Positions 1 to 64,000 of a DNA stretch of 64,000 bases are shown here, piece by piece. Under the pieces are notes generated by a model. The model did no database searches. It had not been told where the DNA came from and was given only the letters and a program-made list of their open reading frames with translations. The DNA is from Aureispira sp. CCB-E (GTDB taxonomy: Bacteria; Bacteroidota; Bacteroidia; Chitinophagales; Saprospiraceae), in the NCBI RefSeq assembly GCF_031326345.1, contig NZ_CP133671.1:372001-436000 (forward strand), given 5' to 3'. The position numbers and the translations under genes were made by a program. Each line of letters begins with the position of its first letter. Position 1 is the stretch's first letter.

Positions 1-2007
1 ATAAAAGATATTTTACCACCTGAAAAACAACAAGCAATAGAAAATGCTCGAGATAAAGCCGTGCAAAGAGCTGAATTAATTTTAGCTGCTGGCGGAAGCC
101 CTACAGAAGCAGAACGAATGTTAGAACATATTCCTATTGTTTTTTGGCCAGATCAGTTTTTAGAAGAAATGCGTTTGTGGCGTAAAGCAGAAGCACTTTA
201 CTTTGAAAAGAAAGGAGAGGAGGCCAAACAAGAATTTATTGATTCGGGACTCAAGGAATTTATTATGAATGCTAAAGAAGCTATTACAGCTCCAATGGCT
301 GTTTATAATGAGGTTCTAGCAAGTGGCAAATACCAATTGGAGGTTAAAAATCCCGATGGAACGACCAAAAAAGTAGAGTTTAACATCTTAGATGCTTCCC
401 ACGAAAAAGAGGTCAACCCTGATGGTTCTCCAATGAAAGGAAGCAAAATTGCAACAAACGTTTTAAGTTCTGCTCTTGATGCCAAAACAGCCATTACGGA
501 TATTAAAAATATCATTGACTCTCGAAAAGATGACGACCCTGAGGCAATTCGGAAGCGTCAAGTAATGATAGGGAAAGTAATTGCTAGTACTACTCAAAAG
601 TTATGTGATAATGCTACCAAATACTTAAATACAACTGCCGAAGGAGTCAATGGTCCCAAGATTGCGACTGCTGTTCTCAAAAGTGTGTCTCTATTGACAA
701 AGCTTATCTTAAAAAGTACAGAAGGTCTTGAAGATCCTGTCTTGGCTAAAGATCATTTCAAAGAAGTATTTTCGGTCGAAAATGCTGGGGAAATTGTAGG
801 CACTCTATTAGAAGTTGGGGCTGGTGTCAGTGAAATTGTAGGGTTATTTAATTCTGTTGGTAACGTAGTTGGTTCTGCTTTTGGTGTTGCTGTCAACGTC
901 AAAGCGCTAATTGCTAGTGCTCAAAAATTACATGCTGCTATCCAAGCTAAAAATGATATGCGCTCTGTAGAAGAACGTGCTGTAAGAGAGGATAGTATCA
1001 TGTTGCATGCTATTCGTAGAGAAATGTTGACAGCAAAAGAAGAAGTAGCAAAAGGTGCTGTGGAAGTTACTGGCGATTCGTTGAAAGTTGTTGGTTCTGG
1101 AACAGCTACCGTGGGAGCTATCGTTGGTTTGGGTCAGCCAGCTGTAGGGGCAGGTATCAATGTTGGTGGAAAAATCGTAGAAAAATTAGGCGATGTTATC
1201 AAAATCAGTGGGAAAGTCGTCTTTATGATTCGAGACAACGAAACCAAGAAACGCGTCAAAAAATTAATGAAAGAAGCTCAAACAGATAGAAATGCTCGTA
1301 TAGAACTGCTAGAAAATAGCTCTTTCTTTGCTAAAGCTTATCTCGCTATTGGTTTTGAAGAAGGTGACAAAATCGCTGAGCATTACTGTTTGGTAAAAGG
1401 TATTACTGAAGATGATTTAGACCATGAGGCAACGGCTCGTTCTATCCTTGAAAAACTAATTGCTGATGATCCAACAACAACAGATGAAAAAACAATTGGT
1501 GACAAGGTTCAAGATTTTGCTAATAATCTCAAAGGAATACATCAAAAGTATCTAAAACTTAACCAAGCAAACCTCCAGTTAGGTAGTGTAAAAGAACTAC
1601 GCCCGAGCGTACAATCAGTTGTTGATACGTACAAAACACTAGGTAAAATTTCTACTGGTGTAACAGTTGCTTCGGTAATTACAACCGTACTAACCAGTGG
1701 TTTAGGCCAAATTACATTCTTAGGGGACGAAGCGCTTGAGGCCTATATTGAAGATTGTGCAGAACATTTGAAAGAGTTGAATGGTTTCTTAACCTATATG
1801 ACAGAACATCAAGATTTGAATATCAAGGGTTTAATTCAGCGAATAGAAACCTTAAATCAAGAGTTGGATGGTATTTCTGACAATGACTTGGTGTTAGAAA
1901 AAATACAAGAAATCACTGAAAGAGAAGAAGATATAAGAAATAGAAAATTATATATTCAAGAAGTTATTGAATCTAAAAAACTATTTGCAGAGATTGGAAT
2001 TGTATAA
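1..2007 (+). CDS. Hypothetical large protein, 5' end outside window
   Basis: The frame is open from base 1 with no start inside the window, so the gene begins upstream and only its last 668 codons are seen. A GTG at 61 is an internal Val codon, not a convincing start. I do not recognise the family. The visible part is Lys/Glu-rich and mostly helical. A long Gly/Ala/Val-rich amphipathic middle (about residues 255-395, rich in VG, AG and SG pairs) could insert in or lie on membranes. The last 80 residues are heptad-like and probably coiled coil. No signal peptide can be assessed. A strong terminator (2128-2159) follows. A toxin or injection-system effector is possible from composition alone, but nothing proves it. 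Confidence 0.6.
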   Translation: MKDILPPEKQQAIENARDKAVQRAELILAAGGSPTEAERMLEHIPIVFWPDQFLEEMRLWRKAEALYFEKKGEEAKQEFIDSGLKEFIMNAKEAITAPMAVYNEVLASGKYQLEVKNPDGTTKKVEFNILDASHEKEVNPDGSPMKGSKIATNVLSSALDAKTAITDIKNIIDSRKDDDPEAIRKRQVMIGKVIASTTQKLCDNATKYLNTTAEGVNGPKIATAVLKSVSLLTKLILKSTEGLEDPVLAKDHFKEVFSVENAGEIVGTLLEVGAGVSEIVGLFNSVGNVVGSAFGVAVNVKALIASAQKLHAAIQAKNDMRSVEERAVREDSIMLHAIRREMLTAKEEVAKGAVEVTGDSLKVVGSGTATVGAIVGLGQPAVGAGINVGGKIVEKLGDVIKISGKVVFMIRDNETKKRVKKLMKEAQTDRNARIELLENSSFFAKAYLAIGFEEGDKIAEHYCLVKGITEDDLDHEATARSILEKLIADDPTTTDEKTIGDKVQDFANNLKGIHQKYLKLNQANLQLGSVKELRPSVQSVVDTYKTLGKISTGVTVASVITTVLTSGLGQITFLGDEALEAYIEDCAEHLKELNGFLTYMTEHQDLNIKGLIQRIETLNQELDGISDNDLVLEKIQEITEREEDIRNRKLYIQEVIESKKLFAEIGIV

Positions 2008-2127
2008 ATATGAGGTAAAATCAATGCTGTGGGTTTCGAAATACAATTTGCCATTGTTCTTGCCACAGCATATTGAAATTTTACCAATCAACATAAAGTG
2101 CCTTATATAGTTGGATTTATGTGGAGA

Positions 2128-2159
2128 GGCTGTTTGCTCATGGCAAATGGCCTTTTTTT
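2128..2159 (+). terminator. Intrinsic terminator after the first gene
   Basis: A 10-bp stem (2128-2137 with 2143-2152, two G-T wobbles) with a 5-base loop is followed by seven T residues. It lies between the unknown protein and the metF promoter. Confidence 0.75.
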
Positions 2160-2160
2160 A

Positions 2161-2189
2161 TTGAAGTTCTTTGAAAAAATATATCTTTG
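2161..2189 (+). promoter_or_regulatory. Bacteroidota-type promoter of metF
   Basis: TTG at 2161-2163, an 18-bp spacer, and TATCTTTG at 2182-2189 match the Bacteroidota -33/-7 consensus TTG...TAnnTTTG. Transcription would start near 2196, downstream of the TTG codon at 2171 that also opens the frame. This decides for the ATG at 2246 as the metF start. Confidence 0.65.
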
Positions 2190-2245
2190 CAGCATCTAAC
2201 TATCTACTTAACTGTATTCATTCAGTTTTTAGACAACCAATAACT

Positions 2246-3202
2246 ATGAAAGTAACCGATCACTTTAAGGCAGCCAATGGCGAGACCTTAATCTCTTTTG
2301 AAATTTTGCCCCCGCTCAAAGGAGGAAAAATTCAAAGTATTTTTGATACACTAGATCCATTGATGGAATTTAATCCTCCATTCATTGATGTTACCTACCA
2401 TCGCGAAGAATTTATTTACAAAAAACGTTCTAGCGGCTATTACGAAAAAGTAGCCATGCGTAAGCGACCAGGAACAGTAGGCATTTGTGCGGCTATCATG
2501 CATCGTTATGGAGTAGACGCTGTCCCTCATTTAATTTGTGGTGGATTTAGTATAGAAGAAACAGAAAATGCTTTAATCGATTTACAGTTCTTAGGCATCG
2601 ACAATGTTTTAGTACTTCGTGGTGATGCCCGTAAATTTGAAGGCAAATTTATTCCCGAACCCAATGGGCATCCTTATGCACTTGATTTGGTCAAACAATT
2701 GGTCAATATGAACGAGGGAATTTATCTAGATAATGATATTACCAATGCAGAACCTTCAGATTTCTGTATTGCTGTTGCAGGTTATCCAGAAAAACATTTT
2801 GAAGCACCAAATCATCAAAGCGATTTGTACTTTTTAAAGCAAAAAATAGACGCAGGAGCAGAATATATTGTCACTCAAATGTTCTTTGACAATCAACAAT
2901 ATTTTGATTTTGTGGATCGCTGTCGAGCTGTCGGTATCAATGTTCCTATTGTACCTGGCTTAAAACCTATTACTAAGAAGTATCAATTAAATTCTATTCC
3001 TCGTTTGTTCCACTTAGACATTCCCAAAGACTTTTCAGATGCGTTGTTAGCAGCCAAAGATGCTGAAGCACGTCGTCAAGTTGGTATCGAATGGACTGTT
3101 GCTCAATCGAAAGAATTAAAAGCCGCTGGGGTGCCTTGCTTGCACTACTATACAATGGGTGATGTTGACACAATAAAAGAAATTGTTGGGCAGATTTATT
3201 AA
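2246..3202 (+). CDS. metF: Methylenetetrahydrofolate reductase
   Basis: Reduces 5,10-methylenetetrahydrofolate to 5-methyltetrahydrofolate, the methyl donor for methionine synthesis; cytosolic flavoprotein. The protein is 318 residues, normal for the family. It keeps the N-terminal ISFEILPP motif with the catalytic Glu, the LVLRGD loop, the AGYPEKH segment and the PGLKPI motif. A longer reading from TTG 2171 is rejected because a promoter lies over it and the extra 25 residues match nothing in MetF. The gene is monocistronic, between a terminator at 2128 and one at 3227. Its partner in methionine synthesis in this window is the SAM-riboswitch-controlled homoserine dehydrogenase; no SAM riboswitch is visible before metF itself. 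Confidence 0.95.
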   Translation: MKVTDHFKAANGETLISFEILPPLKGGKIQSIFDTLDPLMEFNPPFIDVTYHREEFIYKKRSSGYYEKVAMRKRPGTVGICAAIMHRYGVDAVPHLICGGFSIEETENALIDLQFLGIDNVLVLRGDARKFEGKFIPEPNGHPYALDLVKQLVNMNEGIYLDNDITNAEPSDFCIAVAGYPEKHFEAPNHQSDLYFLKQKIDAGAEYIVTQMFFDNQQYFDFVDRCRAVGINVPIVPGLKPITKKYQLNSIPRLFHLDIPKDFSDALLAAKDAEARRQVGIEWTVAQSKELKAAGVPCLHYYTMGDVDTIKEIVGQIY

Positions 3203-3226
3203 TCGTACAACTACAAAATACAAATA

Positions 3227-3267
3227 GAGCAGCTTATTTTATAATAATAAGCTGCTCTTGTATTTTT
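3227..3267 (+). terminator. Intrinsic terminator of metF
   Basis: A perfect 12-bp stem (3227-3238 with 3246-3257), 7-base loop, then a T-rich tail. Flanking AT bases extend the stem, so it may also stop the convergent minus-strand gene at 3336. Confidence 0.8.
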
Positions 3268-3335
3268 ACCAATACTTCATCAAGTTAAAGCAAAAAACCA
3301 CGACTACGCAATAACAGCGTCACTAAATACTATTT

Positions 3336-3905
3336 TTAATGAATCTTGTTAAATCTATAAGCAACAATTAATTGCAGACTAGACCATCGCAAGCCATAGT
3401 CTATATCAACTGTCTTTTGGGTTTCTTTTAAATTGGAATAAGCCGCTACTAACTCAACATTAAAATAGGGGAGCAGTTCTAATGAAATTACCCAATGTTT
3501 TCCTAACCTATAATTCATCCCTAAAATTATATTCATATTGGGAATTGTCTTCAACGTAAGTTGGCTTGGGTCTCCTATAATTGTACGAGTCGCTACTTGA
3601 TAGTTTAAACCTAGATTAAAACCATAGACAAAAGCAATATTGTTAGCTAAACTATGCCTAGATTCTGTTCCTAAACTAAAACCAATGCCAAAGTCACTTT
3701 CTTGACCACGCCCTTTTTTGATATTATTTCCATTCAAAAATAAAGTTTGTAATCTAAAAAAATTCTTTGTTTTTCCAGTTTTGTAAGACAACCTATAATT
3801 TAAGTCAGCATCGAGCGAAATGCCTATTTCGTGTATTCGCTGTGCCCAAAGCTCTGCCTTAATTCCTACACAACAAACTAATGTTATAATTTTAATTATT
3901 AACAT
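3336..3905 (-). CDS. Hypothetical secreted beta-barrel-like protein, paralog A
   Basis: 189 residues with a short N-terminal hydrophobic signal segment ending near Ala-Gln (residues 21-22). The rest alternates hydrophobic and polar residues in strands with many Tyr, Asn and Gly, and ends in VAYRF, as small outer-membrane barrels do. It is clearly related to the next gene upstream (4021-4608): both share HEIG, YK.GKT, FRL, LNG, LGF/LGM and VAYRF at equivalent places. The pair is a tandem duplication on the minus strand, 115 bases apart. The function is unknown; location at the outer membrane is inferred from sequence character only. Confidence 0.7.
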   Translation of the reverse strand: MLIIKIITLVCCVGIKAELWAQRIHEIGISLDADLNYRLSYKTGKTKNFFRLQTLFLNGNNIKKGRGQESDFGIGFSLGTESRHSLANNIAFVYGFNLGLNYQVATRTIIGDPSQLTLKTIPNMNIILGMNYRLGKHWVISLELLPYFNVELVAAYSNLKETQKTVDIDYGLRWSSLQLIVAYRFNKIH

Positions 3906-4020
3906 AAAATTGTTTTTGAATAATCCTTTTGAGTTTTTTTATCTCAAAATCCAATACAAAATAGAATTCAAACTAATTCTACTTTCTTACTTATACCTCA
4001 TTGTATTTCATAATATTAAC

Positions 4021-4608
4021 TCAACTAGATTTATTCTTTCTTCGACCAAATCGATACGCAACTACTAAGTATGTATTAGTCAAATTCATACCATAAAAAA
4101 TTTGACTTTCTTCCTGATTTGCTCCTGAAATACTAGCTCTATACCGTACATAAGGGCAGTTTTCTATAGAGAATTGCCATTGATCATTCAATGTATAACT
4201 GAAGCCTAGAAGTAAATATAACTCTGGTGATATGGTATGCTCCTCTCCAGTTGCTTTCCCATTACTAAAATGATAATTAGTTTGGTAACTACATTGAGCT
4301 CCCAATCCGTAGATAAAAGACAAATTATCAATAATGTTTCTTCTAAATTCCCAACCAACACCAATACCAGCTCCAGACATATTGATATATTGACTACTAG
4401 TTGTCTGAATGGCATTACGACCGTTCAAATAAGCCAGGTCTAAACGAAATAAACTATTTGTTTTTCCCACCTTATACAAAAAGCCGAGATCCAAAGCAGA
4501 ATTGACCTTTAATCCAATTTCGTGTAGTGCGGGTGTTTTTTGTGCAGCAGCTTTCCAGATAATAAAAAATGTACACAAACCAAGGAGTAAACAACGATGA
4601 GTAAGCAT
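4021..4608 (-). CDS. Hypothetical secreted beta-barrel-like protein, paralog B
   Basis: 195 residues from the ATG at 4608. A longer frame from TTG 4650 adds 14 residues but runs into a terminator hairpin, so the ATG, which opens a good signal peptide ending in AAAQ, is preferred. The mature part shares HEIG, YKVGKT, FRLD, LNG, YGLG and VAYRFG with its neighbour at 3336-3905 and shows the same strand-like pattern. No enzyme motif is seen. It probably arose by tandem duplication with paralog A. It lies only about 22 bases beyond the terminator that follows the heme A synthase gene, so its expression may depend on readthrough. Confidence 0.7.
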   Translation of the reverse strand: MLTHRCLLLGLCTFFIIWKAAAQKTPALHEIGLKVNSALDLGFLYKVGKTNSLFRLDLAYLNGRNAIQTTSSQYINMSGAGIGVGWEFRRNIIDNLSFIYGLGAQCSYQTNYHFSNGKATGEEHTISPELYLLLGFSYTLNDQWQFSIENCPYVRYRASISGANQEESQIFYGMNLTNTYLVVAYRFGRRKNKSS

Positions 4609-4630
4609 AATTATAAGTTTTTTTATAATA

Positions 4631-4665
4631 AAAAATGTCCTTGCCAACAAGGTGTTGACAAGGAC
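4631..4665 (-). terminator. Hairpin between ctaA and paralog B, terminator or attenuator
   Basis: On the minus strand GTCCTTG (4665-4659) pairs with CAAGGAC (4643-4637), with additional internal pairs, followed by a T-rich run (plus-strand A at 4631-4635). It sits after ctaA and only 22 bases before the start of the next minus-strand gene, so it could act as an attenuator. Confidence 0.6.
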
Positions 4666-4781
4666 AAGAATAGAAGTATTACTCCTTATTTTGTATTAAA
4701 AGCTTGTTAATAGCTTCTTATATAACGGTTGGTTATAAGCCTGTTAAACTTATAATAAGACTCTGGAAAAACAATCAAAAG

Positions 4782-5951
4782 CTAATCCAATACAAGGTCT
4801 TTTTTAACTTCGGTTGTTCGCAAAATATGCTCTCCTCCCTTTCCAAATTGATAATTGACATACAGCATTGCTGCCAACAATAATAATCCTCCAGCTTGAT
4901 GCAATACCCCTAATAATAGAGGAATTTGTCCAATTCCATTCAATAAGGTCAAAATTCCTAAAGTAATCTGTGCGATTAGAATAAAAAGGAGTAATTGGCT
5001 GCCTCTAGCAAGTTGAGGAGATTGGTGTATACGACGAACATACAAATAAAAAATAGGAATTAAAATACACAATAAATAAGCTGTTCCTCGATGCAACAAT
5101 TGGATGAGCGCAGCAGCAAAACCAGCCCCTTCTTTTGAGTTATAAGCTCGCATATTTTCCCAAGTCCATTTAGAATAATCCTTTAGTACATCGGCTATCC
5201 ATACCCACGAACCGTCTGTAGAACTTACCTCCATGTGAGGAAAATGATTAAAAACTAATCCCGCTTTGATACCTGCCATCAAACCTCCTAATACAATTTG
5301 TAGACAGATAATAATGGTAATACGCCAAGCAAAGGTTCTTAAACGTTTGTTGTGTTCATCTGTAGCAACAGGCTGCACAACATGCAATGCTACCCACCAC
5401 AAATAACCAAAAACAATCGTTGCTAAACTCAAATGAATTGTCAATTTGTACCCATTTACCCAAGCAAACTCTGGCGTATCAAGCCCTGATTTGACCATAA
5501 TCCACCCAAAAACGGCCACTAACATTGTCAACGCAACAACTTTTCCCAACATTACCATCAAAGGCTTGGATAACATCTTTCGCCTCCAAAAAATCAAAAA
5601 CGGAATTAAAAAAACAAATCCCATAGTACGAGCCCACAACCGATGGAAATATTCCCAAAAGTAAATAAACTTAAAATCATTCATAGGAATTCCATCAGGA
5701 TACATTGCTCCAGACCATTTCATCTTCACCTGCCCTATAGCGTGTTCCATATACTCTTGTCGAGCAACTTCCCATTGTTCGGCATTCAAAGGTGGGATTG
5801 TTCCTTGAATTACGGCCCATTCTGTAATCGATAGCCCAGAATCTGTTAGTCTAGTTATTCCACCAATAACAACTTGACAAAAAACCATTACAACTCCTAT
5901 CAGTAACCAAATTTTTACAGCGTTCGAAAACGTTTTTGTTTCTTTTGCCAT
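4782..5951 (-). CDS. ctaA: Heme A synthase, COX15/CtaA family
   Basis: Converts heme O to heme A for the cytochrome oxidase of the respiratory chain, in the cytoplasmic membrane. The 389-residue protein has about eight membrane spans. The four haem-ligand histidines expected of the family appear as EYFHR (His103), TIHLS (His173), LLHRG (His287) and VLHQAGG (His351). The N-terminal GGITRLTDSGLSITEW motif is typical of the COX15 (type 2) branch, without the Cys pair of Bacillus CtaA. It stands alone here, with no cytochrome oxidase genes beside it, and faces away from the putative replication origin on its upstream side. Confidence 0.95.
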   Translation of the reverse strand: MAKETKTFSNAVKIWLLIGVVMVFCQVVIGGITRLTDSGLSITEWAVIQGTIPPLNAEQWEVARQEYMEHAIGQVKMKWSGAMYPDGIPMNDFKFIYFWEYFHRLWARTMGFVFLIPFLIFWRRKMLSKPLMVMLGKVVALTMLVAVFGWIMVKSGLDTPEFAWVNGYKLTIHLSLATIVFGYLWWVALHVVQPVATDEHNKRLRTFAWRITIIICLQIVLGGLMAGIKAGLVFNHFPHMEVSSTDGSWVWIADVLKDYSKWTWENMRAYNSKEGAGFAAALIQLLHRGTAYLLCILIPIFYLYVRRIHQSPQLARGSQLLLFILIAQITLGILTLLNGIGQIPLLLGVLHQAGGLLLLAAMLYVNYQFGKGGEHILRTTEVKKDLVLD

Positions 5952-6310
5952 TCTTATAACTTTCTTTTATACCATTAGCACCTCTGAATTAAATCAACTG
6001 ATAACCAGCCAAATAAGGCAGTTTTAATAACATAGAGGCCAAGTATGATTAAATATACGTCCAATTAGACGGTTAAAAATTTTGTACAAATTTACAATTC
6101 AATAAACGATATCATACTATAAAAGCTTAAAGCTTATTTTTTTTTAGAAAAAATCTAAACTACTCCAGATTTAAACAAAAATGGTTTTGCGTTAGCAGCG
6201 GAATTCAAACAAATTTTTGTTTCCCTTTTTCCAATCAAAAATCTAAACACATCTATATAATTATAATAAAAAGAAAATTTAAAATTAAAAAAGCTATCAT
6301 TATTAGGAGC

Positions 6311-7094
6311 GTGGATAAGTGGATAAGTCGTTTTAGAAAATATTTTTTTTGCTGTTAAATGACTATTAACAATAAAAAAGAAGTTATCCACTATAGTTAT
6401 CCACATATAAGTATGCTTTTAGTCAGTATTTTATCTTTTTATGCACAGATATCCACATTTTTGTGGATAAAACACTCAAAATATAGATTTTTTTATTTTG
6501 CTGTTGATTACTGTGGATATTGATGTGAATAATTGTACATTAATCCACAAAATGTACGATAAAAATAGATTTTTATAGACAATAGAAGAAGTCTTGTGGA
6601 TGAACTGTGGATAAAACCTATACTTATCCACAGTTATAGACAAATAAACTGTGGATATCTTTGGTTTTAAATAGTTGTTTTTTAGCTATTTATATATATA
6701 TACATAAATAATGTTGATAACTACCTAATAACAATTTGTTTTTCTGTAAAAACACAAAAAAATGTAGAAGTAATACTATTATTTTTGATAGAGGAATATC
6801 TTTTTAAAGGTGTTGATACTTTTATGGATGGATTTATGCACATTGTGAATAAGGTGTGGATAACTTGTGAATTATGTGTGCGTAACTTACCTAGGTAGTA
6901 AAAAATTACTTTTTTTTAACCCTTTTTTGCGTTTTTGAGGTTGATTTGTAACCAAAAAAGTTAGCATAGAGTGAGAAATCTAAAAAATGAGTTAATTATC
7001 CACGTTACTTTTGTGCATAACTAAATAAATTGTGGATAAGCTAAAATGGCTAACAAAAAAAAAGTATAAAATTAATAGGAAAAATTGTGGATAA
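6311..7094. other. Candidate chromosomal replication origin (oriC)
   Basis: This lies in the gene-free, very AT-rich stretch 5952-7252. Seven perfect 9-mer DnaA boxes are present: TTATCCACA at 6397-6405 and 6624-6632, and its complement TGTGGATAA at 6462-6470, 6606-6614, 6855-6863, 7031-7039 and 7086-7094. About ten more sites differ by one base (for example 6318-6326, 6384-6392, 6449-6457, 6512-6520, 6541-6549, 6595-6603, 6650-6658, 6844-6852, 6996-7004, 7012-7020). The segment 6660-6790 is almost pure A/T with a TATATATATATA run and could be the unwinding element. dnaA is not adjacent, which is common in Bacteroidota. The flanking genes diverge from it. Confidence 0.85.
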
Positions 7095-7252
7095 TCAATT
7101 TAATAAGCTTAGCTTTACGGGTTATTTCAAAAAATAATACCCACACATAGATTTGTTTTAATAAAAAAACAAGCCTAAATAGCATAAACGATACTATAGT
7201 TATATAATAGTGGTATCCTATTTACCAATGTGCTTCAAAATTCTTGATACTT

Positions 7253-7921
7253 ATGCCCACTCGTTTCTCCTTCTCTGCTTCAAAAGAAAAAATGAAGCGT
7301 CAGTTTAATTTAGATATAAAAAAAGAATTGCAACAGAGTTTTAATATTGGAGCAACTCAAAATGCTTACTTGTTGACCAATCAATCTCTAGATTTACAGA
7401 TATTTAGTTGGGGGTTGATTCCTCATTGGGCTAAAGACAAAAGTGTGGGAACAAATTTGATTAATGCACAAGTAGAGGGAATTGCCAGTAAATTATCTTT
7501 TCGTTTGCCAATTCGCCAGAGACGCTGCCTAATTTTTGCTGATAGTTATTATGAGTGGACAAAAGAGGGGAGAGCTACTCAACCCTATCGAGTACAATTA
7601 AGCAATGGAGACTTGATGACTTTTGCAGGAGTTTGGGATGTATGGGTAGATGGTAACCAAGGATTACACAAGACTTTTTCTATTATAACAACACCTGCCA
7701 ATAACTCACTAAAAGAACTGGGTATATCTAGAATGCCAGCGTTGATAACAACAGGAACTGATCGTGCTAAATGGTTGGGAGAACACTCGCTTCCTAACGC
7801 ACTTAATATACTTCAACCTTTAGAAAACCTTTCTTTGGATATTTATCCTATTGCTAAAGAAGTTGATTCTTTGGATAATAACTATCCAGAACTTCACAAG
7901 CCTATAGAACTGAGCTCTTAG
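7253..7921 (+). CDS. SRAP/YedK-HMCES family protein lacking Cys2
   Basis: SRAP proteins bind abasic sites in single-stranded DNA and form a protective thiazolidine crosslink through Cys2. This 222-residue protein has the family fold signatures: RFSFS at the N terminus, GLIPHWAK, INAQ (Asn equivalent to YedK Asn75), YYEW (Glu equivalent to Glu105), TFAGVWD and SRMP. The canonical start MCGRF is MPTRF here, so the catalytic Cys2 and Gly3 are gone. The usual HDRMP is ISRMP, so the active-site His is also missing. An upstream ATG-TGC at 7228 is out of frame. Either the protein binds DNA without crosslinking, or it is a decaying copy. It lies beside the putative origin. Confidence 0.85.
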   Translation: MPTRFSFSASKEKMKRQFNLDIKKELQQSFNIGATQNAYLLTNQSLDLQIFSWGLIPHWAKDKSVGTNLINAQVEGIASKLSFRLPIRQRRCLIFADSYYEWTKEGRATQPYRVQLSNGDLMTFAGVWDVWVDGNQGLHKTFSIITTPANNSLKELGISRMPALITTGTDRAKWLGEHSLPNALNILQPLENLSLDIYPIAKEVDSLDNNYPELHKPIELSS

Positions 7922-8411
7922 GAACATTCAAAAAATAAATTACCAAGTATTACTACTGGACTTAGCAATCTAATTTCTATTCGGTTTTACAACAAGTAAC
8001 TCTTTTCGTTTTATACCCTTAGCAAGGGTATAAGACTAAAATATAATTCCTTAGAGTGAACTTAAACTCCCTACAAATAAAAAATGTATATTTGCAGCAA
8101 ATTTATTGCCTAGCGTGATTTATTTTAAGTTTTATTTACTTTATAAAGTAAAAGAAAAAGTTCTACAGCATTGATTATCATAGATTTTGATTTGTGGTTT
8201 TAGAATTGTGCGGCTGATGATAATCAGTTTTAATGAAATAAGCTATTGTTTTGCCAATGCAATGCCTTCAATATAAATATAATGGTAGACAGCATAGCTC
8301 ATTCAAAAATGAAGTGTTTAAATAATCAATAAGTAACCGTTGAGAAAAAGGTGGTAGGAAAACCTCTTTTTAGCGTTATACTACTAATTTTATAATAATT
8401 ATAATCAAATC
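7922..8411. other. Long intergenic leader before transketolase
   Basis: No gene is seen. A TATATTTG box at 8087-8094 fits the Bacteroidota -7 element but lacks a good TTG upstream. It would give a leader of about 300 bases. That leader holds a perfect inverted repeat, TGATTATCAT (8172-8181) with ATGATAATCA (8217-8226), and a weaker hairpin near 8345-8385. No known riboswitch was recognised. Confidence 0.35.
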
Positions 8412-9260
8412 ATGGCTGATATTCAATCACTAGAACGTATGGCTACACAAGTACGTCGCGATATTATTCGTATGGTACATGCTTGTCAAAGTGGTCACCC
8501 TGGAGGGTCTTTAGGATGTGCTGACTTTTTTACAGCATTATATCAAGAAGTAATGGATCACAATCCCTCTTTTAACATGGAAGGCAAAGGAGAAGATGTC
8601 TTTTATTTATCTAATGGGCACATTTCACCTGTTTGGTATAGCGTGTTGGCTAGATCTGGATATTTTCCAGTAGAGGAGCTAGCAACCTTTCGAAATCTAG
8701 ATTCTCGTTTGCAAGGTCACCCCGCAACACACGAAGGACTTCCTGGTATACGTGTAGCCTCAGGTTCTTTAGGACAAGGATTATCAGTTGCTTTAGGAAC
8801 TGCTTTGGCAAAAAAGCTAGATGGTGACAATAAGTTAGTTTATGTGTTGACAGGAGATGGAGAACTACAAGAGGGACAAATCTGGGAAGCAATGTTGTTT
8901 GCAACGCACCAAAAAATAGACAATGTCATTGTTACTGTAGATTGGAATGGGCAGCAAATTGATGGTGCGAATGATGATGTACTTAGTTTAGGAGACTTGG
9001 AAGCCAAATGGTTATCATTTGGTTGGGAAGTGGTGCACATGGATGGTAACAACATGGAAGAAGTTGTCAAAGGCTTTGATGCCGCAAAAGCAAAAACTGG
9101 TCAAGGGAAACCTGTTGTTATTTTAATGAAAACAGACATGGGGCATGGTGTTGATTTTATGTCAGGAACTCACAAGTGGCATGGTAAAGCACCTAACGAT
9201 GAGCAAAAAGATATTGCGTTAGCTCAACTAGAAGAAACTCTAGGAGATTATCCTCTGTAA
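8412..9260 (+). CDS. Transketolase, N-terminal subunit
   Basis: First half of a split transketolase, which transfers two-carbon ketol units between sugar phosphates in the non-oxidative pentose phosphate pathway using thiamine diphosphate. The 282 residues carry SGHPGGSLG near the N terminus, the SLGQGLSVA loop and the ThDP-binding motif GDGELQEG (residues 148-155) closing at Asn179 of VDWN. The HKWHGKAP segment is near the C terminus. The partner subunit follows 50 bases downstream on the same strand, so the two are very probably co-transcribed. Split transketolases of this length are common in Bacteroidota and Archaea. Confidence 0.93.
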   Translation: MADIQSLERMATQVRRDIIRMVHACQSGHPGGSLGCADFFTALYQEVMDHNPSFNMEGKGEDVFYLSNGHISPVWYSVLARSGYFPVEELATFRNLDSRLQGHPATHEGLPGIRVASGSLGQGLSVALGTALAKKLDGDNKLVYVLTGDGELQEGQIWEAMLFATHQKIDNVIVTVDWNGQQIDGANDDVLSLGDLEAKWLSFGWEVVHMDGNNMEEVVKGFDAAKAKTGQGKPVVILMKTDMGHGVDFMSGTHKWHGKAPNDEQKDIALAQLEETLGDYPL

Positions 9261-9310
9261 GTTTCAATTGCTTTAACTAGTTATTACTTCTAAACTTAAA
9301 ATTAAAAACA

Positions 9311-10276
9311 ATGCTTAAAGATATTATAAGTACAGGCAAGAAAGCAACTAGAGATGGCTTTGGTGATGGTTTGTACGAAGCTGGTCAAAAAAATCCTAAT
9401 GTAGTGGCGCTTTGTGCAGATTTAGTAGGGTCACTCAAAATGAATAAATTTATTGATGAGAACCCTGAGCGTTTCTTCCAAATGGGGATTTCAGAAGCCA
9501 ATATGATGGGCGTTGCTGCTGGTTTGGCAACAGGTGGAAAAATTCCTTACACAGGTACATTTGCCAATTTCTCAACGGCTCGTGTTTTTGACCAAGTGCG
9601 CCAGTCGATTGCTTATTCTGATAAAAATGTAAAAATTTGTGCTTCTCATGCTGGACTGACGTTGGGAGAGGATGGTGCTACTCATCAGACCTTGGAAGAT
9701 GTGGGAATGATGAAAATGTTGCCTGGTATGACTGTCATTAATCCTTGCGATTATCACCAAACCAAAGCAGCAACCGTAGCAATTGCTGAGCATCATGGTC
9801 CTGTTTATCTTCGTTTTGGGCGCCCAAGTTGGCCTATGTTTACAGAAAATATGCCTTTTGAAATAGGAAAGGCGTTGACATTAAATGAAGGGACAGACGT
9901 TACTATTTTTGCAACAGGGCATTTGGTGTGGAAGGCTGTGGAAGCTGCCAAACAACTAGAGGAAGAAGGTATTAGTTGTGAACTGATTAATATTCATACG
10001 ATTAAGCCTTTGGATCAAGATGCTGTCCTAAAATCAGCAGCGAAAACAAAATGTGTCGTTGTTGCTGAAGAACACAATATTATAGGTGGATTAGGAGAAA
10101 GTGTTGCTCGTGTATTGGCTCAAAAACAACCAACGTTGATGGAGTTTGTCGCAGTAAATGACACCTTTGGAGAAAGTGGAAAGGTACCTGATTTGATTGC
10201 TAAGTATGGATTGGATACGGTTGATGTTGTTAAAGCCGTTAAAAAAGTACTAGAAAGAAAAGCTGAAAATGCGTAG
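9311..10276 (+). CDS. Transketolase, C-terminal subunit
   Basis: Second half of the split transketolase: the pyrimidine-binding and C-terminal domains, 321 residues. Visible features are GISEANMMGVAAGLA (with the Glu that activates the ThDP pyrimidine ring), SHAGLTLGEDGATHQ, YLRFGRP, and a C-terminal regulatory-like domain with IHTIKPLD and EEHNIIGGLG. It follows the N-terminal subunit by 50 bases and must work with it as a heteromer. DXS, the related fused enzyme, is excluded by size and by the split arrangement. Confidence 0.93.
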   Translation: MLKDIISTGKKATRDGFGDGLYEAGQKNPNVVALCADLVGSLKMNKFIDENPERFFQMGISEANMMGVAAGLATGGKIPYTGTFANFSTARVFDQVRQSIAYSDKNVKICASHAGLTLGEDGATHQTLEDVGMMKMLPGMTVINPCDYHQTKAATVAIAEHHGPVYLRFGRPSWPMFTENMPFEIGKALTLNEGTDVTIFATGHLVWKAVEAAKQLEEEGISCELINIHTIKPLDQDAVLKSAAKTKCVVVAEEHNIIGGLGESVARVLAQKQPTLMEFVAVNDTFGESGKVPDLIAKYGLDTVDVVKAVKKVLERKAENA

Positions 10277-10430
10277 TATCAATTTATTATAAAATAAAAC
10301 GGTCTTCTTCTTATTAGAGGAGTGATAGACTATCCTTATTATTTTTAGCATCGTTATACTATTTGAGAGGAGTTGTTATAGTATAGTGATAATAAAGGTA
10401 ATAAGGATTTTTTTTATTAATAAAGGACCT

Positions 10431-11582
10431 ATGTTTTGTAAGAGAATAACGCTTTTCTATTGTATGTTGTTTTTTGTTGGGTGTAAAGATGCTCTTGTAA
10501 AACCCATTCGTTATAAAGGGGGCGATCTACATCCGCAACCTTCCAAGTATATTTTTCCCGATACGAGCAACTATAGACTTCATCAGCAAGTTTCATCTGT
10601 TGTGAAAACAATCTTAGATAGAGAAGCTAAAGACATTATGGGTAGGCAAGCGATAACGGGGCTTTCGGCTGCTATGTTTATTCCCAATCAAGGAATTTGG
10701 CAAATTGATACAGGTTTTATTTCTAAACCTAACAATGTTTTGATTGATCACCTTTCGGTTTTTTATTGGGCAAGTGTCGCTAAACTCGTGACAAGTACTG
10801 TTGTTTACCAATTGGTTGCAGAACAGAAATTAAAACTCAGTTCACCTCTTCAAAATTGGTATCCGAATATTCAAAATTCGAATCAGATAACCATTGAGCA
10901 TTTATTAAATCACACCAACGGTATTTATAGTTTTAATAGTGATTCATCATTGCACTTTAGTCAGCAGCTTCATAGCCCAACAGAGTTGTTGAACATAGCA
11001 TTGTCCAAGGAATCATTATTTCAACCTGGCGAATACTGGGCATATACCAATACTGGGTATTTATTACTTGCATTGATTGTAGAGCAAATCGAAAATAAAT
11101 CCTTTCAGGAGATTGTTAAAGATAGAATTGCAAGACCAGAACAATTATCTTCTTTACGAGTATTGAACTTGGGAGAATTACCTAACAATTTAGCTTTGGC
11201 ACATTATAATAACACAACAATTACCACGGAATATTCTGTACCTTTGGGGGCAGGAAATATAGTTGCTAATTCAAAGGATATGGTTTTATTTTTCTATGCC
11301 TTATTAGTAGGTAAGTATCTGCCGATAGAGACCGTACATGGGATGTTGGCAAATTTGTATCCTATGTTTAATGATGGAATGTACTATGGCAATGGAATTA
11401 TGTTGTACGATTTTGATAAAATCAATGGAAGTAGCCAAGAATGGATAGGACATAGTGGAGGAACCGAAAACTACAAAGCTGTTTTGGCTTATGATACTAA
11501 TACAGGAGTAATTTGTGCCGTATCTGTCAATCAGAACATTTCAGCTGAGGCAATTGCATTTATTTTAATGAAAGCATTATAA
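10431..11582 (+). CDS. Serine hydrolase lipoprotein, class C beta-lactamase-like
   Basis: 383 residues from the ATG at 10431 (a GTG at 10386 is less likely). A lipoprotein signal ends in FFVGC, so the protein should be anchored in the envelope. The penicillin-binding / class C beta-lactamase fold is shown by SVAK (nucleophile Ser115, Lys118), YTN (Tyr205-Asn207) and HSG (341-343). LLNHTNGI and NTGYLLL are typical of the wider serine hydrolase group. The substrate may be a D-amino-acid peptide or an ester; true beta-lactamase activity is not implied. An inverted repeat pair (10334-10341 with 10399-10406, and 10355-10361 with 10379-10385) folds just upstream. Confidence 0.88.
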   Translation: MFCKRITLFYCMLFFVGCKDALVKPIRYKGGDLHPQPSKYIFPDTSNYRLHQQVSSVVKTILDREAKDIMGRQAITGLSAAMFIPNQGIWQIDTGFISKPNNVLIDHLSVFYWASVAKLVTSTVVYQLVAEQKLKLSSPLQNWYPNIQNSNQITIEHLLNHTNGIYSFNSDSSLHFSQQLHSPTELLNIALSKESLFQPGEYWAYTNTGYLLLALIVEQIENKSFQEIVKDRIARPEQLSSLRVLNLGELPNNLALAHYNNTTITTEYSVPLGAGNIVANSKDMVLFFYALLVGKYLPIETVHGMLANLYPMFNDGMYYGNGIMLYDFDKINGSSQEWIGHSGGTENYKAVLAYDTNTGVICAVSVNQNISAEAIAFILMKAL

Positions 11583-11909
11583 TGCATATAACTAGAGGAA
11601 CTATGAGCTTAAAATCTCATTTTGGAATGGTTTTTTTATGGAAAAAATGTTACCTTATGAAAAAAAACGAGAGGTTCTATTTACCTACTAAAGCCTCTTA
11701 AACCATTACCAATAATACTTTTTGGCAAGATAAGTGTTTAAATTGGCAACAATAGACGCCTTTTTTAAGTTAAAATAATAGACATTAGCAATTATTTTGA
11801 GGTAGAATAGAATGTGAAATCTTGCTCTAAGGTTGTTTTTAGAAGCACTCTATTCATTAACAATAACTTATTTGTAAACAATATTTACACAAACAAATCC
11901 ATAAATATA
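11583..11909. other. Intergenic, no gene seen
   Basis: AT-rich stretch between two lipoprotein genes. A short hairpin (GAGAGG with CCTCTT around 11670-11700) may end the upstream transcript. A GTG at 11814 is in frame with the next gene but adds 32 residues that look unlike a signal sequence. Confidence 0.4.
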
Positions 11910-12716
11910 ATGACAAGATTAAGAAATTTATTTGCTCTGCTATTATTTGTGGCTGTGTTCCACACGGCTTGTGATCGCCCGATTAATGTATTCACGGTAA
12001 GTCAAGACAAGCAATTAGGAGCACAATTGGAACAAGAGATAGCTTCTAACCCTACAGAGTACCCTTTATTGGATGAAACGCAATATGCAACAGCTTATAC
12101 TTATTTGTTGGCAATGCGCGATGAAATTTTGGCATCGCCAGAAGTAAAATTCAAAGATGAGTTTGAATGGAAATTAAAGATCATTAATGATGATAGCGTT
12201 TTGAATGCTTTCTGTGCTCCTGGGGGATATATCTATGTGTATACTGGATTGATGAAATATTTGGATAAAGTAGATCATTTAGCAGGGGTATTAGCACATG
12301 AAATTGCACATGCAGATCAACGCCACTCAACGGCTAGTATGACAGAGCAGTATGGACTTGAAACATTAATTGCAATTGCTAGTAATAATGCAACCGCAGC
12401 ACAATTGGGACAAGTAGCAGGAAGTTTGGCACAATTAGGTTTTAGCCGTGCTCATGAAACAGACGCTGACGAACATTCTGTTGATTATTTACACAGCACT
12501 AAGTATGCTTGTAATGGAGCGGCAGGATTCTTTGCTAAGCTAATAGCACAAGGACAAACTTCTGGAACACCTGCTTTTTTGAGTACACACCCTGATCCAG
12601 GAAATCGTGTTACTAAAATTAATGAACGTGCAACAGAACTAGGTTGTTCAACTACATTATATCATGATAATGGCGATCAAGGTGCCTATGCAGCAATGTT
12701 AGCAACATTGCCATAG
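11910..12716 (+). CDS. M48 family zinc metalloprotease lipoprotein
   Basis: 268 residues from the ATG at 11910. An N-terminal hydrophobic stretch ends in HTAC, a plausible lipobox, so the protein is probably lipid-anchored. The zinc site is HEIAH (His130, Glu131, His134), with the third-ligand Glu in the downstream ETDADEHS segment. Other M48 marks are NAFCAPGGYIYVYTGL before the active site and STHPDPGNR near the C terminus. Members of this BepA/LoiP-like group degrade or help assemble outer-membrane proteins, and a similar envelope quality-control role is inferred. The gene ends at a strong terminator. Confidence 0.92.
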   Translation: MTRLRNLFALLLFVAVFHTACDRPINVFTVSQDKQLGAQLEQEIASNPTEYPLLDETQYATAYTYLLAMRDEILASPEVKFKDEFEWKLKIINDDSVLNAFCAPGGYIYVYTGLMKYLDKVDHLAGVLAHEIAHADQRHSTASMTEQYGLETLIAIASNNATAAQLGQVAGSLAQLGFSRAHETDADEHSVDYLHSTKYACNGAAGFFAKLIAQGQTSGTPAFLSTHPDPGNRVTKINERATELGCSTTLYHDNGDQGAYAAMLATLP

Positions 12717-12746
12717 ATAACTACCTGATCTTAGGCACTTATACCT

Positions 12747-12789
12747 AAAAAATCGTTCTACTATAAGACTATGGTAGAACGATTTTTTT
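12747..12789 (+). terminator. Intrinsic terminator of the M48 gene
   Basis: AAATCGTTCTAC pairs with GTAGAACGATTT across a 12-base loop, extended to about 15 bp by flanking A and T runs, and ends in T residues. Confidence 0.85.
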
Positions 12790-12863
12790 ATTTGGATGCA
12801 GATATTTATTGAATACTTCTTCTATTCTTTTTGGTCATTAGAGCAAGTACGCTAGACTTGTAA

Positions 12864-12899
12864 CATAAAAAAGCCACTTGAGTAGAGCAAAGTGGCTTT
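12864..12899 (-). terminator. Intrinsic terminator of the TPR gene
   Basis: On the minus strand AAAGCCACTT (12899-12890) pairs with AAGTGGCTTT (12879-12870), followed by further T residues. It lies just past the stop of the TPR gene. Confidence 0.8.
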
Positions 12900-12917
12900 C
12901 AATCTAAAATTTATAAT

Positions 12918-14333
12918 CTAAGACTCGTTTTTATACTGCAATATGAACGAAGTTACACTAGCGTCATCTGCCAATCTGGGAGCAATTTGATAAATATAGG
13001 TATGCATATTATAATCCTCCATAAGTGCTTGCCCTAAAACAACAAAACCTTCTTGACGTTGACCAGACTCAATAAGCACAGCAGCTAACGCAAAATCCAA
13101 CAAAATGTCTTCGATATACTGTCTTGCTTCGTCAAGCATTTCAATGGCAACAGCATAGCTTTCTTCATCAATCAAGAACTCTATGTAATGAATCCAAATG
13201 CTAACCTCTTTAGGTTCAATGGCGAGTGCCTTGTGGTAAAACTCATGCGCTTTGTCTGAATTTTCTAAAGCATCATAAGTATCTGCTAGAGAAAGACAAA
13301 ATTCTTCATTAAACTTATCTACAGCATAGGCTTGTAAGAAAGCTTTTTCTGCCAAATACCACTCATCTTCCTCTATATAACAGTTGCCAATGCTATGATA
13401 AACACGTCCATTTAAACTATTGTATTGCAAGGTTTGTGTATAGTAACTTCTTGCTTTTTCATAATTTCCTTGATGTTCGTAGCACTGTCCCAAACGATAC
13501 CAAATTTCTGGATCTGCATCAAACAAATCCAAGTATTCGGAAAGGTAGCGCATGGCTGCATCAAATTGTTCTAATCCAATTAAACAATCAATGTAATAAT
13601 GATAAGCAGGTTCAAAGCGCTCATTGATAACAATGGCATAATCAAAGGCTTCGGCGGCTTTTTCGATCAAACCAACATATAAGTAAGCTAACCCTAAATT
13701 ATACCAAGCCCAATAAGAATATGGGTTCTGATTGATAAAATTCAGATGAAATGTAATGGCATCGCCATAATCTTTGGTTTGATCATAGATACCCGAAATA
13801 CGACTCAATGCAATTTCATTGTTAGGATCTTTGCGAAGCGCTAATTTTAGATATTTAAGCGCATTATCATAATCTTTTTTTGTTTCATAAATTGTAGATT
13901 CTAAAACATAAAGATCGCCCAATTCTTCCCTACTAGCATATTCTTTAGCTTTTTGAATGACTCTGATAGCGTTATCTTGGTCAAACATACGCATATAGAT
14001 ATCTGCTTGGGTCAAGTAAATGTCCAAATCAGAAGGCTCATAAATAACCGCAGCTTCTAAAGCTTCAAAAGCTTGGTCATATCGCTCTTGTTCTGAAAGA
14101 ATTTGAGCTTTTCTGACATATAAAGACGCAGAGTAGGGATGTTGATTCATTGCGTGATTTAGAGCTACTAAAGCACGCTTAAAGTCATTTCCTTCCTCGT
14201 AATAATCCGATAACATCAAGAAACTATCTACCTCTAAAAAAGAGATACCACCTTCTTTTAGCATACCTTCATATCGCTGAACCAGCAATTTCAAATCTGG
14301 TTGATGCTCTCCATCATAATCATGTGCTTCCAT
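12918..14333 (-). CDS. Tetratricopeptide repeat protein
   Basis: 471 residues built almost entirely of about a dozen TPR units, recognisable by the W/Y-L-G-Y-A-P spacing, for example WYNLGLAYLYVGLIEKA and WYRLGQCYEHQGNYEKA. No signal peptide or membrane segment is seen, so it should be a cytosolic scaffold for protein-protein contacts. The partner is unknown. A TPR protein of this length is common in Bacteroidota genomes. It has its own promoter (14383-14413) and terminator and stands alone between an M48 protease and an M1 protease gene. Confidence 0.9.
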   Translation of the reverse strand: MEAHDYDGEHQPDLKLLVQRYEGMLKEGGISFLEVDSFLMLSDYYEEGNDFKRALVALNHAMNQHPYSASLYVRKAQILSEQERYDQAFEALEAAVIYEPSDLDIYLTQADIYMRMFDQDNAIRVIQKAKEYASREELGDLYVLESTIYETKKDYDNALKYLKLALRKDPNNEIALSRISGIYDQTKDYGDAITFHLNFINQNPYSYWAWYNLGLAYLYVGLIEKAAEAFDYAIVINERFEPAYHYYIDCLIGLEQFDAAMRYLSEYLDLFDADPEIWYRLGQCYEHQGNYEKARSYYTQTLQYNSLNGRVYHSIGNCYIEEDEWYLAEKAFLQAYAVDKFNEEFCLSLADTYDALENSDKAHEFYHKALAIEPKEVSIWIHYIEFLIDEESYAVAIEMLDEARQYIEDILLDFALAAVLIESGQRQEGFVVLGQALMEDYNMHTYIYQIAPRLADDASVTSFILQYKNES

Positions 14334-14382
14334 CTAAAGTTGTTTGGGTTCAAAATAGCACTTAGATAAGTACCTCTTTCTT

Positions 14383-14413
14383 TAAAGATACAAATAAAAA
14401 AGACAATAGTCAA
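14383..14413 (-). promoter_or_regulatory. Promoter of the TPR gene
   Basis: On the minus strand, TTG (14413-14411), a 20-bp spacer and TATCTTTA (14390-14383) match the Bacteroidota consensus except for the last base. The start point would be about 45 bases before the ATG. The remainder of the 14334-14662 gap holds nothing else I can name. Confidence 0.55.
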
Positions 14414-14662
14414 GGCTTGTTTGTCACCGTATTGTTTATATTTTGTGCCATCCCTATTTCTTTTTTAATAGAATTTCTACAAAAATCACCATACTTTTTA
14501 AGTCAGGTTAATTGTAGATAAACTGTATCTTTATTATTAATTCAAACCTTGTACCATTAGTTCTCTCCAAAGCACTTTTGACAAAAATTTAAAAGTTGTA
14601 GTTTAGCTTTTAGTAGCATCTACCTATGGTATTATTTTATAATTTTTATAACAATCGCTCCT

Positions 14663-17600
14663 ATGTATCACAATAAAAAAGTAAAACCCTACCTTAATTT
14701 AGTTTTGTTAATGGTGTTGATGTTTAATGATTTATCGGCACAAAATGTTGATTATTTTCAGCAAGAAGTCAACTACAAAATTGCGGTGGAATTAGACGAT
14801 ATCAATCATGTTTTGACTGGAAATATCGAAATAGAGTATACCAATAATTCACCTGACAGTTTGTCTTACTTGTATTTCCATTTATGGCCCAATGCTTACA
14901 AAAATCAACAAACAGCCTTTGCCAAACAGTTATTAAATAGTGGTCGTTTGGATTTTCATTTTAGCAAAAAAGAGGACAGGGGATTTATTGACAAGCTTGA
15001 GTTTTCATGCAATGGAGAACCTATTGATTGGAAGGAAGATTTTTTAAATCCAGATATAACAAAGCTTCATTTACCCCAAACATTAAAACCCAAAGAAACA
15101 ATTATAATCAAAACGCCTTTTAGAGTTGTTATTCCTAGCGATTTTTCTAGGTTAGGGCATGTTGGTCAGGCTTATATGATTTGTCAATGGTACCCCAAAC
15201 CAGCGGTATACGACAAAGATGGCTGGCATCCTATGCCTTATTTGAGTCAAGGAGAGTTTTATTCAGAATTTGGTTCTTTTGATGTCTCTATTACGCTTCC
15301 GGAAAATTATATTGTCGGTGCAACAGGAGATTTACAAACAGCATCAGAAAAAGAATTTTTAGCCGAACAAGTAGCGGCATCAAAAAAAGAAGATTATCAA
15401 AGTATATTTTATGGCAATATTTATGGCAATATTCCTTTCCCTCCATCTAGTGATAAGAAAAAAACGATTCGTTATACTGTTGATAATGTACATGATTTTG
15501 CTTGGTTTGCCGACAAACGGTATCACGTACAACACGATAGTGTACAGCTGTCATCTGGGCGTGTAGTGCAGACTTATACCATGTTTACAGACCAAGAATC
15601 TGATCTTTGGGACAAAAAAGCATTGGAATATACCAATAGAGCTGTGAAGTTTTATTCTGATATCGTAGGAGAGTATCCTTATAATTCTGTGACGGTTGTT
15701 CAGGGGGATTATGAGGGGAGAGATATGGAATATCCAATGGTAACCGTTATTGGTTTGGCTTCCTTCCCTTCTGGTTTAGATAATGTGATTACACACGAAG
15801 TAGGGCACAATTGGTTTTATGGGATATTGGGTAGCAATGAACGAGACCACCCGTGGATGGACGAAGGTTGGAATTCGTATATGGACTCTAGATATATGTC
15901 TGCGCATTACGATTATTATACCACTAAGATAGAGTACTTGGCTTATTTGCATGAGGCTAAAAAACACGAGGACCAGCCCATAGAGAGTCGTTCACAAGAT
16001 TTATCTTTTATCAATTATTATATCTGTGGATATGCCAAACCTACGTTGTCTTTTCGTTACTTACAAGAGTATCTAGGAACGGAAGAATTGGATAGAATAC
16101 TTAAAAAGTATTTTGAAACATGGAAATTTAAACATCCTAGTCCTAGTGATTTGAGAGCTGTATTTGAGGCAGAGAGTACCAAAAAGTTAGATTGGTTTTT
16201 TGATAATGTCATCAATACCACTCGCCATATTGATTACGCTTCTACGGGACATCGTTGCTGTAGTAAACATGATAAGGCTTCTGTAACAATTAAAAATAAA
16301 GGACAAATTGCAGCTCCAGTTTCTGTATCCGCCCTTGATGAGGAAGACAATATATTGGAAAAAATATGGATAGAGCCATTGGCTATGGGAGCAGATACAA
16401 CTGTAGAGTTGGTATCAAAAAATGCTGTTGCTTATAAGATTGATGCCGAGGAGGCAATGCCAGAAATTAATCGCAATAATAATGAAATTAGAAACTATGG
16501 TTTGTTCCGAAAGGGAGAACCTGTTCGTATACAGTTTTTGGCTGATTTCAAAGATCCGAATAAACCAAGAATCAACTGGTTGCCTTTGTTAGGGTTTAAC
16601 TTATACGATGGCGTAATGATAGGAGGAGCGGTATACAATTTACCCATACCCAAACCAGAATGGGAATATAGTGTTGTGCCGTTCTTTTCAACATTTACCT
16701 TATCAGCAACAGGTATGGGAGAGTTGAAACACAATAGCTATATCAAAACACATCGCTTTTCGCATGGGCTAACGTTTAAAACATTTCACAAACGCTTGAA
16801 ACGCTATACCGATGAACGTCCTTATGCTTATAAAGAACGATTTTATAAAATTGCCCCTTATCTAGAGTTTGAGTTAGGAAAAAGCTCAGATATTAGCAAA
16901 GAACGACATCGGTTCCGTTTTGAACACGCTTTTATTGTAGAAGAAAGTGGTCAAATTAATAGCATTCGAGATACGTTAACCAATAGTTTTACCTATGAGT
17001 TTTTAGGAAAAGTAGCAACGTGGAGAAGTACACATCGTCTAAGTCATTATTATACCAACAAACAAGCTCAAGCACCATTAAGTTTATTAACAACCTTAGA
17101 ATATGCGAACTATGATGATGTTATAGATGGGAGGCAGCATTATTTAAAATTAAGTTTGGAAGCTAATTTCAAATTTATGTATAGTCGTTTGTGGGGAGTT
17201 GATCTAAGGATATTTACAGGTGGTTTTTTGATGCATACTGATCGCCGTTTTGGTAAATTCCCGTTGTTGCTAATAGCAGGAAATCGTACGGACTATCATT
17301 ACGATGATCATATTATGGGGCGCCAAGAAACAGAAAATGTTTTGGCACAACAAATTTCTCTTAGAGAAGGAGGTTTTAAAACAGCAATTGAGCCGATTAT
17401 AGGGGCAGGGGCAAGTAATACCTTTATTTTCTCTATGAATTTGAAATCAGACATTCCAATCAAATTACCATTCAGAACTAGGTTTATCCGATTAAAACCT
17501 TTTTTGGATATAGGATACCATCATATTTCTGACGGCTCTATACCGAATCCTAGTTTGATGGATGGTTTGATGATAAGTGGTGGATTGATGTTGGATATTT

Positions 17601-17761
17601 GGGATGGTGCTGCGGGGATTTACTTGCCATTATTTGGGACTGATTCTATTGAAAATAAAATTAAATCATTTACAGGAAATGAATTTTATCGTCGTATTAC
17701 ATTCAGTTTCAATTTGAGTAGACTAAAGCCTAGTAGAGTGGTAGAGGAATTTGACTTTTAG
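14663..17761 (+). CDS. M1 family metallopeptidase with C-terminal barrel-like region
   Basis: 1,032 residues with a signal peptide ending around LSAQ. Residues 30-560 form an M1 aminopeptidase-type catalytic unit. The zinc site is HEVGH (378-382) followed by Glu401 in MDEGWN, the HExxH-x18-E pattern. The exopeptidase motif usually read as GxMEN is GRDMEYP here. The last 370 residues have no M1 counterpart; they alternate aromatic and polar strands and end in FSFNLSR...EEFDF, like an outer-membrane barrel. The enzyme would thus be displayed at the outer membrane; that location is inferred. Substrates are unknown. The next gene, 148 bases downstream, is a small secreted protein. Confidence 0.88.
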   Translation: MYHNKKVKPYLNLVLLMVLMFNDLSAQNVDYFQQEVNYKIAVELDDINHVLTGNIEIEYTNNSPDSLSYLYFHLWPNAYKNQQTAFAKQLLNSGRLDFHFSKKEDRGFIDKLEFSCNGEPIDWKEDFLNPDITKLHLPQTLKPKETIIIKTPFRVVIPSDFSRLGHVGQAYMICQWYPKPAVYDKDGWHPMPYLSQGEFYSEFGSFDVSITLPENYIVGATGDLQTASEKEFLAEQVAASKKEDYQSIFYGNIYGNIPFPPSSDKKKTIRYTVDNVHDFAWFADKRYHVQHDSVQLSSGRVVQTYTMFTDQESDLWDKKALEYTNRAVKFYSDIVGEYPYNSVTVVQGDYEGRDMEYPMVTVIGLASFPSGLDNVITHEVGHNWFYGILGSNERDHPWMDEGWNSYMDSRYMSAHYDYYTTKIEYLAYLHEAKKHEDQPIESRSQDLSFINYYICGYAKPTLSFRYLQEYLGTEELDRILKKYFETWKFKHPSPSDLRAVFEAESTKKLDWFFDNVINTTRHIDYASTGHRCCSKHDKASVTIKNKGQIAAPVSVSALDEEDNILEKIWIEPLAMGADTTVELVSKNAVAYKIDAEEAMPEINRNNNEIRNYGLFRKGEPVRIQFLADFKDPNKPRINWLPLLGFNLYDGVMIGGAVYNLPIPKPEWEYSVVPFFSTFTLSATGMGELKHNSYIKTHRFSHGLTFKTFHKRLKRYTDERPYAYKERFYKIAPYLEFELGKSSDISKERHRFRFEHAFIVEESGQINSIRDTLTNSFTYEFLGKVATWRSTHRLSHYYTNKQAQAPLSLLTTLEYANYDDVIDGRQHYLKLSLEANFKFMYSRLWGVDLRIFTGGFLMHTDRRFGKFPLLLIAGNRTDYHYDDHIMGRQETENVLAQQISLREGGFKTAIEPIIGAGASNTFIFSMNLKSDIPIKLPFRTRFIRLKPFLDIGYHHISDGSIPNPSLMDGLMISGGLMLDIWDGAAGIYLPLFGTDSIENKIKSFTGNEFYRRITFSFNLSRLKPSRVVEEFDF

Positions 17762-17909
17762 AAAAAAGTGGCACAATACAGTATTTTTATAAAATAGCTG
17801 CTGAATGGGGTGGTTAATTTTTTAATAAAATTGTTGTACCTTAGTCTATTAGTAATACGATCAAAATGTACCCCACCATTATATTTAATCATTAAAATAA
17901 GCTTAAAAA

Positions 17910-18422
17910 ATGAAATCATTTATCGCTACACTTCTATTAATGGCAGCTATGATTGTGACCGCCAATGCTCAATTTCCAGATTATGTCAAGGTTTTGGACG
18001 TAGAATTAAATAAAACAAAAACCGTTAAAGGAGATTTGTCAGAAGGTCGTTTTATTGATTTGCGTTTTGGTATGCGTGGTTCTGTAAGTTGTTTTACAGA
18101 AGCTCAAAAACGATACTTTAGCGGACATCATCGTTTGTATGCGTTTGAAGTGCCAGCCAATACAAAAGTTCTAGTAGAAGTAAGTACCAACAACGATATG
18201 AGTTTGTATGGGTACATGATTGATGCCCAACGTTTTGATGTGCCTCCGTATTTAGAAAATGTATCTAAGTCAGGATGTCAGTCAAGTGCAAAACCATCAG
18301 GAGAGTTGGATCGTATCATGATGAAGGCAGGTTCTGTAAAAACGCATGTTATTGTGGCTGTAACGGGATTGGATGAGAATAGCACTGGAGCATATACCTT
18401 AAAAATAACAACTCGCCAATAA
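17910..18422 (+). CDS. Small secreted hypothetical protein
   Basis: 170 residues with a clear signal peptide cleaved after ANA. The mature part is beta-rich with two Cys residues (in VSCF and SGCQ) that could form a disulfide. The final segment, with HVIVAVTGLDENSTGAYTL, resembles the end of a bacterial pre-peptidase C-terminal (PPC)-like beta-sandwich; this is a weak resemblance. It follows the M1 peptidase on the same strand after 148 bases and might be functionally linked, but no shared terminator or promoter proves that. The function is unknown. Confidence 0.75.
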   Translation: MKSFIATLLLMAAMIVTANAQFPDYVKVLDVELNKTKTVKGDLSEGRFIDLRFGMRGSVSCFTEAQKRYFSGHHRLYAFEVPANTKVLVEVSTNNDMSLYGYMIDAQRFDVPPYLENVSKSGCQSSAKPSGELDRIMMKAGSVKTHVIVAVTGLDENSTGAYTLKITTRQ

Positions 18423-18472
18423 AAAAAATACAGAACCATCTTCAGTTACCACAGCTGAAGATGGGTTCTGTA
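18421..18472 (-). terminator. Strong terminator between convergent genes
   Basis: A stem of about 17 bp with one bulged base (18429-18445 with 18455-18472) is followed on the minus strand by a run of T residues (plus-strand A at 18421-18428). It ends the homoserine dehydrogenase transcript and may also stop the plus-strand gene at 18422. Confidence 0.85.
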
Positions 18473-18473
18473 T

Positions 18474-18502
18474 ACTAACTAACTAACTAACTAACTAACT
18501 AA
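18474..18502. repeat. ACTA tetranucleotide microsatellite
   Basis: Seven perfect tandem copies of ACTA plus one extra A, directly beside the terminator hairpin in a convergent intergenic gap. Confidence 0.95.
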
Positions 18503-18632
18503 TTTGGCAAATACGTATTTTTTAAAAGGAATGAATTGACATCCAAAGAGAACGAATCGATGGATTTCTAATCCATTCCCATGAGCATGTTTGAAGAACT
18601 TTAACCGAAACTTCAACCTTGCTCTTTTTATT

Positions 18633-19877
18633 TTAAGCGGATTCTAAAACCGCATCCTTATTTTGTTCAGCAACGTCATGTATTGCTTCTCCTACAATAG
18701 ATTTGAGCACAATAGAAATAGTAGGATTTAACGCCCATTCTTCCTGTAACAACTGCTCTAAATAAACAGTGCCGATGACATAGTTGTACGATTTCGATTC
18801 AAATCGTTGATTAATAGATTCAAAATCACCCCATTGGACAACATTTTTATCTTGATAGCGGACATAAACTTCTAAGAGTTGTTTGGTAGAATAAGTGACA
18901 ACTGTATTTTGATGGAGTTTTTTATACTCATATTTGTACCCATAGGTCAACGCACTAATATCGGATAAAACAGCAGAGCCCGTAGGATCGCTTCCTGCTC
19001 CTTTTCCTCCAAAAAACTGTTGATTGGCAAAGGCAGATTCTAGGACGATTCCGTTGAATTCATTATGCACATTGGTAAGAGGATTATCTGCCGATACAAA
19101 AGTCGGTATTACAAAGGCAGATATGTGTTGTCCTTGTTTTTGTCCATGCACAACTAGTTTAATATTTTGATTGTTTTGAGAGGCATAATTTACATCTTGA
19201 TCACTCAAATTTTGGATGCCAATGTTCAAAATATTTTCAGGGCGAACAAGCAAACCAAAAGCATGTAATAGAGTAATACAGAGTTTATACTTAGCATCAA
19301 AGCCTCCAACATCCAAACTTGGGTCTGACTCTGCAAAACCTTTGTCTTGAGCTTCTTTTAATGCAACCTCAAAATCAAGCCCATCATGGCGCATTTTGGA
19401 TAAGATATAATTAGTAGAACCATTAAAAATACCCGAAACAGAACTTAATAAATCATTATCATAATACTCCTCTAAATTGCGAATAATAGGTATACTTCCA
19501 CAGACAGAACCTTCGTAAAGGAGAGGTGTTTCGTGTTTGCTTTGCAAAAATAGAAGTTCTTCTAAGTGTTCAGCAATTAGCTTTTTATTGGCACTAACGA
19601 CAGCTTTGCCTTTAATTAAAGCTTCTTTGACAATATGATATGCCGCATCAGAATCATCAATTAGTTCAACAACCACATCAATATTGGGGTTGTCTAGTAT
19701 GTCTGAAGGATTGGTGGTGAAAAAGGAAGCATCTAAAGAACGTTTCTTATTGGGATGTTTGATACAAATTTTTTCAATCGTTGCATTGATTCCTTTTGTT
19801 TGGGAAAGGACATTGTGTAAGCCCTGACCAACACAACCGAATCCAAAAATGCCTAATTTTAATATCGTATTACTCAT
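18633..19877 (-). CDS. hom: Homoserine dehydrogenase
   Basis: Reduces aspartate semialdehyde to homoserine, the branch point to methionine and threonine. The 414-residue protein starts with the Rossmann motif GIFGFGCVGQG. It carries SANKKLIA, the GSVCGSIPII and NGSTNYIL substrate-binding segments, and the catalytic region with FAESDPSLDVGGFDAKYKL (catalytic Lys and Asp). It is monofunctional: no aspartokinase domain, and the C terminus is too short for a full ACT domain. A SAM-I riboswitch with its own terminator lies in the leader, so this copy is evidently dedicated to methionine supply and shut down when S-adenosylmethionine is plentiful. Confidence 0.94.
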   Translation of the reverse strand: MSNTILKLGIFGFGCVGQGLHNVLSQTKGINATIEKICIKHPNKKRSLDASFFTTNPSDILDNPNIDVVVELIDDSDAAYHIVKEALIKGKAVVSANKKLIAEHLEELLFLQSKHETPLLYEGSVCGSIPIIRNLEEYYDNDLLSSVSGIFNGSTNYILSKMRHDGLDFEVALKEAQDKGFAESDPSLDVGGFDAKYKLCITLLHAFGLLVRPENILNIGIQNLSDQDVNYASQNNQNIKLVVHGQKQGQHISAFVIPTFVSADNPLTNVHNEFNGIVLESAFANQQFFGGKGAGSDPTGSAVLSDISALTYGYKYEYKKLHQNTVVTYSTKQLLEVYVRYQDKNVVQWGDFESINQRFESKSYNYVIGTVYLEQLLQEEWALNPTISIVLKSIVGEAIHDVAEQNKDAVLESA

Positions 19878-19976
19878 GTCGTTTTTCTTTTCTCAGTTTG
19901 TTATTAAATTAAAATTCATATTCATTACTTACCGAGAAAATGTCAAGAAGATCATTATTTTAGATGTGCGCACCAT

Positions 19977-20018
19977 CAAAAAAAACGCTCTCCTAGACAA
20001 GTGCTAGAAGAGCGTTTT
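19977..20018 (-). terminator. Riboswitch expression-platform terminator before hom
   Basis: On the minus strand a stem of about 15 bp with one mismatch (20018-20004 with 19996-19982) is followed by eight T residues. It lies between the SAM-I aptamer and the hom start codon and no gene ends nearby, so it should be the regulatory terminator. Confidence 0.85.
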
Positions 20019-20075
20019 ATAAAATTTATATGATGCTCTAAATTGCAACTTATCTATCTCTTATAATAAAATTAT

Positions 20076-20160
20076 AGAGAAGGATGTGGCACCTTTCCCA
20101 AAATGGGTAGGTTGCCAAGGTTTCGCAGGGCCTATTCCCTCCACCTTTCTTGATAAGAAT
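20076..20160 (-). promoter_or_regulatory. SAM-I (S-box) riboswitch aptamer
   Basis: Read on the minus strand the segment holds the S-box core in order: CTTATCAAGA, GGTGGAGGGA, GGCCCTGCGAAACC, GGCAACC, a GGGTAGG-like P3 arm, and AAGGTGCCACATCC, closing the P1 helix with CTTCTC. These are the conserved bases of the SAM-I family. It is followed by a terminator and then hom, so SAM binding should stop transcription. Confidence 0.95.
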
Positions 20161-20214
20161 GTATAAAGATGTTATTCTTTATATTTTGAATTGAACTTTC
20201 TGTTTTTGTTGACA

Positions 20215-20246
20215 CAAAGATAGAGCAAAATAAACTATAAATCCAA
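20215..20246 (-). promoter_or_regulatory. Promoter of the riboswitch-hom transcript
   Basis: On the minus strand, TTG (20246-20244), a 21-bp spacer and TATCTTTG (20222-20215) form a full Bacteroidota promoter, about 55 bases before the riboswitch aptamer. Confidence 0.75.
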
Positions 20247-20335
20247 GTAAAACTTTTTTTATTAACGTTTTGTTAACATTTTTGAGTTTATTTTGATATG
20301 AAATTTTAAACATTAAGTTGTTGATTAAGAGTTGT

Positions 20336-21037
20336 TTAGTTTTGTTTGTTTTTGTCCAAGGAATTTAGAACATTGGCTACGTCTTGTTGCACTAATTCTT
20401 TAACTAGAAACTGTAATTCGCTAAAATCCTCTTTCAAATAGGTTCGAGCAAATTGGCCATTTTTTAAATAACTTACTTTATCACAACAATCTGTCAAAGA
20501 ATGAATAATATGAGATGAAAGTAAAATCAAACGCCCTTTTTGGCGTAAATGCTCTAGTATCTGAATGATTTTTTCATTGCTTTCGATATCCACTCCATTA
20601 AAAGGTTCATCCAAAATTAGGATGGGCTTATCTTGCGCCAAAACTCCCATAAAAACCAATTTCTTTTTCATGCCTGTAGAATAGTTTTCTATCAATTGGT
20701 GAAGGGGTAACTCAAAGATTTGATTCCAATGGAAAGGATCGAAAGCAGGATTTTGTTTTCTCATTAGTTCAAGGTACTCTATTCCTTTCATGTAAGGATA
20801 AAAATAAGTATGGGTTTGCATAAAGGCAACTTGGCTGCTGTTGACCCATTCTTCTTGGTACAGGCACTCGCCACTATCAATGGATTTTATTCCATAAATA
20901 CTATTAAAAAAAGTGCTTTTACCTGCTCCGTTCATGCCTAATATGCCATGAATTTCTCCAGAATGAAACTGAATGTTTAAAGCATTTAGAATGCAATCTT
21001 TTTGGTAAGAAACGGTTAAATTTTTTATATTAAGCAT
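20336..21037 (-). CDS. ABC transporter ATP-binding protein
   Basis: 233 residues. Walker A is GMNGAGKST (34-42). The Q-loop region is VAFMQTH, the signature appears as NYSTGMKKK, Walker B is ILILDEP with NGVD as D-loop, and the H-loop is LLSSHI. The STG signature and short length fit the exporter branch (CcmA/NatA/YhaQ-like) rather than importers. Its start overlaps the end of the membrane-protein gene by 8 bases, so the two are translated together and surely form one transporter. The substrate is unknown. Confidence 0.92.
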   Translation of the reverse strand: MLNIKNLTVSYQKDCILNALNIQFHSGEIHGILGMNGAGKSTFFNSIYGIKSIDSGECLYQEEWVNSSQVAFMQTHTYFYPYMKGIEYLELMRKQNPAFDPFHWNQIFELPLHQLIENYSTGMKKKLVFMGVLAQDKPILILDEPFNGVDIESNEKIIQILEHLRQKGRLILLSSHIIHSLTDCCDKVSYLKNGQFARTYLKEDFSELQFLVKELVQQDVANVLNSLDKNKQN

Positions 21038-21989
21038 AGTGATAAATTAAATTTTCTTTGGCTTTTTTCCAAAAGCGAATAATCATAAGAACAGGAATTG
21101 GCCACAAAAAGGGAATGGTCCAGCAGCCTACAAAAATAGCCAAAGGAAGGCTATTGTGTAACTTGTATTGGTGAAAGCTATAACTTTTGTATTTCATGAC
21201 AATAGAAAAAGTGATGATTAATTGAGCAATAATAGCAACAATCAACAACGCAATTAAGTGCTTGGGATAAGGATTGAATAGAGCAAAGAGTAAGTAATGA
21301 GGAAGCATCAAAAAGTTGAAAATTACTAAACTGCCTATCGTCTTTTTTTCTAATAATTTTTTGTCATAATTGACGGCTAATAATAAATCTTTGTGTTCAA
21401 AAAATTGGAAAAAAGTTGTTGCTCCTAATGCCATTAATAACACAAAAATAGGAGTGGTGATAGGATAAAAACTAAATCCTAACCCCAGCATGTATATCAG
21501 AATAAATGTAAAGGCACTTTTACGCAATCCAGTACGCCATTCAAACAACTCAATAGGTATCCATTCAAACGAAAAAACAGGAAGCCCTTTTTTGTTGATT
21601 CCTTTGTGATAAGGTGGTTTTATAAAGGATAAAATAAGAAGACCAAATGATAGAATAATCAAGTTTTGCCATTTCCCCCAGAGAATAAAGGTAAAAATGA
21701 AAAAGCTATTTGCGATAAAATAGTCTAAACTGAAAAAAATAGCAATAGGAATGGTCAGTTGCTCTAAGAAAAAACGGTCTTTGCGATTCCAATGTGTTCC
21801 TACCCAAGAGAAAAGAAGAACAAGTGCAATTCCTCCATTTTGACTGGTTAAAACTAATTGTAAGACTCCCAAAATAGCAACAAATAAGATGGGGGCAAGG
21901 AGGATTAGGTGTCCAATGCCAATGTCTTTGAGGATTCTAAATATTTGTTTAACTCGAAAGTTAAGGTATTGATGAATAATCGGTAACAT
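21030..21989 (-). CDS. ABC exporter membrane subunit
   Basis: 319 residues from the ATG at 21989; a TTG two codons earlier is also possible. Seven to ten hydrophobic stretches fill the chain, with short charged loops such as THWNRKDRFF and FFEHKDLLLAVNYDKKLLEKK. This fits the permease of a two-gene exporter whose ATPase follows with an 8-base overlap. I do not recognise a specific family, and the substrate cannot be told. No accessory protein gene is beside it. Confidence 0.8.
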   Translation of the reverse strand: MLPIIHQYLNFRVKQIFRILKDIGIGHLILLAPILFVAILGVLQLVLTSQNGGIALVLLFSWVGTHWNRKDRFFLEQLTIPIAIFFSLDYFIANSFFIFTFILWGKWQNLIILSFGLLILSFIKPPYHKGINKKGLPVFSFEWIPIELFEWRTGLRKSAFTFILIYMLGLGFSFYPITTPIFVLLMALGATTFFQFFEHKDLLLAVNYDKKLLEKKTIGSLVIFNFLMLPHYLLFALFNPYPKHLIALLIVAIIAQLIITFSIVMKYKSYSFHQYKLHNSLPLAIFVGCWTIPFLWPIPVLMIIRFWKKAKENLIYHYA

Positions 21990-22447
21990 ATACAAAAGGC
22001 GTTCAGTGTTATTGGTTTGTAGTTACGAATTAAAGAAGACTTTTTTAGAGCAGAATAATTTTAACATAGCTTAACTATATTTTTAGTTAAACGAATCGAG
22101 TTCATCGACGAATGGACTAAAAATCAGACTTTATGGACAAGAAAATAATGATAGTAGGTGTATGCTTAAAATGTATTTTAAGTTGAAATGAATATTGATG
22201 ATAATTTGTTGGTATTTATTTGTTTGTGTGTTTTTGTTGCTTGTTTAAAAGTAAATAATTGTTGTTTTTTTTGTGGAAAGATGTTTAAAGGTATTCATAC
22301 TTTAGTTATAATACTTTGTCGTTAAGGTACTTTTTGATGGTCAAAGAATACAAGTGTTGTTAACTATTTATCCACCACACAACTCCACAGCATTAATATC
22401 TTAATTGATGGGAGATACCTATACTTCCTTTTTATAAACGTTCCAAT
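21990..22447. other. Intergenic between divergent genes, nothing identified
   Basis: AT-rich with T-runs. One near-match to a DnaA box (TTATCCACC around 22369) is isolated and probably chance. No convincing promoter pair or RNA was recognised. Confidence 0.4.
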
Positions 22448-24979
22448 ATGAAAAAAAAACAATTATTCGCGATTGCATTGAGTTGTATTATATTCAATCT
22501 TAGCGCTCAAAATTCTGATTTACACGAATGGCGACATCTTCAAAATCAAGGTGAAAATTTTTATACCATCCAACAACAGATGGAGACAAAGTATGAAGGA
22601 AAATCTAGCAAAAAGCAGGCTGTTAATTATAGTCAATCATACAAGCAATATAAGCGTTGGGAATATTATTGGCAAAGTAGAATAGATGAAAAAGGTAACT
22701 TTGTATCTGCACAGAGAACCTTGGAAGAAGCAAATAAATTAAAACAAAAGCCAACATTAAGGTCTACTACTTCCAATTGGTCTATTGTTGGTCCAATCAC
22801 GGTGCCAACGTCTTCTATAGATGCTTATGGTGGAATGGGACGCATTAATTGCGTTGCATGGGAGGTAGGGAATACGAATCATTTATATGTCGGTTCACCT
22901 AGTGGAGGGTTGTGGAAGTCCATTAATGGCGGCGTTTCTTGGATTCCATTAACAGATAACCAAATTACTTTAGGAGTCAGTGATGTAGTTGTTAGTCATG
23001 CTAATGCCAATGTAATCTATTTAGCAACAGGAGATGCTGATGGTCAACAAAACGCTTCTGTTGGAGTTTTGAAATCGGTAGATGGTGGAAATAGTTGGAA
23101 CCAAACAGGGCTAGTGTTTCAAAAGCCTGTTATTGCCCAAACTGCCCGTATGGTTCAACATCCTATTGATGCTAATACATTGTTGGTCACTGCTACCGAT
23201 GGAATTTATAAAACAATAGATGGAGGTGATAATTGGCTTACAGTAAGTAATCAACCCGCTAGAGATATAGAATATGATCCCAACAACCCAATGGTTCTGT
23301 ATGCATCGGGATTAGGAGTGATCTTAAAGTCTATTGATGGAGGTGATAATTGGTTGGATATTAGTCCTAGTATGATTGTTGGTGTAAAAATAGAGTTGGC
23401 CTTGACTCAAGCCAATAGTAATTATATTTTAGCATTGGATGATGAAGGTACATTGATGGCAAGTAATAATGCAGGTGCTACTTGGAGTCTTATGAATACT
23501 TTTTCAGCGAATGGTTTTACTTCACAAGGTGGTTATAATCTATCGCTAGCAATTGCTCCTATTAATCAAAGTTTGATTATGGCAGGAGGTGTAAATGGAT
23601 GGAGAAGTACCGATGGAGGGGCTACTTGGGAAAAGTACTTAGATGGCTACTGGTCAAGTGGAGAGCCTTATTTTTACGTCCATTCTGATCACCATATTTT
23701 CAAATTTTTGCCTAATTCTACTATAATGCTAACAGGTAATGATGGTGGATTGCACAGAGGAGACGCAGCACTTTCTACTCCTTGGGTTGATTTGTCTTCG
23801 GGATTAGCAATTACACAATATTATGGTTTAGGTGCCGACCCCATCAATAATGATGTAATTTTAGCGGGAGCCCAAGATAATGATGCTGGACAATTTGATG
23901 GAACAACATGGTTTAATAGAGCTGGTCCTTCTGATGGAATAGAAGGTTTGATAGATCCAACGAACCCAACAATGGTTCAATATGCTTCTACTCAGGCAGG
24001 AGGGTTACTTAGAACGGATGATGGTTGGGCGACAGATTCTGTTTTGAGTATTCCAGCATCAGATTGTGGGTTTGTATGGCCTATGCAACTAGATCCTATT
24101 AACTCTACAACTATTTATGCGGGGTGTGATGAAATTTACAAATCAATAGATAAGGGGGATACATGGACGTCTATTACAAACGGAATCTCTAGTGGTGGGC
24201 TATATGTTGACTTCTCTCTTGCTCCATCCAATCCAAGTGTTATTTATGCCGTATATGATGCGAATAGTTTAATAGGGACGACAAATGGAGGAACGACGTG
24301 GTCGCCAATTACTTCTCCTATTATGACAGGGCAGATATCAGGAATAGCAATTGCTCCAACAAATCCACAAAAAATATGGATTACGTATGCTGGCTACGCA
24401 GCTACAGATAAAGTCTTTGTTTCGTCAAATGGAGGACAAACTTGGACAAATATAACGGGAACATTACCCAATATACCTGTCACTTGCATTATTGCTCAAT
24501 CTGGTTCTATTAGTGAAGATATTTATATAGGTACAGACTTGGGCGTTTTTCACAAGAACAATACATTATCAAACTGGCAATCATATAATACAGGTTTACC
24601 TAATGTTATTGTCAATGATTTAGAAATTACTTACAGTACGGGTAAACTTAGAGCAGCTACCTTTGGTCGAGGAGTTTGGGAAAGTGATTTGAATTCAGTT
24701 GCTTCTTCTACTGCTTCAACAAATGCTAATACTTTTGATTGGCAGGTTAGCCCAAACCCAACTCATGGAATTGTGCAATTAAATCTTAATAGTCAAGATA
24801 GAGAAAAGAGCTATCAACTTACAATTTATAACCTAATAGGAGGTGTTGTCTATCATCGATCTGATTTGAAGTCAGGAAAATATAGCATAGATTTAAGTTC
24901 GTATAGCAGTGGTGTTTATATGCTAACATTGGGAACAAAAGAGGCAATACAAACCCAAAAAGTTTCTCTTGTAAGGTAA
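22448..24979 (+). CDS. T9SS-secreted Asp-box (BNR) repeat protein
   Basis: 843 residues with a signal peptide ending in LSAQ. About nine Asp-box motifs of the S-x-D-G-G-x-T-W type are spaced through residues 150-680 (SINGGVSW, SVDGGNSW, SIDGGDNW, STDGGATW, SIDKGDTW, TTNGGTTW, SSNGGQTW). They indicate a beta-propeller of the sortilin/VPS10 or glycosidase-like kind. The last 80 residues, starting at SPNPTHG (about 767), are a type A sorting domain for the type IX secretion system, so the protein is exported across the outer membrane. No catalytic residues of a sialidase were identified; an adhesion or binding role is inferred. Confidence 0.92.
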   Translation: MKKKQLFAIALSCIIFNLSAQNSDLHEWRHLQNQGENFYTIQQQMETKYEGKSSKKQAVNYSQSYKQYKRWEYYWQSRIDEKGNFVSAQRTLEEANKLKQKPTLRSTTSNWSIVGPITVPTSSIDAYGGMGRINCVAWEVGNTNHLYVGSPSGGLWKSINGGVSWIPLTDNQITLGVSDVVVSHANANVIYLATGDADGQQNASVGVLKSVDGGNSWNQTGLVFQKPVIAQTARMVQHPIDANTLLVTATDGIYKTIDGGDNWLTVSNQPARDIEYDPNNPMVLYASGLGVILKSIDGGDNWLDISPSMIVGVKIELALTQANSNYILALDDEGTLMASNNAGATWSLMNTFSANGFTSQGGYNLSLAIAPINQSLIMAGGVNGWRSTDGGATWEKYLDGYWSSGEPYFYVHSDHHIFKFLPNSTIMLTGNDGGLHRGDAALSTPWVDLSSGLAITQYYGLGADPINNDVILAGAQDNDAGQFDGTTWFNRAGPSDGIEGLIDPTNPTMVQYASTQAGGLLRTDDGWATDSVLSIPASDCGFVWPMQLDPINSTTIYAGCDEIYKSIDKGDTWTSITNGISSGGLYVDFSLAPSNPSVIYAVYDANSLIGTTNGGTTWSPITSPIMTGQISGIAIAPTNPQKIWITYAGYAATDKVFVSSNGGQTWTNITGTLPNIPVTCIIAQSGSISEDIYIGTDLGVFHKNNTLSNWQSYNTGLPNVIVNDLEITYSTGKLRAATFGRGVWESDLNSVASSTASTNANTFDWQVSPNPTHGIVQLNLNSQDREKSYQLTIYNLIGGVVYHRSDLKSGKYSIDLSSYSSGVYMLTLGTKEAIQTQKVSLVR

Positions 24980-25017
24980 GACATTGCAAAACAAGTAGTC
25001 AACAAAAATCAAGTATT

Positions 25018-25051
25018 ATGAGCTGTCTATTAATTAGGCAGCTCATTTTTT
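25018..25051 (+). terminator. Intrinsic terminator of the Asp-box gene
   Basis: ATGAGCTGTCTA (25018-25029) pairs with TAGGCAGCTCAT (25035-25046) with a wobble, and a T-rich tail follows. Confidence 0.8.
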
Positions 25052-25184
25052 ATTTAAATGATTTTTTTAGACTGGCTGTTATTGGAAAAAAATATAGACA
25101 AAAATTATTTTTATTTTTAATGCCTATCTTATTGAAGTGGGCTTAATACACCATTTAAAGCCAAATTTGCATCTTACAAGTAAG

Positions 25185-28100
25185 ATGAACAATAAAAAAA
25201 TGGATATGAAACAGTTGATACTTTGTTGTTTAATTTGCTTGTATTGCCAATCTATAAAAGCTCAAATAGTAGAATCTATACAGCAAAAATATACAACTTA
25301 CGATAGTATAAATACACAGGAAAAGGTTTATGTACAAACAGATAGAACATTCTATGCTCCCAATGAGGAAATCTGGTGGAATGTTTTTGTGACCAATGCT
25401 AAAAATGCTCCTAGTACGCTAAGTGAACAAGTTTATGCGGAGTTGTATAGTCCGAATGGTACAAAGTCGGATGCTTTAATTTTGAAAAATAAGGGAGGGT
25501 ATGCTCAAGGATACTTTAAGTTAAAACCAGATGCGGTAGGAGGTATTTACAAACTACGTGTGTATACCTATTGGATGCAGAATTTTGGAGAAGAGAACTA
25601 TTTTGAGAAGGAGTTAACCGTTCAGAAAACGGTTTTACCAGAGGTATTAATGCAGCTAGATTTTGAACGAGAAGCCTATGGGGCAGGTGATGAGGTTGTG
25701 GCAATTTTTAAGGCAAAAACAAAGGATAATAAGGCATTAGCACACAAAAAACTCACTTATACCGTTCAACTAAACGGACAACTTGTTACGAATCAAACAG
25801 CTACAACAGACGATAATGGGAAGGCTCTTTTATCATATAAATTGCCAGATAAACTGACGGAAACCAATAATTTGATAAATGTGCAATTTGATGAGAGTGG
25901 ATTAACAGAGTCTATTACTCGGTCGGCACCTATTGTCTTAAATAATTTAGATATACAACTATTGCCAGAGGGAGGAACGGTAGTTGCCAATCAAAAGAAT
26001 AGAATTGCCATCAAGGTATTGAATGAGTTTGGTCAGCCTGCTGATATTAAAGGCGAAATTGTCAATAAATCAGGAAATGTAATTCAGGAGTTTAGTACTT
26101 TTCATCAAGGAATGGGGGCTTTTGAATTGGTGCCCGAAAAGAATGAAAATTATATGCTGAGAGTTACCCAACCAGTAGGCATCCGTCAAACGTGGAAAGT
26201 TCCATCTGTAGAGACAGATCGATTGGGTATTTTTGTTAAAAAACAACAGGATCAAAGAATAGAATTTGACCTTTATAGTCCCAAAGAACAGCGTGTTTTT
26301 GTCGTAGCTCAACAACAAGGTAACTTAATTTATACCCAAGAAATAAAAGCCGTAAAAGGAGCGAATACAGTTGCTTTTTCTACCGAGGATTTTCCAATGG
26401 GGATCGTTCAACTAACTGTTGTAGATGAAAAAGAACGTGTTCATGCTGAGCGATTGGTATTTGTTAATGCACAACGAAAACTAAAGGTTCATATTTCAAC
26501 CAACAAAGAAGATTATTTGCCTAGAGAAAAGGTGGTCGTAGATATTTGGGCTAAAGATGAAACTGGACGAGGCGTACAAGGAAATTTTTCGATGGCGGTT
26601 GTAGATGACAAACAGCACACTTTTGCAGATGATAAGCAGGATAATATTCTGTCTTATTTATTGATGAGTTCAGAATTAAAAGGAGAAATTTATGAACCTA
26701 ATTTTTATTTTGATCCTAAAAATGAGAAAGCCGCCGCCGCTTTAGATTATGTTTTGTTGACACATGGTTGGCGGCGATTTGAGTGGCAAACTATCTTAGA
26801 AGAGTCCAATCGCATGACGATCCGTTACCCCATTTTGGCAAATGAAATTTCGGGGTATGTGAAAATTGGAGATCAATTGGGTAAGAAACAAACTATATTT
26901 TTATCTGAAGGGCAAGCACGTTATACCAAAAAAAAGGCATTGGCAACGACACAAACAGATGACAACGGTTTTTTTACATTTAAAAATGTTACAGTTAGTT
27001 TCCCTGCTTTTTTATCGACCACTTATCATGGAGAATACCAGTCCATTCGAATCAATCAATATTCAAAACCAGGATTGAGTTGGGAACGTACGGTGCCTGG
27101 TATTTACCACGATCAAATTGTCAACCAAGGTTATTATAAAAAGAAAGAAGATGGAAAATTATATGATCGATACAATCAACAAGTTGACGTGGTTAATAGT
27201 GATATTGTAAGTGAAGATGGTCGCTTGGTTACTACTTCCAAAAATTTTAAGATTGTTGATGGTCTTATCAAAACTAAACATAACTATACCGTACGAATAG
27301 ATGAAGAAGGGTATGTTTTTTCAAACGAAGGAAGATTGAGCAAAGCACCTGTCAATGTCAATTCTAAAATAGTACAAAAGACAGTAGGTAATAAACGGAG
27401 TAGCCCAATTGTTATGGATAGTATTTCATATACTGTTCCTCAAAATCGTTCATTGGATTGGGATAGACGTAGAAATGCCGATAAATATACAGAAAGGATA
27501 GAGCTGAGCACTAGTGGTTTGACCTCTGAACGAGCGCTTGCTAGTGTTATGCTTTCGACAGAATCGGTCGTTGTAGAAGCCTCCAACATAGAGATAATGA
27601 ATAGTGGTAGGAATAATCGGTACAATGTAACGCCATCTTTTCAAGAGGAACTAATAAGCCCTAGTGTGTATTTGATTCAAGTTGCGCCTAAAAATCTTCA
27701 ATATAAAAGTATCCCTAGGTTTTATCAGCCTAACTACAGTGATAAAAGAGGAACTCCTGAACGAACTGATTTTAGAAAGACAATTTACTGGAATCCGAGT
27801 ATTCAGACCAATAAAAATGGCAAAGCTTCTTTGAGCTATTATAACTCCGATGAGGTAACTACCTTCCGAATCCTTTTGGAAGGAAATAATGCAGAAGGAC
27901 AACTAGTGCACGAAGAACATACTTATTCTACCTCTTTACCATTTAATATTGTAACAAAGATACCTAGTGTGTTGAGTTTTGGAGATACAGTACGCATGCC
28001 AATTGTGCTTCAAAATAATAGTTCTAAAACAGTTGCTGGAGCGCTAAAGATAGAAGTACCTTCGTTTTTAAATGTTTTGGAAATGCCTTCTAAAAATATC

Positions 28101-29819
28101 TCTATTGCTGCGGACACACAACAGGTGGTTCATTTGCTTTATCAAGTGAGATTTGAACAAGGAAAAGCGCCTATTTATATAAGTTTTGAATCTGATGGTC
28201 TAAACGATTTTATCACTCAAACCGTTGAGACAACAGCCAAAGGTTTTCCTGTAGATTTTGTTATGGCTGGGCAAGAACTAGAGCAAGTAGATACGTTTGT
28301 TTTGAGGGATGTTTATGAAGGTTCGTTGACCTCAACGTTAAAGTTTTACCCAGATATTTTAGAAGGGTTGATGGATGGTGTAGAGAGTATTTTGAACTCT
28401 CCTAGTGGCTGTTTTGAACAGGTATCTTCTAGCAATTACCCCAATATTTTGGCTTTGCAGTTGATGCAACAAACAGGAGTGTTAAAAGTAGGTGTGCGCC
28501 AAAAAGCATTGGAATACCTTCAAACAGGTTACCATAAATTAGCAGCTTATGAAATTAATGGAGGTGGTTTTGAATGGTATGGTCGAGCACCTGCACACGA
28601 AGGCTTGACGGCCTATGGTTTGGTACAGTTCAAAGATATGCAAGAGGTGTACGAGGTTGAGGCAGGTATTATAGAACGGACCAAAAACTACTTGTTGAGT
28701 CGAAGAAATGGAAAAGGCGGCTTTGAGCAAAATGTAGGCAAGTATGGATTTAGTGGAAACAAACCTGCTTTATTTAATGCTTATATTACTTGGGCGTTGT
28801 CAGAAGTTAATACAAAAGGAATTCACAAAGAAGTGGAGGCAATGACTAGAGAAGCTATTGCAAGTGAAGATTTGTATCGAATGAGTTTAGCGGCATTGAC
28901 CCATTTTAACATTGGAAATCAAGAACGAGCTGAAAACCTACTGAAAAACATTCAAAATATGATTCTAAAACTTGGGCTAGAAAATGTTTTCGCAGAGTCA
29001 ACCGTAACTTATTCTTATGGAAAGGCATTGAACATAGAAACACTTTCTTTTGCTGCCTTAGCTATGTTGAGGTCTGAACATCGAAATGAAGCATTAATAG
29101 TAAAAATTGTAGAGTACCTATTGAGCAAACGCCAATACGGTCGTTTTGGCTCTACTCAATCAACCGTCATGGCATTAAAAGCGTTGAGTGCTTATACGAG
29201 TAGTGTTCTCAAACAACAGGAAGACAAATCGATACAAGTGGAGATCAATGGCAAGGTTGTATGGAAGGACTTGTATCGCAAACATCAAAAAGGAAACTTA
29301 CTAGTAACCGATCTGCATCAATATTTTGTAGAAGGACAGAATATTGTGGCGGTTAAGTTTGATGCTGCTACTCAAGGATTACCCTATAGCTTTGATGTTT
29401 CATGGACTTCCCAAACACCTGAAAGTGCTGCCGAATGTCCTTTGATGATCACCAGTACTTTTGATAAAAAAGAAGCTAAAGTAGGAGAAACAGTACGTTT
29501 GGATGTGACTGTTCAAAACTCCAACAACGAAGCGGTGCCTTCTACAATGGCCTGGATTGGTATTCCCGCAGGTTTGTCTGTTCAAGCTTGGCAATTAAAA
29601 GATTTGCAAGAAAAACAACAATTTGCTTTTTATGAATTGAAAGATAATTATTTAATATTGTATTATAGAGAATTGGATGGTCAAGAAACAAAAACGCTTT
29701 CCTTAGATTTAAAAACAGAAGTTCCAGGACACTATACCGCACCAGCTAATACGACATATTTGTACTATGGAGATGAATATAAGTATTGGTTAGAAGGGGC
29801 TAGTATTCAGGTAAATTAG
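25185..29819 (+). CDS. Bacterial alpha-2-macroglobulin family protein
   Basis: 1,544 residues from the ATG at 25185; a GTG at 25137 would add 16 residues before the signal peptide. After a signal sequence ending in KAQ come MG2-like beta domains (VYVQTDRTFYAPNEEIWW), further macroglobulin domains, a carboxypeptidase-regulatory-like insert (about 560-640) and the complement-like helical thioester domain. The thioester motif is GCFEQ (Cys1076, Glu1078, Gln1079), fitting an active trap. Such proteins bind attacking proteases or act in envelope defence and repair. A barrel protein follows after 37 bases in the same operon. A lipobox is not seen, so it is probably periplasmic or surface-associated through its partner. 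Confidence 0.92.
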   Translation: MNNKKMDMKQLILCCLICLYCQSIKAQIVESIQQKYTTYDSINTQEKVYVQTDRTFYAPNEEIWWNVFVTNAKNAPSTLSEQVYAELYSPNGTKSDALILKNKGGYAQGYFKLKPDAVGGIYKLRVYTYWMQNFGEENYFEKELTVQKTVLPEVLMQLDFEREAYGAGDEVVAIFKAKTKDNKALAHKKLTYTVQLNGQLVTNQTATTDDNGKALLSYKLPDKLTETNNLINVQFDESGLTESITRSAPIVLNNLDIQLLPEGGTVVANQKNRIAIKVLNEFGQPADIKGEIVNKSGNVIQEFSTFHQGMGAFELVPEKNENYMLRVTQPVGIRQTWKVPSVETDRLGIFVKKQQDQRIEFDLYSPKEQRVFVVAQQQGNLIYTQEIKAVKGANTVAFSTEDFPMGIVQLTVVDEKERVHAERLVFVNAQRKLKVHISTNKEDYLPREKVVVDIWAKDETGRGVQGNFSMAVVDDKQHTFADDKQDNILSYLLMSSELKGEIYEPNFYFDPKNEKAAAALDYVLLTHGWRRFEWQTILEESNRMTIRYPILANEISGYVKIGDQLGKKQTIFLSEGQARYTKKKALATTQTDDNGFFTFKNVTVSFPAFLSTTYHGEYQSIRINQYSKPGLSWERTVPGIYHDQIVNQGYYKKKEDGKLYDRYNQQVDVVNSDIVSEDGRLVTTSKNFKIVDGLIKTKHNYTVRIDEEGYVFSNEGRLSKAPVNVNSKIVQKTVGNKRSSPIVMDSISYTVPQNRSLDWDRRRNADKYTERIELSTSGLTSERALASVMLSTESVVVEASNIEIMNSGRNNRYNVTPSFQEELISPSVYLIQVAPKNLQYKSIPRFYQPNYSDKRGTPERTDFRKTIYWNPSIQTNKNGKASLSYYNSDEVTTFRILLEGNNAEGQLVHEEHTYSTSLPFNIVTKIPSVLSFGDTVRMPIVLQNNSSKTVAGALKIEVPSFLNVLEMPSKNISIAADTQQVVHLLYQVRFEQGKAPIYISFESDGLNDFITQTVETTAKGFPVDFVMAGQELEQVDTFVLRDVYEGSLTSTLKFYPDILEGLMDGVESILNSPSGCFEQVSSSNYPNILALQLMQQTGVLKVGVRQKALEYLQTGYHKLAAYEINGGGFEWYGRAPAHEGLTAYGLVQFKDMQEVYEVEAGIIERTKNYLLSRRNGKGGFEQNVGKYGFSGNKPALFNAYITWALSEVNTKGIHKEVEAMTREAIASEDLYRMSLAALTHFNIGNQERAENLLKNIQNMILKLGLENVFAESTVTYSYGKALNIETLSFAALAMLRSEHRNEALIVKIVEYLLSKRQYGRFGSTQSTVMALKALSAYTSSVLKQQEDKSIQVEINGKVVWKDLYRKHQKGNLLVTDLHQYFVEGQNIVAVKFDAATQGLPYSFDVSWTSQTPESAAECPLMITSTFDKKEAKVGETVRLDVTVQNSNNEAVPSTMAWIGIPAGLSVQAWQLKDLQEKQQFAFYELKDNYLILYYRELDGQETKTLSLDLKTEVPGHYTAPANTTYLYYGDEYKYWLEGASIQVN

Positions 29820-29856
29820 TTGGGTTATCACCTCCTAAAACCAACAAATCCACCAC

Positions 29857-31668
29857 ATGAAGGAATTATTATTATTAATTTTTATATTAATTAGCAGTGC
29901 AAGTATGGCGCAGTCTCTTGGGGAGGATGTTTACATACGCTATTATCTGGGACGAAGTATTCAGCGAACTAAATTATTTGATGAAACAGGACTCGGGAAA
30001 TTTATTCTTTTTAGAAACATACCTTCCAATTGGATTGTAGAATATAAGAGAACCAATGCTTTGGAGGATATACAGGGACTTTTTGGAGCTGTAAAACCAA
30101 AATTAAGTTCGTTGAGAAATAAATCTTTTCGACTAGATGTTAAAGGATCTAATTTAGGAGAGCTAGACGTTAGTTTCAGAGGTAGCATGGTATTCAAAAA
30201 GGTGACTGGTCATTTGAGTTTAAACGGGCATTGGAACAATCAGCGCAATGATTTTAATCAAGATAATTATCTTGATTTGAATTTAAAGAAGCGCCTCTTC
30301 TTACAAAATGCTTGGTCTATTCACTTAAAAAAGTTTACGTCAATTAATAATATTTGGTTTTTGGGGATGGAGACTCAAGGCGGGGAAGTGCAGTTCAACA
30401 AAGCAACCGATTTTCTGACTAGAAATGCTTATGGACATGGAATGGGAGTAATGCATTGGATCGGAGAATCGACTAATTATATTGCAACACGAGGGAAAGA
30501 TATGCTGCTTATTAATTTTAGGATGGTTGATCATACTCAAAACAATTATTATGGTTTGCGTCAATATAAAGGCAAGGAGTGGAGCGTTGACAGCAAAGCC
30601 CAGTATAGCTACCGTTTAGAAAATGGTTTTGATTTGTTTCAATTTGGTGTCAATTACCGTTATCAAACCATTCAAGAAAACTTAGACTCGCTGGAAATAG
30701 AACGCAAGGAGTCTTTTGGTGGAGGCTATGTAGGATATGAAACTTTTTTTGGCAAAAAATTCAAATTATCTACTCGTATTAATGTTGCTTATCATAATTT
30801 AGCTCGTTGGATTTTTGTGCCACACCTTCGGTTTGATGCAACGATATTAAAGTCTTTAAGTGCCAATGTATTTGGTGGTTCGGGGATGCGTTATGCTAAT
30901 GTATTGAGTGAAAATGCTCAATTTTTGATTAGTAACAGAGAAGTAAAGATAAAAGAACCACTATTGCCTGAAAGGGCTTGGTATTATGGGGTATCTGTTC
31001 ATTATGGCAATTGGGTTCGTTTGGGACTGGATTTTTATACGGCATTGAATTTACAAGTCTATCATACTATCTACCAAAATAAAGTAATCTTAGATATGGA
31101 TAGCGATGCCTACAAATTGTCGTTTTATAACCAAAATGGACGTGCTGAAAAATTATCCTTTGAATTAGATGGTCAAATTCGATTGTCGAAACCACAACTG
31201 GGAATAAATATTGACTATAGGTTAGATTTTATTAATTCTACCATCAACAACCAATACGTTAGAGAGCCTCTTTACTCAATGCACAATCTCTTACTAGCGC
31301 TTGATTATCGTCTGTATATTCGAGATATTTATATCTGCGATATTACTAGTCAATTTCATTGGTATGGTCCTCAACGGTTGCCCAATGTTGCTGTTAAAAC
31401 AGGAATAGGAACTCCTTATCCATTACAATCTCCGAGTGTTAGTCGATGGGATTTTAAGCTTAATTTTCCGCTTTATGCTTGGATTCAGAGACAAACAAAA
31501 TGGAAGAATTTCATTTTTTATTTTGGGATTGATAATATCTTGGATGAAGTGCAACCCTTATCATTTATTAGTGCGAGCCAACCTTTTGATCAAAATTTTG
31601 ATGGCGGATTGTTTTGGAACTCTACTGTAGGGCGCCGATACTATGGTGGTTTCACATATGTGTTTTAG
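29857..31668 (+). CDS. Outer-membrane beta-barrel protein, partner of the macroglobulin
   Basis: 603 residues with a signal peptide ending in SMAQ. There is no TonB box or plug domain. The whole mature part is made of alternating-residue strands with Tyr/Trp girdles, and it ends in GRRYYGGFTYVF, the aromatic C-terminal strand typical of Bacteroidota outer-membrane barrels. It starts 37 bases after the alpha-2-macroglobulin stop and is surely co-transcribed. It may anchor or export that protein; this is inference from the gene pair. Confidence 0.82.
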   Translation: MKELLLLIFILISSASMAQSLGEDVYIRYYLGRSIQRTKLFDETGLGKFILFRNIPSNWIVEYKRTNALEDIQGLFGAVKPKLSSLRNKSFRLDVKGSNLGELDVSFRGSMVFKKVTGHLSLNGHWNNQRNDFNQDNYLDLNLKKRLFLQNAWSIHLKKFTSINNIWFLGMETQGGEVQFNKATDFLTRNAYGHGMGVMHWIGESTNYIATRGKDMLLINFRMVDHTQNNYYGLRQYKGKEWSVDSKAQYSYRLENGFDLFQFGVNYRYQTIQENLDSLEIERKESFGGGYVGYETFFGKKFKLSTRINVAYHNLARWIFVPHLRFDATILKSLSANVFGGSGMRYANVLSENAQFLISNREVKIKEPLLPERAWYYGVSVHYGNWVRLGLDFYTALNLQVYHTIYQNKVILDMDSDAYKLSFYNQNGRAEKLSFELDGQIRLSKPQLGINIDYRLDFINSTINNQYVREPLYSMHNLLLALDYRLYIRDIYICDITSQFHWYGPQRLPNVAVKTGIGTPYPLQSPSVSRWDFKLNFPLYAWIQRQTKWKNFIFYFGIDNILDEVQPLSFISASQPFDQNFDGGLFWNSTVGRRYYGGFTYVF

Positions 31669-31704
31669 TACCGCATTCTTGAAAATATCAGGCTTCTCTT
31701 TCAT

Positions 31705-31739
31705 AAAAAAACGATCATCGCCCTTGAGCAATGACCGTT
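31705..31739 (-). terminator. Intrinsic terminator of the TonB gene
   Basis: On the minus strand AACGGTCATTG pairs imperfectly with CGATGATCGTT (31739-31729 with 31720-31710), followed by about six T residues. It is in a convergent gap and may act on both strands. Confidence 0.6.
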
Positions 31740-31787
31740 CATATTTTAGTAGTTGGAATAGATAGTAGTCTATCTAAGCTCAAAATG

Positions 31788-32609
31788 TTAAATATCAAAG
31801 ATAAAGGTTAATTTGCCCCATTGTTTTTTTGGAGCAGTATAATCTACATCAAATTTATAACGTCTAGCAGCACGCATCGCAGAGGCAATTAATTTAGCTT
31901 CATTGATGGTCGAAAATTTTTGTAAGTACTTGGTTGCAATGACAGTACCCTCTTGACTCACACAAACCTTGATTGCTATTTTACCTTTCGTTTTAGTCAA
32001 CCCTTTAATATTAGGACGTTGCATTACTTTTCGACCAAAAACACCTTCTTGCAAATTATCATCATTTCCTCCATCGCCACTAGCATCCGAATTGTTTGTA
32101 GCTTTACCGCCAGGTTTATTTTTATCTGATGCACTACCCGATGGTTTAGAAGGCGTTGGTTTAGGATCTGGTTTAGGATCCACTTTGGGAGGTGTTTCGT
32201 CAAACTTAACATCGTTATCATTAGGAACTTCAGCAGGTGTAACCACAGGCGCTTCGTTATCTTCTACCGTTTCAACAGGTGCTGGTTCAGGCTCAGGTTC
32301 TGGAGCGGGAGTAGGTTCAGGAGTAGGTTCTTCTTCCTTTGTTTCACTAGGTTCATTAGATTCATTTTTGCGTGCTTTGTCATCAACATTATCTACAAAT
32401 TGAACATCTGGCTCTTCAATTAAAATATCATCTAAATCGGCAAACTCAACCGTATTATCTGCTAATTCAACATTTTGAATGGCTCCCATTAGTGGAAGAA
32501 TCGCCAAACACAATATAACAGCATGCACAAAAAAAGTAATGATTAATCCTCTTTTCTTGTTTTCTTCTTCTTTTTCCGATACAAATTTATCCTTTTTCAT
32601 ATCTAGCAT
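31788..32609 (-). CDS. tonB: TonB family energy transducer
   Basis: 273 residues from the ATG at 32609; ATG 32600, three codons on, is an alternative. A longer in-frame extension to 32771 overlaps the neighbouring gene and looks unlike TonB. A short basic cytosolic end is followed by one membrane span (about residues 22-44), an acidic and Pro/Glu/Lys-rich periplasmic linker with PEP repeats, and a C-terminal TonB-type domain with KGKIAIKVCVSQEGTV and KQWGKLTFIFDI. It passes proton-motive force from ExbBD to TonB-dependent outer-membrane receptors. No exbBD is beside it. The direct repeat of Pro-Asp-Pro-Lys in the linker is low complexity. Confidence 0.85.
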   Translation of the reverse strand: MLDMKKDKFVSEKEEENKKRGLIITFFVHAVILCLAILPLMGAIQNVELADNTVEFADLDDILIEEPDVQFVDNVDDKARKNESNEPSETKEEEPTPEPTPAPEPEPEPAPVETVEDNEAPVVTPAEVPNDNDVKFDETPPKVDPKPDPKPTPSKPSGSASDKNKPGGKATNNSDASGDGGNDDNLQEGVFGRKVMQRPNIKGLTKTKGKIAIKVCVSQEGTVIATKYLQKFSTINEAKLIASAMRAARRYKFDVDYTAPKKQWGKLTFIFDI

Positions 32610-32767
32610 GTTTTTATATGGAATAATCTTTTGTGTAAAAGAAAAGACTATTGAAAAATTGTTCTTTATCGTTTCATTTGCTTTGTATAATTCCAAAAGG
32701 ATGCCAAATTTGTTTTTTAAGAACGTTTTAATGTTTGAAAGATAGAATGTAAAAGTATCTGAATACC

Positions 32768-34237
32768 TCATGAGGAAAGAGGTTGCTGGAGTTTTTGTTG
32801 TAGGTATTTTTTGAAGTCAAAAAATTGAAACCAGAAAGTATTTTTAGGAAAACGACCAATATTTTCAATTTTGATTAGAGTGCTCTGTATTAAGTTTTGA
32901 TAGTTTTGAGTGTCACTAAATTGGCTAGAACTCTTATTAAAAAAATCGATTAAAGCTCTTTCAAAGTCACCAATTGAGATTTGTTTTTTTAGCTCTCTTT
33001 TTAATGAATTTAATAAATGTGGAATTAGCAAGAAGTTATTTAATTCTAAGTGGACAATAATTTCTAGTACTTTTATGACAAGTTTATATCGAACAATAAA
33101 GTTCGAAGCAGGCAAGTTGTGCCAATAATTAATCCAGTTCAAAGCAATAGCATACTCTTTTACAGTGCACAAGTAAGGGATAACTTCCGTAACCAAGAAA
33201 GACTCTAATAGATTTAAAGGTCGATTAGTCTGTTCTAAATATTCAGGACCAATGATATCTAACAAATCCATTCCTTCTTGATGCTTTTGAGTAATTCGAT
33301 AATAAAATAGCAAGGTTCGCTGATGAGAAATCATATTAAAAGGAGAAGGCGTTTCGAGTACTTTTTTTTGCATTTTGTCTGCAAAAAAATGATACGTCTC
33401 AAAATCATCCATGAATAAGGATTGGTATATAATATTTTGATAAACCGTTATTAAGGTAGATTCTATTATTTTCTGTTTTTCTATTATTTCCAGTATTTTA
33501 TATTGAAATGACCTAGCTTTTTCAAACTGGCAAGCCATAAATAATAATAGAGATTTGGTCATGCAAAAATAAGCTTTTGCTTTGTTGGATAAAAGCTTTG
33601 TCTCATCTGCCAAGAGCGGATTGTTGTACAACTCCTTGAAGCGAGGGTCGTTCAATGTAAAAAAACATTCTTTTACATTGAAGTCAAAACAGCGTTCATT
33701 GAATAGGTGCAATTCATTGATTTGATCGTATTGTTGAATGGCCAAATCACGTTCTGTTTTTAGCAAATGATACGAATTGTTTTTGCTAGCAGTAACATTA
33801 GATTGTAAATTGATAATATAAATTAGGTTACCAAAATCTTCTAACCTTTTTGCTTTGACCTTTGTCTTTTTCAACAAACGACTGCCTATTGAGGTCAAGC
33901 CTTTGCTATAAAGCACTCGTATCGTTTGAATGGCATTATTGATAGCCATAGAAGAGTTGGCATTTTTGTGATGAATGACCAAACTTTGTAAGAGTTGTTG
34001 ATGTAAATACCTTTTGTAATTACTATAATTCTTTAAATCAATTTTACTTCCAATCTGCTTCAATAATTTTTTTTCATTTAGTCGTCCTTCCTGTGTTTGT
34101 TGATAAATCTTGTCATACAATAAAATGTAATGTCTTTTGTCAGAATCATTGCTATACATTTTTGCATATCGAACGAAAAAAGATTTTTCTTTTTTGTTCA
34201 TATTGGAGATGATGTCAAATATTTCTTGAAGTATCAT
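32768..34237 (-). CDS. Hypothetical helical protein, lineage-specific family
   Basis: 489 residues, almost all predicted alpha-helix, without signal peptide or membrane span. Charged and aromatic helices resemble degenerate TPR-like repeats. The N-terminal 100 residues show a pattern (a hydrophobic helix with F..YA..., LLYDKI, then KNYSNYKRYL) that recurs in the unknown protein at 44796-46205 (F..WLKS, LFSFI, YNDLKLRRL). The two are probably distant paralogs. I do not know the function. It sits 158 bases upstream of tonB. Confidence 0.7.
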   Translation of the reverse strand: MILQEIFDIISNMNKKEKSFFVRYAKMYSNDSDKRHYILLYDKIYQQTQEGRLNEKKLLKQIGSKIDLKNYSNYKRYLHQQLLQSLVIHHKNANSSMAINNAIQTIRVLYSKGLTSIGSRLLKKTKVKAKRLEDFGNLIYIINLQSNVTASKNNSYHLLKTERDLAIQQYDQINELHLFNERCFDFNVKECFFTLNDPRFKELYNNPLLADETKLLSNKAKAYFCMTKSLLLFMACQFEKARSFQYKILEIIEKQKIIESTLITVYQNIIYQSLFMDDFETYHFFADKMQKKVLETPSPFNMISHQRTLLFYYRITQKHQEGMDLLDIIGPEYLEQTNRPLNLLESFLVTEVIPYLCTVKEYAIALNWINYWHNLPASNFIVRYKLVIKVLEIIVHLELNNFLLIPHLLNSLKRELKKQISIGDFERALIDFFNKSSSQFSDTQNYQNLIQSTLIKIENIGRFPKNTFWFQFFDFKKYLQQKLQQPLSS

Positions 34238-34595
34238 GTTGCATTGATTTGATCTAAATATTGAATAGAAAAAATGTGGCTTAGAGCCTTTAAATTTGAA
34301 GTAAAATTACTAAACTCTAAGAGGGAACATAGTTTTTGGAGAGATCTAATAAATTACAACTTTAATTTTAAAACGACAAATTTATTTAAGGTTAGTTGTT
34401 GACAATTAGAGTATTGTGGTGGTTTTATCTTTGGTTTAAGATAAATTAAATTATCCAAAATAGATTATTCTTTTTTGAAACTTTCATTTATTCTTATTGT
34501 GTAAATAAAAGCAATTGGTAGTTGAACTTAACTTTTTTTAGGCAAGGAATATCTATTAATAGTTATTTTATTGAACAACTTAGAATGGAAGAAAT
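34238..34595. other. Intergenic between divergent genes, nothing identified
   Basis: AT-rich. Promoters for both divergent genes must lie here, but no full TTG/TAnnTTTG pair stands out. Confidence 0.4.
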
Positions 34596-37500
34596 ATGAT
34601 ACGATTTTTGTTGATAATTGTAGTGATATTCTGTTGTATGAATGGGTATAGTCAAGCAACTCAGCGAGGAGGATTTGTGTATGAATGGAGTAGCTATAGT
34701 TCAGACGATTATACAGGTTTAGGAAACCGACTAGTACACTGGGATTCTACAGATTTAGTTGACATTGTTCATGCACCAGCAATAGGAGTGCACCCTCGAG
34801 TTTATTTTGGACCTTCAGAAATTCCAGCCATTAAACAGCGCTTGGATAGTACTCTAAGTGGTCAAGCCATTAAAGCTACTATTCACGCTTATACTACCTT
34901 GTTGCATTTACGAGGAGCTTATAGCCAAAATCAACCCTATGCGTTAGATCCAGATGGAAATCGATATATCGAAAATAGTGGCGCATGGAGTATGGGAGCT
35001 TATTACGATAAATTAAAAAATCGTGATCCTAGCGTATGGAATGGAGTAAGTCTAAAACATCGCCAACGAACGGCTACTTTGATGTCATTAGAAGCTTTTA
35101 TGTGTCTATTGTATGCTGGTCAAACAGACCCTGATGTGGGAATCAGTTACCAAACAAGAGCACAAGATTTAGCCAATGCAATGCATTATTGGGCAACCTT
35201 AGCATTGGCTGATCCTAACCTAGGTCCTACAACCTATAACTTGGTAGGAGGGACACATATGGCAATGTGTTATGATTTGAATTACAACAATCTAAGTCTT
35301 AATCAAAGAGATACGATTCGGATGGCATTAAGTCGAACTCTACCAATTGTTCCTCGACATGGTCACAATTTGGCATGTTATGCCAATACAAGCAATTGGG
35401 CAACCTTAAATGGGTTTGAGATTATTACCAATTTAGCTATAGAGGGGGAACTAGGATATCAAACCCAATTGACTCGTGAATGGATGCGCGTGGCACATAA
35501 CTTTATCACTTATGGTTGGTATCCATCTGGGGCAGGGTACGAGGGTTTGGGTAAAAACTATATGTTTGTAACGACTCTAATTGCAATGGCAAAACGAGGA
35601 TATAGTTTACTTTCACACCCACATGTACGAGCTTATGGAGAGCAGTTTTTACCTGCGATTACACAACCTTTTGGAAAGGGATTTACTAGCTATGATGTTT
35701 GGGGAGGTTCAGGACACCATCCCGTATGGGGGCAGTATAAATTTAATTCTTCTGATGCTGTTGGTTTAAAATGGATTTTTCCGAATAGTAATAAAGTAGA
35801 TTTTGTTTGGAGAAATTATATTTCTACTTTTTATCGTAATGATTCAGAAGGTTATGTTTATGCTCAAATAGAACCAGGAGGTAGTTACAACACCTATTTG
35901 ATACCCGCAGCTGTATTTGCTCGTGATTACTCAACAAGTAGCTGGCAAAGTCAAGCTGATCAAACCATTTCAACAGAATATATTGCGATGGATAGAGGGT
36001 TGGCTACATTTCGATCAGGAACAGATAAAGAGGCAATGGCTATGCAGTTTCATGCAAGACAAGATATGGGAGGTCATACACATGGCGATCGCTTGGACTT
36101 TACAATGAGTGCGTTGGGGCGTATTTGGGTTCGAAAAACCTTTGGAGGAAGTCCATTTCAACCTTCGGACTTTCATTCCATGGTTTTAGTGGATGGATTG
36201 GGAATCGGCGTTGGCGACCCAGATGGAGATAAGTGTCGACAGCCAGCTACTGTATTAGGGCATCGAATCAATTCAGATTTATCCTCAGTAGCTGGGGATG
36301 CTACTTATGCTTATACTTGGGAGTGGCATTGGTCGGCTCGCCCCTTAGGCTCCAATCATCCTTGGTTGGGAAATAACGGTTGGCAGCGAGTAACGGAAAC
36401 ATGGAATGATTTCTTGGTAACGCCTCATTCAGATCCACATTATAATATTCCGTTTTATGATTACCCACATTGGAGTCGCGCAGGTCGTTTAGAACGAATG
36501 GTGAAACGACCTTATAATCCTATGGAAAAAGTAGTTCGAAATGTAGGGTTGATAAAAGGGGCGCAGCCTATGCTACTTATTGTAGATGATATCAAGAAAG
36601 ATTCATTGGTACATCAGTACAAGTGGATGGCTCAAATTGCTCGTGATCTCACTTTAGACCATTATTCTGTTAATTTATTAGATAGCAATTATCAATGCGA
36701 TATAATTTTAAAAGAGCCAGTAGGAATAGGCAATAGAAGGTTATTGGTAAGGGTGTTGCAGAATGAAAATTATACCGCAAGTCAACCTCCTGGAATAATA
36801 GATACAATACCTTACATAAATTTTTTTACAGGAGCTACGTATAATTCTAACCCCAACTGGATTCGCCATAGGTTAATTGTAGAGAGCAATAGTGTCAGTC
36901 CCAATTTTAAAGTATTGTTATTTCCCTATACTCTTGGAGATACATTACCCATAACTAATTGGAATCCTACACACGATAGCTTAGAAATAGTCCTGCCTAA
37001 TGCAACTAAAATGCTTCGTTTTTATAAAGACCATCAAAATAATACTCAGTTTGAAATGGTCAATACCTCAAGTTTGAATTTGCCACTAGATTGGCTTGAA
37101 TTGGTGGCAGAAAGAGAAACAGCGACAATGGTTCAACTCAAATGGCAAACTCTGGGGGAGGTTAACAACAAAGGATTTGATGTAGAGCGCTTGTTTGATA
37201 ATGAAAATGATTTTACTAAGATTGCTTGGGTCGAAGGAAATGGTACTTCCAACGCTTTACATTCTTATGAGTTATTAGATGAAAATACCTATGAAGGAAA
37301 TACTTACTACAGACTTAAGCAAGTAGATTGCGATGGGCAAGTCAGTTACAGTCCAATTAAAACAGTTCGTGGGGTTACTAATGATAAAAAATGGATGATT
37401 TATCCCAATCCAACAACAGATCATATTTTTATTTACTCCGATGCTTTAGAAGATAGGAACGTAAGTATTCATATTTATACTATGGAAGGTAAACTTGTAT

Positions 37501-37640
37501 TCAATCAGCAAAAGAAGCTAATCGCTCATAGAGTGACGACCTTGGAGGAGACTGTACAATTGCCACAAGGAACGTATATGATACAAATGAGCTTTGAAGA
37601 TGGGGAAAACCACAATAAGATATTTGTAAAACAAGAATGA
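34596..37640 (+). CDS. T9SS-secreted heparinase II/III-like polysaccharide lyase
   Basis: 1,014 residues with a signal peptide (MIRFLLIIVVIFCCMNGYSQ). An alpha/alpha toroid-like N-terminal part with many Trp/Tyr and Asn residues is followed by a heparinase II/III-type beta region. The characteristic HTHGDRLDFTMSALG motif (His494-Asp498) matches the HxHxD site of that family. After a fibronectin-like segment (about 835-925, LKWQTLGEVNNKGFDVER) comes a type A T9SS sorting domain starting at YPNPTTD (about 935). The substrate, perhaps an algal or glycosaminoglycan-like uronic polymer, cannot be told from sequence. No polysaccharide-utilisation SusCD pair is nearby. Confidence 0.85.
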   Translation: MIRFLLIIVVIFCCMNGYSQATQRGGFVYEWSSYSSDDYTGLGNRLVHWDSTDLVDIVHAPAIGVHPRVYFGPSEIPAIKQRLDSTLSGQAIKATIHAYTTLLHLRGAYSQNQPYALDPDGNRYIENSGAWSMGAYYDKLKNRDPSVWNGVSLKHRQRTATLMSLEAFMCLLYAGQTDPDVGISYQTRAQDLANAMHYWATLALADPNLGPTTYNLVGGTHMAMCYDLNYNNLSLNQRDTIRMALSRTLPIVPRHGHNLACYANTSNWATLNGFEIITNLAIEGELGYQTQLTREWMRVAHNFITYGWYPSGAGYEGLGKNYMFVTTLIAMAKRGYSLLSHPHVRAYGEQFLPAITQPFGKGFTSYDVWGGSGHHPVWGQYKFNSSDAVGLKWIFPNSNKVDFVWRNYISTFYRNDSEGYVYAQIEPGGSYNTYLIPAAVFARDYSTSSWQSQADQTISTEYIAMDRGLATFRSGTDKEAMAMQFHARQDMGGHTHGDRLDFTMSALGRIWVRKTFGGSPFQPSDFHSMVLVDGLGIGVGDPDGDKCRQPATVLGHRINSDLSSVAGDATYAYTWEWHWSARPLGSNHPWLGNNGWQRVTETWNDFLVTPHSDPHYNIPFYDYPHWSRAGRLERMVKRPYNPMEKVVRNVGLIKGAQPMLLIVDDIKKDSLVHQYKWMAQIARDLTLDHYSVNLLDSNYQCDIILKEPVGIGNRRLLVRVLQNENYTASQPPGIIDTIPYINFFTGATYNSNPNWIRHRLIVESNSVSPNFKVLLFPYTLGDTLPITNWNPTHDSLEIVLPNATKMLRFYKDHQNNTQFEMVNTSSLNLPLDWLELVAERETATMVQLKWQTLGEVNNKGFDVERLFDNENDFTKIAWVEGNGTSNALHSYELLDENTYEGNTYYRLKQVDCDGQVSYSPIKTVRGVTNDKKWMIYPNPTTDHIFIYSDALEDRNVSIHIYTMEGKLVFNQQKKLIAHRVTTLEETVQLPQGTYMIQMSFEDGENHNKIFVKQE

Positions 37641-37706
37641 ATTCGTCTGTATAGATAAGAAATTTCCCCCTGAGTGTTTCATGATAGCAATTGCTGTATT
37701 GCTATG

Positions 37707-37734
37707 GGAGAAGGCGCAAGCCTTCTCCTCTTTT
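37707..37734 (+). terminator. Intrinsic terminator of the lyase gene
   Basis: A perfect 9-bp stem GGAGAAGGC / GCCTTCTCC with a GCAA tetraloop (37716-37719) and a T-rich tail. Confidence 0.85.
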
Positions 37735-37871
37735 ATGTTTTAGAACAAACAGTCTGCATTATTACCTGTTCTGCATAATCTCTCATCAAGTGAGATAATA
37801 ATCCTTCTTTGTTGGTGTTCCTTAGATTATACAATAGTTTGTTAAAACCCCGTAACGAACTACTAGTTACT

Positions 37872-37921
37872 AAAAAGGGTGGTCAAAATAGTAGAACGGA
37901 TTCTCTCTATTTTAACCACCC
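37872..37921 (-). terminator. Intrinsic terminator of secA
   Basis: On the minus strand a 15-bp stem with one wobble (37921-37907 with 37891-37877) is followed by five T residues. An outer inverted repeat, CTAGTTACT (37863-37871) with AGTAACTAG (37949-37957), encloses it. Confidence 0.85.
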
Positions 37922-38013
37922 ATATAAAACTATAAAAACCAGATTGTCAGTAACTAGATTTTACACGTATTTGAATTTTAGCTTGCTGATAATCATAATG
38001 TTAGTTTGTTGTT

Positions 38014-41000
38014 TTATTTTTTGCCGTGACATTGTTTGTATTTCTTGCCACTTCCACAAGGACAAGGATCATTACGTTTTATCTTTTCTGTGTCACGTTT
38101 GAATGTTTTTACTTTTTCAATTGTTTGTGTTGCATTATTAGCATTTTGCGCAGCACGACGTTGCATTTCCTCTGCTTCTTTTTGAGCCTCAATATTTGTT
38201 TGTAGATTTTCGTTATCAACTTCTACCTCTTGAGCCTCGTGTACATCTTCCGATTCTTGAATAGGAATACCTCCTTTGAATAAGAAGCTAGTGATTTCTT
38301 TGCTAATTCTATCCAAGAACAACTCATAAAGTTTAGAAGCTTGAATTTTATAAACAACCAAAGGATCTTTTTGCTCAAAAGAAGCCGATTGAGTTTGATC
38401 TTTTAATTCGTCCAAATCACGCAAATGCTCTTTCCATGCATTGTCAATCAAGCCTAAAGTAATTGATTTTTCGATATCATTAACCAAGGATTTGCCATTT
38501 GTGCTAATAGCTGCTTTTAAGTCTGCCCCTATTTCCATTCCTTTGGTACCATCAGTAAAAGGAATACCAATTTTTTGGTAGTTGGTATTGGGGTCATTGT
38601 AAACGCGGTTAATAATAGGCATTAGACGTTGAGCAATGTCGCTAAATTTAGCTTTGTACGTTCTTGCAGCTTGATTGTACAATTTATCCATTAACTTGTC
38701 TAGTACTGTTTCGCTTCTAAACTCATTTTCGGTAATATTAGTCTCAAAGCCATAATAACGAATCACATCTTGAGCAAAGGCATTATAATCGTTGTTGACT
38801 TTGTGAGTAGTTACCAAAGACACAGCTACTTGGTCAAACATATCGTTTAGATCGATCGCCAAACGTTCTCCATACAAGGCATTATTACGCTTTTTGTAAA
38901 TAGATTCCCGTTGAATGTTCATAACATCATCGTATTCCAACAAGCGTTTACGAACTCCAAAGTTATTTTCTTCAATACGTTTTTGAGCACGTTCAATGGC
39001 ATTCGTAATCATTTTGTGTTGCAATGCTTCTCCTTCTTGATGCCCCATTGTGTCCATCAATTTTGAGATACGCTCAGACCCAAATAAACGCATTAGTTTG
39101 TCTTCTAAAGAAACATAGAATTGAGACATCCCGACATCTCCTTGACGACCAGCACGACCACGCAACTGTCTATCGACACGTCTCGAATCATGGCGTTCTG
39201 TACCAATGATTGCCAAACCACCTGCTTTTTTAACTTCATCCGAAATCTTGATATCCGTACCACGACCAGCCATATTGGTAGCAATAGTTACTTGCCCTGC
39301 TTTACCTGCTTCAGCAACAACATCTGCCTCACGAGCGTGTTGTTTTGCATTCAAAACATTGTGCTCAATTTTGCGAAGTTGGAGCAAACGGCTTAACATC
39401 TCCGATTGTTGGACAGAAGTAGTACCCACTAACACAGGTTGTCCTTTTTTGGTCAATTCAACAACGTCATTAATAATTGCATTAATTTTTTCTCGTTCTG
39501 TTTTGTAGACCAAATCATTTCTATCATCACGAACAATTGGACGATTGGTAGGAATAACAACTACATCCAATTTATAGATATTCCACAGTTCTTGTGCTTC
39601 GGTTTCTGCTGTACCAGTCATACCTGCTAATTTATGGTACATACGGAAGAAGTTTTGAAGCGTAATGGTAGCATAAGTTTGAGTAGTTTTTTCGATCTTA
39701 ACACTCTCTTTTGCTTCTAGTGCTTGGTGCAAACCATCAGAAAAACGACGTCCATCCATGATACGTCCTGTTTGCTCATCTACAATTTTTACCTCATTAT
39801 TCATCACAACATACTCATCCTCTCTATGAAACAAGGTATAGGCTTTTAGCAATTGACGCAAGGCATGCAAACGCTCATTTTTGGCTTGAAAAGCCAATAG
39901 AGCTTCATCTTTTTTAGCAACAATCTCCTCTTGACTTAATCCTTCGATTTTGTCAATATCCGAAAGGATTGTTCCAATGTCATCCATCACAAAAAGACTA
40001 TCATCGCCAGCACCTTTACCTAAGAGCATACGACCATTATCCGTTAGCTCAACCGATCTATTTTTTTCTTCAATAACAAAATACAGAGGTGCATCCGCCT
40101 TTGGCATATGCTTAGACTGCTCAGCCATGTAGAAGTTCTCTGTTTTTTGCATGATTAGCATGACCCCAGGCTCACTCAAATATTTGATTAATGCACGGTG
40201 TTTGGGCAATCCACGGTATGCACGGAATAATGCCAAACCGCCACCACCTTCTTCGGGGCTGGTATTTCCTTCTGCGATCAATCGTTTTGCTTCTCGCAAT
40301 AATTCTCCAACTAGTTTGCGTTGCACTGCTTCTAGTTGTTGCACAGCAGGTTTTAGAGCAGTAAACAACTCTTCACGATTATCTTGAGCCGTAGGACCCG
40401 ATATAATTAAAGGCGTACGAGCATCGTCAATCAAAACAGAGTCAACCTCATCAATCATTGTAAAGTGAAACTTACGCTGTACAATTTCATCGGGTTTGTG
40501 CGCCATATTATCACGCAAGTAGTCAAAACCAAACTCATTGTTAGTACCATAAGTAATATCAGCACGATAAGCCGCTTTACGTTCAGGAGAATGAGGTCTG
40601 TATTTATCGATACAATCTACTGTCAGTTGCAAGAAGTTGTGAATAGGAGCCATCCATTCTGCATCCCGTTTGGCTAAGTAATCATTTACAGTAATCAAAT
40701 GTACCCCTTCGCCAGCCAAACCATTCAAGTACGCAGGCAAAGTCGAAACCAATGTTTTTCCCTCTCCTGTAGCCATCTCTGCAATTTTTCCTTGGTGCAA
40801 AACGATCCCTCCAATCAACTGAACGTCGTAATGAACCATATTCCAAGTCACTTCATTGCCAGCAGCCATCCAAGAGTTTTTCCAAATTGCTTTGTCTCCA
40901 TCAATTGATACAAAAGGTTTGGGACTACCCATTTGTTGAGCAGCCAATTCTCTGTCCATATCGGTGGCAGAGACTTCTAAAGATTCACTTTCGGCAAAAC

Positions 41001-41355
41001 GGCGAGCAGTTTCTTTTACCACAGCAAATGCTTCTGGTAGAATTTCATTCAAAACAACTTCTATTTCCTCGTCTCTTTCTTTTTTTAGAGTATCAATCTC
41101 AGCAAATAAATTTTGTTTTTTCAGAACATCTTCTGTTGCATCAATATCCGATTGAATCGCTGCAATTTCACTGTCAATGGTTTTTAGATGCTCGGCAATA
41201 CGATCTTTAAATTCAAGGGTTTTGTTGCGCAATACATCGTTGGAAACGGATGTTAATTTTGCATATTCATCCTTAATTTTTTCTACAATGGGTAGAATCG
41301 TTTTAATATCACGATCGTATTTATCACCAAATAGTTTCTTTAAAAAACCAAACAT
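38014..41355 (-). CDS. secA: Protein translocase ATPase SecA
   Basis: ATP-driven motor that pushes unfolded proteins through SecYEG. 1,113 residues, the long form typical of Bacteroidota; the extra length is mainly a coiled insertion near residues 50-140. Walker A is MATGEGKT (194-201); other marks are DEVDSVLIDDARTPLIISG, the LAGMTGTA segment, TNMAGRGTDIKIS, and RQLRGRAGRQGD. The C terminus carries the zinc-binding SEC-C tail DPCPCGSGKKYKQCHG. All the signal-peptide proteins in this window, including the T9SS substrates, depend on it for inner-membrane export. It has its own terminator. Confidence 0.98.
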   Translation of the reverse strand: MFGFLKKLFGDKYDRDIKTILPIVEKIKDEYAKLTSVSNDVLRNKTLEFKDRIAEHLKTIDSEIAAIQSDIDATEDVLKKQNLFAEIDTLKKERDEEIEVVLNEILPEAFAVVKETARRFAESESLEVSATDMDRELAAQQMGSPKPFVSIDGDKAIWKNSWMAAGNEVTWNMVHYDVQLIGGIVLHQGKIAEMATGEGKTLVSTLPAYLNGLAGEGVHLITVNDYLAKRDAEWMAPIHNFLQLTVDCIDKYRPHSPERKAAYRADITYGTNNEFGFDYLRDNMAHKPDEIVQRKFHFTMIDEVDSVLIDDARTPLIISGPTAQDNREELFTALKPAVQQLEAVQRKLVGELLREAKRLIAEGNTSPEEGGGGLALFRAYRGLPKHRALIKYLSEPGVMLIMQKTENFYMAEQSKHMPKADAPLYFVIEEKNRSVELTDNGRMLLGKGAGDDSLFVMDDIGTILSDIDKIEGLSQEEIVAKKDEALLAFQAKNERLHALRQLLKAYTLFHREDEYVVMNNEVKIVDEQTGRIMDGRRFSDGLHQALEAKESVKIEKTTQTYATITLQNFFRMYHKLAGMTGTAETEAQELWNIYKLDVVVIPTNRPIVRDDRNDLVYKTEREKINAIINDVVELTKKGQPVLVGTTSVQQSEMLSRLLQLRKIEHNVLNAKQHAREADVVAEAGKAGQVTIATNMAGRGTDIKISDEVKKAGGLAIIGTERHDSRRVDRQLRGRAGRQGDVGMSQFYVSLEDKLMRLFGSERISKLMDTMGHQEGEALQHKMITNAIERAQKRIEENNFGVRKRLLEYDDVMNIQRESIYKKRNNALYGERLAIDLNDMFDQVAVSLVTTHKVNNDYNAFAQDVIRYYGFETNITENEFRSETVLDKLMDKLYNQAARTYKAKFSDIAQRLMPIINRVYNDPNTNYQKIGIPFTDGTKGMEIGADLKAAISTNGKSLVNDIEKSITLGLIDNAWKEHLRDLDELKDQTQSASFEQKDPLVVYKIQASKLYELFLDRISKEITSFLFKGGIPIQESEDVHEAQEVEVDNENLQTNIEAQKEAEEMQRRAAQNANNATQTIEKVKTFKRDTEKIKRNDPCPCGSGKKYKQCHGKK

Positions 41356-41706
41356 GTTTTCTTTAGTTTATGAAGCAATTGTCAAGGGTATTATCAATTA
41401 CTTAAAATGAATAATTTTCTTATTAGGATGTTGAGGGAAATTCAGAGTTAACAGTTTGTTCTGAATAAGAGTACTTGCTATTGACTCAACATTGTAGCAA
41501 ATATAACATTTAATTTTGCTATCACATTTTATTCCATCTGTATTATGTATGCCATATTGGCAAAAATTGTAATTTTTTATCGACTTTTTGGCACTTAAAT
41601 CGTAATTTTCGCCATAATGCTAGCTTATTTTGCAAAAGCACATTGGTGTTGAAAAGCAATGTAATAGCTTTTTATATTCACTCAGTTGTTCAAAACAGTA
41701 AATTTC
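41356..41706. other. Intergenic between divergent secA and a lipoprotein gene
   Basis: A minus-strand TATATTTG (41505-41498) may be the -7 box of secA, but no good TTG precedes it. Nothing else is identified. Confidence 0.4.
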
Positions 41707-42483
41707 ATGCCTTATTTTATCAGTTGCTTATTGCTTCTTATTCTTTTTAGTTGCGAATCCAATGACACAACCCAACAGACAGAAGAATCAACTCCAAATG
41801 ACACGACTTTCTATACTAAAGCATATTATTACCCTATAGAAACCTTATCAGAAGAAAAGGTATATGAATATGTTTTAGAGAATGAAGGGGAAGCTTATTT
41901 ATCTCATTATCTGTCCCTAAAAGCAGAACCCGCCGAAAGTGGAACGAGTTACTTAATTTCTAAGTATTATGCGCCTAATTTTCAGCAAAACCAATCCATA
42001 AAAGAATGGATTATAAAAGACGGTGTTATTACACAAGAATATACCTTTTGGGTGATGGATAGTATTAGCCAAACGCTTAAAGAATATCCCAACAATGTTA
42101 GTCAAAATGTTGTGTTTCCCTTTTACGCAGCATTAGATTCTGCCATGGCATATCGTTTTGTTTGCGAAATGAAACTTCCTCCTGATTTTCTAACTGTTAA
42201 ACTGATTCGTGATCGAAAATTTAATAAAAAATTATCTTACGAATACAAGGGCGAAACTCTTGATGCGATTGCTTTTACTGCAACAGATTTGTATGATATA
42301 GAAAATACAGAAGGAGGTGGTTTTTGGAATCAAAAGAAAGCAAGTATCGAAGTTTATGCCAAAGGGATTGGTTTGGTCTACAAGGAAACAAAAACAGCAG
42401 GGGCAGAGGAGACAGAAATTGTACGATTGGCTAATATTTATTCTGTCCAAGAGTTTGAAGCATTGAAAAATGACTATAAGTGA
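41707..42483 (+). CDS. Hypothetical lipoprotein
   Basis: 258 residues from the ATG at 41707; a TTG at 41686 is in frame but less likely. The signal ends in LILFSC, a clear lipobox, followed by an acidic Thr/Gln/Glu linker. The body is mixed alpha/beta with many Tyr and no recognised motif. It is transcribed away from secA and ends before an unusual 102-bp inverted-repeat element. The function is unknown. Confidence 0.75.
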   Translation: MPYFISCLLLLILFSCESNDTTQQTEESTPNDTTFYTKAYYYPIETLSEEKVYEYVLENEGEAYLSHYLSLKAEPAESGTSYLISKYYAPNFQQNQSIKEWIIKDGVITQEYTFWVMDSISQTLKEYPNNVSQNVVFPFYAALDSAMAYRFVCEMKLPPDFLTVKLIRDRKFNKKLSYEYKGETLDAIAFTATDLYDIENTEGGGFWNQKKASIEVYAKGIGLVYKETKTAGAEETEIVRLANIYSVQEFEALKNDYK

Positions 42484-42509
42484 TAATAAAAAACAGAATT
42501 CATTGAAAC

Positions 42510-42611
42510 GAGGCTGTTGAGCAAGTTACAACACAATTGAATAAAGCAGTGTAGCACGTAAACTGAAAACGACTACTCTGATTGATTGTAAAATTATTTT
42601 TCAACAGCCTC
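42510..42611. repeat. 102-bp element with perfect 11-bp terminal inverted repeats
   Basis: GAGGCTGTTGA (42510-42520) and its exact complement TCAACAGCCTC (42601-42611) bound an 80-base non-coding core. The size and the GAGGCTGTTGA-like ends recall a MITE, but a long-loop bidirectional terminator between the two convergent genes is the alternative. No clear target-site duplication is seen. Confidence 0.5.
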
Positions 42612-42637
42612 ACTCTATAGTAATCTGTAAGTGTAAA

Positions 42638-43069
42638 TTAGACGACTCGCATAAAGTTAGAAACACCTTGAGCAATTAGTTGCCCTTTTTCATTTTTAAG
42701 AATACAACGAACATTAGCGGTGCGTTTTCCTATTCTAATAACCTTAGGAATGCCAGTAATGACTTCACCCACTTTAGCTCCTTTCAGAAAATCTATATTC
42801 ATGGTCATCGAGACATAGGCAGCATCTTTATCACTTTTTAGAAACAATTGGAAACCTAGTATTTCATCAATGATTGCAGCGACGGCACCACCGTGGATTG
42901 CCCCCATAGGGTTGAGCATATCTTCACGAACTTCGAATGCAATTTCTACATCTCCTTCTTCTGTGATTGCTGTTACGGCACCATTTAACCAAGCCCCTAA
43001 GCCAGGAAGGTATTCGCCCATTTTTTGACCAAGATTCTCTTTCAATTGTTGGATGTAATCAGCTTTCAT
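42638..43069 (-). CDS. PaaI-like hotdog-fold thioesterase
   Basis: 143 residues, usual for the family. It carries the hotdog signature NPMGAIHGGAVAAIIDEILG, with the His-Gly-Gly and the Asp/Glu of the active site, and the strand pattern VSMTMNIDFLKGAK. It likely hydrolyses acyl-CoA or aryl-CoA esters in the cytosol; the substrate is not defined. Its ATG overlaps the stop of the upstream peroxiredoxin by one base, so the two are translationally coupled. Confidence 0.88.
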   Translation of the reverse strand: MKADYIQQLKENLGQKMGEYLPGLGAWLNGAVTAITEEGDVEIAFEVREDMLNPMGAIHGGAVAAIIDEILGFQLFLKSDKDAAYVSMTMNIDFLKGAKVGEVITGIPKVIRIGKRTANVRCILKNEKGQLIAQGVSNFMRVV

Positions 43070-43548
43070 TATAGTTTACCTAATTTTTCTAATCCCTGTG
43101 TAATTTGTTCTGTATGAGCATCATTTTTAGGGCGTTTAAAAATTTTAGTAATGTTCCCCTCTTCATCAATAATAAAAGTAGTTCTTAGAACTCCCATTTT
43201 GATATTTCCATACATGTTTTTTTCGCCCCATGTGCCATAGGCTTCCATAACAGATTTGTCCGTATCGGCAATTAGCGGAAAAGGTAACTCAAATTTTTCT
43301 ATAAATTTTTGGTGCGATGCAGCTGTATCAGGACTTACGCCTACTACTGCATATCCTTTTTCGAGCCAATAGGTATAATTATCTCTAAGATTACATGCTT
43401 CTTTGGTGCAACCAGGCGTATTATCTTTTGGATAAAAATAAAGAATGAGGTTTTTGCCTTTAAAATCACTTAATTGGATGGTGTTGCCATCTTGGTCTAG
43501 TCCTTTGAAATCAGGCGCTTTATCGCCTTCTTTGAGTGTTACTGCCAT
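43069..43548 (-). CDS. bcp: Thioredoxin-dependent peroxiredoxin, BCP type
   Basis: Reduces hydroperoxides. 159 residues with the peroxidatic Cys47 in TPGCTKEAC and the resolving Cys52 five residues on, as in E. coli BCP. FYPKDNTPGC and FIIDEEGNI are typical. It is followed with a one-base overlap by the hotdog thioesterase gene. The 320-base upstream gap contains two large inverted-repeat structures. Confidence 0.95.
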   Translation of the reverse strand: MAVTLKEGDKAPDFKGLDQDGNTIQLSDFKGKNLILYFYPKDNTPGCTKEACNLRDNYTYWLEKGYAVVGVSPDTAASHQKFIEKFELPFPLIADTDKSVMEAYGTWGEKNMYGNIKMGVLRTTFIIDEEGNITKIFKRPKNDAHTEQITQGLEKLGKL

Positions 43549-43572
43549 TGTTTTTTTATTATAATAGTTGAC

Positions 43573-43698
43573 AATAGCTTGCTATTTTACTAGTTATGGG
43601 CAATGCTATATTAGATACTTGGATGATATTCTGTTTTGCATCAATAATCTTTTAGTGCTACAGAGTCAGAAGCACAAAGAATAAAATAGCAAGCTATT
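43573..43698. repeat. Perfect 17-bp inverted repeat, 92 bases apart
   Basis: AATAGCTTGCTATTTTA (43573-43589) and TAAAATAGCAAGCTATT (43682-43698) are exact complements. They bound a non-coding core of 92 bases upstream of bcp. The ends could be terminal repeats of a small mobile element or the stem of a leader RNA. Confidence 0.85.
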
Positions 43699-43707
43699 AA
43701 GATTTAG

Positions 43708-43847
43708 TAGTTCGTTGATTTTTTACTTTTTTACCAAAAAGATAAAAAAGCACATTTATATTAGTTTGATAATCAAAACCTTAAGACAAAATGCAACAGA
43801 TTTGCAACTTGTTGATTCTCAAACTAATAAAGTTTTTCAACGAACTA
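43708..43847. repeat. Nested double inverted repeat
   Basis: The outer repeat TAGTTCGTTGA (43708-43718) pairs exactly with TCAACGAACTA (43837-43847). An inner 16-base repeat (43761-43776 with 43812-43827, one mismatch) lies inside. It immediately follows the 43573-43698 repeat, upstream of bcp and after the ferredoxin gene. Confidence 0.8.
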
Positions 43848-43868
43848 TTGAAGATTAATAAATTTGTT

Positions 43869-44195
43869 TTATTCGCTAACAGGAGCCAAACGAACAATTA
43901 AACCATCTAAATCATCGTGTAAATGAATTTGACAACCCAAACGGCTGTTATCTTCTACAAAAAAAGCTTGATCTAGCATATCTTCTTCATCTTCTGATGG
44001 GTCAGATAAGTCGTGGTCACTTTCAACATACATGTGGCAACTTGCACAAAGCGCCATTCCTCCACATGTACCCTCAACAGGCAATTCAGCAGCTTTACAA
44101 AACTCCATCATATTCATATTCATATCTGTAGGAGCTTCCAATTCGTGTTTGTTGTTTTCACGGTCAATTACCGTCACTTTAATCATGTTGTCCAT
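43869..44195 (-). CDS. [2Fe-2S] ferredoxin
   Basis: 108 residues from ATG 44195; ATG 44186 is also plausible, and a TTG at 44216 less so. The iron-sulfur ligands are in GTCGGMALCASC (Cys-x5-Cys-x2-Cys) with the last Cys in RLGCQIH, the adrenodoxin-type pattern. The acidic stretch DLSDPSEDEEDMLD is the usual partner-binding loop. It carries single electrons in the cytosol, perhaps for Fe-S assembly or a hydroxylase; its partner is not in the window. Confidence 0.92.
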   Translation of the reverse strand: MDNMIKVTVIDRENNKHELEAPTDMNMNMMEFCKAAELPVEGTCGGMALCASCHMYVESDHDLSDPSEDEEDMLDQAFFVEDNSRLGCQIHLHDDLDGLIVRLAPVSE

Positions 44196-44259
44196 GGTTG
44201 CGAATTTTATGCACAATAGTTAGATAGGTGTTCTAACAATTGCTTAAGTAACAAAAAAA

Positions 44260-44736
44260 TCATTGAATTGTTCTTAGGGCTTGATGCAAAACAATACCAA
44301 AGGTAACCGCAACATTCAAACAAGGAGTATGACCTAGTGCTGGAATGTAAATACTTTGGTCAATCAAAGGCAATACATCTGTTGGCAAACCTTCTTTCTC
44401 GCTTCCGAAAATAAGCAAATCGTTTGATTCGAACTGAACGTTGTTTAAGTGCTGTGCTTTTTCGTCAACAAGCGTTGCAATTTTTCTGCCCTCATAATCT
44501 AATAAAAACGAGTCAATCGTTTCTATCTTGATAATTTCAATATGATCAATTGCACCAGCTGTCCATACCTTTGCCATATGGGCCATATCTGCCCTTGCTT
44601 TTTTGCTATGTGTTGGGGGCAAAAGCAAGTTGTTTTTATCGTAAATATAAACCTTATCAAGCCCATAAAATTCGGCGCTTCGAATCATAGAGGAAAGGTT
44701 TGGGCGGTATTCTGGCGCAAAGAGTAAGACATTCAT
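44260..44736 (-). CDS. TrmH/SpoU family RNA 2'-O-methyltransferase
   Basis: 158 residues, a short stand-alone SPOUT domain. Motif 1 is RPNLSSMIRSAEFYG, motif 2 is LLIFGSEKEGLP, and motif 3 is IPALGHTPCLNVAVTFGI, with the trefoil-knot Asn and Gly residues in place. It methylates ribose in tRNA or rRNA using SAM; the exact position cannot be told. It sits between the ferredoxin gene and an unknown helical protein, all on the minus strand. Confidence 0.88.
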   Translation of the reverse strand: MNVLLFAPEYRPNLSSMIRSAEFYGLDKVYIYDKNNLLLPPTHSKKARADMAHMAKVWTAGAIDHIEIIKIETIDSFLLDYEGRKIATLVDEKAQHLNNVQFESNDLLIFGSEKEGLPTDVLPLIDQSIYIPALGHTPCLNVAVTFGIVLHQALRTIQ

Positions 44737-44795
44737 AGTGTATTATTTGGGGCAAAAGTAAACAAAAAAATATCAATAAAACGCTAAAGTCTAGC

Positions 44796-46205
44796 CTAAA
44801 TACGACGGAGTTGCTCTAAAAGCCAAGCACGCTCTGTTAGAGGCTGCAAGGTATCGATACTATTTTGCAACTGTTGGCGCGCTTTAGAATCTCTAGGCGG
44901 AAGTTCCAATAATTTCTTCGTCAAGCGAATAATATTGAGGTAGTTTTCACGATGATAACCCATAATTTCTTTTCGTTGAAGATAAATCGTGAAACTATGA
45001 AAAAAGGAATCTAAGGCATCGTGACTTTGAGTTTCGTAATAAATCTTCATAAGCATTGTCTTTGCATCCAAATTAAGAAACAAATCGTCATACTCCACCT
45101 GAATCAACCGTTGCATGGCTTTTTCATAATCTCCTTTTGCAAAATATAGCTTAGAGGTATTATAGTGTTTGTAACTTTCTCTATAATCTACCTCTACATA
45201 CTTGGCGTATTGAGGAATATAACTTGCAATCCAATCGTATTCTTGAAGGCGCAAGCCTGCTGATGCAATATTTTTATAAGTAAATCGACTCAGCACATTG
45301 TTATCTAGTAGTGTTTTGTTTTGTAATCCGTGTTTGTATAATTCAAAAACTTCTCGGATAAATTTCTGAGATTCATCGGAATTGATTCGGCGAATACAAT
45401 AATTAATCGCCAAAGTATAAATATCTCGCTTTTCCTTTAGAGGTAACAACGATTCATATTTTAATAAATTATTTTTTAGACACTCAAAGTAATCGGAGTT
45501 ATCAGGAATGGTTAAAGCCATATAAGCTTGATGGTACAATTGAATGGCAGGAATAGTAGCATAAGGCATTTGATCGACAAGATGTAAAATCGCTTCCAAA
45601 AAAGGGATGTTATAAGTAGTCTTATATAAGTTTTTGTGACTAATAGCAACACAGGCGTAGCGCAAGTTTTCGGTCATAAAAGCAATAGAAAAATTATCTA
45701 AGATAGCTTGAAGGTTGGTAGCACGCATTCTTGATTGAAGTGCTGTTTGTTTGAAGTGTTCTTGTTCAATCTGATAGGCATGATAGTAATATTCATGCGT
45801 TTTATGCGGCGACTGATGAAGCTCTTTTTGTCCTTTGAACCATTGTTGTTGTGCCAAATGAGGTCTGTTGCGTGTACTCAAAAAAGAAGTAATATTTTTT
45901 TGTCGCTCAATCGTGTTTTTTTTTGACATCCAAAAATGGACAAAATCTTCTAAGTTTTTGATGCCTTTAGACATCAATCTTCTAAGCTTTAAATCGTTGT
46001 ATTTTTCATTTGGGAAAAGGTGTTTAAAAACCCGTTTTTTGTTAATAGATACCTTAGAAAGTATTCTCCTAGAGTTTATGAAACTAAATAGTGCTGTTAG
46101 TTTAGGGTCATGATTGTGCAAAGGCGATTTCAACCACTTGTGAAATGCCTCTAATTCTATGCTGTCTAGGCAGGTATATATGCGTATTAATTTGGATTTT
46201 ATCAT
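44796..46205 (-). CDS. Hypothetical helical protein, same family type as 32768-34237
   Basis: 469 residues, all-helical and basic, without signal peptide or membrane span. Arg/Lys-rich N-terminal helices (F..WLKSPLHNHD, then KYNDLKLRRLMS) suggest nucleic-acid or protein binding; TPR-like pairs fill the middle (YFAKGDYEKAMQRL). The layout and length match the unknown at 32768-34237, and distant homology is likely but not certain. It lies 59 bases upstream of the SpoU methyltransferase gene and may share its transcript. The function is unknown. Confidence 0.7.
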   Translation of the reverse strand: MIKSKLIRIYTCLDSIELEAFHKWLKSPLHNHDPKLTALFSFINSRRILSKVSINKKRVFKHLFPNEKYNDLKLRRLMSKGIKNLEDFVHFWMSKKNTIERQKNITSFLSTRNRPHLAQQQWFKGQKELHQSPHKTHEYYYHAYQIEQEHFKQTALQSRMRATNLQAILDNFSIAFMTENLRYACVAISHKNLYKTTYNIPFLEAILHLVDQMPYATIPAIQLYHQAYMALTIPDNSDYFECLKNNLLKYESLLPLKEKRDIYTLAINYCIRRINSDESQKFIREVFELYKHGLQNKTLLDNNVLSRFTYKNIASAGLRLQEYDWIASYIPQYAKYVEVDYRESYKHYNTSKLYFAKGDYEKAMQRLIQVEYDDLFLNLDAKTMLMKIYYETQSHDALDSFFHSFTIYLQRKEIMGYHRENYLNIIRLTKKLLELPPRDSKARQQLQNSIDTLQPLTERAWLLEQLRRI

Positions 46206-46249
46206 TTAGTAAAGATACAATAAAAAGTAGACAAAATTCATTTTTTGTG

Positions 46250-46281
46250 TTCGACAAGAGCTATTCATTACGTTATCTTTG
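46250..46281 (+). promoter_or_regulatory. Promoter of the LRR protein gene
   Basis: TATCTTTG at 46274-46281 is a perfect -7 box. The -33 is only TTC at 46250-46252, with a 21-bp spacer. The transcript would start near 46287, so frames opening at 46245 are excluded and an ATG at 46302 or 46353 is required. Confidence 0.5.
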
Positions 46282-46352
46282 GTATTATCAATAGTGAATT
46301 CATGAACACTAAAGCACGTATATATTATATCAAACCTCTTGCAAATTATAAA

Positions 46353-49300
46353 ATGATGAAAATAATACAATCAAAAAACAAGTTTCAACTTTATGGAACG
46401 ATAGTTTGCTTGCTGCTTTATTGCAGCTTGGCACAGGCTCAAACGACAACTATCCCCGATGCTAATTTTGAGCAAAAATTAATCAATTTGGGAATCGATT
46501 CAGATGGCTTAGTTAATGGGCAGATTTTGAATAGTGATGCTGTTGGCGTTCAAGCACTAGATTTGAGTGCCAGTAATATCGTAGACTTGACAGGAATCGC
46601 AGCATTTGCAGATTTAGAAATTTTGACCGCTAATGATAATCAGTTGACAAATGTGGATGTTTCCTCCAATCCTCTTTTGTGGAAATTAGAAGTAGATCAA
46701 AATCAATTGACTAGCATCAATATAGTGAACAATGCTGCCCTAATTGAATTAGATGTTTCGAATAACCTTCTGACAGCTTTAAACTTACCCAATACAACGA
46801 GTCTAAAAACCGTTAAAGCTTCTTACAATCAGTTGACAACAATAGATTTGACAAATTTAACCAACTTAGAATATTTTAGGGGTAGTGATAATCAGTTAAC
46901 AACTTTAGATGTCAGTAATAACGCAGGGCTAAAACACCTTAGTTGCGCCAAAAATCAATTAACAACCTTAGATGTATCCAACAAACCAGCACTGAAACAG
47001 TTGTCTTGTTTATACAATCAATTGACAACTCTTACGATAACTAATACTCCTGCATTAGAGTCGATTAATTGCGTCGACAACCAATTAACCACTTTGAACA
47101 TACCCAATGCTCCTGCTTTATTTTACCTAAATTGTTCGGAAAACCAGTTAACTCAGTTGACAGTACCAACTAGTACTTTATTAGAAGATTTAGACTGTTC
47201 AGAAAATCAGTTAACCGCATTAAACATTGCTCATTGTACGAGTATGCGTACACTTACGCTTCATGATAATATGCTAACTTCTTTGAATTTACTTCCTTTA
47301 GTAGATTTGAGAGAACTAAATGTTAAAAATAATTCATTGACGAGTTTGAATCTTACTGGCAATACGAACCTTTGGGTATTGAATTGTAGCAATAATGCTA
47401 TTGCTACTTTAGATATGACAAATAATACGAATGTTTCAACAATATACTGTAGTGATAATCAAATAACTAGTTTGCTAGTACCCAACAATACTAATTTGAG
47501 ATACATCAGTTGTAGCGATAACCAATTAGCAAGTTTAGATATATTAAATAGTCCTAATTTAACTAGTATTGGATGTTACCGTAACCAGTTAACTAATTTG
47601 AACATACCGAACAGTCCTAATTTATCAGTGGTATCGGCTGGCGAGAATCAACTCTCTAGCTTCAATTTATTGAACCATCCTAATTTGACTAGTTTTTCAG
47701 TAGGTGAAAATTTGTTTACAAGTATTGATTTGTCTAGTGTTCCTGCTTTGAAAAAACTAATAATCACTAGTAACCAATTAACCACTTTAGATGTTTCTAA
47801 CAACCCTGATTTAGAAGATTTATTTGTAGGAAGAAATATGTTAAGTGCTTTAGATGTTTCTAATCTTCTTAAATTAAAAAGATTAGATTGTTCATTTAAT
47901 AACATTAGTGGCATGTTGGATTTGACACGAAATCCAGATTTGGATATTATGTATTGTTACGCCAACCAATTATTGAGATTACAGTTGCGAACAACCAATC
48001 TTAGTAGAATGTATTGCCAACAAAATCTTTACGGACTCCAAATTTGCGTTCCAGATACTACTGCAGCGTTGTCAAAACCAAATTTTGGTCAAATTGCTTG
48101 GGTAAAGGATGTGCATGCTGTTTACTTATCTGAAAACTGTTATCGAATGGCAGTAAGGGGGCGCATTGTAATCGATAGTATGACAAATTGTATGGCAGAT
48201 AGTCTTGAAAAAGGATTGATTCATAAAATGGTTCGATTTCAAAGAGGAGCGGATGTATATTATGCAACAACATACAACACCAATGGAAATTATATTGCGC
48301 ACTTGGATACGGGAACCTATGTCGTATCAGTTGTAACAGGAAGTATGTATTGGCAGTCTTGCCCTAGCACACAAATGGTCGTCATTGATACCAGTAGTGG
48401 CGTACATGAACTAGATTGGGCTTTGGAAGCAGTTGTATCTTGTCCTCAACTTCGAGTAGATATTTCATCACCTTTCTTGAGATTAGCAGGAGGAGGAAGT
48501 TACTACGTTATTGATTATTGTAATGAAGGGACGGTAATGGCTAATAATGCTTATGTAGAAGTAGATTTGGACCCTTCTTTGAGTGTGTCTAATTCGAGTG
48601 TTCCGATTGTTGGTCAGAATGGGAATGTATATACTTTTAATATAGGAAATGTACCTGTCGATAGTTGTGGTGAGTTTTTTATTAATGTAGCATTGGATAC
48701 GGGTGTTTTGATAGGGCAGACTCATTGTACAGAAGCTCGTATTTATCCTGATTCTATTTGTATGCCTAATATTTGGGTCAATTCAAGATTAGCGGTTGAT
48801 GCTGTATGCCAAAATGATACCGTATTATTTACCATTAATAATCATGGTGCCGCAATGACGCAGCCAACTACTTATTATGTATTTGAAGATAATATTATGA
48901 TGCGTCAAAACAACTTTCAAATAGGAGTAGGAGGAGTGCAACAGGTACTACAACCTGCCGATATGGGAAAAACCTATCGAATTATTACCAAGCAAGAATC
49001 AGGATATCCTCCAATATTAGGGGACTCTATCATAACGGCAGCAGTCGAAGGTTGTCGACCATATCCAGATGGTTCTTTTAATACTGGATTTATTACTCAG
49101 TTCTCTAATGGAAATAGCTCTCCTTTTATTGCAATTGACTGTCAGCAGAATGTAGCTTCTTATGACCCGAATGATAAGCAAGCACAACCAGCAGGATATG
49201 ATGTTGTTAACCACTATATTTATGATTATACAGCATTAGATTACAAAATTCGTTTTCAAAATACAGGAACAGATACAGCATTTAATATTGTTATATTGGA

Positions 49301-49877
49301 TACGATTTCTCCGCACTTAGATTTATCGACTTTAGAAATGGGAGCGAGCAGCCATAACTATACTTGGAGTATTCAAAATGGAAATGTATTGAATGTTAAA
49401 TTCGCGAATATCATGCTACCTGATAGTAATGTCAACGAACCGCTTTCCAATGGATTCTTTAGATACCGCATTGAGCAAAAAACAAATAACCCAATCGGAA
49501 CCGTAATTCATAATTCAGCAGCTATTTACTTTGATTTCAATCCACCTGTTATTACCAATACGACTTGGCATACTGTGGGAGATGATTTTGTGAATGTTGT
49601 GTTACTAGACCAAACAAAGGTGTTGGATGATGCAATAGAGGTAACTATTTACCCGAATCCTTTTAAGCAAATGACGACTTTAGAAGTAAAAGGAAAAGAT
49701 TATAAGGAGTTAGAATTAGGTGTTTTTGACGTGACAGGGCGCATGATAAAACAGGTTACTTCTACACAACAAAATCGCATTGAATTATCTAGAGATGCGA
49801 TGATACGAGGAGTTTATTTTTATCAGTTGAAAGGCGATGGTCAATTGATCAACATAGGAAAAGTTGTTGTACAGTAA
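46353..49877 (+). CDS. Giant leucine-rich-repeat protein secreted by T9SS
   Basis: 1,174 residues from ATG 46353, which opens a good signal peptide ending in AQAQ; ATG 46302 would add 17 residues. From about residue 60 to 540 there are some 22 leucine-rich repeats of 21 residues with consensus NQLTxLDVSNNPxLxxLxC, an internalin-like horseshoe with a Cys in many repeats. A linker with VRGRIVIDS and Cys-rich segments is followed by a DUF7619-type domain beginning at YDPNDKQ (about 938). Last comes a type A T9SS sorting domain from YPNPFKQ (about 1098). A surface adhesin or recognition role is inferred. Confidence 0.93.
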   Translation: MMKIIQSKNKFQLYGTIVCLLLYCSLAQAQTTTIPDANFEQKLINLGIDSDGLVNGQILNSDAVGVQALDLSASNIVDLTGIAAFADLEILTANDNQLTNVDVSSNPLLWKLEVDQNQLTSINIVNNAALIELDVSNNLLTALNLPNTTSLKTVKASYNQLTTIDLTNLTNLEYFRGSDNQLTTLDVSNNAGLKHLSCAKNQLTTLDVSNKPALKQLSCLYNQLTTLTITNTPALESINCVDNQLTTLNIPNAPALFYLNCSENQLTQLTVPTSTLLEDLDCSENQLTALNIAHCTSMRTLTLHDNMLTSLNLLPLVDLRELNVKNNSLTSLNLTGNTNLWVLNCSNNAIATLDMTNNTNVSTIYCSDNQITSLLVPNNTNLRYISCSDNQLASLDILNSPNLTSIGCYRNQLTNLNIPNSPNLSVVSAGENQLSSFNLLNHPNLTSFSVGENLFTSIDLSSVPALKKLIITSNQLTTLDVSNNPDLEDLFVGRNMLSALDVSNLLKLKRLDCSFNNISGMLDLTRNPDLDIMYCYANQLLRLQLRTTNLSRMYCQQNLYGLQICVPDTTAALSKPNFGQIAWVKDVHAVYLSENCYRMAVRGRIVIDSMTNCMADSLEKGLIHKMVRFQRGADVYYATTYNTNGNYIAHLDTGTYVVSVVTGSMYWQSCPSTQMVVIDTSSGVHELDWALEAVVSCPQLRVDISSPFLRLAGGGSYYVIDYCNEGTVMANNAYVEVDLDPSLSVSNSSVPIVGQNGNVYTFNIGNVPVDSCGEFFINVALDTGVLIGQTHCTEARIYPDSICMPNIWVNSRLAVDAVCQNDTVLFTINNHGAAMTQPTTYYVFEDNIMMRQNNFQIGVGGVQQVLQPADMGKTYRIITKQESGYPPILGDSIITAAVEGCRPYPDGSFNTGFITQFSNGNSSPFIAIDCQQNVASYDPNDKQAQPAGYDVVNHYIYDYTALDYKIRFQNTGTDTAFNIVILDTISPHLDLSTLEMGASSHNYTWSIQNGNVLNVKFANIMLPDSNVNEPLSNGFFRYRIEQKTNNPIGTVIHNSAAIYFDFNPPVITNTTWHTVGDDFVNVVLLDQTKVLDDAIEVTIYPNPFKQMTTLEVKGKDYKELELGVFDVTGRMIKQVTSTQQNRIELSRDAMIRGVYFYQLKGDGQLINIGKVVVQ

Positions 49878-49957
49878 TGATTATCAAAAAATATTTTACC
49901 AGAATAGCGAACCATACCATTTTATTATGATAGGAACGATGGTTCGTGATAATCATT
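49876..49957. repeat. Nested inverted repeat at the LRR gene end
   Basis: AATGATTATCA (49876-49886, covering the stop codon) pairs with TGATAATCATT (49947-49957). Inside, CGAACCAT (49908-49915) pairs with ATGGTTCG (49939-49946). No T-run follows, so it is not a standard terminator. Confidence 0.6.
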
Positions 49958-50023
49958 AATAAATAACAGAGTTATAGATAGTAGTCGTTTATCGCTAGGC
50001 TACTACAGCAACTCAGTTTATAG

Positions 50024-50054
50024 CAACCAATCTCTACAGAGATTGGTTGTTTTT
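50024..50054 (+). terminator. Intrinsic terminator of the LRR gene
   Basis: A perfect 11-bp stem CAACCAATCTC / GAGATTGGTTG with a TACA loop, followed by five T residues. Confidence 0.9.
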
Positions 50055-50098
50055 GTATGAGAAAGAATGTTAAGTTTTCTTAGACAATTTGAGGCACT

Positions 50099-50587
50099 CT
50101 AAATTCGATGTGCTTCAATAGCAACAGGCGGTTGATTGTTGCACACACCAGCATCACAGCGTATAATATCTAAATCAAAGGTCAAATATTGTCCATCTGC
50201 CGATAAATCACCATGCCCTACTATTTCAAAATCAGTAACATTATCATAATGGCAAATATTCAGCGGGATATCAATATGTCCTGCACCATAAACAGATCCA
50301 ATTAAAGTACAGTTGGTACCATAAATACCGTTGTTTCCATAACCCGTAACAGCAATTTCTAAATCGCTGCCATTGGCTTCTCGGATTTCTATATCATATT
50401 GATACGACTCATGAACATTGGTTTGTGGGTTATAAAATGTTTCTTCTGCATGATAGGTTCCCAAAAAAGGATAGCGCTCATCAATGTGTTGGTGATGGTC
50501 GTCATCGATATGAAGGTGGCAACTAAAGAGTAGCATTGAAAAACCCAGTAATAGTATTTTTGAGAGTAGATTTGTTATCTTTACCAT
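50099..50587 (-). CDS. Hypothetical lipoprotein with His-rich N terminus
   Basis: 162 residues from ATG 50587 (a longer reading from 50635 is unlikely). The lipobox is LLFSC. The mature end begins with Cys-His-Leu-His and an Asp/His cluster (DDDHHQH), a likely metal-binding stretch. The rest is a beta-rich domain with GTYHAEET and ITGYGNNGIYGTNC-like features, reminiscent of small lipocalin-like proteins but not assignable. Two Cys near the end (RCDAGVC) may form a disulfide. The function is unknown. Confidence 0.72.
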   Translation of the reverse strand: MVKITNLLSKILLLGFSMLLFSCHLHIDDDHHQHIDERYPFLGTYHAEETFYNPQTNVHESYQYDIEIREANGSDLEIAVTGYGNNGIYGTNCTLIGSVYGAGHIDIPLNICHYDNVTDFEIVGHGDLSADGQYLTFDLDIIRCDAGVCNNQPPVAIEAHRI

Positions 50588-50817
50588 AGTTAATTTGTTT
50601 ATTAGAATGAAGTAAGTATGTTTATTATAAAACAAAAAGCATACTGAAAAATGTTAAGGTATTATTTTTAACAAATAATAAAATGGCAATCGTCTAAAAA
50701 GTAGGTTTTATGGGTGTTTGAGTTGAGTAGGTTTATGGGGAAATAATATATGGTTATACTCAAAATTGGTCAATATTGGGCAGAACAACACGTTAAAATT
50801 AAAGAACAACGGCTAAT

Positions 50818-51894
50818 ATGAAAGACAGCGCGGACAATAAAAATAGTGCTTTGCATATTTCCAAGGGCAAATCTATGGAATCTAATATTAATAAAAATTT
50901 CAAGCGAAAAAAGCGCCCTCAGCGTAGCTTAGACGAATTTTTAAAAGGGATATTAGATGGAAATAGAATTATCTTAAGCCAAGCAATTACCTTAATAGAA
51001 AGCACCCAAAGCAAACATCAAGAACTAGCACAACAAATCATAGAGGCTTGTTTGCCATACAGTGGGCAGTCTCTTAGAATAGGTTTGACAGGAACGCCAG
51101 GTGTGGGAAAAAGCACGTTTATTGATAGTTTTGGGCAGATTGTATTAGCAGAAGATAGGCAGTTGGCTGTCTTAGCGATAGACCCTAGTAGTCAATTAAC
51201 AAAAGGCAGTATTTTGGGAGATAAAACGCGAATGGAAACGCTCTCTGTTCATCCCAATGTCTTTATTCGTCCTTCTGCTGCGGGCGCATCGTTAGGAGGA
51301 GTGGCTCGAAAGACTCGTGAGAGCATTATTTTATGTGAAGCAGCGGGATTTGATACCATTTTTGTAGAGACCGTTGGTGTTGGACAATCTGAAACAGCCG
51401 TGCATTCGATGGTTGATTTTTTCTTATTGTTATTGTTGCCAAACTCAGGAGATGAATTGCAAGGAATCAAGCGAGGGGTTATGGAAATGGCAGATTTAAT
51501 TGCCATTAACAAAGCCGATGGGCAAGCATTACCTGCCGCAAAACTGGCAAAAAAACAATGCCGAAATGGCTTGCATTTATTTCCTCCCAAACAAAGTGGT
51601 TGGGTAGCTACTGCCGAGCTTTGCTCCGCCTTAGAGCAAACAGGCTTAAATACTATTTGGCAACATATTTTAAGTTATCAAAATCAAACGACCATCAACG
51701 GTTACTTCTCAAAACATCGACAAGAACAGGCTAAATATTGGTTTGAGGAAAGCATTCAACAACAACTAAAGCACTTGTTTTATCAGCACCCCAGTATCAA
51801 GGAAATCTTTATAAGAATAGAAAAACAGGTAGTAGAAGGACAAATATCACCATTTAAAGCAGCAGAATTATTAATGCAATCTTTTGTAAACTAA
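50818..51894 (+). CDS. meaB: Methylmalonyl-CoA mutase-associated GTPase MeaB
   Basis: G3E-type GTPase that protects and loads cobalamin into methylmalonyl-CoA mutase. 358 residues; the second ATG at 50875 gives 339 and is equally possible. The P-loop is GTPGVGKS (92-99). It is followed by AIDPSS (switch), RPSAAGASLGGVA, ETVGVGQSE, and INKAD for base recognition. The mutase genes themselves are not in this window. It sits between an unknown lipoprotein and a secreted JAMM-like protein. Confidence 0.95.
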   Translation: MKDSADNKNSALHISKGKSMESNINKNFKRKKRPQRSLDEFLKGILDGNRIILSQAITLIESTQSKHQELAQQIIEACLPYSGQSLRIGLTGTPGVGKSTFIDSFGQIVLAEDRQLAVLAIDPSSQLTKGSILGDKTRMETLSVHPNVFIRPSAAGASLGGVARKTRESIILCEAAGFDTIFVETVGVGQSETAVHSMVDFFLLLLLPNSGDELQGIKRGVMEMADLIAINKADGQALPAAKLAKKQCRNGLHLFPPKQSGWVATAELCSALEQTGLNTIWQHILSYQNQTTINGYFSKHRQEQAKYWFEESIQQQLKHLFYQHPSIKEIFIRIEKQVVEGQISPFKAAELLMQSFVN

Positions 51895-52022
51895 CGAACT
51901 ACCAGCATTTTCCTATTCTTGAGATATATTTACCAATATCTATTGTCTTATTCAAGCAATGTCGTATCAATTCATAAAATATTTTGTATTATATTAGAGC
52001 TTATACGAGGGAACAAGAAGAC

Positions 52023-52751
52023 TTATAGCCAATCTTCTCCATTTCTTTTGTTCCATTTTTTAGGATCTGTATAATCGATATATTTTCCTTCGGTTCTAAT
52101 CATAAATTCTACCAAATCAATGCCCTTTTCTAAAATTTTATTTCTAAAGTCCAAATCAGAATTAGAAGGAAAAGCATACTTATCTAATGCTTCAACGGGA
52201 GTTCTAGGATGATTATGATAATGCCTCAGGCTGCTAATCTCTCTAGGATAATTGAGTAAATGATGTACCTTAACGGAACCAAAAAATTCTAAATCCGGTC
52301 GATAAGAGGTGTAGACAAAATTACGTGTTTGTTCTCCTATTCCAAATGATAATAGAGACCACTCAACAGAAGTATGATCTGCCAAAAATTCAAAAACATT
52401 TTTAGCTAAGTTAAAGTTTGCTTGAAAACTGATTTGCATACCTTTATAGTGTCGTTTATTCGCACGTCCTTTTAAGGGTAAAAGCTTTTGTAACACTCCT
52501 TTTTTAACAAGAATGTGTTCATTTCGGAGTTTATTATTCGCTTTATTATAATTGATTTTCCCTTTTTTTCCCTCCACTAAAATCAATCGGTCAAAGGTAT
52601 CTTTGGTCATTTTTGCCAAGGTAATACGACCGTTCGCATTGACCTTATAGTCATGTAAAGCATGCTGTGCTTTTTCGTAATTTTTAAGTGCATTGGTATT
52701 GTCTAGAGAACTGCACAAAAAACAAAAAAAGAGTAGTGTTCCGTAAATCAT
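52023..52751 (-). CDS. Secreted JAMM/MPN-like metalloprotein
   Basis: 242 residues with an N-terminal hydrophobic stretch of about 15 residues containing Cys10 and Cys13, a signal peptide or poor lipobox. The C-terminal half holds a full JAMM pattern: Glu130 in SVEWSLL, then HNHP (His179, His181) and PSNSD (Ser196, Asp199), that is E...HxHP-x12-PSxxD. This is the zinc site of JAB1/MPN isopeptidases and of bacterial JAB-domain proteins, including JAB-like toxin domains. A secreted member is unusual; the target could be a peptide, an isopeptide or a toxin substrate. No immunity-like gene is beside it. The metal site is seen; activity is inference. Confidence 0.72.
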   Translation of the reverse strand: MIYGTLLFFCFLCSSLDNTNALKNYEKAQHALHDYKVNANGRITLAKMTKDTFDRLILVEGKKGKINYNKANNKLRNEHILVKKGVLQKLLPLKGRANKRHYKGMQISFQANFNLAKNVFEFLADHTSVEWSLLSFGIGEQTRNFVYTSYRPDLEFFGSVKVHHLLNYPREISSLRHYHNHPRTPVEALDKYAFPSNSDLDFRNKILEKGIDLVEFMIRTEGKYIDYTDPKKWNKRNGEDWL

Positions 52752-53341
52752 TTTATGGTACTTAGGTAAATAAAAAAATGTTCTTATAAGGACATAGAAC
52801 TGCCTGTTAAGTAAAATGAAATTGTTGATTTACAGAAGATTGGAGATAGGAGTGCCCCTCTCAATTTGTGTGTAACAATTGATTTTATTAACTCAAAAAT
52901 AGCAACTAGAATAGGGAATAAATGAATGGCTACAAGATAGACGATATACTTGTAACTATGTTACAGATTTATTGTATTTGCTTTTTTTTAACAGCCTAAA
53001 AGTATTATTTAAGAAAAAATTAAGCATTGGCAGATTAATGGCACATATTTTAGTTTATTTATTTGATTTATAGTTTTTTATAAGATGTTTTGCAGAGCAA
53101 AAAAAGCATCCATTATTGGATAATCTAAAAAAAACAGAAACCAATAAACTTTATTATCAAGCAATTGATCTATTATGCTAGGTAATAAACTCAACTCAAA
53201 AATACGGGATGAAGTTCTCTAAAGTTCTAGATTCGGATGGATGCTTGGTTTTTATCGACTAAAATTCTTCTTGAAGAAAAAAGAGTGTCGAATAAGAACA
53301 AGCTTTGGTAAGAACCTTTGAGCTATTTAGTAGAAGTAGAT
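52752..53341. other. Intergenic, no gene seen
   Basis: AT-rich, with homopolymer T and A runs. No RNA gene, promoter pair or repeat was recognised on either strand. Confidence 0.4.
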
Positions 53342-54277
53342 TTAAGGAACAACGACATGAATGGCAGCAGGCAGCATGGTAAATTCAATAGGACTTTGCC
53401 CAAGCCATTCTCCATCGACTTCTACATAAGCTGGAGTGTCGGAAGGAGCCTCAATTTTGATATGTTTGACCTGTGCAGTTACAGCTTCTTTGTGATTAGT
53501 AATAGATCCATTATAAAATTGAGGTGCTCTAAGAATAACTTCCCAAGATTTTATGTTTTTGTACAAGCTCAGAGCAAATAGACCATCTGTAGGATCGGCA
53601 TGAGGAACGAGATTGGTTCCACCGCCATTATACTTACATTGCCCAATGGTAATATTAAAAAAAGGATAAGAAAGTGTTTGACCATCAAATGTAATGGTAG
53701 CAGGTGTTGCTTTGTATTGAGTAATACAACGAGCGATTAGGTATAGATAATAAAACTGGCTATTGCCATATTTGGGGCGAGTCTCACTAGCTTTGGTGAC
53801 AAAAGCATCGTAAGCTAAGCCTGCAACATTGATAAAAAAGCGTTGCTCTTTTTGTAGCGTGTCAATATGGTGATAGGTAACTTTCCCTATATCGTGTTCA
53901 ATGGTCTTAGGTTCCAAGATTAGTTGAACTGCTTTTTTTAAATTGGTAGGAATGCGATGTGTTTTAACCCAATCATTGCCTGTTCCAATAGGAATAACGG
54001 CAAAAGTAATAGACGCGGGGGAAACTTGTTGCTGTGAAAATATACCGTTGATAACTTCATTGACGGTTCCATCACCACCAACAGCAGCAATATGGCGATA
54101 ACCTTTAAGAACCGCATAACTTGCTAAATGAGTAGAGTGTTGAGGGTAAGTACTGATGCCAAAGTCAAAGGCAATATTAGCTTGATTCAATAATTGTTGA
54201 ATTTTCCTCCAAGACTTTGTTCCTCGTCCATTCCCTGCAATAGGATTTATAATAAAGTACCATTGAGCAATATGCAT
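53342..54277 (-). CDS. Diacylglycerol kinase-family lipid kinase
   Basis: 311 residues, YegS/DagK type. The N terminus carries NPIAGNGRG (nucleotide entry loop). Then come GGDGTVNEVINGI, the signature GGDGT, and IGTGNDW, with later FFNITIGQCKYNGGG and PHADPTDGLF. It phosphorylates diacylglycerol or a related lipid with ATP at the cytosolic membrane face. The SDR gene lies 77 bases upstream on the same strand and may be in its operon. Confidence 0.92.
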   Translation of the reverse strand: MHIAQWYFIINPIAGNGRGTKSWRKIQQLLNQANIAFDFGISTYPQHSTHLASYAVLKGYRHIAAVGGDGTVNEVINGIFSQQQVSPASITFAVIPIGTGNDWVKTHRIPTNLKKAVQLILEPKTIEHDIGKVTYHHIDTLQKEQRFFINVAGLAYDAFVTKASETRPKYGNSQFYYLYLIARCITQYKATPATITFDGQTLSYPFFNITIGQCKYNGGGTNLVPHADPTDGLFALSLYKNIKSWEVILRAPQFYNGSITNHKEAVTAQVKHIKIEAPSDTPAYVEVDGEWLGQSPIEFTMLPAAIHVVVP

Positions 54278-54354
54278 CTCTTACAGTTGTATAAAGCAAC
54301 TCCCTAAAAATGGTTCTTTTAAAAAAAACTACTTTTAGAGAGTATATAAACAGA

Positions 54355-55209
54355 TTATTTGGCAGACAATTTATCTTTTTCAGGAACCGCTTGATCTTGT
54401 GGACGACCTTTGAAATTGTCCATTGTATTGTGTACTCCAAAGATTTTACCCGCAACAAAGTCAAAAACACGTTGTGGTAGAATCCCTTTTAGGATTGGAA
54501 CGGATTTCACCATAAAAGGTTCTTGAAGGATGATCTCATTATTTTTGACTGCTTCCATTATTTTGTCAACAATGTATTCAGGCGTTAAGATTGGTGTCAT
54601 AAATGGAGATTTTGCCCCATCAAACATTCCTGTGCTAATATAGCTAGGCATAACGGTTGTAATGTTAACTCCAGTTTCTCCACGCTCCATTTCTAAACGA
54701 ACTGATTCAGACCAGCCAATGACGGCCCATTTACTAGCGGCATATACCGACATGTTGGGATTAGCAATCAGTCCTGATGCAGAAGCAATATTGATAATAT
54801 GGCCTTCACATTGGTCGATCATATCAGGCAAGAATTCTTTGGCAATATGCATCAATGCAGCAGTATTAATACTAATTGTTTTAGCAATATCTCGGTGACT
54901 ATGCTCTGCAAACGGTTTGCCGACAACGATTCCAGCATTGTTAAATAAAATATCAATTGTGGTGTAATTGTCTTTAGCCACTTTTGCCGCTCGCTCAATA
55001 TCCTCAAGATTAGAAACATCAACAACTTCTATATCCACATCGTAACCCAAGTTAGCAAATTGAGATTGGGTTTTGAGTAGATTCACTTCATTGATATCCC
55101 AAAGAATTACTTTGTAAGCTCGCTGCTCCAAACAGCGTCTGGCAATTAGTTTGCCTATTCCTGATGCGCCGCCAGTAATCAGCACGCAACGATTTTTTAT
55201 TTGTGTCAT
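54355..55209 (-). CDS. Short-chain dehydrogenase/reductase
   Basis: 284 residues from ATG 55209; a longer frame to 55275 adds a poorly conserved 22-residue lead. The Rossmann motif is TGGASGIG; NNAG and the catalytic Ser (IASASG) and YAASK (Tyr-x3-Lys) follow in order. It is a classical NAD(P)-dependent oxidoreductase. The C-terminal extension (PQRVFDFVAGKIFGV) is like that of membrane-associated lipid-type SDRs, which fits its neighbour, the lipid kinase, but the substrate is not determined. Confidence 0.9.
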   Translation of the reverse strand: MTQIKNRCVLITGGASGIGKLIARRCLEQRAYKVILWDINEVNLLKTQSQFANLGYDVDIEVVDVSNLEDIERAAKVAKDNYTTIDILFNNAGIVVGKPFAEHSHRDIAKTISINTAALMHIAKEFLPDMIDQCEGHIINIASASGLIANPNMSVYAASKWAVIGWSESVRLEMERGETGVNITTVMPSYISTGMFDGAKSPFMTPILTPEYIVDKIMEAVKNNEIILQEPFMVKSVPILKGILPQRVFDFVAGKIFGVHNTMDNFKGRPQDQAVPEKDKLSAK

Positions 55210-55358
55210 AATATTGATTGATTTTGTGATACTATAAATATAATACTTTTTTAGCAAAAAAGATTTGAGATTCATTGCTTTTCTGCTTTGATAGTCTTAT
55301 CCTCGTATAGTCTTATGCTCGATCATAATCTATCAACTTGCTCATAAAAAAAAGCTAT

Positions 55359-56282
55359 ATGTTTAACTTATCGTTTATAGAACATCCTAATACTCGTTTT
55401 AATCACTATGTCATTTCTAATAATACTGGAACAAAGGCAGTTATTTACCCAGAACTAGGTGCTTCTTTGCAGCAGTTATATGTGAATACTAAACCTGTCA
55501 TTAACAATATTATAGGAACCACAAACGAACCTCAATTATTGAACAGCTCCTGTTCTGCTGTCTTATTTCCATTTGCGAATCGAATCAATAGAGGGCAATA
55601 CGAATACCAAGGAGAACAGTACCAATTAGAGTGCAATGAAACGGCGAGAGGGCATGCCATGCATGGGCTAATTTATCAGCAGTGTTTTGATTTTTTAGAT
55701 GCAGAAGTAAATGAAGAAGGCGCCAATATTAGTTTTGTATACCATCAAGACCATCGTGCTGTTGGATTTCCCTTTCCCTTCAAAACTGTATTGACCTATC
55801 GGCTGACAGGAGATAGTTTGAGGCTAGAAGTAGATGTAGAGAATACAGGAACAAGAAGTTTTCCCTTTAGTTTGGGATGGCATCCTTACTTTTATAGTCG
55901 AGATCTGGATAGAAGTACCATACACATGAATAGTCAACAACAAATTCAGACAGATGAGACCATGATCCCTATAGGAATAAATACAGCTAGCTTTCCCAAC
56001 CCTCTTTTGTTGGAGCAAGAACAATTTGATACAGGATTTATATTAGAAGCACCAGAAATACACTATAAAACGCCCGATTATCAAATTAGAATTTATATAG
56101 AGCAAGATATGACACAACCTTATGTACAGTTATACACACCTGCACATCGTCAAAGCATAGCTATAGAACCGATGACAGCAGCAACAGATTGTTATAATAA
56201 TAACTGGGGAACCAGAGAGTTGTTGCCTCAAGAAACGTATAGAGCTACTTGGCAAATTGAAGCAAATACAACAGCATTATGA
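55359..56282 (+). CDS. Aldose 1-epimerase family protein
   Basis: 307 residues from ATG 55359. Galactose mutarotase fold: beta-sandwich with active-site segments RGHAMHGL and GWHPYF (catalytic His) and the C-terminal EPMTAATDCYNN, as in YeaD/GalM relatives. It interconverts alpha and beta anomers of a hexose or hexose phosphate. Its last four bases (ATGA) overlap the next gene, which encodes the kinase-aminotransferase fusion, so the two are translated together. Confidence 0.9.
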   Translation: MFNLSFIEHPNTRFNHYVISNNTGTKAVIYPELGASLQQLYVNTKPVINNIIGTTNEPQLLNSSCSAVLFPFANRINRGQYEYQGEQYQLECNETARGHAMHGLIYQQCFDFLDAEVNEEGANISFVYHQDHRAVGFPFPFKTVLTYRLTGDSLRLEVDVENTGTRSFPFSLGWHPYFYSRDLDRSTIHMNSQQQIQTDETMIPIGINTASFPNPLLLEQEQFDTGFILEAPEIHYKTPDYQIRIYIEQDMTQPYVQLYTPAHRQSIAIEPMTAATDCYNNNWGTRELLPQETYRATWQIEANTTAL

Positions 56283-59200
56283 AAGGGAAATACACTCTGT
56301 TAGAAGTTCCGATAGAGGACGCGAGGCAGGTCGCGTTAGAATTTTATGGTATAGAGGGAAACTTGACGCGTCTGGAAGGTGAACTAGATTTTAATTTTAA
56401 AATTACAACAGCGAACAAGGAAAAATATATCCTAAAAATAAGTCGTCCTAATCCTGATGTCAATCAGTTGCATTTTCAACAAGAATTGCTCAAGTACGTT
56501 GCAAATAATAAAGAAGTTGCTGCTCCTCGACTTGTATTGAATGTAGATGGAGACGGAATAAGTGTGTTGTCGGATGAACAAGGGCAATTACGTATGGCTC
56601 GACTATTGACGTGGACAGAAGGACGACTGTGGTCTAGTGTCAATCCTCAAACCGATGCATTGCGCTATCAATTGGGACAAAAGGCTGGAGCACTGACAAA
56701 AGCCTTGGAAGGTTTTGAGCATCCTCAGGCTCATCGAATATTGGAATGGGATAATGCTCAAGTGGATTGGGTTTACGACTATTTAGATTTATTTGAAGGT
56801 CACCAGCGTGCATTAATGGAGCATTTTCATCAACTTATAAAAGTTCGACTACCCGCATTACAAACATTGCGCAAAGGGGTTATTCATAATGATATTAATG
56901 ATAATAACATTGTTGTTACGAATGAGGTGAAAAATCCTAGTGTAGTTGCTCTAATTGATTATGGAGATGCTATTTATACACCTATTATCAATGATTTGGG
57001 GGTAGCAGGAATGTACCTTCCAACGGGGCAACCAGATGCTTTAGCTGCGATTTTACCTTTTGTAAAAGGTTATCATGAAGCCTATCCTTTGCAAGCCAAG
57101 GAATTAGCGTTGTTGTACAGCTCAGTTGCAATGCGTTTGGTTATCAGCTTGACCAAAGCGAAGATAAATCAACAAAAAGAGCCAGACAATCCGTACCACC
57201 AGATTAGTGTAAAAGCAGGATGGAAGGTGTTGGAGCAATGGTATCAACTTAATGAGTCTTTTGCAACTTATAGTTTTAGATCGGTTTGCGGATTAACAGC
57301 ACATCCGAACGAGTTTGATTTTCTTGCTTGGGCAAAAAAGAGTACTTGGAAACTAACGACACTTTTTCCTAGTGTGTCAACGGCAAAAGTAGGACGAGTA
57401 GACTTGGGCTTGGAAAGTACTTTAATAGGACAAAAAGATGATTTTGACAATGTAGCTTGGATGAATTATCGCTTGTCAGAACTTGCTCAAGAGCAATCAA
57501 GTACAATCTTGGCAGGAGGTTATTTAGAATCGAGATTCTTGTATACGACCAATGCTTATAGAGAGGAAGGAAACAATGGATATGAATACAGAAGTATTCA
57601 TTTGGGAACAGATTTTTGGTTGCCAGCAAATACTCCTGTGCATTGTATTGCGTCAGGGGAGGTAGTTTCTGTTTATAATAATGGAAATGAAAAAGATTAT
57701 GGACCAACCATTATCATCAAGCATTTTTATGGAGGACAGAAATGCTTTTATACATTGTATGGACATTTGTCAAAGAAAAGTTTGACACAAGTCAAAGTTG
57801 GACAACAACTGGCGCAAGGTACATTAATCGGTTGGCTAGGAACAGAAAAAGAGAATGGTGGCTGGACACCTCATTTGCATTTCCAAGTAATGCTAGACTT
57901 GTTAGGAAACAAGTTTGACTTTCCTGGTGTTGCTCGTCCATCCCAAATTGATGTATGGAAGTCCATCTGCCCTAATGCCAATTGCTTTTTTGATGTGCCA
58001 GAATTAGAACCTATTTTAGTAAAAACAAATGAAGAACTAATTCAATATCGAAAGGCACATTTAGGAAAAGGGCTCAGTCTGCAATATAAAATTCCTATCA
58101 AAATGGTGCGGGGAGATGGTGCATATCTCTTGGATCAGTATGGTCAAAAGTACTTGGATACTGTAAATAATGTAGCACATGTTGGACACGAACATCCTAT
58201 GGTTGTTAAGGCAGGACAAAACCAAATGGCGATTTTGAACACCAATTCTCGCTACTTAAATGAGCGAATCAATGCTTTTGCCGCGGAGTTGTTAAAGACC
58301 CTTCCTAAAGAACTTTCGGTTGTACACTTTGTCAATTCAGGAAGTGAAGCCAATGAATTGGCTCTACGAATACTTAAAACGGCTACGGGGGAAAAAGACA
58401 TTATTGCCTCGGAGGTTGGTTATCACGGAAATACCAATGCCTGTATTGATATTAGTTCTTATAAATTTGATGGCAAAGGAGGGAGTGGAGTCCCTGAGCA
58501 TACGCACATATTTCCGCTTCCAGACGCTTTTCGAGGAAAATACAGAGGTAATGATGCTGGTGTACATTATGCTCAAGAGGTAGAAAAGCAAATTGCCAAA
58601 GTGCAGGCTAAAAATAGAAATATTGCAGGGCTAATTATCGAACCAATTATTAGTTGTGGTGGGCAAGTAGTTTTACCAACGGGATTTCTTAAGGCTGCTT
58701 ATGCTGCTGTTCGAAAAGCAGGAGGCTATTGCATATCTGATGAAGTTCAGGTAGGATGTGGAAGGGTTGGAAAAGCATTCTGGGGATTTCAATTGCATGA
58801 TGTAGTACCAGATATTGTAACAATAGGCAAGCCCTTAGGCAATGGTCACCCTCTGGCAGCAGTCGTTTGTACGCGCCAATTAGCTGATAAATTTGCCAAC
58901 GGGATGGAGTATTTTAATACTTTTGGAGGGAACCCTGTTTCTTGCGCGATTGGTTTGGAGGTGTTGCGGACGGTAAAACGAGAAGCTTTGCAAGAAAATG
59001 CCTTTACTGTTGGGCAATACTTGAAAGATGCTTTGCGAAAGTTAGCGCTTCAATATCCCATTATAGGAGATGTTCGAGGAGAAGGATTATTTTTAGGGTT
59101 TGAATTGGTCGATCAAGAACTGACCCCCTTGTCTCAAAAAGCAGATTACCTCGCAAATAGAATGAAAGAGCATAAAATCTTAATGAGTGTAGACGGTCCT

Positions 59201-59311
59201 CAAAACAATGTTCTAAAAATCAAACCCCCAATGGTCTTTGGTATAGAACATGCGAAGGAATTAATCAAACGGCTAGAAAAAATATTTCAAGAAGATTTTA
59301 TGGTAGCATAA
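56279..59311 (+). CDS. Three-domain fusion: APH-type kinase, M23 domain, class III aminotransferase
   Basis: 1,010 residues. Residues 1-330 are an aminoglycoside-phosphotransferase/choline-kinase fold with HNDINDNN (Asp205) and LIDYGDA. Residues 425-560 form a LytM/M23 domain with all four zinc residues: His441, Asp445, His532 and His534. Residues 580-1010 are a class III PLP aminotransferase with VNSGSEAN, SDEVQVGCGR and Lys851 in TIGKPLGNG. It resembles AGXT2L-type amino-phospho-lyases joined to their kinase. No signal peptide is seen, so the M23 domain would be cytosolic and may only bind ligand. Its start overlaps the aldose epimerase stop by four bases. Confidence 0.93.
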   Translation: MKGKYTLLEVPIEDARQVALEFYGIEGNLTRLEGELDFNFKITTANKEKYILKISRPNPDVNQLHFQQELLKYVANNKEVAAPRLVLNVDGDGISVLSDEQGQLRMARLLTWTEGRLWSSVNPQTDALRYQLGQKAGALTKALEGFEHPQAHRILEWDNAQVDWVYDYLDLFEGHQRALMEHFHQLIKVRLPALQTLRKGVIHNDINDNNIVVTNEVKNPSVVALIDYGDAIYTPIINDLGVAGMYLPTGQPDALAAILPFVKGYHEAYPLQAKELALLYSSVAMRLVISLTKAKINQQKEPDNPYHQISVKAGWKVLEQWYQLNESFATYSFRSVCGLTAHPNEFDFLAWAKKSTWKLTTLFPSVSTAKVGRVDLGLESTLIGQKDDFDNVAWMNYRLSELAQEQSSTILAGGYLESRFLYTTNAYREEGNNGYEYRSIHLGTDFWLPANTPVHCIASGEVVSVYNNGNEKDYGPTIIIKHFYGGQKCFYTLYGHLSKKSLTQVKVGQQLAQGTLIGWLGTEKENGGWTPHLHFQVMLDLLGNKFDFPGVARPSQIDVWKSICPNANCFFDVPELEPILVKTNEELIQYRKAHLGKGLSLQYKIPIKMVRGDGAYLLDQYGQKYLDTVNNVAHVGHEHPMVVKAGQNQMAILNTNSRYLNERINAFAAELLKTLPKELSVVHFVNSGSEANELALRILKTATGEKDIIASEVGYHGNTNACIDISSYKFDGKGGSGVPEHTHIFPLPDAFRGKYRGNDAGVHYAQEVEKQIAKVQAKNRNIAGLIIEPIISCGGQVVLPTGFLKAAYAAVRKAGGYCISDEVQVGCGRVGKAFWGFQLHDVVPDIVTIGKPLGNGHPLAAVVCTRQLADKFANGMEYFNTFGGNPVSCAIGLEVLRTVKREALQENAFTVGQYLKDALRKLALQYPIIGDVRGEGLFLGFELVDQELTPLSQKADYLANRMKEHKILMSVDGPQNNVLKIKPPMVFGIEHAKELIKRLEKIFQEDFMVA

Positions 59312-59314
59312 AAG

Positions 59315-59348
59315 AAGAGGATTTGTTCATCATCAACAAATCCTCTTT
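59315..59348. terminator. Bidirectional terminator
   Basis: A perfect 13-bp stem AAGAGGATTTGTT / AACAAATCCTCTT around a 7-base loop, between the convergent fusion gene and mqnC. T-rich tails are present on both strands. Confidence 0.85.
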
Positions 59349-59375
59349 ATAATCTTTATAAAAATAAGCATTAAC

Positions 59376-60518
59376 CTAATCTACAATCATTGTAGTGGTA
59401 TCGAGTTGTTGTTGAATAATGTTTTTAGGCAGTTCACGATACTCATACTGTTGATTGCGCAGCTGAGGCTCAAAACCAGCCTCTTTGATCGCTTTTTGAA
59501 TGCCATCAGCAGTAAAGCGGAATGCCGCACCAGCAGCTGACACAACGTTTTCTTCTATCATAATGGAACCAAAGTCATTGGCACCTGCATGCAAACAGGC
59601 TTGAGCTACTTGTTTGCCAACTGTTAGCCAAGAAGCTTGTATATTGACAATGTTAGGCATCATAATTCGACTCATCGCAACCATGCGGATGTATTCGTCT
59701 CCAGTATAGGTACCACGCTTATTGACCAAGCGTTTCAAGATGGTATCTTCGTCCATAAATGGCCAAGAAATAAACGCCAAGAAACCTTTTGCATGTGCAG
59801 GTTTTTTATCTTGAACCTCTCTAGTCCAAACCATGTGTTCCATTCGCTCATAATTGGTTTCAATATGCCCAAACATCATAGTAGCGCTAGTGGTAATATC
59901 CAATTGATGAGCTGCTTCCATCACCTCTAACCATTCTCGACCAGAGCATTTACCGCGAGATATTCTTCGGCGTACTCGGTCGTTTAGTATTTCTGCTCCA
60001 GCGCCAGGCAAAGAGTCTAAACCAGCTTCTTTTAAAGCTTGAAGTACTTCTGTATGGCTTGCTTGTTCTAATTTTGCAATATGCGCAATTTCTGGAGGTC
60101 CTAAGGCGTGTAACTTTAGGTTGGGGTAGAGTGTTTTTAGTTCTTTAAATAAATTGGTATAAAAATCGAGCCCCAAATCAGGGTGATGCCCTCCTTGCAG
60201 TAAAAGTTGTTCACCACCATATTTAAACAACTCATCTATTTTCTGTTTGTACTCAGGAATAGTAGTCACATAAGCCTCGCCGTGCTTGGGTCTACGATAA
60301 AAGTTGCAAAATTTACAATTGGCAATACAAACATTGGTTGTATTAGAATTGCGATCAATAATCCAAGTCACTTTATTGTGCGGGACATGGTGTTGTTTTA
60401 TTTTGTTGCCAACATACATTAATTCTGCTGTTGTGGCATTTTCAAATAAAAATACTCCTTCTTCAGCTGTTAAGTATTCTAATTTTAAGGCACGTTGAAG
60501 CAAATTATCTACCTGCAT
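59376..60518 (-). CDS. mqnC: Cyclic dehypoxanthinyl futalosine synthase
   Basis: Radical SAM enzyme of the futalosine menaquinone pathway; it cyclises dehypoxanthine futalosine. 380 residues with the iron-sulfur site CIANCKFC (Cys64, Cys68, Cys71). The phrases LLQGGHHPDLGLD, LPGAGAEIL and RISRGKCSGREWLE are typical of MqnC. Its presence means menaquinone is made via futalosine, not by the classical Men route. It is monocistronic here; other mqn genes are not in the window. Confidence 0.95.
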   Translation of the reverse strand: MQVDNLLQRALKLEYLTAEEGVFLFENATTAELMYVGNKIKQHHVPHNKVTWIIDRNSNTTNVCIANCKFCNFYRRPKHGEAYVTTIPEYKQKIDELFKYGGEQLLLQGGHHPDLGLDFYTNLFKELKTLYPNLKLHALGPPEIAHIAKLEQASHTEVLQALKEAGLDSLPGAGAEILNDRVRRRISRGKCSGREWLEVMEAAHQLDITTSATMMFGHIETNYERMEHMVWTREVQDKKPAHAKGFLAFISWPFMDEDTILKRLVNKRGTYTGDEYIRMVAMSRIMMPNIVNIQASWLTVGKQVAQACLHAGANDFGSIMIEENVVSAAGAAFRFTADGIQKAIKEAGFEPQLRNQQYEYRELPKNIIQQQLDTTTMIVD

Positions 60519-60851
60519 AATTGTCTTTTGACTGTTAGAGTATGGCTTTTTGTTAAAAAAGTAACGAATGATTAATAAAATATAACATACTCTTATTCTA
60601 AAATAAAGTTCTTTACATTGAGTATTGTCGTTTGCTTTCCAACAGAATGAAAAGCAGTAGACAATGATCAGTGAGTCTATAACATTAGAAAGAATGTGTA
60701 AGTTTGCTTAAACTTTCATTTTTTTCTGAATCTTTTGAATAAAGATATTGTTTTTCTAAACAATACTCGATAGATTTTCCGTTTTTCCACCTAAAAAAGC
60801 AAGAAGAAAGCTATTCAGAGGCTTTTAAGGCAATTAATGGCAAAAAAAGAA
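60519..60851. other. Intergenic between divergent mqnC and the methyltransferase
   Basis: AT-rich. Other than the methyltransferase -7 box that follows, nothing was recognised. Confidence 0.4.
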
Positions 60852-60859
60852 TACTTTTG
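60852..60859 (+). promoter_or_regulatory. Minus-7 box of the RNA methyltransferase gene
   Basis: TACTTTTG matches TAnnTTTG, 18 bases before the start codon; no clear TTG lies at the right distance upstream. The leader would be about a dozen bases. Confidence 0.45.
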
Positions 60860-60877
60860 TAGCAAAATTAGAATCGT

Positions 60878-62032
60878 ATGACAAATGAATATATAGCCAA
60901 AACCTTTTTGGGTTTGGAAGGTGTTTTGGAAAAAGAATTGCAAGATTTGGGGGCTAAACGTACTAAAAAACTATCTAGAGCCGTTGCTTTTGATGCCGAT
61001 ACAGCACTATTATATAAAGCTAACTTGCACTTGAGAACTGCTTTGAGAATTCTACATCCATTAGATACAGAGACTGTGAAAAATCAAAATCAGTTGTATA
61101 ACTTTGCTCATAGTATCAATTGGTTGCGGTGGTTTACCCCAAAACAGACCTTTGCCGTTAGAGCAAAAACGATTAAAGCACCAGCGTTTAATAATTCTAC
61201 TTTTGTTGCTTTAAAAGTGAAAGATGCTATTGTGGATCAATTTAGACGTTTGGGAGGGGCACGTCCTTCTATTGATAAGAATACCCCAGATATTCTGATT
61301 GATGTGATTGTTTTTAACGATAAATGTACAATTTCCATTGATAGCTCAGGGGAGTCATTACATCGTCGAGGTTATCGAGAAAGCGGTCATCGTGCTCCTT
61401 TAAATGAAGTACTAGCAGCAGGAATGGTTTTATTATCAGGCTGGGATATTAATACACCTTTAATCGATCCTTTTTGTGGTTCTGGAACAATTTTGACCGA
61501 AGCAGCTACCTATGCTTATAATATAGCTCCCAATATCAAACGGGAAAAATTTGGCTTTTCTGCTTGGAAAAATTTCGATGCTAAATTGTGGGAACAGGTT
61601 TGGTTAGAAGCCAAAGTAGCCAAACGAGATTTTGAAGGAACGATTATTGGATCGGATATTTCGCCTAAAATTATTCAACATGCTAGAGAACACGTAGTTG
61701 CAGCAGGAGTAGATGACTGCATTCGATTGTCCTCTAAAGATTTTACAGAACGACGCATTCCTAAAGGTCCGGGAACAATTATTGCCAACCCTCCTTATGG
61801 AGAACGACTAACTTTTGCAGATGTGGAAGCATTATACCAAGCAATTGGAGATAAACTAAAGACAGATTGTGCAGGATATAATGCTTGGTTAATTAGTTCG
61901 GTCAAAAATTTTAATCGCTTTATTGGCTTAAGACCTTCTAAGAAAATACAGTTATTTAATGGGGGGCTAGAATGTCAATATATGAAATTTGAAATGTACC
62001 AAGGATCTAGACGTACCGATAAGCAAAAATAG
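60878..62032 (+). CDS. THUMP-domain rRNA/tRNA guanine methyltransferase, RlmL-like
   Basis: 384 residues. An N-terminal ferredoxin-like/THUMP part (about 1-160, FLGLEGVLEKELQDLGA) is followed by a class I SAM methyltransferase domain. IDPFCGSGTILTEAA is the SAM loop and ANPPYGERL the catalytic NPPY motif of base N-methyltransferases. The length equals the N-terminal half of E. coli RlmL (23S rRNA m2G2445); the second RlmK half is absent, as usual outside the gamma-proteobacteria. Confidence 0.92.
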   Translation: MTNEYIAKTFLGLEGVLEKELQDLGAKRTKKLSRAVAFDADTALLYKANLHLRTALRILHPLDTETVKNQNQLYNFAHSINWLRWFTPKQTFAVRAKTIKAPAFNNSTFVALKVKDAIVDQFRRLGGARPSIDKNTPDILIDVIVFNDKCTISIDSSGESLHRRGYRESGHRAPLNEVLAAGMVLLSGWDINTPLIDPFCGSGTILTEAATYAYNIAPNIKREKFGFSAWKNFDAKLWEQVWLEAKVAKRDFEGTIIGSDISPKIIQHAREHVVAAGVDDCIRLSSKDFTERRIPKGPGTIIANPPYGERLTFADVEALYQAIGDKLKTDCAGYNAWLISSVKNFNRFIGLRPSKKIQLFNGGLECQYMKFEMYQGSRRTDKQK

Positions 62033-62079
62033 GTTATCGCTCTTATAAAGATAACGATTTTTAAGAGCTTAAACTGCTG

Positions 62080-62136
62080 AAAACAGGATTATATGAAAAA
62101 AGTACACTTTTTTCATATAATCCTGTTTTGTTTTTT
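62080..62136 (+). terminator. Unusually long perfect terminator hairpin
   Basis: A perfect 23-bp stem (62080-62102 with 62107-62129) closes on a TACA loop and is followed by a T-run, after the methyltransferase gene. Confidence 0.9.
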
Positions 62137-62250
62137 AATGGGTTGATTATTAGTTGTTTGTGTTGTTGTTTTGGGTGTCTTTTAGTAAAGCACATTTTGA
62201 TAAAATGCATCAAGTGTCTGCTAGACGACACCTCTCTTTATTTGGATCGC

Positions 62251-62427
62251 CTATATTTGTTATAACAAAAGAGCAAAAGATTACAATATATGTAATTCAA
62301 GATATCAAAGATTAAGACAAGGGTTTAGGTCTTATTTTATTTGGAAGTGGCAACATTTGTTGTTGTTTTCAATGTGTGTCCTTGCCTTTCGGGTTGACGG
62401 GGGTCTGACTCGAAAGGCCTTTTTTTT
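62251..62427 (+). ncRNA. Possible small RNA ending in an orphan terminator
   Basis: A hairpin GCCTTTCG (62384-62391) / CGAAAGGC (62411-62418) is followed by eight T residues at 62420-62427, but no gene precedes it. A TATATTTG -7 box at 62251-62258 would start a transcript of about 160 bases. No known RNA family (6S, SRP, tmRNA, RNase P) was recognised, so this is tentative. A 36-codon frame at 62205-62315 is an alternative reason for the terminator. The rest of the 62033-62658 gap holds nothing else. Confidence 0.3.
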
Positions 62428-62658
62428 GAAAAAATGTCTAATAGTTTAAAAGTTATTCCAGCTAGCTGCTAGTTATTACTTAAGTAGGTTTTCTTCATAG
62501 AAAACAATACATCTCTACTTTTTTATGTCCTATTTTTATTGAGGTTGACTTTTAGGCTATGTTTAATGACGTAAGCAATGCATATCGAACGGATTGAAAT
62601 ATAGAAGAAGATAGGTAGCTTACACAATGTCTATTAGTAATATTAAAATATGTTGAAG

Positions 62659-64000
62659 ATGAAACAATTATTAGCATTAATCATAGTTGCTTGTTGTGCA
62701 ATGAATGGTGCATATGGGCAAGATTTAAATGGTTTTTTTAAAGATGCAGATGCTTTTTTTGCCAAAAATGTTAGCCAAAATAAAATAAAGTATGGTGCAA
62801 TTAAGCAGAATCCAGATGAATTAACTGCTTTGACTAACTTCATTGCTTCGGCAGATGTTTCAGCATATTCTGATAAGGAACTAGAAGCTTTTTATATTAA
62901 TAGTTATAATTTATTGGTCATTAAGACGGTTGTTGATCATTATCCAATTGCTCAACCCTTAGACGTCCCAGGTTTTTTTGATGGAATTAAACAAAAAGTA
63001 GCTGGAAAAAAGATGACTTTGAATAATTTCGAACAAAAAGAATTATTACAAAGATATAAAGATCCTCGGTTACACTTTGTCCTAGTCTGTGCGGCTGTAA
63101 GTTGCCCACCTATTGCAGATTTTGCTTATATGCCCAATCAGTTAGAAGATCAATTGGAAGCACGTACCAAGTCAGCGATCAATGATGGGGTATTTATTAA
63201 AGTCGATGATTTTGCAGGAAAAGTAGAGATTTCTCAGATTTTTGATTGGTATGCCTCAGATTTTAAACCCAATGCTACTGCATTTATCAAGAAATATAAA
63301 ACAACCCCTTTGCCAAGCGATGTAAAACCTACTTACTATGCTTATGATTGGAGTTTAAACGATGCGGGAGGAGCAACAACAGGTGGTACAGGTGCTAATG
63401 CAGTCGAGAAAAAAACAGATTTTGAGCCAATTATTGCCGCGGCAACAATGCCCAAGAATACATTTGAATTAAATACGTTTCATACCCTTTATACGTCTAA
63501 TTATGGGGATAAAGAGTTTGGGAATAGAGGGTCTTATTTTTCGAGTTTATTTTTGTTCTCTTATGGTATTTCTGGACGTTTTGATATCGGATGGGACTTT
63601 ATATTCAAGTCATACCGTGCCAATGATTTGTTTAATAGTTCCCCATTCCGTGCATTAGAATTTAGAAGAGGGGTTGACAGTGTGGTCACTCCAGGAGGAA
63701 CCAAAATGCAAGCAATTTATGATTTTGGTTTGACACATTTGGGACCAAGAGTGCGTTTTTCTCCGTTCAAAAAAATAGGCTTGTCTTTTGAACAGGCGTT
63801 TTATTTTCCGATTACAGGAATACCTGCTAACAATACTGTTGATCCTGCTTTGTATTGGGTGACACAGTTTTATTACGACAAGCAGTTTAATTCTAAGTTT
63901 GGATTATTTATCGCATTAACCTTTTGGCAGCCTATCCATCCTGGACAACAATTTAAGTTTCAAGTACCTTATCTAAAAGCATTTTTTAGTTGGTACACTA
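62659..64000 (+). CDS. DUF547 protein with C-terminal barrel-like region, 3' end outside window
   Basis: The frame is open to the window end (447 codons seen). ATG 62659 starts a signal peptide ending in AYGQ; ATG 62650, three codons earlier, is an alternative. Residues 40-190 are a DUF547 domain: AFYINSYNLLVIK, then RLHFVLVCAAVSCPPI with the conserved His, Cys and CPP. After a Gly/Thr-rich linker (about 240-255) the chain turns strand-rich with Tyr and Phe (SYFSSLFLFSYGISGRFDIGW), like an outer-membrane barrel. The function of DUF547 is not established. The stop lies beyond the window. Confidence 0.85.
   Translation, partial: MKQLLALIIVACCAMNGAYGQDLNGFFKDADAFFAKNVSQNKIKYGAIKQNPDELTALTNFIASADVSAYSDKELEAFYINSYNLLVIKTVVDHYPIAQPLDVPGFFDGIKQKVAGKKMTLNNFEQKELLQRYKDPRLHFVLVCAAVSCPPIADFAYMPNQLEDQLEARTKSAINDGVFIKVDDFAGKVEISQIFDWYASDFKPNATAFIKKYKTTPLPSDVKPTYYAYDWSLNDAGGATTGGTGANAVEKKTDFEPIIAAATMPKNTFELNTFHTLYTSNYGDKEFGNRGSYFSSLFLFSYGISGRFDIGWDFIFKSYRANDLFNSSPFRALEFRRGVDSVVTPGGTKMQAIYDFGLTHLGPRVRFSPFKKIGLSFEQAFYFPITGIPANNTVDPALYWVTQFYYDKQFNSKFGLFIALTFWQPIHPGQQFKFQVPYLKAFFSWYT

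Follow-up and report, generated by a model that had tools for sequence, protein, structure and literature searches.

The gene-free gap between ctaA and an SRAP peptidase gene in Aureispira sp. CCB-E, at 5952–7243 of the window (the whole 64,000-nucleotide stretch that was analysed), is almost certainly the chromosomal origin of replication, oriC. We hold nearly as firmly to the fuller description, an oriC for which the ctaA-side edge of the gap (6226–6326) is the leading candidate for the opening site; given that the gap is oriC, the duplex probably opens at that edge. An earlier note on this DNA had read the region as oriC, and that reading is supported by a switch in GC skew, nearby parS-like sites, matching layouts in relatives and a conserved element. 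The note also implied that opening occurs in the A/T segment at 6660–6790, a role that passes here to the ctaA-side edge.

The intergenic gap and its DnaA boxes

The window corresponds to C1:372001–436000 in a genome of 7,391,627 bases that comprises two contigs, C1 (7,314,351 bases, on which the gap is located) and C2 (77,276 bases). The gap and its flanks are organized as follows.

4782–5951, minus strand: ctaA (COX15-CtaA family), left flank; PF02628, E 2.8e-74
5952–7243, no strand: ctaA/SRAP intergenic gap, the very probable oriC region; gene-free, with divergent flanks and a skew switch at the resolution of 20-kb samples
6384–6658, no strand: left DnaA-box array; 12 boxes, four exact
6660–6833, no strand: A/T-rich stretch separating the arrays; one one-mismatch box, at 6712
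6834–7094, no strand: right DnaA-box array; seven boxes, three exact
7244–7921, plus strand: SRAP peptidase gene, right flank; PF02586, E 3.4e-52; the open reading frame is listed from TTG at 7244

The two flanking genes are on opposite strands and diverge from the gap, as originally described. The SRAP protein shares 99% identity with its counterpart in Aureispira sp. CCB-QB1, and the CCB-QB1 gap is 98.8% identical to that of the window.

The seven perfect DnaA boxes that had been reported are all present, with exact copies of TTATCCACA between 5952 and 7252 at 6397, 6462, 6606, 6624, 6855, 7031 and 7086. One-mismatch boxes are also present as claimed, numbering 15 rather than about ten, and 22 boxes with no more than one mismatch lie between ctaA and SRAP. 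Their division into two clusters is real. The density is above chance, as had been asserted. The relaxed pattern TTATNCACA has 12 sites in 5952–7252. Simulated sequences (1000 per model) averaged 0.13 sites and never exceeded 2 under an order-1 Markov model; under an order-3 model, which had been trained on this very region with its boxes left in, they averaged 1.9 and reached at most 8. Across both strands of the genome this pattern occurs 367 times in 7.39 Mb (292 for the backwards control pattern), a frequency from which about 0.035 sites would be expected in the 698 bp that actually hold 12. The gap thus has two features expected of oriC, a gene-free stretch dense in DnaA boxes (5952–7252) and an unstable A/T-rich segment beside them. 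The segment 6660–6790, earlier called almost pure A/T, has an A+T content of 82%, and that of 6240–6303 is higher at 87.5%.

Among the matches listed there is also a smaller DnaA-box-like group at C1:725516–725553 (L006 5516–5553), where three TTATNCACA sites fall within 38 bp in the interval separating a long gene that resembles a helicase from a long one for a PKD-like surface protein (both named by reading the sequences). One idea is that this group acts as a DnaA reservoir. A strand bias of boxes past C1:762 kb was considered and rejected, since the sampled stretches there do carry reverse-strand boxes.

GC skew, parS-like sites and the position of dnaA

A change in sign of the GC skew at this position had been set beforehand as a test of the origin. 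In 40 sampled stretches of 20 kb the skew is positive in all 19 on one arm and negative in all 20 on the other, so that all 39 stretches off the cluster agree, and in the one stretch spanning the box cluster it is 0.005. The opposite switch, which for an oriC here should lie about halfway round, falls between 3.98 and 4.32 Mb; the antipode of the gap is at 4.04 Mb. Locally, the cumulative skew over C1:320–436 kb reaches its minimum at 364 kb, which is 14 kb left of the gap, and the 4-kb bins at 364–376 kb are already positive. The skew therefore locates the origin only to within tens of kb.

Sites for parS are usual in the vicinity of an oriC without defining it, and their consensus is general background. 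The pattern TGTTCCACGTGGAACA has two exact and two one-mismatch matches, the only ones in the genome. All four lie within 4 kb at C1:346–350 kb, 28–32 kb to the left of the gap. The backwards control of the pattern has three genome matches, so the number of parS-like sites is unremarkable, and their weight comes from the clustering and the two exact copies.

The dnaA gene is 1.2 Mb from the gap; adjacency of dnaA to oriC is common and is not required. The 20-kb stretch holding dnaA has only three box-like sites. In a paper on Prevotella intermedia (PMC4755523), an oriC distant from dnaA is described as common in Bacteroidetes, which makes the 1.2-Mb distance ordinary.

A conserved element at the ctaA-side edge

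The best-conserved part of the gap is 6295–6326, comprising a tandem pair of DnaA boxes, 3 bp and four triplets resembling the DnaA-trio. Together with the adjoining A/T-rich DNA it forms the following series.

6226–6294, no strand: probable DNA unwinding element, adjoining the trio-like triplets; from nearest-neighbour energy
6295–6306, minus strand: four DnaA-trio-like triplets, CTA ATA ATG ATA; from conservation in relatives
6307–6309, minus strand: 3-bp spacer between the box pair and the triplets; from the alignment of relatives
6310–6318, minus strand: trio-proximal DnaA box of the tandem pair, TTATCCACG; one mismatch
6318–6326, minus strand: distal DnaA box of the tandem pair, TTATCCACT; one mismatch

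The two boxes share one base, and are the only pair in the gap with an 8-bp step. Alignments of the gaps brought out this element near ctaA, with conserved tandem DnaA boxes followed by about 3 bp, triplets with a middle T on the box strand, and then an A/T run. By nearest-neighbour energy the least stable 50 bp of the gap are 6254–6303, and the least stable 80 bp are 6226–6305.

Conservation was followed through 61 genomes of the family, in 52 of which ctaA was matched. Removal of G008 (no upstream sequence) and of G027 and G038 (fragments) left 49, including the genome of the window. SRAP is divergent from ctaA in 23 of these 49, across a gap of 513–1371 bp; some of the 49 have short upstream sequence (e.g. 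508 bases in G013 and 593 in G026), where the absence of SRAP is uninformative. Seven named loci also have divergent ctaA and SRAP, the shortest gap being 480 bp. A matrix built from 25 relatives, with the window excluded, scores 35.8 at 6277–6334, compared with 3.4 for the next best site in the window and 13.2 for the best in other sampled DNA of the same genome (49 stretches, 980 kb with overlaps). When the three nearest relatives are taken out of the matrix the corresponding scores in the window are 28.7 and 5.6. Upstream of ctaA, 25 of 29 held-out family genomes score at least 18, a cut chosen after the scores were seen. In the remaining held-out genomes there is no matrix match upstream of ctaA in G040, G041 (which has a model match on another contig) and G056, and G022 reaches only 12.5. 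The element lies upstream of ctaA and on the same strand in 44 of 48 other family genomes, 19 of which were used in training the matrix.

Conservation within the element was counted over 42 aligned rows (25 training and 17 held-out); neither the window nor L088, which is nearly a copy of it, was among them, nor were the 12 held-out genomes with scores no higher than 25.2. Taking the four triplets in order, the central T persists in 42, 41, 36 and 22 of these relatives, and no row has lost the ACA of the trio-proximal box. Three or more consecutive triplets occur in 36 rows, with fewer in register in the other six. Because the training rows were picked for their similarity to a probe and the remaining 17 for their scores, the counts are biased in favour of the pattern, and the held-out scores are the fairer test.

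The gap could be oriC and yet open elsewhere, at 6660–6790 or beside 6595–6614 or 7086. The segment 6665–6744 is a close second over 80 bp (1.026 versus 1.023 for 6226–6305), the least stable 100 bp begin at 6687, and a block within the central stretch is conserved in another member of the genus (see below). The published search rule for the basal unwinding system (BUS) takes a DnaA box with at most two mismatches, and requires a series of three or more NAN triplets 0–16 bp away from it (PMC8287927). The ctaA-side site conforms to it, with a one-mismatch box 3 bp from four triplets and a second one-mismatch box upstream. Other sites in the gap do so too, in 25 box-spacer combinations (7 on the plus and 18 on the minus strand, with spacer variants taken separately), among them the tandem pair 6595–6614 with four triplets and the exact box at 7086 with six. 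These BUS-like sites raise our confidence in opening at one of the other positions, which we nevertheless consider unlikely. L088 and G021 are the only ones in which the central block was recovered at length, in contrast to the ctaA-side element with its wide occurrence in held-out genomes. It is because of this conservation, and not by the BUS rule alone, that 6295–6326 was singled out.

The element in other families

A model using sequence only (R1) was built without the window. Its top match in the window's own genome is the ctaA-side site (28 bits, E 1.5e-5), followed by one of 17.6 bits (E 0.028), in a search that scored 150 of 6894 first-look candidates. Matches at E ≤0.01 occur in 65 of 149 genomes of the order, 15 of them in the same family, and those near 0.01 may be due to chance. 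At E ≤0.001 there are matches in 10 of 149 genomes of the class.

The order matches inspected were the 30 given as loci. Genes were typed with Pfam at 12 loci of other families, on both sides of the element in only some of them. Here it is found upstream of nadA (L238, L245, L251 and L253), near a SurA-like gene (L234, L238 and L258), near a cytidylyltransferase-like gene (L240, L248, L253 and L255), or near YkuD (L249 and L255 above the cut-off, L239 below it). A run of at least three triplets is present at 21 of 26 loci outside the family (20 of 21 in the order and one of five in the wider class); as these loci were picked by R1, the count is not independent. Two genomes of another family were sampled for skew. 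In G163 the R1 match is at a sign change, with the expected sign in 8 of 8 samples. In G106 a weak skew flips at the match, and flips back at about one third of the circle.

These matches bear on the suggestion that the ctaA-side element regulates ctaA and is no part of an origin. Its usual place in the family, upstream of ctaA on the same strand, speaks for such a function. Against this, the same model finds it elsewhere upstream of nadA or near cytidylyltransferase-like and YkuD genes, it coincides with the sampled skew switches in both genomes tested, and there is no Rfam match over 5900–7300 at E up to 1. A ctaA regulatory element was therefore rejected on account of the different flanking genes and the skew switches in other families, and we regard it as very improbable.

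Returning to an element that belongs to the origin, we lean towards the proposal that a single unwinding element is common to origins throughout the order and persists as the neighbouring genes change between families and the box array is remodelled. In this proposal the distal box is TTATCCACA-like and the trio-proximal one degenerate, often WATTAACA-like; about 3 bp separate the latter from the triplets, of which there are usually three or four, reading 3′-GA(T/C)-TA(C/T)-TA(C/T)-5′. Its flanks would vary by family, being ctaA and SRAP, nadA, a SurA-like gene, or a cytidylyltransferase-like gene or YkuD, and turnover of the array would extend to arrays of inverted TTATCCACG pairs in one relative lacking the element. 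The earlier suggestion of a lineage-specific architecture holds for the box array, which varies between genera; it does not hold for the ctaA-side element, which is widespread in the family and recurs in the order with other neighbours. If the proposal is correct, DnaA in this order would recognize trios of a somewhat different alphabet from those read in Bacillus.

Individual relatives

A search for the same layout in related genomes had been proposed, and the layout is found, for example, in G057, a two-contig genome with a 4.35-Mb chromosome. The order is that of the window, running from ctaA through the boxes to SRAP, two transketolase halves and a peptidase-like gene (the transketolase was typed in the window only, and the other identities were assigned by reading sequences). 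The sampled skew is weak; all 7 stretches that follow the cluster are positive, and of the 8 that precede it 7 are negative. The parS-like sites are 7–13 kb from the ctaA gap in G057 and 22–23 kb from it in G021, and are on another contig in G056; the control pattern has no match in any of the three. The probable G057 origin matches that of the window in its box cluster and ctaA-side element, in the order of the genes around it and in having parS-like sites close by, and differs in having its dnaA match (C1:617–1102, starting at contig position 617) 0.53 of the circle away from the box cluster. The contig is numbered from near dnaA, and its likely origin is about halfway round, at 2.05 Mb.

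G021, from the same genus as the window, has no perfect DnaA box in the gap upstream of ctaA (L082 6718–7953), and SRAP was not found beside that gap. Only two of its triplets are in register. The A/T-rich block at about 6729–6791 of the window is 83% identical over 64 bp in this genome. In the syntenic gap of G056 (L083 3592–4138) the family element was not recognized by the matrix. The boxes there are TTATCCACG, many arranged as inverted pairs that look hairpin-like by eye, with runs of A and T on either side.

A box cluster might instead be a DnaA-titrating locus like datA, or a promoter region regulated by DnaA, with the origin elsewhere. The group at C1:725.5 kb demonstrates that clusters exist outside the gap in this genome. 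Yet the gap combines the skew switch with a nearby cluster of parS-like sites and with the conserved element, and the stretch with dnaA is poor in boxes. A datA-like reservoir would be a box cluster away from the origin; this one is not, and the reading was rejected as highly improbable. Nothing was found in favour of the origin of an integrated plasmid or second replicon, the chance of which is negligible: the gap is on the 7.31-Mb contig and not the 77-kb one, neighbouring gene order is kept in G057, chromosome-wide skew arms switch at the gap, and no rep gene occurs among the six Pfam-typed of twelve open reading frames of at least 90 amino acids in 1–16000 of the window.

A possible course of initiation

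A chromosomal oriC opening at its ctaA-side edge could operate as follows, by analogy with what is generally known of how bacterial origins bind DnaA, melt, receive the helicase and are handled by ParB. DnaA would fill both box arrays (6384–7094). The tandem boxes at 6310–6326 would anchor DnaA, which would extend toward ctaA and grip a single strand at the triplets 6295–6306. The A/T-rich DNA at 6226–6294 would then melt, the place and direction of opening being those suggested by the layout, and the replicative helicase would be loaded there for both directions. The new origins would probably be segregated by ParB bound to the parS-like sites some 30 kb to the left.

Comparison with known origins

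Both the BUS and Bacteroidota origins distant from dnaA are already known. In the open-access literature no description was found of a widespread form of the element with changing flanking genes, nor any paper treating the DnaA-trio together with Bacteroidetes. Where broad conservation of the DnaA-trio was proposed, the main text does not name the Bacteroidetes, although the supplementary tables of that paper may include the phylum. Titles and the beginnings of abstracts gave nothing usable on Saprospira oriC, Aureispira genomes or Saprospira grandis dnaA. With these triplets the DnaA-trio model can be tested by comparison in a phylum which that main text does not mention. Within the order dnaA need not mark the origin, and a 50-bp signature could help to orient draft genomes and to anchor estimates of replication rate.

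From its sequence, the ctaA-side layout resembles the BUS of Bacillus subtilis and other bacteria, sharing with it tandem boxes, a short spacer and three or more NAN triplets (PMC8287927). It differs in three respects. In the family consensus the first triplet is mostly GA(T/C) and the others mostly TA(C/T), so that triplets after the first read 3′-TA(C/T)-5′ and not GAT; the trio-proximal box is often WATTAACA-like; and six of the 42 family rows fall short of three in-register triplets.

The oriC of Prevotella intermedia OMA14 likewise pairs a skew switch with a cluster of DnaA boxes, at a great distance from dnaA (PMC4755523). For Elizabethkingia meningoseptica a second predicted oriC far from dnaA is reported, with three boxes (PMC8994065), compared with many more here, the comparison being by description. 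The Aureispira origin is set apart from these known Bacteroidetes origins by what seem to be different neighbours, and by a site of opening proposed from comparison of relatives.
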